DNA of 32,329 nucleotides from Acidobacteriota bacterium (GTDB lineage Bacteria > Acidobacteriota > Vicinamibacteria > Vicinamibacterales > SCN-69-37): positions 1 through 32,329 of the forward strand of contig SYFT01000049.1 of NCBI GenBank assembly GCA_005799825.1, given 5' to 3'. Shown here in pieces: positions 1 through 32,329 of the stretch. Made by a program: the position numbers and the translations under genes. Positions within the stretch are counted from its first letter, which is position 1, and the number at the start of each line of letters is the position of its first letter. The notes under the pieces are model-generated. The model saw nothing but the letters and a program-made list of their open reading frames with translations, was not told where the DNA came from and searched no databases.

Positions 1-306
1 ATCGCCGAGAGTTACGAGCGAATTCACCGGAGCAACCTCGTCAACATGGGTGTGCTGCCGCTCGAGTATCGCAATGGAGATACGGCGGCGACGCTCGGAC
101 TCTCAGGACACGAATCCATTACGCTCGTGGGGTCGGGCGTGGCACTGACGGCGCGAGGCACCGTTTCCGTGCGCGCCACGGCTCCCGACGGCACGATCAC
201 CGAGTGTGTGGTGACGGTTCGTGTGGACACACCTGAAGAGTTGGTGGCGTTTCGACACGGAGGCATCCTGCCGTACGTGCTTCGAAGACTCGCGCGTACG
301 AAATGA
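1..306 (+). CDS. acnA: Aconitate hydratase A, C-terminal end (partial)
   Basis: The frame is open from base 1 and ends at a stop at 304-306, so only about 101 C-terminal residues are present. They match the end of the swivel domain (domain 4) of AcnA/IRP1-type aconitases: the sequence ERIHRSNLVNMGVLPLEY contains the conserved 'ERIHRSNL.GMGVLPL' signature, followed by the GLSGHE segment and the terminal GGILPYVLRRL helix. AcnA interconverts citrate and isocitrate in the TCA cycle; the [4Fe-4S] ligands lie upstream of the window. An 8-bp-periodic array begins at its stop codon and leads into queG. Confidence 0.9.
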   Translation: MAESYERIHRSNLVNMGVLPLEYRNGDTAATLGLSGHESITLVGSGVALTARGTVSVRATAPDGTITECVVTVRVDTPEELVAFRHGGILPYVLRRLARTK

Positions 307-359
307 GCCAATGGGCTAATTAGGCAATGGGGCAATGGCCAACGGGGCAACAGCTAATG
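304..359 (+). repeat. Degenerate 8-bp-period array (CAATGRGS type), copy A
   Basis: Seven consecutive octamers can be laid out in register (TGAGCCAA, TGGGCTAA, TTAGGCAA, TGGGGCAA, TGGCCAAC, GGGGCAAC, AGCTAATG). It starts at the acnA stop codon and runs into the likely queG start. The same class appears on the opposite strand at 17191-17230. Confidence 0.6.
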
Positions 360-1394
360 GGTGTTGCTGGCGCTGATATAAAAACTAGGGCCGCAGAGAT
401 GGGGTTTGACCTCTGCGGCATTGCCCGCGCCGACCAACATCCGAGACTGGCGCGGTTGGCGGAGTGGATAGCACAGGGCCGGGCTGGGGAGATGCAGTAT
501 CTCACCGGATCCCTCGACGAACGTCGTGATGTGCGTCACACGCTGAAGACTGCACGGTCTGTCATCTCGGTCGCGGTTCTATACAACACCGATCAGCTAT
601 ATTCAATTGAAGAGTCGGGCAGCGGCCGCGTTTCGGTAGCCCGTTATGCCTGGGGTGACGACTACCACGCCGTGGTTCGCGCAAGGATTCGACATTTGCT
701 GCAATGGCTTGCCGATCAGGCGGGCCCTGGGTTCGAAGCGTTCACGTGCGTGGATGACGGCCCCGTGCAGGAGCGGGTGTATGCAGAAGCCGCAGGCCTC
801 GGATGGATCGGCAAGAACACGTGCCTCATCAATCCTTTGCTCGGGTCGTGGCTGTTTCTGGGAGAAATCGTCACTAACCTCGATCTCAATCCCGATACCC
901 CTGGCGTCGATCAGTGCGGCACCTGCACAAAGTGCCTCGACGCCTGCCCAACCGGCGCCATCGTCGCCCCCTATGACCTTGATGCCACACGCTGCTTGTC
1001 ATATTTGACGATTGAAGTGCGAGGCGCGGTGGACGAGGCGCTCCGTCCCGCGCTGAACGACCAGGTCTACGGCTGCGATATTTGTCAGGACGTCTGTCCG
1101 TGGAACCGACGCGCTGGCGTCTCTGCCGACCCTGCCTGGCAACCACGAGACGTCTTCAAGTCCCCGCGACTAATCGACCTCTGCCGCATGTCCGACGACG
1201 CCTGGGTTACCGCGCTGAAGGGGAGTGCCATGAAGCGCGCAGGCCTCCACCGCATCCGCCGGTCTCTGGCGTATGCCGCAGCGGGACTTGAGGTGAGCGA
1301 CCGAGCTCAGGCTCTTGCCGCACTCGGCGAGCATCCGAGTGCCAGCGCTACAGTAGTGGCGGAAGCCATCGAGTGGGCAGACATTCGCCCATAG
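357..1394 (+). CDS. queG: Epoxyqueuosine reductase QueG
   Basis: This enzyme carries out the last step of queuosine synthesis, a cobalamin-dependent reduction of epoxyqueuosine in tRNA in the cytoplasm. An ATG at 327 is in frame, but the ten residues it would add are encoded by the octamer repeat, so ATG 357 (MGVAGADIK) is the more likely start and gives 345 residues. A cluster of two [4Fe-4S] motifs is clear: CGTCTKCLDACPTGAI at about 187-202 and CDICQDVCPWNR at about 240-251, with an extra Cys near 213. The N-terminal domain has the family's GFDLCGIA and WIGKNTCLI stretches, and the C-terminal end is helical. Its length fits the QueG family. It lies between acnA and yqgE; nothing in the sequence shows how it is regulated. 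Confidence 0.93.
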   Translation: MGVAGADIKTRAAEMGFDLCGIARADQHPRLARLAEWIAQGRAGEMQYLTGSLDERRDVRHTLKTARSVISVAVLYNTDQLYSIEESGSGRVSVARYAWGDDYHAVVRARIRHLLQWLADQAGPGFEAFTCVDDGPVQERVYAEAAGLGWIGKNTCLINPLLGSWLFLGEIVTNLDLNPDTPGVDQCGTCTKCLDACPTGAIVAPYDLDATRCLSYLTIEVRGAVDEALRPALNDQVYGCDICQDVCPWNRRAGVSADPAWQPRDVFKSPRLIDLCRMSDDAWVTALKGSAMKRAGLHRIRRSLAYAAAGLEVSDRAQALAALGEHPSASATVVAEAIEWADIRP

Positions 1395-1404
1395 ACATTC
1401 AGCG

Positions 1405-1410
1405 TAAGAT
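1405..1410 (+). promoter_or_regulatory. Putative -10 box (TAAGAT) for a leaderless yqgE transcript
   Basis: TAAGAT lies 6 nt upstream of the ATG at 1417, so transcription would begin at or next to the start codon. No ribosome binding site is visible. The same arrangement occurs before several other genes in the window. Confidence 0.35.
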
Positions 1411-1416
1411 CCCATC

Positions 1417-1959
1417 ATGTCTTTAGCACCTACGCTTTTAATTTCCATGCCGCAGTTGACCGACCCGAATTTTGCGCGAACGTTAGTGCTGCTGTGTGAG
1501 CACAGCCCGGAGGGTGCGCTCGGGCTTGTGGTGAATCGGCCGTCGGACATCAATGCGGCCGAGGCGGTACAGATGGAGCCTCCGGTGCAGAGTCCCAATG
1601 ATCTGCCGCTGCTCATCGGCGGTCCCGTTGAGCCGGGCCTCGGCTGGATTCTCACGACGAAAGAACCCACGGTGGAGCACAAGTCGCTTGGTGGCAGCCT
1701 GTACCTGACTGCATCGCCGTCTTTACTGCGCGAAACGCTCGAGACGAGGCCCGCGCCTCGGCGCACCCTCGTCCTCGCGGGATATGCCGGTTGGGATGCA
1801 GGCCAACTGGATGAAGAGTTGTCGAACTCCGCGTGGCTCATCGCGCCTCTCGAACTCGATCTGATCTTCGAGATCCCTTTCGCCGCCTCGTGGGAGATGG
1901 CCATCCGCCGTCTGGGTGCCGACCCGCATCTGCTCCAGATGGGGCACGGCGTTCACTGA
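1417..1959 (+). CDS. YqgE/AlgH family protein (UPF0301)
   Basis: This 180-residue protein begins MSLAPTLLISMPQLTDPNFART and continues with VLLCEHSPEGALGLVVNRP, the hallmark N-terminal region of the YqgE/AlgH family. A central GGPV segment and GYAGWDAGQLDEEL follow, the latter also strongly conserved. Length is normal for the family (about 180-190). The molecular function is unsettled; the name AlgH comes from Pseudomonas alginate regulation. It begins 22 nt after the queG stop, with a -10-like box 6 nt before the ATG, so it may have its own leaderless promoter. An octamer array overlaps its stop codon. Confidence 0.9.
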   Translation: MSLAPTLLISMPQLTDPNFARTLVLLCEHSPEGALGLVVNRPSDINAAEAVQMEPPVQSPNDLPLLIGGPVEPGLGWILTTKEPTVEHKSLGGSLYLTASPSLLRETLETRPAPRRTLVLAGYAGWDAGQLDEELSNSAWLIAPLELDLIFEIPFAASWEMAIRRLGADPHLLQMGHGVH

Positions 1960-2021
1960 CTGGGGAACTGGGGAACTGGGCAAGGTAGGAAGTGAAAAAT
2001 TGGGGAACTGTGGAATTGGGG
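1958..2021 (+). repeat. Degenerate 8-bp-period array (AASTGRGG type), copy B
   Basis: Eight octamers in register: GACTGGGG, AACTGGGG, AACTGGGC, AAGGTAGG, AAGTGAAA, AATTGGGG, AACTGTGG, AATTGGGG. It overlaps the end of the YqgE gene and, on the minus strand, the tail of the four-helix-bundle relic. The same octamer occurs at 10325-10364 and 12634-12681. Confidence 0.7.
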
Positions 2022-2369
2022 TGGCTGTCGCTGTTGCGGTAGTTTCGGCCTCGGTGGGTGGTTCTGTCGTCGCGCAGGCGCCGACAGCGGTGGGGTTGTC
2101 GCCTCGGTCCCGGAGGAGTGTCAACCAGTGCGCTGCCTCGTCGGCCTCTTCATGAACGATATGCTGCTTTGCAGCACATTCTCCTAGCGACCGCACCCGG
2201 CTCATGGCCCTGTGATTTGCCGCCACGCTGCATGCTGATCGCGTCGGTTGACTTGCCAATTCCCTGGTTCCGGTTATCCCCGCAGTACTCGGCCCAGCCG
2301 AATCGCCGCGACCGCGAACGCCCGGGTGCGCTCTTCGATCTCTCTGACGGTTTCGACATCCATACGCAT
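1960..2369 (-). pseudogene. Four-helix-bundle (S23/IVP-type) protein relic
   Basis: Three minus-strand frames must be joined to read the protein. The first reads EIEERTRAFAVAAIRLGRVL from an ATG at 2369 and stops at about 2274. The second gives NQGIGKSTDAI. The third gives SVAANHRAMSRVRSLGE followed by HIVHEEADEAAHWLTLLRD. In this order they match the family often annotated 'four helix bundle protein' (related to 23S rRNA intervening-sequence proteins): 'ERT..FA..VIRL...LP', 'IG.QL.RS.TSV.ANYRA', 'EEADE..YWL.LL'. At least two frameshifts are therefore needed and the gene is probably dead. The reading frame then runs into octamer array B. The biochemical function of the family is unknown. Confidence 0.6.
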
Positions 2370-2400
2370 AGCCTCCGCAAAACCTGTGCCGCATCGTCTG

Positions 2401-2546
2401 GCTGCACGGCGGAAACTGGGTGTAGGCGCGATCGAATCGCACGCCGCGCGACGATGGAGGCTTGGTGCCTTGACCACCGGGTGGCCGTATGGCTCCATGT
2501 CGGTGTTGAGGTCGTCGGGGATGACGACCAGGACGTGAAGAGGGTG
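2401..2546 (-). pseudogene. Type I sulfatase (iduronate-2-sulfatase-like) N-terminal relic
   Basis: About 50 residues survive. One frame reads HVLVVIPDDLNTDMEPYGHP followed by VVKAPSLHRRAA, matching the metal-binding N-terminus of iduronate-2-sulfatase-type enzymes ('NVL.I..DDLN..LG.YGHP.V.TPN.D.LA'). A frameshift then leads to RGVRFDRAYTQFPPC, matching 'RGV.F..AY.Q.P.C'. The modifiable Cys position is reached, but the C-x-P-S-R motif is not there (the sequence continues SQT), and nothing of the catalytic domain follows. The relic begins 17 nt after the stop of the FGE-like gene on the same strand, which suggests a former FGE-sulfatase operon. It is too short and broken to be functional. Confidence 0.65.
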
Positions 2547-2562
2547 CTGCGCCTACTGCGCG

Positions 2563-3720
2563 TCAGCGGTCGGCGGCGCCGCGACCGACAGCGCTGCGAT
2601 TGCGTGCCAGGCGAAAACCGAGATTCGACGCTCCACTGCTTACCTCCGATTTTCCGCGGCTCCCGACGAGATATCGCGCACAGTACTGATCGGTGCACAG
2701 GTACGAGCCGCCTTTTGCCACGCGTTTCGAGGCGCCGGGCTCTTGCGGATCGAAGCTGTCGGCTGGCCCCTGCGGATTCCGCGCGACCGCGCCCTGCGCG
2801 GCGAGCACCGCGAAATAATCCGGTCGGTATAAGTCGGCGCACCACTGCCACACGTTCCCGCCCATGTCGTACAGACCAAATCCATTTGGTGGGAACGCCG
2901 TGACGGGCGATGTGCCGGTGTAGCCGTCTTCCCCGCGATCCTTTGCGGGGAACGTGCCCTGCCAGATATTTGCGGCGGGCTTGCTGCCGGGGGTGAGCTC
3001 GTTGCCCCACGGATACAGATTCCGATCGAGCCCTCCGCGCGCGGCGAACTCGAACTCCGCTTCCGTCGGCAGACGCTTGCCGGCCCATTTCGCATACACC
3101 TGCGCATCTTCAAATGCGATGTGCACCACCGGATGATCGGCGCGATCGGCCACGGTCACCCTAAAAGCGGATCCGACGGAAGGCCCTTCGGGGTGTTTCC
3201 AGCTCGCCCCCGGCGTGTAGCGCCACCATTGCAGCGGATTGTCGAGCGGCACGGGACGCGAGGTCGGTGCGAACACCGCCGATCCGGGCCCCAGCATCTC
3301 TTCCGGCACGCCAGGAAAATCTTTGGCGTCGAGTGAGCGCTCCGCGACGGTGACGTAACCGGTCGCTTTGACAAACCGCTCGAACTCGGCCGTAGTCACT
3401 GGCGCGCGATCCATCCAGAAGCCGTTGATCTCGACAACGTGCGACGGCAGCGCGTCGGGCATGCCGCACCCCTCGCACCCCATCCAGAACGTGCCGCCCG
3501 GAATCCACACCATGTCCTTCGGCGCTGGTTCCGGCGCAGCGGTCGTGTTGATGCGCACGGCCGTGTCCGTACGCACGGCAGGCGCGGCAGGCGTCTGGTG
3601 CGCCCCGTGCGATGCTGACGGAACAGGAGCGGCAGGAGCACAACTCACCGCAATCGCAAACCCGCCAGTCACCGCGGACATTTTAAACACTCCGAGACGA
3701 GGAGCGGACGCTAAGGGCAT
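2563..3720 (-). CDS. Formylglycine-generating enzyme (SUMF1/FGE) family protein, exported
   Basis: FGE oxidises a Cys in C-x-P-S-R of sulfatases to formylglycine. The domain runs from about residue 70 (MVWIPGGTFWMG) through GKRLPTEAEFEFAARGG and GLYDMGGNVWQWCADLY to RVAKGGSYLCTDQYCARY and SNLGFRLARN. Two cysteines spaced C-x4-C (342 and 347) coincide with the copper-binding catalytic pair of human SUMF1, so it looks like a true oxidase rather than a Cys-less family member. The N-terminus has basic residues, a hydrophobic stretch and AVSCAPAAP, suggesting export and possibly lipid attachment at Cys27; ATG 3681 is an alternative start. A TATAAT box lies 15 nt before the ATG. Directly downstream is a dead sulfatase fragment, so any substrate must be encoded elsewhere. 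Activity is inferred. Confidence 0.85.
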   Translation of the reverse strand: MPLASAPRLGVFKMSAVTGGFAIAVSCAPAAPVPSASHGAHQTPAAPAVRTDTAVRINTTAAPEPAPKDMVWIPGGTFWMGCEGCGMPDALPSHVVEINGFWMDRAPVTTAEFERFVKATGYVTVAERSLDAKDFPGVPEEMLGPGSAVFAPTSRPVPLDNPLQWWRYTPGASWKHPEGPSVGSAFRVTVADRADHPVVHIAFEDAQVYAKWAGKRLPTEAEFEFAARGGLDRNLYPWGNELTPGSKPAANIWQGTFPAKDRGEDGYTGTSPVTAFPPNGFGLYDMGGNVWQWCADLYRPDYFAVLAAQGAVARNPQGPADSFDPQEPGASKRVAKGGSYLCTDQYCARYLVGSRGKSEVSSGASNLGFRLARNRSAVGRGAADR

Positions 3721-3735
3721 AGATGAAGTAGGCGG

Positions 3736-3741
3736 ATTATA
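3736..3741 (-). promoter_or_regulatory. Putative -10 box (TATAAT) for the FGE-like gene
   Basis: A perfect TATAAT on the minus strand lies 15 nt before the ATG at 3720. No good -35 hexamer is apparent. I recognise no gene in the rest of the stretch 3742-3959. Confidence 0.4.
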
Positions 3742-3959
3742 CGATCAAGCCATCCGATACACCGCGCAGAAACTGCTGACGCCTTCTCCACAAGCGTCGA
3801 TGTTTGGCCGACTCATCGACCCGCTGCGATGGCATTCGGCGCTCGATAGTCCGTATCACGTGGGTCTTTTGCCTGACATAACGACCCACATCAGTTCCTA
3901 AGAGTGTTCTGCGCGTATGAGGCGGCGTCGGACTGGCACAATAAACACCCAGCCGGGCT

Positions 3960-4271
3960 CTAGCGTGGTTGGTCATGGAACATGCGGCGCACCGAGTGCA
4001 CGTAGGTGTCGTAGGCATCGATGCTTTCATCCGTGAACATGTAGGGGTCTTTAGCGTGATTCGACCAATACATATCCGTCTCGGTTTGCGTCCACCCCAG
4101 GGCGCCGCCGAATGCGTATTTGTAGGCGTCGGCAATTTCCTGCGGCGTGCCACCGTCCACTTCGACCTTCACACCCACGCTCATCGCGTAGGTGGCCGCC
4201 ACCGCGACCGACGGATGCGCAGATCCGCTGCCAGCGCTGAAGATGTTATGCAGAAGATCAATCAGCATCAA
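3960..4271 (-). CDS. Small protein of unknown function, coupled to the PrsW-like gene
   Basis: A 103-residue protein that I do not recognise. It begins MMLIDLLHNIFSAGSGSAHP, then has an Ala/Val-rich stretch (SVAVAATYAMSVGVKVEVDG) and an acidic, aromatic-rich second half containing GGALGWTQTETDMYW. The C-terminus is helical with charged residues. No metal site, signal peptide or convincing transmembrane segment is evident. Its ATG overlaps the stop of the upstream protease gene (shared bases 4268-4271), so the two are very probably co-translated. It may be a partner or a substrate of the protease, but this is inference from position alone. Confidence 0.6.
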   Translation of the reverse strand: MMLIDLLHNIFSAGSGSAHPSVAVAATYAMSVGVKVEVDGGTPQEIADAYKYAFGGALGWTQTETDMYWSNHAKDPYMFTDESIDAYDTYVHSVRRMFHDQPR

Positions 4272-5269
4272 TTTGGCCTCGTGTCGAACGTTGCCCAGGC
4301 GGCGGCGTTCAGCTGGCGGACTTCTTGAAAGAACGCGCGCGCGATCTCGGTCTTCGATTTGCGAACGGCCACACTTGTGCCGCGCCAGGCCGCGCGAATC
4401 AGCGCGAAATGCATGCGGAAAATTGCGGAGCGCGCGAGCGCGTCACGACGATGCCCGAAGTCGATCGCAATCGCCATCGCAAACAGCGGCAACGTGAGCC
4501 ACGGCGTCAGCTGGCCGTTGCCGAGAAGTTTTCCAGCAGCCGATCCTGTGTCGACAGTGACATTGGCGAGCGTGTGCTCGAGCGCAACCCACGCGAACGT
4601 CACCGCCGCGGCACTCCACCATGGCGCCGGGATTCGGCGGAGCCAAGCGAGTGGCGCGACGCGCTGCGCAGGACCACGTCGCTTCAATGCCAACGACACG
4701 CCGATGCCTACTGACGCGATGCCCGTTGCCGCTGCGTGTCCGATGAAGCCGACACTACCCCAGGCGCCGGGGATAACGTAAAAGCCGCCGAGGTGTGGGC
4801 CGTACTGGAGCGACATGTCGTGCAAGACGACGTCGGAGTTGATCACGAGCTCGATGTTTTCGACGAGCGCAAATCCAGCGCCGGCCGCGCACCCGGCTAG
4901 GAGCCAGTCCGACAAATTGAACTCGCGGCGTTGACGACAATAGAGAGCGGCGAGCAGCAGCACCGGCAAGAGTTTCACGATCTCTTCCACGACCGGCACG
5001 ATGGCCCAGCCCATGGCGCCGTCCGCGATGTCCACGCCTATCCAGCGGAACAGCCATCCAATCGCGAGCATCAGCGGCACGGCGAGACCAATACCCCATC
5101 CGAGCGCGGCGGTGGCTGTGCGCCACGACGTTGTGCGCGTCCACGCGGTTAGCACGAGAATTTCGAGAACGAATTGAATCTCGCGCCACCAGACCGACGG
5201 TGCTTCGATGAACAGCCAACCGAGCATGAAGACGAACAGTCCCAAACTAACGATCTCGCGGAGAGTCAT
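4268..5269 (-). CDS. PrsW-like intramembrane glutamic protease family protein
   Basis: This is a multi-pass membrane protein of about 333 residues with the three PrsW-family motifs, each in a predicted membrane segment: VVEEIVK (about residues 96-101), FALVENIE (about 135-142) and HAAATG (about 180-185). Bacillus PrsW uses such acidic residues to cut the anti-sigma factor RsiW. The family also includes CAAX-like and uncharacterised members, so the substrate here is unknown. A GTG at 5275 lies two codons ahead of the ATG at 5269; the ATG is preferred. The C-terminal 60 residues are soluble and basic. It is followed, with an overlapping start, by a 103-residue unknown protein. No anti-sigma factor gene is nearby. 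Confidence 0.8.
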   Translation of the reverse strand: MTLREIVSLGLFVFMLGWLFIEAPSVWWREIQFVLEILVLTAWTRTTSWRTATAALGWGIGLAVPLMLAIGWLFRWIGVDIADGAMGWAIVPVVEEIVKLLPVLLLAALYCRQRREFNLSDWLLAGCAAGAGFALVENIELVINSDVVLHDMSLQYGPHLGGFYVIPGAWGSVGFIGHAAATGIASVGIGVSLALKRRGPAQRVAPLAWLRRIPAPWWSAAAVTFAWVALEHTLANVTVDTGSAAGKLLGNGQLTPWLTLPLFAMAIAIDFGHRRDALARSAIFRMHFALIRAAWRGTSVAVRKSKTEIARAFFQEVRQLNAAAWATFDTRPN

Positions 5270-5317
5270 TCGCACTAGAGCCTAGCCGACTTTTCAGTCT
5301 GCTGTCGATCATCAGTA

Positions 5318-5560
5318 CTATCGGGGCCTTTGGCTTGCGCGGCGACGCTCGGCGACGCGATTAGTCCGGGAGCCATGGATATCGTGGGGCAACGACACCA
5401 TCCCCTGCCCCGCACTCGGGAGCAAAGTGGCGTAGATACGACCACGCACTCGAAAGTCCGAGTGATTCTTGTGCGCCCCCTCGACAACCTCGGACAGGTC
5501 GAGCGCCAGCTTACGGAACTGTGCTTTCTTCGTGCGTATCGTTCTGACGCCGTATACCAC
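5318..5560 (-). pseudogene. YjbR/MmcQ-like protein, C-terminally truncated
   Basis: The first 55 residues (FRKLALDLSEVVEGAHKNHS, then DFRVRGRIYATLLPSAGQGM) match the N-terminal half of the MmcQ/YjbR family ('LPEV.E..H.GHPDFRV.GK.FA.L...MV.L'). After MVSL the sequence loses resemblance and stops after 80 residues, whereas family members have about 115. The remaining start is a GTG at 5560. It lies back to back with a symporter relic that begins at 5569. The family has a double-wing DNA-binding-like fold of unclear role. A decayed gene is the best reading; a short functional variant cannot be excluded. Confidence 0.5.
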
Positions 5561-5568
5561 CTCGTGCA

Positions 5569-5950
5569 GATGCCCACCCCCCCCCTCCTCCTTCTGTACG
5601 GCGTTCTCGCCTGGGTGTTGTTGCAGTTCGCCATTGGCGCGTGCGTTTCACGTCGCATGGCCACTGAGGACGACTACTTTGTGGCCGGCCGCAAGCTGGT
5701 GCCGATCCTCTCGACACCTATCGTCTTTGCGACCTGGTATGGCGCGGAAACCTGTTTCGGCGCCGCCGGTCAGGTGTCTGTAAACGGACTCTCCTCGACC
5801 TGAGCGGAGCCCTTCGCCTCCGGCGTCTGCTTGCTCCTGTCGGGCTTGTTGTTTGCGATCTCGCTGTGGCGGCGCAAACTGATCACATGAGCCGCTTTGT
5901 TCGTTCAGCGCTTCGGCAACCGCGCGGCAAAGCTGGCGGTCGGCACACCA
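5569..5950 (+). pseudogene. Sodium:solute symporter (SSS family) N-terminal relic
   Basis: From ATG 5569 the frame reads MPTPPLLLLYGVLAWVLLQF, then EDDYFVAGRKL and IVFATWYGAETCFGAAGQVS, the typical first two membrane helices of SSS-family (SglT/PutP-like) transporters. TGA codons interrupt the frame at 5801-5803 and 5888-5890, yet the same frame continues with family-like sequence (FASGVCLLLSGLLFAISLWR, then FVQRFGNRAAKLAV). Similarity ends near 5950 and the other 10 or more helices are missing. It is therefore a truncated pseudogene with nonsense mutations and no frameshift in the surviving part. I see nothing recognisable between 5951 and 6045. Confidence 0.65.
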
Positions 5951-6045
5951 CACCGCCGCGAAAGAACCTTGCAGGAACTGCGCTGTCGCCCCCACTGGAC
6001 ACCGCAGCGTCTGCCACACAATTCCAGCCAGTTCCCCGGTTCCGC

Positions 6046-9000
6046 CTATCGCCCCTGAACCGCGTCCAGCTTCAGCCGCGCGGCTTCCGCGTTGAATGCA
6101 GCAAGATCCTTGGTCAGGATGCGATCGACGTTGTCGATGAGCACGTTCAGTTCCGCACTGAGCGCTGCCAGGATTGGAGCCGCATTCCCGATAGGCTTGC
6201 CATCGCCGCTGTCGACCATCGACAACAACGATGCCAGCCGGTTGTTCACCTTGATGGGGAAGTTGAGCGGGTCCTGGCCGGCCTGGTTCTTCACCTGGTA
6301 AATCTCGCCTTCCACTTCGTTTAGTGAGGTGACCAGCGCGTCAGCCGCGGCCTTGAGTCGCGCATCGGACGATTTCGTCAGTCGATCGGCTACGTCGGCT
6401 TTGATGCGCCGGATATCGATCACCGCCTGGTTGGCTTCAGTGACCTTGTCGCGAATACGAATCGCCAGGTCGAACTGCTCCTGCAGATCCGCATCGGTTT
6501 CGTCAATGTGGAGGGGATGCCGTCTGACCATGAACGGCTGCGTCTGCGTCACTCCGTTCGCGGTCATCCGCACCTGGTATGTCCCCGGCGCCGCGGCGGG
6601 CCCCTGCACGCCGCCGCCCCACAGAATCATGTTGGGGAAGCTGGTGGCCGGGGGATACCGCAGGTCCCACGTCACACTCTGCATGCCCTGCGCCATCGGT
6701 GCGTTGGCCACACCGCCGCCTCGACCGCCGCCTCGGCCTGCGCCTGGCGCGGCAGCGCCTCCCCCTGCGGCTCCTGCTGCGCCTGCAAACGTACGAACCA
6801 CCGCACCGGCCTTGTCGAGTATTTCCAGTGTGAGGCTCGTGACCGAAGCAGTGACCCAGTACTTGATTTGTGCGCCGTTGGTGGATCGAATGGCATCCTC
6901 AGGGGCGAACAAGTAGGCTGGCGACGCAGAGGGCACGGCTGGACTGAACTGACGAATCGGCGCGATGTCATCGAGCACATAGAACCCACGGCCGTGCGTG
7001 GAGATCACCAGGTCACGAGCTTCCACAATCAGGTCCGACACCGGCAGGCTCGGCAGGTTCAGCGAGAGCGACTGCCACGTGGCGCCATCGTCATAGGAAA
7101 TGTAGACGCCCTTGTTCGTGCCTGCATAGAGCAGACCACGGCGCTTGTGATCCTCGCGCACCACATTGACGTATTCCTCATTGCTGATCCCGTTCACGAT
7201 CTTCGTCCACGTACGGCCAAAATCGCGCGTGCGGAAGATGTACGGCGAGAAGTCGTCAAGTAACGGCCGCTTCACCGCCGCGTACGCTGTGCCAGCGTCA
7301 AACGATGACGCATCGATGATGCTGACGCGGCCGAAGTCCGGCATGTCTTTGGGCGTGACGTTTGACCAGGCCTTGCCGCCGTCACGTGTCACATGCATCA
7401 GCCCGTCGTCTGACCCCGCCCAGAGAACATTGGCGTCCGTTTTTCCTGGAGCAAGCGCAAAGACCGTGGCATAGACTTCGGGCCCGTTCATGTCTCCTGT
7501 GATCGGGCCGCCGGAGTGTCCCATGGTCTTCGGATCGTGCCGGGTCAGGTCGCCGCTGATGCGATCCCAGTACTGCCCGTTGTTGGTGGTCCGCCAGACG
7601 TGCTGCGTGGCGGTGTAAAGCACGCGTGGGTCCACCGGCGAAAAGATGATGGGGAACGTCCACTGAATACGCTCGACCAATGCACTCGATGGTTCGCCCG
7701 AGAACATCCGTGGGTATGGATGCACCTCACGCTGCTGGCCGGTGCGGCGGTTCGTGTATTGCAGCCAGCCGCCGTTTACCGAACCTGCAAAGAAGGCGTC
7801 CGGGTCTTTGGGATCCGGAGCGATGTAGCCAGGTTCAAAGCCACCGGGGTTGTACATCTCCGATGCGGTGCCACCGGCACGACCGCCACGGCCGCCGCCA
7901 CCGCCTGCTTCATTGGGGAGACACACGGTGTTGCCATCCTGCTGCGCCCCGCACACGTGATAGGGGAAATGTCTGGTGGTGACCACGTGGTAATACTGCG
8001 GCGTCGGAAAGTCACGGGCCGTGAACGGATTCCCGCCGGTGTATGTGACAGCACCGCCGGTGTCGCTGGCGTGCAGGATGTGCTTCGGATCGGCCGGGTC
8101 AATCCACAAATCGTGTGAGTCGCCGCCCGCGAAACTGGTCATAGTCTTGCCGCCGTCAGTAGACTTGAATGTGCCGACGTTCAGCAAATAGACCGTGTCG
8201 GCGTTGGCGACGTCAGCGGTGACGTGGGTGTAGTAAAACGCCCGCTGACGAATGTTGCGGCTGCTGTTGACCATCATCCACGTGGCGCCTGCATCATCCG
8301 AGCGGAACAACCCGCCGTTGGCATTCTCGACGAGGGCATACACCCGGTTGGAATCGGCACCGGACACTGACACACCGATGCGACCGATCAGGCCGGTGGG
8401 CATGCCGGGTGCACGCGTAATCTCTGCCCACGTCTCGCCACCATCGGTGGACTTGAACAGCCCGCTGCCCGGGCCGCCGCTCGACATCGTGTATTCCAGC
8501 CGGAAGGCTTCCCAGAGCGCGGCATAAATCACGTTGGGGTTCCTAGGATCAATCGAGAGATCAATGGCGGCCGTCTTCGCGTCGCGAAACAGGGTGCGCT
8601 TCCAGGTGTTGCCGCCATCCGTACTCTTGAAGACGCCTCGTTCGTCGTTCGGTCCTCCGTGATGCCCGAATGCCGCCACATAGACGATGTCTGGGTTCTT
8701 CGGGTGAATGCGAATTTTTGAGATGTTCCTGGCGTCACGGAAGCCGATGTGCGTCCATGTCTTGCCGGCGTCGGTGGACTTGTAGACGCCGTCGCCAGAC
8801 ATGATGTTGCCGCGTATGCACGTCTCGCCCATGCCCAGATACACGATGTCTGGGTTGGTTTCAGACACCGCGACGGCGCCCACCGACGAACTGCCTACGT
8901 GACCGTCAGTGACCGGGACCCAGGTCTCACCGCGGTCAGTCGTCTTCCAGAGGCCACCACCGACGGCACCAAAGTAGCCCTCGTTCGGGCGTCCCACGAC

Positions 9001-9213
9001 ACCTGCGACGGCAAGCGATCGGCCACCGCGATCGGGACCAATACCGCGCCACTGAAACAAGTTCAGGTAGGACTGTACTCCGGCCGCGGCCTGATCGGCG
9101 GGCACGCCGCCGCTTTTTCCAGCCAGCAGCGGCAGCGACCACAGGCCGGCGATGGTGAACGCCAGTGCGGTGCCGACAACAAGTGTGTAGAGACGACGGA
9201 TGATGGGCGGCAT
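6046..9213 (-). CDS. Exported BNR/sortilin (VPS10)-type beta-propeller protein
   Basis: 1055 residues with an N-terminal signal or anchor helix (about 6-30). At least nine Asp-box (S-x-D-x-G-x-T-W-like) repeats follow, for example KTTDRGETW, KSTDAGKTW, KSTDGGNTW, KSTDGGETW, RSDDAGATW, VTRDGGKAW, RTRDFGRTW and YDDGATW. These build one or two beta-propellers of the kind found in sialidases and VPS10/sortilin. Gly/Arg-rich linkers lie near residues 440-455 and 830-850. The last 150 residues are mostly helical. Large proteins of this architecture are abundant in Acidobacteriota, but their substrate is unknown; catalytic sialidase residues were not identified, so no enzymatic role is claimed. The start codon is preceded directly by a perfect hairpin that includes the likely ribosome binding site. 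The epimerase gene lies upstream on the same strand. Confidence 0.85.
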   Translation of the reverse strand: MPPIIRRLYTLVVGTALAFTIAGLWSLPLLAGKSGGVPADQAAAGVQSYLNLFQWRGIGPDRGGRSLAVAGVVGRPNEGYFGAVGGGLWKTTDRGETWVPVTDGHVGSSSVGAVAVSETNPDIVYLGMGETCIRGNIMSGDGVYKSTDAGKTWTHIGFRDARNISKIRIHPKNPDIVYVAAFGHHGGPNDERGVFKSTDGGNTWKRTLFRDAKTAAIDLSIDPRNPNVIYAALWEAFRLEYTMSSGGPGSGLFKSTDGGETWAEITRAPGMPTGLIGRIGVSVSGADSNRVYALVENANGGLFRSDDAGATWMMVNSSRNIRQRAFYYTHVTADVANADTVYLLNVGTFKSTDGGKTMTSFAGGDSHDLWIDPADPKHILHASDTGGAVTYTGGNPFTARDFPTPQYYHVVTTRHFPYHVCGAQQDGNTVCLPNEAGGGGGRGGRAGGTASEMYNPGGFEPGYIAPDPKDPDAFFAGSVNGGWLQYTNRRTGQQREVHPYPRMFSGEPSSALVERIQWTFPIIFSPVDPRVLYTATQHVWRTTNNGQYWDRISGDLTRHDPKTMGHSGGPITGDMNGPEVYATVFALAPGKTDANVLWAGSDDGLMHVTRDGGKAWSNVTPKDMPDFGRVSIIDASSFDAGTAYAAVKRPLLDDFSPYIFRTRDFGRTWTKIVNGISNEEYVNVVREDHKRRGLLYAGTNKGVYISYDDGATWQSLSLNLPSLPVSDLIVEARDLVISTHGRGFYVLDDIAPIRQFSPAVPSASPAYLFAPEDAIRSTNGAQIKYWVTASVTSLTLEILDKAGAVVRTFAGAAGAAGGGAAAPGAGRGGGRGGGVANAPMAQGMQSVTWDLRYPPATSFPNMILWGGGVQGPAAAPGTYQVRMTANGVTQTQPFMVRRHPLHIDETDADLQEQFDLAIRIRDKVTEANQAVIDIRRIKADVADRLTKSSDARLKAAADALVTSLNEVEGEIYQVKNQAGQDPLNFPIKVNNRLASLLSMVDSGDGKPIGNAAPILAALSAELNVLIDNVDRILTKDLAAFNAEAARLKLDAVQGR

Positions 9214-9235
9214 ATGCTTCTCCGCTGAGAAGCAT
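9214..9235 (-). promoter_or_regulatory. Perfect hairpin that would sequester the ribosome binding site of the beta-propeller gene
   Basis: On the minus strand, ATGCTTCTC and GAGAAGCAT form a perfect 9-bp stem with loop AGCG, directly followed by the ATG at 9213. The purine-rich GGAGAAG just before the start, the only ribosome-binding-site candidate, lies in the 3' arm. A folded mRNA would therefore hide it. Confidence 0.5.
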
Positions 9236-9305
9236 AGCGGAAAGTCATTTCATGATGACGGCCGGCCGGGCCCTTCACATCCACATCCATCGTGTCGTCC
9301 GCGCC

Positions 9306-10307
9306 TCAAAGTATGCAGTCCAACATCTCCCGAATGCCCTCGGCGAGGTCCTTCTGTCGGTAGCCGAGGTCGCGCTCGGCGGCAGAGCTGTCGAGGGGCC
9401 AGTCGTGGCGGAAGATTTGAAGCGTGGGGTGGGTGAGTTGGGGAGGGTGGCCGGTCAGCCTGGCGCGCCTTTCGTCCAGCCAGGCGGCGGGTGTTCCGGC
9501 CCAGAGGGGCAGCCGGCGGGGCAGGGCCGTGCCGCGCAGGTCGCGCAGAATCTCAAACGGGCGCTGCTGGGGGAGGTTGGGGCCGCCGACCTGATACCCA
9601 GATTCGGGATTCGGGTGGTCAAGGGCTGAGACGTGTGCATTGGCCACCTCATCGACCCACGAGAACGACCAGAGGCGATCGGCGCCGAGCAGTCCGGGCA
9701 GCCGGCCGGCCGTGTGGTCGGCGAACATCCGTCCGATCAGGTTGCCTTCTGACAAGAGGCCCGGCCCATAGATGACCCCGGGGTACATGGAGACGATGGG
9801 GATGCCCTGGCGGCGCGCCTGGTCTGCGACGAAGCGCGCCGCGGCTTTGGTGCGCTGGTAGTCGTTGGCCACCAGCGGGACCGTGTGCCCCGCTGGTGGC
9901 AGCGCCAGAAACGACGAGGTGTAGACGAGGCGGTGGAGCCCGTGCGTCCGCACGGCCTCCACCGCGTGGTGCAGGCCGCCGACGTTGATGTCGTCGAAGT
10001 CGCGTGGGTTCGGGCGCCAGACGCTGACGACGGCGGCGGTGTGGATGAGGGCGTCGCAGCCGCGTGCGGCTGCGACGACCGCGTCGCGGTCGCGCACATC
10101 GCCGAAGATGAAAAAGACATCGGGAGAAAAAACGACGTCGGGTGTCCTTTTGGGGGTGGCAGGCAAAAAGACATCCGACGTCGTTTTTTCTCCCGATGTC
10201 CTTTTCTCGCCGCGCGCGAATACCACCGCCTCATGTCTGCGCCCCACCAGCGCGCGGACAATCGCCTGCCCCAGATACCCCGTGCCGCCCGTCACTAGAA
10301 CCCGCAT
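9306..10307 (-). CDS. NAD(P)-dependent SDR epimerase/dehydratase carrying an inserted palindromic element
   Basis: An extended short-chain dehydrogenase: MRVLVTGGTGYLGQAIVRAL holds the TGGTGYLG nucleotide-binding motif, FGDVRDRDAV follows the second strand, and LIHTAAVVSVW matches 'D.V.H.AA'. ATG 10307 is preferred over an in-frame GTG at 10325 because the Rossmann strand starts there. The expected Y-x3-K appears weakened: VANDYQRTKAAARF contains Y-x3-K (YQRTK), in the right place. Between strand 2 and GDVRD lie about 32 extra residues (ending VVFSPDVFF), encoded by the palindromic element at 10111-10205. The frame stays open, so the protein may tolerate the insertion in a surface loop. The substrate is unknown; these proteins commonly act on sugar nucleotides or sterol-like compounds. 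Confidence 0.85.
   Translation of the reverse strand: MRVLVTGGTGYLGQAIVRALVGRRHEAVVFARGEKRTSGEKTTSDVFLPATPKRTPDVVFSPDVFFIFGDVRDRDAVVAAARGCDALIHTAAVVSVWRPNPRDFDDINVGGLHHAVEAVRTHGLHRLVYTSSFLALPPAGHTVPLVANDYQRTKAAARFVADQARRQGIPIVSMYPGVIYGPGLLSEGNLIGRMFADHTAGRLPGLLGADRLWSFSWVDEVANAHVSALDHPNPESGYQVGGPNLPQQRPFEILRDLRGTALPRRLPLWAGTPAAWLDERRARLTGHPPQLTHPTLQIFRHDWPLDSSAAERDLGYRQKDLAEGIREMLDCIL
10111..10205. repeat. 95-bp palindromic element inserted in frame in a coding gene
   Basis: Two 41-nt arms (10111-10151 and 10165-10205) are inverted copies matching at 38 of 41 positions, with a 13-nt spacer. In the epimerase mRNA two of the three differences become G-U pairs. Each arm is itself bounded by an inverted pair (GACATC...GATGTC or a one-base variant) and contains GACGTC. 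No stop codon occurs in any of the six frames. It encodes about 32 residues of the epimerase. There is no second copy in the window. Confidence 0.85.
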
Positions 10308-10324
10308 CGACAGCAGTCTACTCA

Positions 10325-10364
10325 CTCCAGTTCCTCACTTCCCGATTTCCTTACTTCCCCATTA
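10325..10364 (-). repeat. Degenerate 8-bp-period array (AASTGRGG type), copy C
   Basis: Read on the minus strand: TAATGGGG, AAGTAAGG, AAATCGGG, AAGTGAGG, AACTGGAG. It fills the divergent gap between the epimerase and the rhomboid gene and touches the rhomboid -10 box. Confidence 0.65.
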
Positions 10365-10368
10365 CAAT
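10363..10368 (+). promoter_or_regulatory. Putative -10 box (TACAAT) for a leaderless rhomboid transcript
   Basis: TACAAT lies 8 nt before the ATG at 10377, with no ribosome binding site in between. Transcription would start at or next to the A of the start codon. Confidence 0.4.
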
Positions 10369-10376
10369 CGTGGCCA

Positions 10377-11231
10377 ATGTTCGGTCGCCAAACCACCGGG
10401 TCCGTTGTCTGTGTGTCCTGTGGGTATTTGGTGGGCGTCAACGACGACCGCTGCTACAACTGTGGACGCCGCAATCCGGGCCTGTGGGGATTCGCCTCCG
10501 CTGTCCGGCGTCTCGGCAGCGATCTCGGGTTCATCCCGTTCGTGATCGGCCTGTCGGTGCTGATGTTTGCCATCACACTGGTCGCGTCGCGGGGCGAGAT
10601 TGGCCTGGCGGGCTTTTCGTTTTTGTCGCCGAGCACTTACAGCCTCCTGCTGTTTGGCGCGAGCGGCTCCATTCCGGTCTTCAGGTTCGATCGCTGGTGG
10701 ACGGTGCTGAGCGCGACGTGGCTGCATGGCAGCCTGATTCACATCCTGTTCAACCTGTACTGGGTGAGGCAGCTGGGTCCGGGTGTGGCGGATCTGTATG
10801 GCCCGGGCCGCATGGTGATCATCTACACGGTGGGCGGCATCGCCGGGTTCACGCTCACGTCATTCGCAGGCAACTACCTCAACTTCCTGCCGCTGCCAAT
10901 CCTGCACGGCGCGCCGTTCACGGTTGGCGCCTCGGCATCCATTTTTGGATTGCTGGGCGCGCGTGTGCACTATGGCCGGCGCAGTGGTTCGAGCGACATC
11001 TACCGACAGGCGGTGTACTACGCGGTGTTCATGTTCGTCATGGGACTGGTCATGTCGAGCATTGACAACTACGCCCACGCGGGCGGATTTGTGGGGGGAT
11101 ACCTGGCCAGCCGAATACTCGATCCCCTCGAGCCCGAGCGAATCAACCACATGGTGTGGGCTCTGGTCTGTATCGTGCTCTCTGTCCTCTCCATCGTCGT
11201 CTCGGTGGTGCACGAATTGATGCTGGGATGA
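10377..11231 (+). CDS. Rhomboid family intramembrane serine protease with N-terminal zinc ribbon
   Basis: 284 residues. The N-terminus has C-x2-C...C-x2-C (Cys12, 15, 26, 29: CVSCGYLV and CYNCGRR), a small zinc ribbon. Six or more hydrophobic segments follow. The rhomboid core is clear: WLHGSLIHILFNLYW (about 115-129), the catalytic serine in GASASIFG (Ser186), and the catalytic histidine in HAGGFVGG (His234). Rhomboids cut transmembrane substrates within the membrane; the target here is unknown. The start is set by the zinc ribbon and a TACAAT box 8 nt upstream. The next gene starts 3 nt after the stop, so the two are probably co-transcribed. Confidence 0.93.
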   Translation: MFGRQTTGSVVCVSCGYLVGVNDDRCYNCGRRNPGLWGFASAVRRLGSDLGFIPFVIGLSVLMFAITLVASRGEIGLAGFSFLSPSTYSLLLFGASGSIPVFRFDRWWTVLSATWLHGSLIHILFNLYWVRQLGPGVADLYGPGRMVIIYTVGGIAGFTLTSFAGNYLNFLPLPILHGAPFTVGASASIFGLLGARVHYGRRSGSSDIYRQAVYYAVFMFVMGLVMSSIDNYAHAGGFVGGYLASRILDPLEPERINHMVWALVCIVLSVLSIVVSVVHELMLG

Positions 11232-11234
11232 CTC

Positions 11235-12260
11235 ATGCGTAAACCTGTCGTCGTAATCACCGGAGCTGGTGGCGAAATTGGCCATGGTCTCATCGAACAA
11301 CTGGCAGCCGATGGCACGCGTCTGATCGTGACATTGGACATGGCGCCACTGGAAGTGCCACTGGCGAAACATGTCGCGCGCGAGTTCACCGGGTCGATTC
11401 TCGACCGCAGCCTGCTGGAGCGCATTCACTCTGAGTTCGAAGTGGACATGGTGTTCCACTTGGCCGCGTTGCTTTCCACGCGATCGGAGTTCTCACCCGT
11501 CATGGCCCACGAAGTAAATGTGGAGGGTACGCTCAACCTGCTGGAGTTTGCACAGCATGAGGCTGAGTCGCACGGACGGCCGGTCACATTCCTGTATCCG
11601 TCCTCGATTGCTGCGTATGGCATGCCGTCGCTGGACGCCAAGCGCACGGCCGGGCGCGTCAAGGAGCATGAGTGGACCCATCCCACCACGATGTATGGCT
11701 GCAACAAGCTGTACTGCGAACAGTTGGGCGAGTACTACGCCAGGCACTACAAACAGCTGTCGGCTGAATCCATAGCCGGTCGCGTAGACTTTCGCGCGGT
11801 CCGGTTCCCCGGACTCATCTCGGCGATCACCGTGCCGTCAGGCGGCACCTCTGACTACGCGCCCGAGATGATCCACGCCGCCGCCAAGGGCGAGCCGTAT
11901 GCCTGTTTCGTGCGCCCCGATGCGCAAATTCCTTTTATGGCGATGCCGGATGGGGTAGGTGCGTTGCTGAAGTTGGCCGCGGCGCCCAGGGCTTCGCTGA
12001 CCCAGACCACGTACAACCTCGGAGCCTTTGCGCCCACCGCCGACGACGTGCGCCGCGAGGTACTGCAGGCCTTCCCCGGCGCCCAGATGTCGTTTATCGT
12101 CGATACCAAGCGCCAGGGCATCATCGATTCGTGGCCCGCGGATGTCGATGATGGAGCCGCTCGAAAAGACTGGGGCTTCGCACCGGAATTCGACTTCGAA
12201 CGTGCATTTCGGGACTACCTCATTCCCACAATTCGACGACGATACGATCGGAATCGATAA
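11235..12260 (+). CDS. NAD-dependent epimerase, L-threonine 3-dehydrogenase (SDR)-like
   Basis: A 341-residue extended SDR with VVVITGAGGEIGHGLIEQLA as nucleotide-binding motif, VDMVFHLAALLSTRSEF as the strand-4 region, LYPSSIAAYG for the catalytic Ser, and TMYGCNKLYCE containing Y-x3-K. The LLSTRSE, VNVEGTLNLLE and RFPGLIS segments resemble SDR-type L-threonine 3-dehydrogenases, which turn threonine into 2-amino-3-ketobutyrate; a sugar-nucleotide epimerase is the alternative. Its ATG is 3 nt after the rhomboid stop, with no separate promoter visible. Its length and ending (RAFRDYLIPTIRRRYDRN) look complete. Substrate assignment is by family resemblance only. Confidence 0.8.
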   Translation: MRKPVVVITGAGGEIGHGLIEQLAADGTRLIVTLDMAPLEVPLAKHVAREFTGSILDRSLLERIHSEFEVDMVFHLAALLSTRSEFSPVMAHEVNVEGTLNLLEFAQHEAESHGRPVTFLYPSSIAAYGMPSLDAKRTAGRVKEHEWTHPTTMYGCNKLYCEQLGEYYARHYKQLSAESIAGRVDFRAVRFPGLISAITVPSGGTSDYAPEMIHAAAKGEPYACFVRPDAQIPFMAMPDGVGALLKLAAAPRASLTQTTYNLGAFAPTADDVRREVLQAFPGAQMSFIVDTKRQGIIDSWPADVDDGAARKDWGFAPEFDFERAFRDYLIPTIRRRYDRNR

Positions 12261-12295
12261 GCGATCTCCGATTCCAGATTGGAGAATCAGACAAG

Positions 12296-12631
12296 ATGCC
12301 GCTTTTGACTGTAGAGGGAGAAGGTTCGTTCGAGGTGCCGGTAGGCAAGCGCCTGGTGCTGGCGCTCGAGCAGGACGCGCACATTGATCAACTGCACGCC
12401 TGCAGCGGAAAGGCGCGCTGCACAACCTGCCGTGTGGAATTCATCTTCGGGGAGCCCGAGGCGAGGACCGAGGCCGAAACTGCGGCACTCACGTCCAGGG
12501 GTCTGACCGGTGTGCGACTGTCGTGCCAGATTCTTATGAACCACGACATGACCGTGCGGGCCATCAGCCGCCTGGCCGGCTCCGGCCGTGCAGATGCAGG
12601 GCGTACGCCTGCGGACGTGATCGAGCCGTAA
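12296..12631 (+). CDS. 2Fe-2S ferredoxin
   Basis: 111 residues with a plant/adrenodoxin-like 2Fe-2S pattern: CSGKARCTTC gives Cys36, Cys42 and Cys45 (C-x5-C-x2-C), and the fourth ligand is Cys77 in VRLSCQ. The beta-grasp start (PLLTVEGEGSFEVPVGKRL) is present. It would carry single electrons to a partner oxygenase, reductase or Fe-S assembly system; no such partner is adjacent. It follows the SDR gene by 35 nt on the same strand. The C-terminal 20 residues (SGRADAGRTPADVIEP) are likely disordered. Confidence 0.9.
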   Translation: MPLLTVEGEGSFEVPVGKRLVLALEQDAHIDQLHACSGKARCTTCRVEFIFGEPEARTEAETAALTSRGLTGVRLSCQILMNHDMTVRAISRLAGSGRADAGRTPADVIEP

Positions 12632-12633
12632 AG

Positions 12634-12681
12634 AAATTAGGAAGTTGGGAACTGAGGAACGGAGTAACTCAGGAACTGTGC
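12634..12681 (+). repeat. Degenerate 8-bp-period array (AASTGRGG type), copy D
   Basis: Six octamers in register: AAATTAGG, AAGTTGGG, AACTGAGG, AACGGAGT, AACTCAGG, AACTGTGC. It sits between the ferredoxin stop and the likely aat start, so an ATG at 12645 inside it is probably not used. Confidence 0.7.
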
Positions 12682-12701
12682 CACGGTTACGTCGTCTCTG
12701 C

Positions 12702-13277
12702 GTGATCGACCCGCCCTTGCTCCTACAGGCGTATCGTCAGGGCTACTTTCCCATGGCGATGGAGGATGGCCGCATTGGCTGGTTCTCGCCAGACCCACGC
12801 GCGATCCTGCCGCTTGATTTGATTCGAGTGTCGCGCAGGCTTGCGCGCGTCGTGCGGTCGACGCGCTTCGACGTGGTGATCGACCGCGACTTTCAAGGTG
12901 TCATGCGCGCGTGCGCGGCCGGTCGCGAAGAGGGTACATGGATCTCGGAAGACATTCTGGAATCGTATGTGGCGTTGCACCGCCTCGGCGTGGCCCACTC
13001 GGTTGAGGCGTGGCGTGACGGTCGCCTCGCTGGTGGGCTGTATGGCGTCCATCTGGGCGGCGCGTTTTTTGGCGAGTCGATGTTCCATCATGAGACGGAT
13101 GCGTCAAAGGTGGCATTGGTCGCCCTGGTGTCGCACATGCGCGCACGTGGGATGACGCTGCTGGACATCCAGTGGGTCACACCGCACCTGGCGCAATTTG
13201 GCGTGGTGGAAATTGCCAGGGCCGACTATATGAGGCGGCTCACGCACGCGATCGATAATCCGTGTACGTTTATGTGA
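12702..13277 (+). CDS. aat: Leucyl/phenylalanyl-tRNA-protein transferase
   Basis: Aat adds Leu or Phe from aminoacyl-tRNA to proteins with N-terminal Arg or Lys, marking them for ClpS/ClpAP degradation (N-end rule). The protein shows the family core: LLLQAYRQGYFPMAMEDG, WFSPDPRAILPLD, GTWISEDILESYVALHRLG, and LAGGLYGVHLGGAFFGESMF. The end, MTLLDIQWVTPHLAQFG, is also typical. ATG 12645 is in frame, but the first 19 residues would be translated octamer repeat. GTG 12702, immediately before IDPPLLLQAY, fits the usual start of the family; GTG 12678 is another option. The stop overlaps the ribosome binding site of the next gene. Confidence 0.92.
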   Translation: MIDPPLLLQAYRQGYFPMAMEDGRIGWFSPDPRAILPLDLIRVSRRLARVVRSTRFDVVIDRDFQGVMRACAAGREEGTWISEDILESYVALHRLGVAHSVEAWRDGRLAGGLYGVHLGGAFFGESMFHHETDASKVALVALVSHMRARGMTLLDIQWVTPHLAQFGVVEIARADYMRRLTHAIDNPCTFM

Positions 13278-13287
13278 GGAGGATACA

Positions 13288-13650
13288 GTGGCGAATGTGA
13301 GTCGAAGCGTAGGGTTACTGCTGATGATCGTGGGCGTGAGCGGTTATGTCATGACCGGCAGGGTGAGCCTAACCGCGCTCATCCCAGCGGCGTTCGGCTT
13401 GGTGATTTCCATGCTGGGGTTTTACGCCCGCCATGAGGACAATCGCCGGACGGCGATGCACCTGGCGATGGGTATCGCGCTGGTGGGCATGCTTGGGTCG
13501 ATTTCGGGCCTGCTGTCGATTCCGGCATTGCTGTCGGGCGAGGTGGCCATGCCTGCGGCCGTCGTTTCACGCAGCGCGATGGCCGTGATCCTGCTGGTCT
13601 ACCTTGCGATGGGGTTTAACAGCTTCCGCGCGGCCCGCGAACGGCGCTAG
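13288..13650 (+). CDS. Small four-helix membrane protein of unknown function
   Basis: 120 residues starting at a GTG with a strong ribosome binding site (GAGGAGG, 13276-13282) that overlaps the aat stop, so it is coupled to aat. There are four hydrophobic segments (about residues 7-24, 28-46, 57-79 and 88-110), short loops, a charged HEDNRR loop between the second and third, and a basic end (RAARERR). No motif suggests a function. Conservation next to aat would be needed to link it to protein turnover. Confidence 0.75.
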   Translation: MANVSRSVGLLLMIVGVSGYVMTGRVSLTALIPAAFGLVISMLGFYARHEDNRRTAMHLAMGIALVGMLGSISGLLSIPALLSGEVAMPAAVVSRSAMAVILLVYLAMGFNSFRAARERR

Positions 13651-13755
13651 CGCACGACTGGGATGCTCACCATGAAGAGCATGACGCTCCATGAAGGCGC
13701 CGCGCTTCTGATAGCACCACGCATTGTTTCGTGGGTCTTCATGGCCTTTATGGTG

Positions 13756-13771
13756 AAAGCCTTGAGGCTTT
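13756..13771. terminator. Short hairpin at the end of apaG
   Basis: AAAGCCT and AGGCTTT form a perfect 7-bp stem with a 2-nt centre, overlapping the apaG stop codon. It lies between two converging genes and could act as a weak terminator. Upstream (13668-13750) several CCATGAAG/CTTCATGG words recur without a clear period. Confidence 0.3.
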
Positions 13772-14159
13772 AGTGCACCGTGTACGGTTCGCTCAACGTG
13801 AACGGAGCGATGGTCGCGTCGAACTGCTCGCCGTCCTTAGTGGTCATCTGGTACGTGCCCTGCATCAAACCAAAGGGCGTGGAGAGCGGGCATCCCGACG
13901 TATAGGTGAACGTCTCGCCTGGCCCGAGCGTCGGTTGCTGGCCGACGACGCCGGGGCCGCGCACCTCTTCGACCTGGCCTGCGCCATCGGTAATAACCCA
14001 ATGACGCGTCAGCAACTGCACCGAATCCTGGCCTTCGTTGGCGATGGTGATGGTGTACAAGAAGAACCACTGCGTCTCTGACGGCTTCGAGCGCTCGGGC
14101 GAATACTGAGCCGTCACCGACACGCGTACGTGACGTGTGACCGCCTCAGATGTGAACAT
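13770..14159 (-). CDS. apaG: ApaG domain protein
   Basis: 129 residues of the ApaG/DUF525 beta-sandwich family, found as Co2+/Mg2+ efflux-associated protein ApaG in enterobacteria. Conserved features are the start VRVSVTAQYSPERS, FLYTITIANEG, VQLLTRHWVITD, the GPGVVGQQPTLGPGE stretch, FTYTSGCPLSTPFGLMQGTY and the final strand. Length matches the family. Its exact role is unclear. The gene is divergent from the aconitase-like gene; their 5' ends lie about 22 nt apart if the latter starts at 14182. Confidence 0.93.
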   Translation of the reverse strand: MFTSEAVTRHVRVSVTAQYSPERSKPSETQWFFLYTITIANEGQDSVQLLTRHWVITDGAGQVEEVRGPGVVGQQPTLGPGETFTYTSGCPLSTPFGLMQGTYQMTTKDGEQFDATIAPFTLSEPYTVH

Positions 14160-14181
14160 AGGCCCTGTGGAGCATGACCTG

Positions 14182-16407
14182 ATGATGAACCAAGGGGAGG
14201 CCGGTCGGCAAGCCGCACGCGCTGGTTTGTGCGCCGCCTGCCGCCATGCACGATGGATTCAGAACGACCGCGGCTCGCGGTTCCTGCGGTGCGGCTGGTC
14301 AGATACCGACCCGCGGTTCCCGAAGTTTCCCGTGCTACCTGTGCGCCACTGTAAAATACCCGCGATGCACACCATCCTGCCCGCGCGCCTCAAGCCAGGC
14401 GTGTCTTCTGGCGACATTCCTGCCCCCGTTCCACAGGCGGCCGGTTCCACCACCCTCATTCGCGGCCGCGCCCTGATCATCTGGGATTCCAAGGCGCCGG
14501 CGGGCAGCAAAAAGCTCGACGCCATCGACACCGACCAGATCACGCCGGCCACCGACTGTGTGTCAGAGAGCCTCGAGACCCTGGACGAACGGTGGAAGGC
14601 CGGCTCGTTCCGCCACCTGATGCCTGATTTTCGCGCTCGCGTGCATCGCGGCGAGACGTTCCTCATTGCCGGCGATCGTTTCGCGATCGGGTCCTCGCGC
14701 GAAATGAGCCCTGCGGGCCTCAAAGGCGTCGCCGAAGAGGTGGGGCTCGAGCTGGTCATCATCGCCGGCAACAACATGGGCGACATCTTCCGGCGCAACG
14801 CCTTCAACCTCGGCCTGCACGTGGTGCAGTGTCCCGAGGCCGTGGCCGATGCGAAGGATGGCGACGAGTTCACGTTTGATCCCGTGTCACGGGCCATTGC
14901 GAACATCACCCAGGGCAAGAGCTATGTGCCGGTGCCGCTGTCGATGAAAGAAGAGGAAATCCGTCGAGGCGGCGGCATCTTCGCTGTCGGACGCCGCGAG
15001 TTCAGACGTTCAGTGGAGGTCCTGCCCTCGCTGGACTGGGCAGACGAGGCGCTGGCCCGTGGGATGACCACCACGGAACAGATCATCTGGGCGCACCGGA
15101 TGGATCGAGATCTCACGCGCGCCGATTTCAAACCCGGCGCCACGCTCCGGGCCTATGCCGACCTGCTGCCGGCCTCCGATGGCACCGCGCCATTTTCCAT
15201 TCACACGTTCAACCAGATTACGGGCGGCCGGGTGATCGACCCGCGCCAGGCGGCCGTGGCCAACGACCACTTCGTCTTCACTGGCAAGGACGAAGACGAC
15301 AAGCAGACGTCCATCGGCCGGGCCTTCGCGAAGTTCCACGGCATGGAGAAGCCGTACTACGCCACGCCTGGCGACGGCATTTTTCATTTCTACTTTCCCG
15401 AGCAGGGGCTGGTGATGCCCGGGCAGTTTATTCCCGGAGCCGACTCGCACAGCCGTGCGTACGGAGCCTACGGCGCGGTGGGCATCGGCGTGGGGTCAAC
15501 GACCCTGGGTTTCGGATGGTCTACCGGCTACATCTACTTCACTCTGGCGAAGCAGCGCCGCGTCTCGTTTGTCGGCCGCCTCAACCCCTGGGTCGGCGGC
15601 AAGGATGTGGTGCTTGAACTGTTGCGGCGGTGGGGCGCCAAACAGTCGCAGGGCATGTCGGTGGAGTTTGTGGATGCCACGCGCCAGTTGCCGATGGTGT
15701 CGCGCAACACCATTGCGAACATGATGGCCGAGGCTGAGGCCCTCAACGGGATCTTCGCACCCGACGAAACTACGCGCGAGTGGTATCGCGCCAAAGGCAT
15801 CACCGACCTTCCCTACCCGATGGTCACGCCCGGAGCCGACGCCGTTTACGAGATCGACGAGGTGTTCGACTTGTCGGAGGTCGCCCCGATGATCGCCAAG
15901 CCGTTCAGCCCCGGTAATGCCTTCCACGCCGGAGAGGTGGCGCGCGAGCGAGTCACCTTCGACAAGGCGATGATTGGGTCGTGCACCAACGGTAGCTACG
16001 ACGACCTGCTGCAGGCCGCGCTGGTGCTGCGCGCAGCGCGAGGCCTCGGCCGCGTCAAGGCCGCCACCGAGTTCAAGGTGTTCCCCGGGAGCGGCGGCGT
16101 GGGCCGGCAGATCGAAACGGCGGACGCGCGGCTCGAAGGCGAGTCCATCGCCGACGTCTTCCGCTCCGTCGGCGCAGTCATTCGGCAGTCCTGGTGTGGC
16201 CCCTGCTTCGGTCAGGGTGAAGACGCGTTGTCGCCAGGCCAGCGGGCGATCACCTCGTTCAACCGCAACTGGCAGAATCGTATGGGCTACGGAGGCGAGG
16301 GCTTTCTCGCCTCTCCAATCGTCGTCGCCGCGTCCGCGATGCTCGGATACATGGGGGGGCCTGAAGAGTTGGGGATTTCGTGGGATCCCGCGACGTTTGC
16401 GATTTGA
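14182..16407 (+). CDS. Aconitase-superfamily hydro-lyase with LeuD-then-LeuC domain order, preceded in frame by a Cys-rich module
   Basis: The frame is open from 14137 (overlapping apaG); ATG 14182 or 14365 are realistic starts. From ATG 14365 (MHTILPARL) the protein is about 680 residues. The first 230 or so form the small swivel domain (GDRFAIGSSREMSPAG, the substrate-binding GSSR loop). The large domain follows: PGADSHSRAYGAYG, IGSCTNGSYDDL with the first cluster Cys, QSWCGPCFGQ with the C-x2-C pair, and TSFNRNWQNRMG. All three [4Fe-4S] ligands are present, so it should be an active isomerase or hydratase. The order is the reverse of AcnA and of LeuC-LeuD fusions, and resembles AcnB without its HEAT domain. 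The substrate is unknown: citrate, isopropylmalate, homocitrate-like or methylcitrate-like. TAAAAT lies 7 nt before ATG 14365. Confidence 0.8.
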   Translation: MMNQGEAGRQAARAGLCAACRHARWIQNDRGSRFLRCGWSDTDPRFPKFPVLPVRHCKIPAMHTILPARLKPGVSSGDIPAPVPQAAGSTTLIRGRALIIWDSKAPAGSKKLDAIDTDQITPATDCVSESLETLDERWKAGSFRHLMPDFRARVHRGETFLIAGDRFAIGSSREMSPAGLKGVAEEVGLELVIIAGNNMGDIFRRNAFNLGLHVVQCPEAVADAKDGDEFTFDPVSRAIANITQGKSYVPVPLSMKEEEIRRGGGIFAVGRREFRRSVEVLPSLDWADEALARGMTTTEQIIWAHRMDRDLTRADFKPGATLRAYADLLPASDGTAPFSIHTFNQITGGRVIDPRQAAVANDHFVFTGKDEDDKQTSIGRAFAKFHGMEKPYYATPGDGIFHFYFPEQGLVMPGQFIPGADSHSRAYGAYGAVGIGVGSTTLGFGWSTGYIYFTLAKQRRVSFVGRLNPWVGGKDVVLELLRRWGAKQSQGMSVEFVDATRQLPMVSRNTIANMMAEAEALNGIFAPDETTREWYRAKGITDLPYPMVTPGADAVYEIDEVFDLSEVAPMIAKPFSPGNAFHAGEVARERVTFDKAMIGSCTNGSYDDLLQAALVLRAARGLGRVKAATEFKVFPGSGGVGRQIETADARLEGESIADVFRSVGAVIRQSWCGPCFGQGEDALSPGQRAITSFNRNWQNRMGYGGEGFLASPIVVAASAMLGYMGGPEELGISWDPATFAI
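14227..14364 (+). other. Cys-rich CxxC module read in frame ahead of the aconitase-like domain
   Basis: CAACRHARWIQ, RGSRFLRCG and DPRFPKFPVLPVRHC give four cysteines (C-x2-C-x16-C-x19-C), resembling stand-alone zinc-binding proteins of about 50 residues that I recall from other genomes. No stop separates it from ATG 14365. It could be a separate small gene that lost its stop, or a real N-terminal extension. Confidence 0.45.
14352..14357 (+). promoter_or_regulatory. Putative -10 box (TAAAAT) for a leaderless start at 14365
   Basis: TAAAAT is followed by 7 nt and then ATG 14365. This supports 14365 as the functional start of the aconitase-like enzyme, with the upstream Cys-rich module as a separate reading. 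Confidence 0.4.
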
Positions 16408-16427
16408 TGTAGTAACATCACTACATC
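16406..16427. promoter_or_regulatory. Operator palindrome of the toxin-antitoxin operon
   Basis: GATGTAGT and ACTACATC form a perfect 8-bp inverted repeat around AACATC, ending at the base before the antitoxin ATG (16428). A TAACAT -10-like box (16413-16418) lies inside it. Binding by the antitoxin or the complex would block transcription, as in other autoregulated type II systems. The left end overlaps the preceding stop codon. Confidence 0.65.
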
Positions 16428-16703
16428 ATGGCAAAGTCGGGGAGGCGTACCGCCATCATTACTCTGTCGAGCCGGGATTTTAATCAACACGCCAGTGAGG
16501 CGAAGAAGGCGGCCGACAACGGGCCGGTTTTTATCACCGACCGTGGCCGTCCGGCCCATGTGCTCTTGAGCATCGAGGACTATCGCAAGTTGGTCGGAGG
16601 GCGAGTCACACTGGCCGAGGCGGTGGCGCAGCCAGGCGTGGCGGACGTCGATTTTGACCCGCCGCGCGTGGCAGGCCTCCACCGCCCTCCCGACTTGTCC
16701 TGA
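16428..16703 (+). CDS. Phd/YefM-family antitoxin
   Basis: 91 residues. The N-terminal two thirds match Phd/YefM antitoxins: TLSSRDFNQHASEAKKAADN is the DNA-binding part, and GPVFITDRGRPAHVLLSIED followed by YRKL is the family signature. The C-terminal 30 residues, rich in Asp and Pro (VADVDFDPPRVAGLHRPPDL), would wrap and inhibit the toxin. Its stop overlaps the toxin start (TGATG), which couples their translation. A perfect palindrome directly before the ATG is the likely autoregulatory operator. Confidence 0.9.
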   Translation: MAKSGRRTAIITLSSRDFNQHASEAKKAADNGPVFITDRGRPAHVLLSIEDYRKLVGGRVTLAEAVAQPGVADVDFDPPRVAGLHRPPDLS

Positions 16704-17119
16704 TGTTCCTGCTCGACACCAACGTTGTGTCGGAATTGCGGCGGCCCGACAAGGCTGACGCGCGCGTTTTGGTGTGGGCTGCCGCATCGCCGGTGGCCGA
16801 CTTCTTTCTCTCAGCGATTTCCGTGCTCGAACTGGAACTCGGCGTAGTGATGGTCGAGCGGCGGGATGAGGCACAGGGCAAAATACTGCGGGCCTGGCTG
16901 GACGGACAGATCCTGCCGCAGTTCGAGGGGCGCATTCTGCCAGTGGATACGACGGTCGCCCTTCAGTGTGCGCGGCTGCATGTGCCAGATCCGCAGTCGC
17001 ACCGTGATGCAATGATCGCCGCCACCGCGTTGGTGCACGCAATGACCGTGGCCACCAGGAACGTGTCAGACTTCGCGCCAACGGGCGTCCGGACGTTTAA
17101 TCCATGGACCGACGGCTGA
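16703..17119 (+). CDS. VapC-like PIN-domain toxin ribonuclease
   Basis: 138 residues of the PIN fold. Acidic active-site residues are in place: Asp5 (FLLDTNVVSEL), Glu43 in SVLELELG, Asp102 in HRDAMIAATA, and Asp123 in ATRNVSDF. VapC-type toxins are Mg2+-dependent RNases that cut tRNA or rRNA and stop growth when freed from the antitoxin. Pairing of a VapC with a Phd-type antitoxin is common (FitB-like group). The stop lies inside the next gene's longest reading, but that gene more likely starts at 17143. The system looks intact. Confidence 0.9.
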   Translation: MFLLDTNVVSELRRPDKADARVLVWAAASPVADFFLSAISVLELELGVVMVERRDEAQGKILRAWLDGQILPQFEGRILPVDTTVALQCARLHVPDPQSHRDAMIAATALVHAMTVATRNVSDFAPTGVRTFNPWTDG

Positions 17120-17142
17120 GGCGAATGCAAAGGGGAAACTCT

Positions 17143-19377
17143 GTGAGTGCACGCGTGATCCGGAATTGCTTCATTGGCGGCATTGCCGCATTCCTTTGCC
17201 TCTTTGGCTCATTGCCTCATTGGTTAATTAACGGAGAGCCATCCGCCGCCGGTGTCGTGTCGTTGTCCGCCGCGGTTGGGCAGTCGGACGTAGTCCTTGT
17301 CTCCGGCATGGTGATCACCTCGAACACAAGAGTAAAGCCAGGCGTCTATCGGTTGCCTGGCTCTCAAGCCAAACCGGCCGTGATAGTCCGCGGTTCAAAT
17401 ATCACGCTTGAGCTGACTGGGGTCGTAATCGAAGGAGGCGACCCCTTCGCCGATCCGGACGGCTACCTCGGTACGGGCATCGAGATTGACGGCGGCGACC
17501 GCGTCACTATCAAAGGTGGCGCTATCCGTGGCTACAAGGTCGCCATCCTCGCGCGCAAGTCGCCATTCCTGCATCTGACTGATCTGAATCTGAGCTACAA
17601 CTGGAAGCAGCGCCTTTGGTCGGGCATCGAAAAAGAGAGCCTAGTTGATTGGATGTCGTACCACAACAACGAGAAGGACGAATGGCTGCGATTCGGCGCT
17701 GCCATCTACCTCAGCGAGTGTGATGATGCGGAAATTGACCACGCGCGGGCGACGCAGGGTCAAAATGGTCTGATGGTAACGCGATCCGCGCGCCTCAAGA
17801 TCTGGAACAACGACTTTTCGTATTTGTCATCGATCGGCCTCGGGATGTATCGCACCACCGACAGCATGGTGGCGCACAACAAGTTCGACTACGCGGTGCG
17901 CGGCTACAGTCACGGCTTCTATTTCCGCGGCCAGGACTCAACCGGGATCCTGATGTACGAACAGTCCAGTCGCAATACGTTTCATCACAACTCCGCCACA
18001 CACGGCGGCGACGGCCTGTTCATGTGGGCGGGGCAGTCGACGATGGACACCGGCCAGGGCGGGGCGAATGACAACGTGTTCTTTGAGAACGACTTCAGCC
18101 ATGCGGTGGCCAACGGGATCGAGGTCACCTTTAGCAGGAACCGGTTCATCGGCAATCGTGTGGACGATTGCTGGCACGGGGTCTGGGGCGGATACAGCTA
18201 CGACACCGAGTTCCTGAATAACTCGTTCGCCGGCAACGATGAGGCCATTGCGATCGAACACGGCCAGAATATCGCCATCGCCGGCAACACCTTCAATGGC
18301 GACAAGGTGGCCCTGCGGCTCTGGGCGAACGCCACACAGGACCCGAGTTGGGGATACGCCAAGTTTCGCGACACCCGCAGCCGCGACTACCGGATCGCCA
18401 ACAACACGTTCGAGAATCACGGTTCGGTGCTCGATGTGATCAGAACCAGCGGCGTACGGCTTTCCAAGAATGCCGTGCGCGGCACCATGGGCGCGCTGAT
18501 GAAAGGCGGCTTGGATGTCGATGGGCTGCAGTGGGACGCCGCGCCGGTGACCACGACGGTTCAGCGTGAAGTGGTGCCCACTCCTGCTACGTGGTTGCCG
18601 CTTCCCGACGGCATGAACGCCCTCCTTCCCGAGGGCGCGCGACGTGGCCGCTCCACGATCATCGTGGACGAATGGGGCCCGTACGATTACCGTCATCCCA
18701 AGCTGTGGCCGGTGGGGAAGGCGACCGACCGGCCTTTAAGGCTTCGCGTGCTTGGACCGCCGGGGCAGTGGAAGCTGGTTTCCGCGCGGGGCGGGGCGGT
18801 CAACACCAGCGCCGGCGCCATAGGCGCTGAAGTCGTGGTGACACCGGCTGGTGAAGGCCTCGATCTGCGCCTCGAGTTCGAATACCTCGGCACCGAAGTG
18901 GTGGACCCGCGTGGCCGCAAGACCCCCGCAGGGCAACCCCATCGCTTCGTCTACGAACAGTTCGAGCCCGCCATCGCCTGGAACACTCGCTGGTGGACGT
19001 GGGACGAAAAGGCCGACCCACTCACGGCGCCCCAGGCGTTTGCTGACAGGCTCAATGAGCCCCCGACGAAGACCGAGGTCGTGCCCCGGTTTGACCTCAT
19101 CAGCGGCCGCCTAATGATGCCCGATCTACCCGCTGATCGGCTCGCGATGCGTGCCGAAGGCACCGTGACACTTCCGGCCGGCAACTACGAACTCGTAACT
19201 ATCACCGACGACGGCATCCGGGTGTGGCTCGGCGACAAGCTAATGCTCGAGCGTTGGGACATCCACGGTTCGGAAGTCGATCGCGTGCCCTTCACTGCCG
19301 GACGTCACCGAATCCGCCTTGAATATTTCGAGGCGACCGGCTGGGCCGAACTCAAAGTCATGATCAAACGCCGATAG
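17143..19377 (+). CDS. Exported right-handed beta-helix protein with C-terminal PA14-like domain
   Basis: About 744 residues from GTG 17143, which follows a GGGGAAA ribosome binding site; an ATG at 17104 inside the toxin gene is the longest alternative. The signal segment is FIGGIAAFLCLFGSLPHWLI. Residues about 80-450 form a parallel beta-helix of the NosD/pectate-lyase type, with repeats such as NDFSYLSSIGLGMYRTTDSM, HNKFDY, NNSFAGNDEAIAI, AGNTFNGDKVALRL and NNTFENHGSVLDVI. A beta-sandwich and a PA14-like end follow (TVTLPAGNYELVTITDDGIR, then VWLGDKLMLERWD). This suggests an extracellular carbohydrate-binding or carbohydrate-cleaving protein; catalytic residues were not identified. Part of the signal peptide is coded by an 8-bp array. 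Confidence 0.8.
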   Translation: MSARVIRNCFIGGIAAFLCLFGSLPHWLINGEPSAAGVVSLSAAVGQSDVVLVSGMVITSNTRVKPGVYRLPGSQAKPAVIVRGSNITLELTGVVIEGGDPFADPDGYLGTGIEIDGGDRVTIKGGAIRGYKVAILARKSPFLHLTDLNLSYNWKQRLWSGIEKESLVDWMSYHNNEKDEWLRFGAAIYLSECDDAEIDHARATQGQNGLMVTRSARLKIWNNDFSYLSSIGLGMYRTTDSMVAHNKFDYAVRGYSHGFYFRGQDSTGILMYEQSSRNTFHHNSATHGGDGLFMWAGQSTMDTGQGGANDNVFFENDFSHAVANGIEVTFSRNRFIGNRVDDCWHGVWGGYSYDTEFLNNSFAGNDEAIAIEHGQNIAIAGNTFNGDKVALRLWANATQDPSWGYAKFRDTRSRDYRIANNTFENHGSVLDVIRTSGVRLSKNAVRGTMGALMKGGLDVDGLQWDAAPVTTTVQREVVPTPATWLPLPDGMNALLPEGARRGRSTIIVDEWGPYDYRHPKLWPVGKATDRPLRLRVLGPPGQWKLVSARGGAVNTSAGAIGAEVVVTPAGEGLDLRLEFEYLGTEVVDPRGRKTPAGQPHRFVYEQFEPAIAWNTRWWTWDEKADPLTAPQAFADRLNEPPTKTEVVPRFDLISGRLMMPDLPADRLAMRAEGTVTLPAGNYELVTITDDGIRVWLGDKLMLERWDIHGSEVDRVPFTAGRHRIRLEYFEATGWAELKVMIKRR
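17191..17230 (-). repeat. Degenerate 8-bp-period array (CAATGRGS type), copy E, inside a signal-peptide coding region
   Basis: On the plus strand: TTCCTTTG, CCTCTTTG, GCTCATTG, CCTCATTG, GTTAATTA. Its complement is the same class as array A. It encodes FLCLFGSLPHWLI of the beta-helix protein. Confidence 0.6.
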
Positions 19378-19398
19378 TTGTTTCTTCCGCACACACCC

Positions 19399-20142
19399 AT
19401 GGAAATATTCACCTCGCCAGAACTGTTGATTGCGCTTGTCACCCTGACGTTCCTCGAGATCGTACTGGGTGTTGATAATGTCATCTTTATTTCGATCTTG
19501 TCTGGCAAGCTGCCTAAAAATCAACAGAAGCGCGCGCGTCGTGTCGGCCTGATGGCCGCCATGCTCATGCGCATCGCGCTGCTCTTTTCGCTCTCGTGGA
19601 TGGCGCGACTCACCGCGCCGCTGTTCACCATCATGTCGTTAAGCGTCTCTGGCCGTGACCTGATCCTCATCTTCGGTGGATTGTTCCTGTTGGCCAAGGC
19701 CACCTACGAGATTCACGACAAGCTGGAAGGTGAGGAAGGACATGCCACCGGGAAAGCCGCTGCGACGTTCGCCAGCGTCATTACCCAGGTCATGCTGCTC
19801 GATATAGTATTTTCGCTCGATTCGGTGATCACCGCCATTGGCATGTCCGAAAATCTGACGGTAATGGTGACCGCCGTGATACTGGCCGTCCTGGTGATGC
19901 TCCTGGCCGCCGAACCCATCTCTGATTTTGTGGAAGTTCACCCCACGGTCAAGATCCTTGCGTTATCGTTCCTGTTGCTGATTGGGTTCTCGCTTGTGGC
20001 CGATGGGCTCGGGCAGCACATCTCGAAGGGCTACATCTACTTTGCGATGGGCTTCTCGGTGTTCGTCGAATTCATCAACATCCGCATCAAGGGCCGGCGC
20101 AAGGTGAAGCCGGTCGAACTCCGGCACAACTACCCGGAGTAA
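19399..20142 (+). CDS. TerC family integral membrane protein
   Basis: 247 residues from ATG 19399 (MEIFTSPELLIALVTLTFLE); an upstream TTG at 19378 is less likely. About seven membrane segments. The two TerC signature repeats with buried acidic residues are present: LEIVLGVDNVIFISIL and LDIVFSLDSVITAIGM. A short basic cytoplasmic tail (KGRRKVKPVEL) ends the protein. TerC-family proteins such as MeeF/Alx export metals, notably Mn2+, during protein secretion; the broader family is linked to tellurium resistance. No tellurium-resistance genes or manganese riboswitch are visible here. It starts about 20 nt after the beta-helix gene. Confidence 0.92.
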   Translation: MEIFTSPELLIALVTLTFLEIVLGVDNVIFISILSGKLPKNQQKRARRVGLMAAMLMRIALLFSLSWMARLTAPLFTIMSLSVSGRDLILIFGGLFLLAKATYEIHDKLEGEEGHATGKAAATFASVITQVMLLDIVFSLDSVITAIGMSENLTVMVTAVILAVLVMLLAAEPISDFVEVHPTVKILALSFLLLIGFSLVADGLGQHISKGYIYFAMGFSVFVEFINIRIKGRRKVKPVELRHNYPE

Positions 20143-20149
20143 GCGCCTC

Positions 20150-20850
20150 GGCCTTGAAGAGCAGGCCGCGTACGTAGCTCCGGCTGGTCTTCACCAGCCT
20201 CCGCCGAGGCCATGGCGCAGATGGTCGCCGTCGAGCAGCATCGTACGGCGGCCCGCGTCGAGCTGGCGGCGTTCGACGCCACGCGCGATCGTGGTCTTGC
20301 CGGCGCTCGACATGCCTGTGAGTCACACCACGGAGGCCCGGTGACCTTGCGGGCTCTCATATGCCCTGCGTGCGATGTTCCATCCCTGCTTCGTCATCTC
20401 AGCCGACACCTGTGTGTCGGCCTGGGTTTCGCCACGCATCGTGCCCACCGCTGCAGTGGCGCTAGTCGCCGGGTCAATCAGGATAAATGAGCCCGTCGCT
20501 GAGTTGAGGCAATACGAGTGGAAGAAGATCGGGTCGGCCGTGGATGCGCCGGTCATCATGTTGCATGTATTCTCCCCATGGCCTAGCGTGTCGGCGCTGA
20601 TGAATGTGCGTCGCGGCGTGGCGACAGAGCAGTCGGCGCCGTCGATCGTGATTTTCTATTCTCGCTCGGCGCGCCGCCCGTCGATCATCCGCGTCAGGTT
20701 CCTCCGGTGCTCGCCAAGCCGCCGGCTGGCGCTCGCCACGGCCTCGAGCTGGTCCTCGAAAATGAACTTCGTATCGTAGAACAGACGCCCGATGAGCGTG
20801 CTCTGGCCGTCGTCCACGCGGCCGGCGGTGGTGAAACGAAGCAGGTCCAT
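20150..20850 (-). pseudogene. Bifunctional sulfate adenylyltransferase subunit 1/APS kinase relic (cysNC)
   Basis: From ATG 20850 the frame reads MDLLRFTTAGRVDDGQSTLI, then GRLFYDTK and FEDQLEA, the GTPase start of CysN; the Walker A Lys is replaced (DDGQST for DDGKST). A TAG at 20656-20658 interrupts it, where ERE is normally followed by QGITID. The same frame continues to NMMTGASTAD, then jumps in frame (about 20535) to the CysN C-terminus PIFFHSYCLNSATGSFILID, losing roughly 400 residues. The APS-kinase part follows: TGA at 20323-20325 in place of Trp, LTGMSSAGKTTIARGVERR, LLDGDHLRHGLG, then a stop and no further similarity. Clearly non-functional. Confidence 0.8.
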
Positions 20851-21755
20851 CAGCAATAGCCCTGCCGCTTCCGGTCTTCCATGGCGGTGTTGGACTACTG
20901 CTCGTCGGCGCGGCCGCCGCGTTAGGTCACGCGTGCCGCAGCGGTGTCCAGGATGATGTCGGCCACGCTCGATGCGGTGGATTCCGCCGCGCCTGTGCAG
21001 GTGGCGTCACCTCCGATGCGAAAACGGATTGTACGCTTCGACACGCGTTCGTCAGGTTGGATCACGATGTGCGGGGCCCGGGCCAACAGCATGCCCGATC
21101 GGTCCAACACTTCGCGCTCGTAGGCGAAACACAGATCAGGTAGCGGGATGTTTCTGGCCCCGATGTATTTCCAGATGTCGAGCTCCGTTTAGTTCGATAA
21201 CGGAAAGGCCCGGAAATGCTCACCCGGGTTCTTGCACCCGTTATACAGGTTCCACAATTCCGGCCGCTGGTTCTTCGGGTCCCACTGGCCGAAGGCGTCA
21301 CGATGCGAGAAGATACGTTCTTTCGTACGCACCTTTTCTTCATCGCGCCTCGCTCTACCAACGGCAGCATCAAGGCTCAGTTCCTTGATCGCATCAAGCA
21401 AGGTCGTGGTCTGCAGTGCGGTTCGGCTGGCAGTGGGTCCGGTTTCTTCGTAGACCCGGCTCTGGTCGATGGAGTCCTGCACCCGCCGCACCACAAGCGT
21501 GCACCCCATCTGCGCCACGAACCGGTCGCGGACGGTCAGGGTCTCAGAGAAGTTGTGGCCCGTATCGATGTGGAGCAGTGGGAACGGCACGGGGCCTGGA
21601 GCAAAAGCCTTGCGCGCGAGCCACGTGACCACGACGGAGTCCTTGCCGCCTGAAACCAGGAGAGCGAGCCGCTCAAACTGCGCCGCCACTTCTCTGAGGA
21701 CGTGAACAGCTTCGCTTTCGAGCAGCGACAGGTGTCCACGGTCTGTCTCCGACAT
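20850..21755 (-). pseudogene. cysD: Sulfate adenylyltransferase subunit 2 (cysD) with three in-frame stops
   Basis: Full CysD length (about 301 codons) in one uninterrupted frame register. LALLVSGGKDSVVVTWLARK is the PP-loop, HIDTGHNFSETLTVRD, ERIFSHRDAFGQWDPKNQRP and ELWNLYNG are typical, and the end is AMEDRKRQGYC. Stops lie at 21189-21191 (TAA where SNW is expected), 20922-20924 (TAA) and 20895-20897 (TAG). No frameshift is needed, so decay looks recent. CysD with CysN forms ATP sulfurylase, which makes APS from sulfate and ATP. The ATG directly abuts the hppA stop codon, and its TGA overlaps the cysN ATG, as in a former operon. Confidence 0.85.
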
Positions 21756-24020
21756 TTACTTGAGCAGCATTTCCATCAACACACGCACCACGCCCTCGCC
21801 GTTGTTGACGGCCATCGTGATGCCGATCGTGGCGACCGACACCATGCTGATGAGTTTGATCAGGATGTTGAGGGAGGGGCCCGACGTGTCCTTGAACGGG
21901 TCGCCGACCGTGTCGCCAATGACCGCGGCTGCGTGTCGCGGGTTCTTCGTTCGTTCCCCTGCCGCGTTCTCCAGATACTTGCCGCCGAGTTCACCCGACT
22001 CGATCCACTTCTTGGCGTTGTCCCAGCTGCCGCCCGCATTGGCCATGAAGATGGCCATCGCGAAGCCCGTGGCCAGACCTCCGGCCAACATGCCGATGAC
22101 CCCGCCCACGCCGAACAGGATGCCGACAATCACAGGTATGATCACGGCCATCATCGACGGCACCACCATCTTCTTCAGAGCGCCGTCGGTGGAGATATCT
22201 ACGCATCGCGCGTAGTCGGGCGTCGCCGTGCCTTCCATGATTCCGGGAATCTCGCGGAACTGGCGCCGCACTTCTTCCACCATCACAAGCGCCGCGCGGC
22301 CGACCGCCGTCATGGTCATCGCTGAGAATACAAACACGAGCAGCGTGCCGATGAACATGCCGCTGATGACCATCGGGTCCACGAGCGAAATGGTCTCGAG
22401 GAAATCCGCCTGGCTTCGCGTGCCCTGCGCCAAGGTGGCAAACGTCGCGATGAGCGCCAACGCGGTCAGCGCGGCCGAGCCAATCGCGAAGCCCTTGCCG
22501 ATAGCGGCGGTGGTGTTGCCCAGGCTGTCGAGCGCGTCGGTGCGTTTGCGCACCCCGTCGCCCAGATGGCTCATTTCCGCGTTGCCACCGGCGTTGTCGG
22601 CAATCGGCCCGTACGCGTCGGTCGCAAGTGTGACGCCCAGCGTGGACAGCATGCCAACGGCCGCGAGCGCGATGCCATACAGCCCCAACGACGGGTCAGC
22701 GAAGCCACCCGCGAGGCCATAGGCCAGCGCCGTCGCGACGGCAATCGTCACGATTGGAATCCAGGTGGACATCATGCCCACGGCCAGGCCGCTGATGATG
22801 ACCGTGGCAGGGCCGGTGGCGCTCGACTCGGCCACTTCCTGCGTCGGACGGAAGTCGTAGGCCGTGTAGTGTTCAGAACCCTGGCCGATGATGAGGCCAG
22901 AGACGAGGCCCACCACGGTGGCCAGCCACACGCCCCACCACGTCGCGCCTGGGATGAGGTTGTAGACATCTGCAAAGCAGATGTAGCAAATGACGCCCGA
23001 CAGGACGCCGACGCCGATCGACGCGACGTTGACGCCGCGGTGAAGCGCGCCGAGCAGCTGTTTGAGCGAGGCGTTTTCCTGGGTGCGCACTAACTGGCTG
23101 CCAATGACCGACAGGAAGATGCCCACAGCTGCAATCGCCACCGGGGCGATGATCAGTGTCCACGCGGCTTCGGCGTGCCCGAGGCTGACCGCGGCGGCGG
23201 CGGCCAGTGCAATAGCTGCCAGAATCGAACCCTTGTACGACTCGTAGAGGTCCGCGCCCATGCCGGCCACGTCGCCGACGTTGTCGCCCACGTTGTCCGC
23301 AATCGTGGCGGGGTTGCGCGGGTCGTCTTCCGGAATGCCGGCTTCAACCTTTCCCACCAGGTCCGCGCCTACGTCGGCGGCCTTCGTGTAGATGCCTCCG
23401 CCCACACGCGCGAAGAGCGCCACCATCGACGCGCCCATCCCGAAGCTCACCATCACCTGGCCTACAAGCGCGGGCTGGTCGGGGGCGATCACGGCGAACA
23501 GGCCGAGCCAGGCCACGATGAAGAGCAGGCCGATGCCCACCACCGACAAGCCCATGACCGACCCGGCCTTGAAGGCAATCTGCAGCCCCGCGTTGAGGCC
23601 GTTTGTTTTATCCGTGCAGGCCCACGCTGTGCGGCTCGACGCATGCGTCGCGATGTTCATGCCGGTCCAGCCGGTCCAGAAGCTGCCGAGGCCGCCGGTG
23701 ACAAATCCGAGGAGGATCCACACGGTCATCAGCGGGCCACCAGGCTGCTGGAAAAGCTGGTAATTGGCGCCGAACGCGACAAGCACGCCGACGACCACCA
23801 GGACCGGGACCACCACTTTAAACTGGCGGCGCAGATAGGCCGTGGCGCCGTCACGGACGTAGCCGGCGATTTCCTGCATGCGCAGGTTCCCAGGGTCCGC
23901 TTTCATGACGTCGCTGCGGTACTTTGCCGCCATGATCATGGCTGTCAGGCCACCCAGCAGGCCCAGCAGGAGCATTATCCAGAAGGTGTCGGTCACGGCG
24001 GAGCCAGTATTCGGAATCAT
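21756..24020 (-). CDS. hppA: Membrane-bound ion-translocating pyrophosphatase
   Basis: About 754 residues with some 16 membrane helices. PPi hydrolysis is coupled to H+ or Na+ export across the inner membrane. The catalytic core is evident: [20 protein letters not shown], then [20 protein letters not shown] with the Asp ligands for Mg-PPi, and in the C-terminal half [13 protein letters not shown] and [19 protein letters not shown]. The motif [10 protein letters not shown] has Ala where K+-independent enzymes have Lys (GNTTKA), so it should be of the K+-dependent class; H+ versus Na+ specificity is not decided here. ATG 24020 is preferred over a TTG at 24026. TATAAC lies 8 nt before it. The dead cysD follows without a gap; PPi is a product of ATP sulfurylase. 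Confidence 0.95.
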
Positions 24021-24028
24021 CGTCAAGG

Positions 24029-24034
24029 GTTATA
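24029..24034 (-). promoter_or_regulatory. Putative -10 box (TATAAC) for a leaderless hppA transcript
   Basis: On the minus strand TATAAC is followed by 8 nt and ATG 24020. It is divergent from the -10 box of the chaN-like gene. Confidence 0.35.
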
Positions 24035-24056
24035 TCATCCGGCCGTCGTGCCCGGC

Positions 24057-24062
24057 TACAAT
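24057..24062 (+). promoter_or_regulatory. Putative -10 box (TACAAT) for a leaderless chaN-like transcript
   Basis: TACAAT is followed by 6 nt and ATG 24069, with no ribosome binding site. Same layout as at the rhomboid gene. Confidence 0.4.
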
Positions 24063-24068
24063 CCGAGA

Positions 24069-24953
24069 ATGACGCGCATCCGCGCAGTGGTTCTCGTCGT
24101 GATCGCCACCACGGCGGTCGGCGTCTCGGCCCAGTCGTATACACCTCAGCGGGTCTTCGACTCGGCACGGGGCCAGTTGTCCGACTTCGAGTCGATGATG
24201 GCGGCTCTGGCCAAGGCCGACATCGTGTTTGTCGGCGAGCAGCACGATGACCCCAACACACACCGACTGGAGAGGGCCATTCTTGAGGGGCTGGCCCGCC
24301 GCAGAGGCGATGTCATCGTATCGCTTGAGATGTTCGAGCGCGATGTCCAGGGCCGCCTGGACCAGTTCCGCCTGGGTCAACTGGCCGAAGCGGATTTCCT
24401 CGCCGCCTCCCGCCCCTGGCCGCGGTATGCCACCGACTACAAACCTCTCGTGGACTTTGCCGTAGCCCATCAGTGGCCGGTGATTGCGGCCAATATCCCG
24501 CGGCCGTTCGCATCGGAAATTTCGAAGACCGGCCTCGACGTCCTCGTCGGCAAGCCGGCATCCGAAAGGGCGTGGTTCGCCGCCGACTGGCAGTGCCCGA
24601 CCGACGACGAGTACTACCGGCGTTTCAAAGAAGTGATGGGCACACACGCCGGCGCGGCGGAAGTGGATCGGTTCTATGCGTCACAGTGCCTAAAAGACGA
24701 GACGATGGCCGAATCAATTAGCCTTGGCTGGTCCGCTGCGGCCTCGGCCAAACCCGGCACCCGCCCGGTCGTGGTGCACTACAACGGCGCGTTTCACTCC
24801 GACTACGGTCTCGGCACTGCATCCCGCGTCCGCCGACGCCTGCCGGCCGCGCACACCGTGGTCGTGTCAATGGTGCCGCTCGCAGACCTCGATGCGATCG
24901 CCCTCGAAGAACATCAGAAAAAGGGCGACTTCATTGTGTTTACCGTCAAGTGA
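24069..24953 (+). CDS. ChaN-like (DUF399) haem-binding uptake protein, exported
   Basis: 294 residues. A signal peptide (IRAVVLVVIATTAVGVSAQS) is followed by the ChaN domain: ADIVFVGEQHDDPNTHRLER is the family signature with conserved Glu and His, then VIVSLEMFERDVQ, a YATDYKPLVDFA segment, PVIAANIPRP, and the RPVVVHYNGAFHSDYGLG end. Campylobacter ChaN binds two haems and helps iron uptake; the family is otherwise little studied. Although the frame is open far upstream, that part is antisense to hppA, and the signal peptide fixes the start at 24069. It converges with the M28 peptidase gene 5 nt away. Confidence 0.88.
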   Translation: MTRIRAVVLVVIATTAVGVSAQSYTPQRVFDSARGQLSDFESMMAALAKADIVFVGEQHDDPNTHRLERAILEGLARRRGDVIVSLEMFERDVQGRLDQFRLGQLAEADFLAASRPWPRYATDYKPLVDFAVAHQWPVIAANIPRPFASEISKTGLDVLVGKPASERAWFAADWQCPTDDEYYRRFKEVMGTHAGAAEVDRFYASQCLKDETMAESISLGWSAAASAKPGTRPVVVHYNGAFHSDYGLGTASRVRRRLPAAHTVVVSMVPLADLDAIALEEHQKKGDFIVFTVK

Positions 24954-24958
24954 TCGCC

Positions 24959-26332
24959 CTATTTTTCACTACCCAGGCGCCAGGGCAGGTCGGCTATGGC
25001 ATACGTCATGACCGCGATGGCGGCGGCGTTGTCGGCCATTTGTTTCGGCGTGATGCGGTCCACCGTGTCGGCCGGCGTGTGGTGAATCAGGAAGTAGTTG
25101 CCGCCCACTAGGTGTGACATGGATGGGATGTTGCCCGCCTGCACACTGGGCCCGATGTCCGCGCCGCCACCGGCGGCCTCGATCTTGTTGGCGCCCAGCG
25201 TCGCCAGCAGGCTGGCGATTGCGGTGATCGTGCGGCGCGCGCTGTCAGGGCCGCTGAACCCGAACCCGGCCGGGTCGAACACACCGCCATCGGATTCCAG
25301 CATCATGACGTGGTTCTTGAGGTCGGCCAGGTGCTGATCGCGGTAAGCGTTGCCTCCACGCATGCCGTTTTCTTCGTTCGTCCAGAGCACCACACGGACT
25401 GTGCGCCGCGGCCGCAACCCCAGGACCTTCATGAGGCGCACGGCCTCCCACGTGACAATGCACCCACCCGCATCGTCAGTCGCACCGACGCCGACATCCC
25501 ACGAGTCGAAGTGACCGCCCATCACCACCAATTCGTTGGGCAGTTCGCGGCCGCGCAGTTCGCCGACGACGTTGAAGGATTCCACGTCCGCCTCGAAGTG
25601 CGCGTCCATCATGAGGGTCACGCGAATGGGCACGCTGCGGTTCTGCAGGCGCTGGAAGCGTTCGGCATCTTCGGCGGGAATGGCAGCGGCGGGAATCTTC
25701 GGCGCGTCGGGCGCGTACGTGGTGGAGCCGGTGTGGGGTGTGCGGAGTCCCGTGGGCCCCACGGCGCGGACCAGCATGGCGAGCGCGCCATGACGCGCTG
25801 CCCGTGAGGGACCGGCGGAGCGATACTGCACGGTTTCCCCGTAGGTTGTGAACGGCACATTGAAGAGCACGATCCTGCCTTTGACCTGTGCGGCCTTCGC
25901 TTCAAGGTCATCGAAGTTCCTGAGGACGATCACCTCGCCCGTGACGCCGTCCGGGCCGGTGCCCACGGAGTTGCCCAGACCGAGCATGACCAGCGGCTGC
26001 GGTACGGGATCGAGCAAGTGGAGGCTTTCGCGGCCGCGCACCCACTTGGGCACCAGCACACGTTCCTTGCGGACGTTTTCCAGTCCGTCCTTCTTCATGG
26101 TCTCGACCGCCCAATCGATGGCCCGTTCGAGACCGACCGAGCCCGACAGGCGAGGGCCGTAGAGGTCCGTCACTTCTGCGAGGCGCTGCCACGCAAAGTC
26201 CGAGGCCTGAGACGCCTCGATGAGGCGCTTCGCCGGCTCACGATACGCCTCGAGCCAATTGGTAGGCTGAGCCGACAGGGACAGGGAGGCCGACACTAGC
26301 AACAGTCCGGAGAGCACAATTCGTACAGGCAT
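24959..26332 (-). CDS. Secreted M28 family metallopeptidase (carboxypeptidase Q-like) with PA domain
   Basis: 457 residues with a signal peptide (VLSGLLLVSASLSLSAQ). A PA insert lies at about residues 128-240 (GVTGEVIVLRNFDD, KGRIVLFNVPF). The di-zinc peptidase domain shows GGHFDSWDVGVGATDDAGG (His274 and Asp286), TNEENG (Glu320/Glu321, catalytic base and ligand), MLESDGG (Asp348) and IHHTPADT (final His). All ligands are present, so it should be an active aminopeptidase or dipeptidase in the periplasm or outside the cell. It lies 52 nt downstream of the HEAGH metallopeptidase gene on the same strand, so the two may be co-transcribed. Confidence 0.93.
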   Translation of the reverse strand: MPVRIVLSGLLLVSASLSLSAQPTNWLEAYREPAKRLIEASQASDFAWQRLAEVTDLYGPRLSGSVGLERAIDWAVETMKKDGLENVRKERVLVPKWVRGRESLHLLDPVPQPLVMLGLGNSVGTGPDGVTGEVIVLRNFDDLEAKAAQVKGRIVLFNVPFTTYGETVQYRSAGPSRAARHGALAMLVRAVGPTGLRTPHTGSTTYAPDAPKIPAAAIPAEDAERFQRLQNRSVPIRVTLMMDAHFEADVESFNVVGELRGRELPNELVVMGGHFDSWDVGVGATDDAGGCIVTWEAVRLMKVLGLRPRRTVRVVLWTNEENGMRGGNAYRDQHLADLKNHVMMLESDGGVFDPAGFGFSGPDSARRTITAIASLLATLGANKIEAAGGGADIGPSVQAGNIPSMSHLVGGNYFLIHHTPADTVDRITPKQMADNAAAIAVMTYAIADLPWRLGSEK

Positions 26333-26384
26333 AGGTGATTCTCACACTTTCTGACTCGGGCTGCCTCGCTGTAATGGCGAAATG

Positions 26385-27452
26385 TCACAAGGCGACGCGA
26401 TGGCGCCCGGAGTGGAGGTAGTTCATCGTCTGGACCGTAAGCATGAGCATGAAGTCGAGGCGGGTTTGTTCTTCGGGGTGCATCAGGCGAAGGTCGAGCT
26501 CGTCGGCGCGCCGGATCATGTTCACGATGACCTGATCGATGGTGTATTGGTACGATCCGGCCCACGCGGCGACATGTCGCCGCACGTCCCGCTGAATGCG
26601 TTTGATGAAGCGAGCCGCTTTCAGGTTCTGGTGATACTCCGGCGCGCTGGAGAAGAGCCGCCGCAGGTCGCGGTCGTAGAAGTTCGGGTGTTCCAGGCCG
26701 TACTGCTCGCGCTTCTTTGCGTAGTGGCGGCGCAGCGTGCCGCGTGCGCTGTCGATCGGTTCCACCCGGCGGCGCGAGGTCACCATGGGTGGCTGTCCCG
26801 CTAGGCCGCGCATCAACTGATCCATGTATTCGAGCTTTTTGAGTGCCGGCCAGTCGTTGAAACGCACCCGCCAGTCGCTGTCTGGCGTCAGCCACACCGC
26901 GAACGTCTCGGCGAAGTCCTCGTCGGGATGGCTCTGGGCGTACCAGGAGTCCAGGTGCAGGACAAAACTCTTGGAATACGGTTTGGGGAGGTAGACCTCT
27001 GGATACTCCACGGACGGTTTCCCAAACAGGTTGACCCGGCGGCGGCGGCGGCGAAGGTTGTAGGCATTGTCGATGGCGTGGCCAGCCTCATGCCGCAGGA
27101 TCTGCATGAACCACTCGGGGGTGCCGCCTTCGACTTCCAGCATCTGCGCCTTCTCCAGTTTCATGAGCCGCGGATGCGCCAGGTAGAAGGGGATGGCGAT
27201 GCCCGGCACGCCATCCGGGCAGAACCACTCGGTGGAGAGCCAAAAGTGCGGCCGAAAGGTGATGCCCCTGGCGGCCAGTTCCTCATGAAGTTGGCTGATT
27301 CTGGGCTCCAGGGCCGAGCCATCGATGGTCAGGCCGAGGGCGCAGAGCCGGATATCGAGCAACGCTTCATCGCCCAGGTCCGGCCACTCGGGTCGGGCGG
27401 GCGGGCCGGAGTCAACCGGGGTGGAGGGCGGCGTGTCTGAGGGAAAGGTCAC
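26385..27452 (-). CDS. Putative zinc-binding metallopeptidase (HEAGH)
   Basis: 355 residues, starting at a GTG at 27452. LRHEAGHAIDNAYNLRR supplies the HExxH site (121-125), and HPDEDFAETFAVWLTP about 50 residues later supplies a probable third ligand Glu, as in gluzincin-like enzymes. No signal peptide is seen; the N-terminal 25 residues are Pro-rich and probably disordered. The C-terminal half is helical and basic. It resembles the 'putative zinc-binding metallopeptidase' families of unknown substrate. Divergent from the TonB receptor; a TATAAT/ATTATA box near 27472 could serve both directions. Confidence 0.75.
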   Translation of the reverse strand: MTFPSDTPPSTPVDSGPPARPEWPDLGDEALLDIRLCALGLTIDGSALEPRISQLHEELAARGITFRPHFWLSTEWFCPDGVPGIAIPFYLAHPRLMKLEKAQMLEVEGGTPEWFMQILRHEAGHAIDNAYNLRRRRRRVNLFGKPSVEYPEVYLPKPYSKSFVLHLDSWYAQSHPDEDFAETFAVWLTPDSDWRVRFNDWPALKKLEYMDQLMRGLAGQPPMVTSRRRVEPIDSARGTLRRHYAKKREQYGLEHPNFYDRDLRRLFSSAPEYHQNLKAARFIKRIQRDVRRHVAAWAGSYQYTIDQVIVNMIRRADELDLRLMHPEEQTRLDFMLMLTVQTMNYLHSGRHRVAL

Positions 27453-27471
27453 GGCTGCGCTGGGAAAGGCT

Positions 27472-27477
27472 TATAAT
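27472..27477 (+). promoter_or_regulatory. Putative -10 box (TATAAT) for the TonB receptor
   Basis: A perfect TATAAT 35 nt before the ATG, with a clear ribosome binding site (AAGGGAGAAG, 27501-27510) in between. This gene therefore has a normal leader, unlike several others in the window. Confidence 0.5.
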
Positions 27478-27512
27478 AGCCGCCGAAGCGGACTACCCCC
27501 AAGGGAGAAGCT

Positions 27513-29735
27513 ATGAACGTGTTTCGTACAGCAGTAATCCTCGTCGCCCTGGCCAGCCTCACCGCAGGCCCGGCGCTCGCTCAAACATCCCCTCCGTCCA
27601 CCCAGCCGCCCCCGACCCAGCAGCCACCCCCCAAGCCGACAGCAAAACCAGAAGAACCGATAGGCTATAAGGAGACCGTAGTCGTATCGGCCTCCAAGAC
27701 TGAGCAGCAGCTGGTGAACGCGCCAGCCACGATGTCGGTCATCGGCCCCAGGGCCCTGGAAGTGGCGCCGTCCAATAACTACGCCGACCTGCTGCGGTCG
27801 GTGCCCGGCGTCAACATCACGCAGATTTCCGCGCGTGACATCAACATCACGAGTCGGTCGGCGACCAGTTCGCTGGCCACCTCGCAGCTGGCGGTCCTCG
27901 ACGGCCGCACGCTCTACCAGGATTTCTTTGGGTTCGTCATGTGGGACTTCATGCCGTCGAATACCAACGAGATCAAGCAGATCGAAATCATCCGCGGGCC
28001 GGCATCGGCCGTGTGGGGCGCCAACGCGCTCAGCGGGGTGATCAACGTGATCACGAAGACGCCCCGTGAAATGGAAGGGACGAGCCTCCTCATGGGCGCC
28101 GGCAGCTTCGGCAAGCAGTACTGCGGTGTCAATCCTCTGGCAAACGGGCCCTGTGTGGTGGCCAACAAGGCCGCCAAGAATGGCGCGCTGATTTACGGCA
28201 ACATCACCCACGCGCAGGTCATTAACGACAAGTGGGCGTACAAGCTGTCGGTGGGCACGTATCAGTCGGACGCCTTCGCGCGTCCCACGGGCCTGATCCG
28301 CGGTAACACCACCGGCACCCCGTATCCCACGTACAAAAACACCGGCACGTCGCAGCCGAAAGTGGATCTGCGCTTTGACTACGACGGCACCGAAGGCCAG
28401 CGATGGACGTTCTCGGGCGGGCACGCCGGCACGGACGGCATCATGCACAGCGGCATCGGCCCGTTCGATATCAAGCCGGGCACCACGTTCAGCTACGGCA
28501 AGATCAACTACTCCAAAGGTGCGCTTCGTGTGCAGGCGTTCATGAACGCCCTTGAGGGCGACGCCACCAATCTGGTGGCGGTGGATACGGCAGGCGTCCC
28601 GATCACCCTGGACTTCAACACGAAGACCTTTGACCTCGAGCTGAGTAACACCAAGGTTGCCGGCAGAAACGTGATCACCTACGGCGGTAACGTTCGCTAC
28701 AACCAGTTTGACCTGTCGCTCGCCACCCTGGAGAATCAACGCAAGGAAGGTGGCATCTACGTGCAGGACGACATCCTCATGGGCGAACGCGCCCGTCTCG
28801 TCCTCGGTGCGCGTGTGGACAAGTTCACGTCCATCGAGACCCCGGTAGTCTCGCCGCGTGTGGCGCTTCTCCTGAAGCCCAACGCCGACTCCACGATTCG
28901 CCTGTCGTACAACCGCGCATTCCGCTCGCCTTCGGCGATCAACAACAACCTCAACACCGTTGTGACCAATCCGATTCCGCTCGGATTATTCAATCCGGCG
29001 TTTGGCGCCACGGTCTTCCGTGTGCCGACGGCCGCTGTGGGCAATCCGAATTTGAAGGAAGAACGCATGACTGCCTTTGAGTTGGGGTACTCGGCCACCA
29101 TCGACAACCGCGTCACCATCTCCGCCGCCTACTACTACACCAAGTGGGCCGACCAGATCTTCTTCACCCAGACTGGCGAGTACGGTCCGTTTTCGCCACC
29201 CCCGGGCTGGCCCGCTGTGCTAAATCCAGCCTGGGCGGCCCTCTACACGGGGCTCGCCACTGGCAGACCTGTCCGGTTCCCGACCCAGTTCACTTATCTG
29301 AATCTGGGCGAGGTCAACAACCAGGGTGTGGAACTTGGCGTGGACGCGTCGCTGAATTCGACCACATCGGCCTACGTGAACTACTCCTACCAGCGGGACC
29401 CGGATCCCAACTTCGCGTTGAGTGAACTCAATCTCGCGCCGAACAACCGATTCAGCATGGGGATGAACTACTCCGGCCCACGGATGTTCGGTTCGGCCTC
29501 GGTAGCCTACGCGGGCGAAGCCTTCTGGCAGGACGTGCTTGACGCGCGCTACGTAGGGACAACTCCGGCGCAGACCACGATTAACGGAAGCTTCGGCGCC
29601 AAGTGGTCGGGTGGTCGATACATCACCACCATAAAGGTCGTGAACCTGACTAATCGCCAGATCATGCAGCACGTCTTCGCTGACGTTTCACGCCGTCAGG
29701 TCATGGCAGAATTGCGCGTCAACCTGACGAAGTAG
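27513..29735 (+). CDS. TonB-dependent outer membrane receptor
   Basis: 740 residues. The signal peptide ends ALAQ, and a Pro/Gln-rich linker follows (residues about 25-48). ETVVVSASKTEQQL is a TonB-box-like and plug start. The plug domain carries APATMSVIGPRALE, YADLLRSVPGVNITQISARD, LAVLDGRTLYQD and IEIIRGPASAVWGANALSGV followed by INVITK, all typical. The rest alternates short beta strands of the 22-strand barrel; LRLSYNRAFRSPS-like and FELGYSATIDNRV segments are characteristic. The C-terminus ends RRQVMAELRVNLTK rather than in an aromatic residue. It resembles BtuB/CirA-type receptors. The ligand (siderophore, cobalamin or glycan) cannot be read from the sequence; no TonB or ExbBD genes are near. 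Confidence 0.93.
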   Translation: MNVFRTAVILVALASLTAGPALAQTSPPSTQPPPTQQPPPKPTAKPEEPIGYKETVVVSASKTEQQLVNAPATMSVIGPRALEVAPSNNYADLLRSVPGVNITQISARDINITSRSATSSLATSQLAVLDGRTLYQDFFGFVMWDFMPSNTNEIKQIEIIRGPASAVWGANALSGVINVITKTPREMEGTSLLMGAGSFGKQYCGVNPLANGPCVVANKAAKNGALIYGNITHAQVINDKWAYKLSVGTYQSDAFARPTGLIRGNTTGTPYPTYKNTGTSQPKVDLRFDYDGTEGQRWTFSGGHAGTDGIMHSGIGPFDIKPGTTFSYGKINYSKGALRVQAFMNALEGDATNLVAVDTAGVPITLDFNTKTFDLELSNTKVAGRNVITYGGNVRYNQFDLSLATLENQRKEGGIYVQDDILMGERARLVLGARVDKFTSIETPVVSPRVALLLKPNADSTIRLSYNRAFRSPSAINNNLNTVVTNPIPLGLFNPAFGATVFRVPTAAVGNPNLKEERMTAFELGYSATIDNRVTISAAYYYTKWADQIFFTQTGEYGPFSPPPGWPAVLNPAWAALYTGLATGRPVRFPTQFTYLNLGEVNNQGVELGVDASLNSTTSAYVNYSYQRDPDPNFALSELNLAPNNRFSMGMNYSGPRMFGSASVAYAGEAFWQDVLDARYVGTTPAQTTINGSFGAKWSGGRYITTIKVVNLTNRQIMQHVFADVSRRQVMAELRVNLTK

Positions 29736-29751
29736 AACGGCAGGGTCTGCA

Positions 29752-29793
29752 CATGAGCTCGTGGCTGATTGCCAAATCAGCTGCGAGCTCATG
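29752..29793. terminator. Long hairpin between the TonB receptor and the ABC exporter
   Basis: Outer arms CATGAGCTCG/CGAGCTCATG and inner arms GCTGATT/AATCAGC are joined by two G-U pairs into a 19-bp stem with loop GCCA. It starts 17 nt after the receptor stop. Only a weak T tract follows (CTCGTTT), so it may be a terminator or an mRNA-end stabiliser. Confidence 0.55.
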
Positions 29794-29818
29794 CTCGTTT
29801 CGGGGATAATTGAGCCGA

Positions 29819-31666
29819 TTGTCGACTCCAAAACAGAAGATCCGCTGGTCCGCCGCCTGGTCTGAAGTGCGCGACCTCATCTGGGCGCGCCGCCGCCGCC
29901 TGCTGCTGGGACTCGTGCTCATGCTCGTCAGCCGGCTGGCCGGCATGGTCCTGCCGTACTTATCGAAATACCTGATTGACGACCTCACACTTGGGCGCGT
30001 CGACAGGCTGGCGACGCTCGCGTGGATTGTGGGCGGTGCGACGGTGGTCCAGGCCATCACATCGTTTGCCCTGTCGCAGGTGCTCGGCGTGGCCGCCCAG
30101 CGCGCCATCACCGACATGCGCCGGCGCGTGGAAGAGCACGTGATGCGGCTTCCGGTCAGCTATTTTGATAAAAACCAGACTGGACAGCTCATCTCGCGCG
30201 TGATGAACGACGCGGAGGGCATCCGCAACCTGGTCGGTACAGGACTGGCCCAGTTGGCGGGCAGCATGGTGACCGCCGTGATGGCGCTGGCGTACCTGTT
30301 CTGGGTCAACTGGCTCTTGACGGCCGTGACGCTCACGGTGCTTGCCGCGTTCGGCGGCGCCCTGGCCTATGCGTTCAAGCGGCTCAGGCCGCTGTTTCGC
30401 GAGAGGGGCAAGATTCAAGCGGATGTGACCGGACGGCTGAACGAGGCGCTGGGCGGCATTCGCGTGGTCAAGACCTACACAGCCGAGCGGCGCGAAGACC
30501 TGGTCTTCACTAGAGGAGTGCATCGGCTCTTCAAGAATGTCGCCCAATCGATGACGGGAGTTTCCGCGACAACCGCATTTTCCAGTGTCGTGATCGGCGC
30601 CATGGGCGTGGTCATCATCACCGTCGGGGGCAATGCCATCGTAGCCGGCACCATGACGCTTGGCGACCTGATCAGCTACATCTTTTTCACGGGGTTGATG
30701 GCCGCCCCGATCGTACAGATCGCGTCGATCGGCACGCAGATCACAGAGGCGTTCGCGGGACTCGATCGAATTCGGGAACTCCTCGATACCCCACGTGAGG
30801 ACGCGGCGGACGCCTCCAACTCCACGGTGCTCGAACTCCGCGGCGAAGTGGCGTTTGACGACGTCTGGTTTGAATACCAGCCGGGTGTGCCGGTGCTCAA
30901 GGCGGTGTCGTTCAGCGCGCCGACGGGCAGCACCACGGCACTTGTCGGGTCGTCGGGCTCGGGCAAGAGCACTCTGCTGAGCCTGATCATGGCGTTCAAC
31001 CGGCCGACCACAGGACGCGTAATGGTGGATGGCCGCGACCTGGGCGGCCTTCGACTGGGTGACTACCGCCATCACCTGGGCGTAGTGCTCCAGGACAATT
31101 TTCTCTTTGATGGCCCGGTGGCCGACAACATCGCCTACGGCCGGCCCGATGCGACAGACGACGATATCCGCCGTGCGAGCCAGGTGGCGCATGCCGACGA
31201 ATTCATCGAGGGCTTTGAGAAGAAGTATCAGACGGTGGTCGGTGAGCGCGGCGTGCGGCTCTCAGGAGGGCAGCGGCAGCGCGTGGCGATTGCGCGGGCG
31301 ATCCTCGCAGACCCCAGGATTCTGCTGCTGGACGAGGCAACATCGAGCCTCGACAGCGAAAGCGAGGCCATGATTCAGGACGGTCTGCGGTCACTGCGTC
31401 GAGGCCGCACGACCTTCGTCATTGCACATCGGCTGTCGACCATCCAGTCCGCCGATCAGATTCTGGTGCTCGAACACGGCGAGATTGTCGAGCGCGGCAC
31501 CCACACGCAATTGTTGGCGCGGCAGGGCCGCTACCGCCAGTTGTACGACAAGCAGTACCATTTCGAAGCCGATCGTTTCATCAATCCCGGCGAAGACTTC
31601 ACACCAGAGCCACCCAAGGCGCCGGTGGTAAAGCCGCCCGCATCCCGGGGCTTCCGGGCAGAATAG
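29819..31666 (+). CDS. ABC transporter, fused permease and ATPase (MsbA-like exporter)
   Basis: About 615 residues. Six membrane helices lie in the first 310 residues (RRRLLLGLVLMLVSRLAGMV onward), with the coupling region RRRVEEHVMRLPVSYFDKNQ. The ATPase domain has Walker A GSSGSGKST, Q-loop VVLQDNFLFDG, signature LSGGQRQRVAIARAI, Walker B ILLLDEATSSLD and the switch His in VIAHRLSTI. It is a homodimeric exporter type; lipid, drug or lipid A export is possible. TTG 29810 and TTG 29819 are both usable starts; GATAAT (29805-29810) lies 8 nt before 29819, favouring the latter. The ettA gene follows 15 nt after the stop. Confidence 0.92.
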   Translation: MSTPKQKIRWSAAWSEVRDLIWARRRRLLLGLVLMLVSRLAGMVLPYLSKYLIDDLTLGRVDRLATLAWIVGGATVVQAITSFALSQVLGVAAQRAITDMRRRVEEHVMRLPVSYFDKNQTGQLISRVMNDAEGIRNLVGTGLAQLAGSMVTAVMALAYLFWVNWLLTAVTLTVLAAFGGALAYAFKRLRPLFRERGKIQADVTGRLNEALGGIRVVKTYTAERREDLVFTRGVHRLFKNVAQSMTGVSATTAFSSVVIGAMGVVIITVGGNAIVAGTMTLGDLISYIFFTGLMAAPIVQIASIGTQITEAFAGLDRIRELLDTPREDAADASNSTVLELRGEVAFDDVWFEYQPGVPVLKAVSFSAPTGSTTALVGSSGSGKSTLLSLIMAFNRPTTGRVMVDGRDLGGLRLGDYRHHLGVVLQDNFLFDGPVADNIAYGRPDATDDDIRRASQVAHADEFIEGFEKKYQTVVGERGVRLSGGQRQRVAIARAILADPRILLLDEATSSLDSESEAMIQDGLRSLRRGRTTFVIAHRLSTIQSADQILVLEHGEIVERGTHTQLLARQGRYRQLYDKQYHFEADRFINPGEDFTPEPPKAPVVKPPASRGFRAE

Positions 31667-31681
31667 AGCACGCGTCGCGTT

Positions 31682-32329
31682 ATGGCCCAATTCATCTACA
31701 CCATGAAGGGCCTGGGCAAGGTATATCCACCTGACCAGGTCGTGTTCAAAGACATCTGGCTCTCCTTCCTGCCTGGCGCGAAGATCGGCGTTATCGGCAG
31801 CAACGGGACCGGCAAGTCCACCCTCCTCAAGATCATGGCGGGCATGGACCCGCACTATCTCGGCGAAGCGTTCCGGGCCGAGGGCACCACTGTCGGGTTT
31901 CTGCAGCAGGAGCCGCAACTTGATGAGAGCAAGACGGTACTGGGCAACGTGGAAGAGGGCGTAGCCGCCACTCGGGCGTTGCTGACCCGGTTCGACGAGA
32001 TCAACGAGAAGTTCGCTCAGGAGATGTCCGACGAAGAGATGGACAAGACTTTGGCGGAACAGGCGCGCGTGCAGGATGCCATCGAAGCCGCCAACGCCTG
32101 GGACCTGGACGCCCGCGTGGAGCAGGCCATGGACGCGTTGCGCCTGCCTGCGCCTGACGCCGATGTCAGCAAACTGTCGGGGGGCGAGCGTCGGCGGGTG
32201 GCGTTGTGCCGGCTGTTGCTGCAGTCGCCCGACTTGCTGTTGCTCGATGAACCGACGAACCATCTGGACGCTGAGTCGGTGGCCTGGCTCGAACATTTCC
32301 TGCACGCCTATGCCGGCACCGTGGTGGCG
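31682..32329 (+). CDS. ettA: Energy-dependent translational throttle protein EttA (partial, N-terminal 216 residues)
   Basis: An ABC-F protein cut by the end of the window. [20 protein letters not shown] is the typical EttA start. Walker A SNGTGKST, the short arm region ([20 protein letters not shown]), the signature [16 protein letters not shown] and Walker [13 protein letters not shown] follow. Cytosolic EttA binds the ribosomal E site and gates the first elongation step according to ADP/ATP level. The second ATPase domain and the P-site-tRNA-interacting linker lie beyond 32329. It lies 15 nt downstream of the exporter gene, with no functional link implied. Confidence 0.93.

Follow-up and report, generated by a model that had tools for sequence, protein, structure and literature searches.

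The window, a stretch of 32,329 nucleotides from an Acidobacteriota genome, carries a gene for an NAD-dependent epimerase of the SDR type on its reverse strand (9306..10307). Translation is assigned to an ATG at 10307, and the open reading frame continues upstream to a GTG at 10325; epimerase orthologues from congeners begin at the Met of the 10307 ATG. The product matched Pfam PF01370 (E 3e-26), and orthologues are present in much of the order. Outside the insert described below, dN/dS was 0.13 relative to the closest congener and 0.17-0.21 relative to two others. Judged by these ratios, the gene is under purifying selection and, for that reason, no relic.

A long palindrome lies within this gene. 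The first-pass annotation had described two 41-nt arms (10111-10151 and 10165-10205), paired at 38 of 41 positions and separated by a 13-nt spacer. This geometry was confirmed, and the arms could be grown by one base outward and one base toward the spacer (10110-10152 and 10164-10206; 40 of 43 positions paired). The whole palindromic insert (10110..10206, without strand assignment) is therefore described as two 43-nt arms around an 11-nt spacer. DNA folding of positions 10095-10220 gave -46.7 kcal/mol, compared with -19.6 ± 2.8 in shuffled sequences (z -9.5). The nested words GACATC/GATGTC and the central GACGTC were found as previously described. Likewise, no stop codon was present in any of the six frames across 10111-10205, an openness with a chance probability of ~0.002 among shuffled palindromes and seen in 0 of 20,000 plain shuffles. 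A search of Rfam returned generic hairpin matches only, far below gathering scores.

At the centre of the insert is an inner element (10129..10187, without strand assignment) consisting of a pair of repeat units, termed family A, and a short spacer. It forms a 59-bp match to other genomic copies, with 19-mer half-sites at 10131-10149 (forward strand) and 10167-10185 (reverse strand). The left outer arm (10110..10128, forward strand) resembles the first half of the family A unit (GAAAAAGACATCGGG), while the right outer arm (10188..10206, forward strand) ends in CCCGATGTCCTTTTC and is complementary to the left. The epimerase orthologue of the congener G001 shares these outer arms, but its centre is a different palindrome (family B).

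An AlphaFold2 model of the epimerase (mean pLDDT 86) showed a confident Rossmann fold with strands at residues 26-31 and 64-68. Residues 36-60, between strand 2 and strand 3, had pLDDT values below 50 and were unstructured, which makes the insert a disordered surface loop in this model. The model bears out its proposed position, after Rossmann strand 2 and ahead of the GDVRD strand. The estimate of ~32 added residues was only partly accurate. While the insert codes for approximately residues 35-66, the protein exceeds most homologues by a net ~23 residues, because native loop residues are missing as well. In the alignment proposed as a check, homologues either lacked the loop or carried a variant loop.

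Searching the genome of the window (G000) with the element recovered its 59-bp core at many places. Using the central 19-mer of the family A unit (AAAAAGACGTCGGGTGTCTTTTT) with up to 3 mismatches, we counted 63 half-sites in this genome, and 0 with a reversed-pattern control. These form ~36 elements, mainly inverted pairs with a short spacer. The proposal of a dispersed, many-copy palindromic element was thus upheld. Among 74 collected elements, 54 were +- pairs and the remainder were mostly single units. We describe the element as an inverted pair of ~23-bp units. The family A unit (GAAAAAGACGTCGGGTGTCTTTTTC) contains no GTAG foot, and GTAG-type repeats in the genus constitute a separate family.

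Sixty related genomes were searched for family A; all are assemblies, mostly of uncultured bacteria. Sites were numerous in the congeners G001 (42), G002 (50), and G006 (28), diverged in G004 (9) and G005 (5), and absent from G003. Few were found outside the genus, with a variant of family A in the family-level relative G013. By this count, family A is largely a repeat of this one genus. Among named relatives, the closest are assemblies of uncultured Acidobacteria, e.g. Baikal-deep-G11 (matching G006) and P6-9 (matching G001). At one G001 locus (L081, C119:3487-3533), a family A pair is central to a ~40-bp inverted duplication resembling a gene end.

The first-pass annotation had placed the epimerase copy in frame. 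Codon-usage tests and translation indicated that ~14 of the 36 G000 elements reside inside genes with the frame kept. The hosts are the epimerase, an ArnT-like glycosyltransferase, gluQ, dnaE2 (two), nagA, an amidohydrolase, queA, apbE, hpnE, a DEAD-box helicase, a meaB-mce fusion, a C-terminal tail (L152), and a multihaem-cytochrome-like protein in which the element follows the signal peptide. Five of these hosts are supported by Pfam domains, which in four cases span the insert; the remaining names were read from translations. Across genes, the repeat unit is translated in all three frames. Family C-type elements, nearly all from G004, gave a comparable picture, with 8-10 of 20 in frame within genes.

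Several individual loci merit description. In G000, the upstream gene seems to end, and the downstream gene to start, within the spacer of one element (L026, C12:6656-6712), which would provide the stop codon of the former and the ATG of the latter (AGTCGATGAAAAAG). At L130 (C35) of the same genome, meaB is joined to methylmalonyl-CoA epimerase in a single reading frame, and the linker between these two proteins is palindrome-derived in six congeners, involving families A, C, D, and F (L130, L193, L194, L179, L215, and L214). The apbE loop that holds a family A unit in G000 contains GTAG-type REPs in G002 (L210) and G004 (L192). Ser/Thr kinases from two genera carry in-frame palindromes in the same loop (HPNIAAIY...ALVMELVEG; L062 and L074 in G005, L071 in G013). 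A further in-frame repeat type (GTCCAGAGTCCAGAGTCC, encoding GSRVQGP-like peptides) fills loops of some shared hosts, including gluQ in G006 (L201), L004 in G000, and nagA in G011 (L283).

Candidate mobilisers were identified beside the repeats. G001, G002, and G006 each encode one intact Y1_Tnp gene with a family A pair on either side. These RAYT proteins contain an HUH motif (MPNHFH or MPNHFH-like) and the Tyr motif YVERN, and exceed the PF01797 cut-off. The only NCBIfam family matched was REP_Tyr_transpos, at 71-75 bits and below its cut-off of 80; a PDB sequence search returned no match at E <= 0.001. The RAYT gene of G004 is bracketed instead by the family C palindrome (AAAATGAGCTCGGAGGCGATTT), which has 78 sites in G004 and 0-3 elsewhere. 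This same flanking repeat forms the palindrome in the G004 epimerase. Elsewhere in the taxonomic family, RAYTs have still other palindromes on both sides. As different RAYTs are bracketed by different palindromes, each has its own repeat, which agrees with published accounts of REPtrons and TIRtrons (PMC3116915, PMC3733652, PMC6006769). For the family B palindromes (74 units in G006 and 31 in G001), no RAYT flanked by that family was found.

No family A RAYT was found in the G000 assembly. The sequence adjoining this gene in G006 maps to the extreme ends of G000 contigs C107 and C82, so the G000 copy may lie in an assembly gap. The lone G000 RAYT, on contig C15, was rejected as the family A mobiliser, as its 1.5-kb flanks contain no family A unit; a GGGGGACGGGTGTG repeat lies nearby.

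Because the same repeats flank RAYT genes, and a cognate palindrome occupies the epimerase site in G004, we interpret the window insert as a non-autonomous palindromic element (REPIN/TIR type) of a RAYT system, present here as a copy inside a gene. We assign this reading a probability of about 0.82.

Orthologous sites in G001, G002, G004, and G006 contained a palindrome in 27 of 32 cases, a hand tally over the G000 genic loci and the epimerase that includes one intergenic locus (L012). At 19 of the 27 occupied sites, the palindrome family differed from that in G000, the alternatives being B (AAAACGACCTCAGAGGTCGTTTT), C, D (GACGTCGGGAGGCTTTT), and the GTAG-type E. Control windows contained stems of at least 14 bp in 3 of 300 cases. 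None of 7 sites held a palindrome in G003, and one did in G005 (family F). This distribution suggests recurrent insertion of elements into the same tolerant protein loops, which grow longer as a result. The first-pass annotation had suggested that six-frame openness would permit landing in any phase or orientation. The window copy is indeed open, but families B, C, and D contain stops in some frames and still occupy genes. Openness is therefore not a general requirement, and we rejected the idea that it is under selection in the element. The comparison yielded neither a precise empty site nor a target signature for insertion.

Alternatively, palindromes could have entered once in the ancestor of the genus, with each species' RAYT family subsequently overwriting the sequence (by hairpin exchange or gene conversion) and with losses in G003 and G005. 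Some loci favor such a history. The hpnE genes of the sisters G002 and G004 have a common outer stem (GGAAATGA/TCATTTCC) around different cores, and the helicase palindromes of G000 and G002, two genomes that the root separates, have a common outer part (GGAAATGACGTC). Both comparisons point to common ancestry followed by core change. Units at shared sites were also more diverged than those at others (1.38 versus 0.75 mismatches, p 0.015, with groups assigned by hand). However, the G004 RAYT forms a distinct branch and is not an orthologue of the family A RAYT, and nagA does not fit simple descent. In trees including rpoB, G003 and G005 grouped with G000/G006/G001, against G002/G004 (support 96/94 to 100/100 in most analyses). 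Both retain an outgroup-like helix in nagA, which palindrome peptides replace in G000/G006 and in G002/G004. Since the nested G003 and G005 keep the ancestral loop, this site would have been filled at least twice, unless recombination moved the palindrome. Simple ancestral inheritance of all sites is weakened by this locus. We consider a single ancestral entry a credible contender but a doubtful one; independent filling and ancestral sites with changed cores probably both occur.

Selected functional hairpins, such as terminators, attenuators, or gyrase sites, could also be held at fixed places while their sequence drifts freely. U-rich stems do adjoin gene ends, and sequences do differ at the same sites. 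This account is nevertheless unlikely, given that the sites lie within enzymes with the frame preserved, that palindromes are missing from G003 and most of G005, and that species-specific repeats match RAYT flanks.

Template switching at replication would instead grow palindromes locally, needing no transposase, with gene conversion making the copies similar. In its favor, stems run on into locus-specific flanks, by a mean of 4.07 compared with 1.43 ± 0.17 in permutations, and six elements showed extensions of at least 8 where 0.19 were expected. Local template switching would also yield such lengthening. As an explanation of the whole it is very unlikely, as near-identical units at ~36 unlinked sites, and their exact association with RAYT genes, require dispersal.

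For a RAYT-mobilised element, stem extension and nesting together suggest that insertion occurs at hairpin loops. At L063 in G001, a family B pair lies within the spacer of a family A pair. At the epimerase, the common outer arms enclose a family A pair in G000 and a family B palindrome in G001. In the mechanism we envisage, the Y1 HUH transposase would cleave and rejoin the hairpin as single-stranded DNA, a chemistry that passages of PMC6006769 give as established for this enzyme family. Copies would be placed preferentially in the loops of pre-existing hairpins. Those that break genes would be purged, so that survivors would sit at tolerant positions (loops, linkers, and termini) and be translated as 15-35 additional, probably disordered residues (KTSGVF...KTPDVF type). 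Later families may then re-use these tolerant sites or overwrite their palindromes, giving nested palindromes as in the window.

We tentatively propose, at somewhat short of even odds, that permissive loops act as standing landing pads re-used by several RAYT families across the genus, probably through insertion at DNA hairpin loops. If so, the same enzymes would keep gaining and swapping peptides of mobile-element origin, with a transposase thereby driving loop variation in the proteins of free-living bacteria. With no mobiliser assigned to the RPE/CGTC class (PMC3733652), palindromes that encode protein have been difficult to account for. The genus described here offers a candidate transposase together with several cognate families, orthologous sites both with and without a palindrome, and graded sister species. 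With these, comparative and in vitro work can test how targets are chosen, how elements replace one another, and how protein evolution is affected. Annotators should also be aware that many enzymes of this lineage contain loops made up of mobile-element sequence.

The parallel drawn at first with Rickettsia palindromic elements holds for in-frame insertion into unrelated protein genes. Kinship is not established, however, since our elements have a candidate cognate RAYT, while CGTC/RPE repeats are reported without one in the relevant section of PMC3733652; the host is also not an obligate intracellular lineage. Membership in the Rickettsia elements proper is highly improbable despite the shared trait of genic in-frame palindromes encoding ~30 residues, as our elements are nearly restricted to one genus among the 60 relatives searched and are RAYT-linked, which that section reports CGTC/RPE repeats not to be.

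Closer resemblance is found with REPINs/BIMEs and their RAYTs (the REPtron; Bertels and Rainey 2011, PMC3116915). Both systems comprise inverted doublets in tens of copies, the same repeats on both flanks of a Y1 HUH transposase gene, and one family per RAYT. The elements here differ in lacking a GTAG foot, in having near-palindromic units with poly-A/T ends, and in the ~40% of copies that are genic. TIRYT/TIRtrons (Di Nocera 2013, PMC3733652; TnpAREP subclass 2.1, PMC6006769), as portrayed in portions of these papers, are similar in that long inverted repeats, distinct from GTAG REPs, flank RAYT-like genes. Some of their families are dispersed as dimers, and they include a sharply defined Acidobacteria group. 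The same portions do not describe, for TIR families, the genic frame-preserving residence and same-site turnover seen here.

Intragenic REPs have precedents. Excerpts of PMC3733652 report in-frame dimers of 20-30 residues, dnaE2 included, and, in one case (Xanthomonas recB), different REPs lying at approximately the same site; frame-preserving REPs within tnpAREP genes appear in a section of PMC6006769. Within the open-licence literature, we found no description of several RAYT-linked families occupying the same genic sites across a genus, although earlier reports may exist. Compared with the single case in those excerpts, several families as a rule occupy the same site here, at approximately ten loci in four species. 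Intragenic REPs are thus already known; what is new is that several RAYT families use the same sites recurrently.
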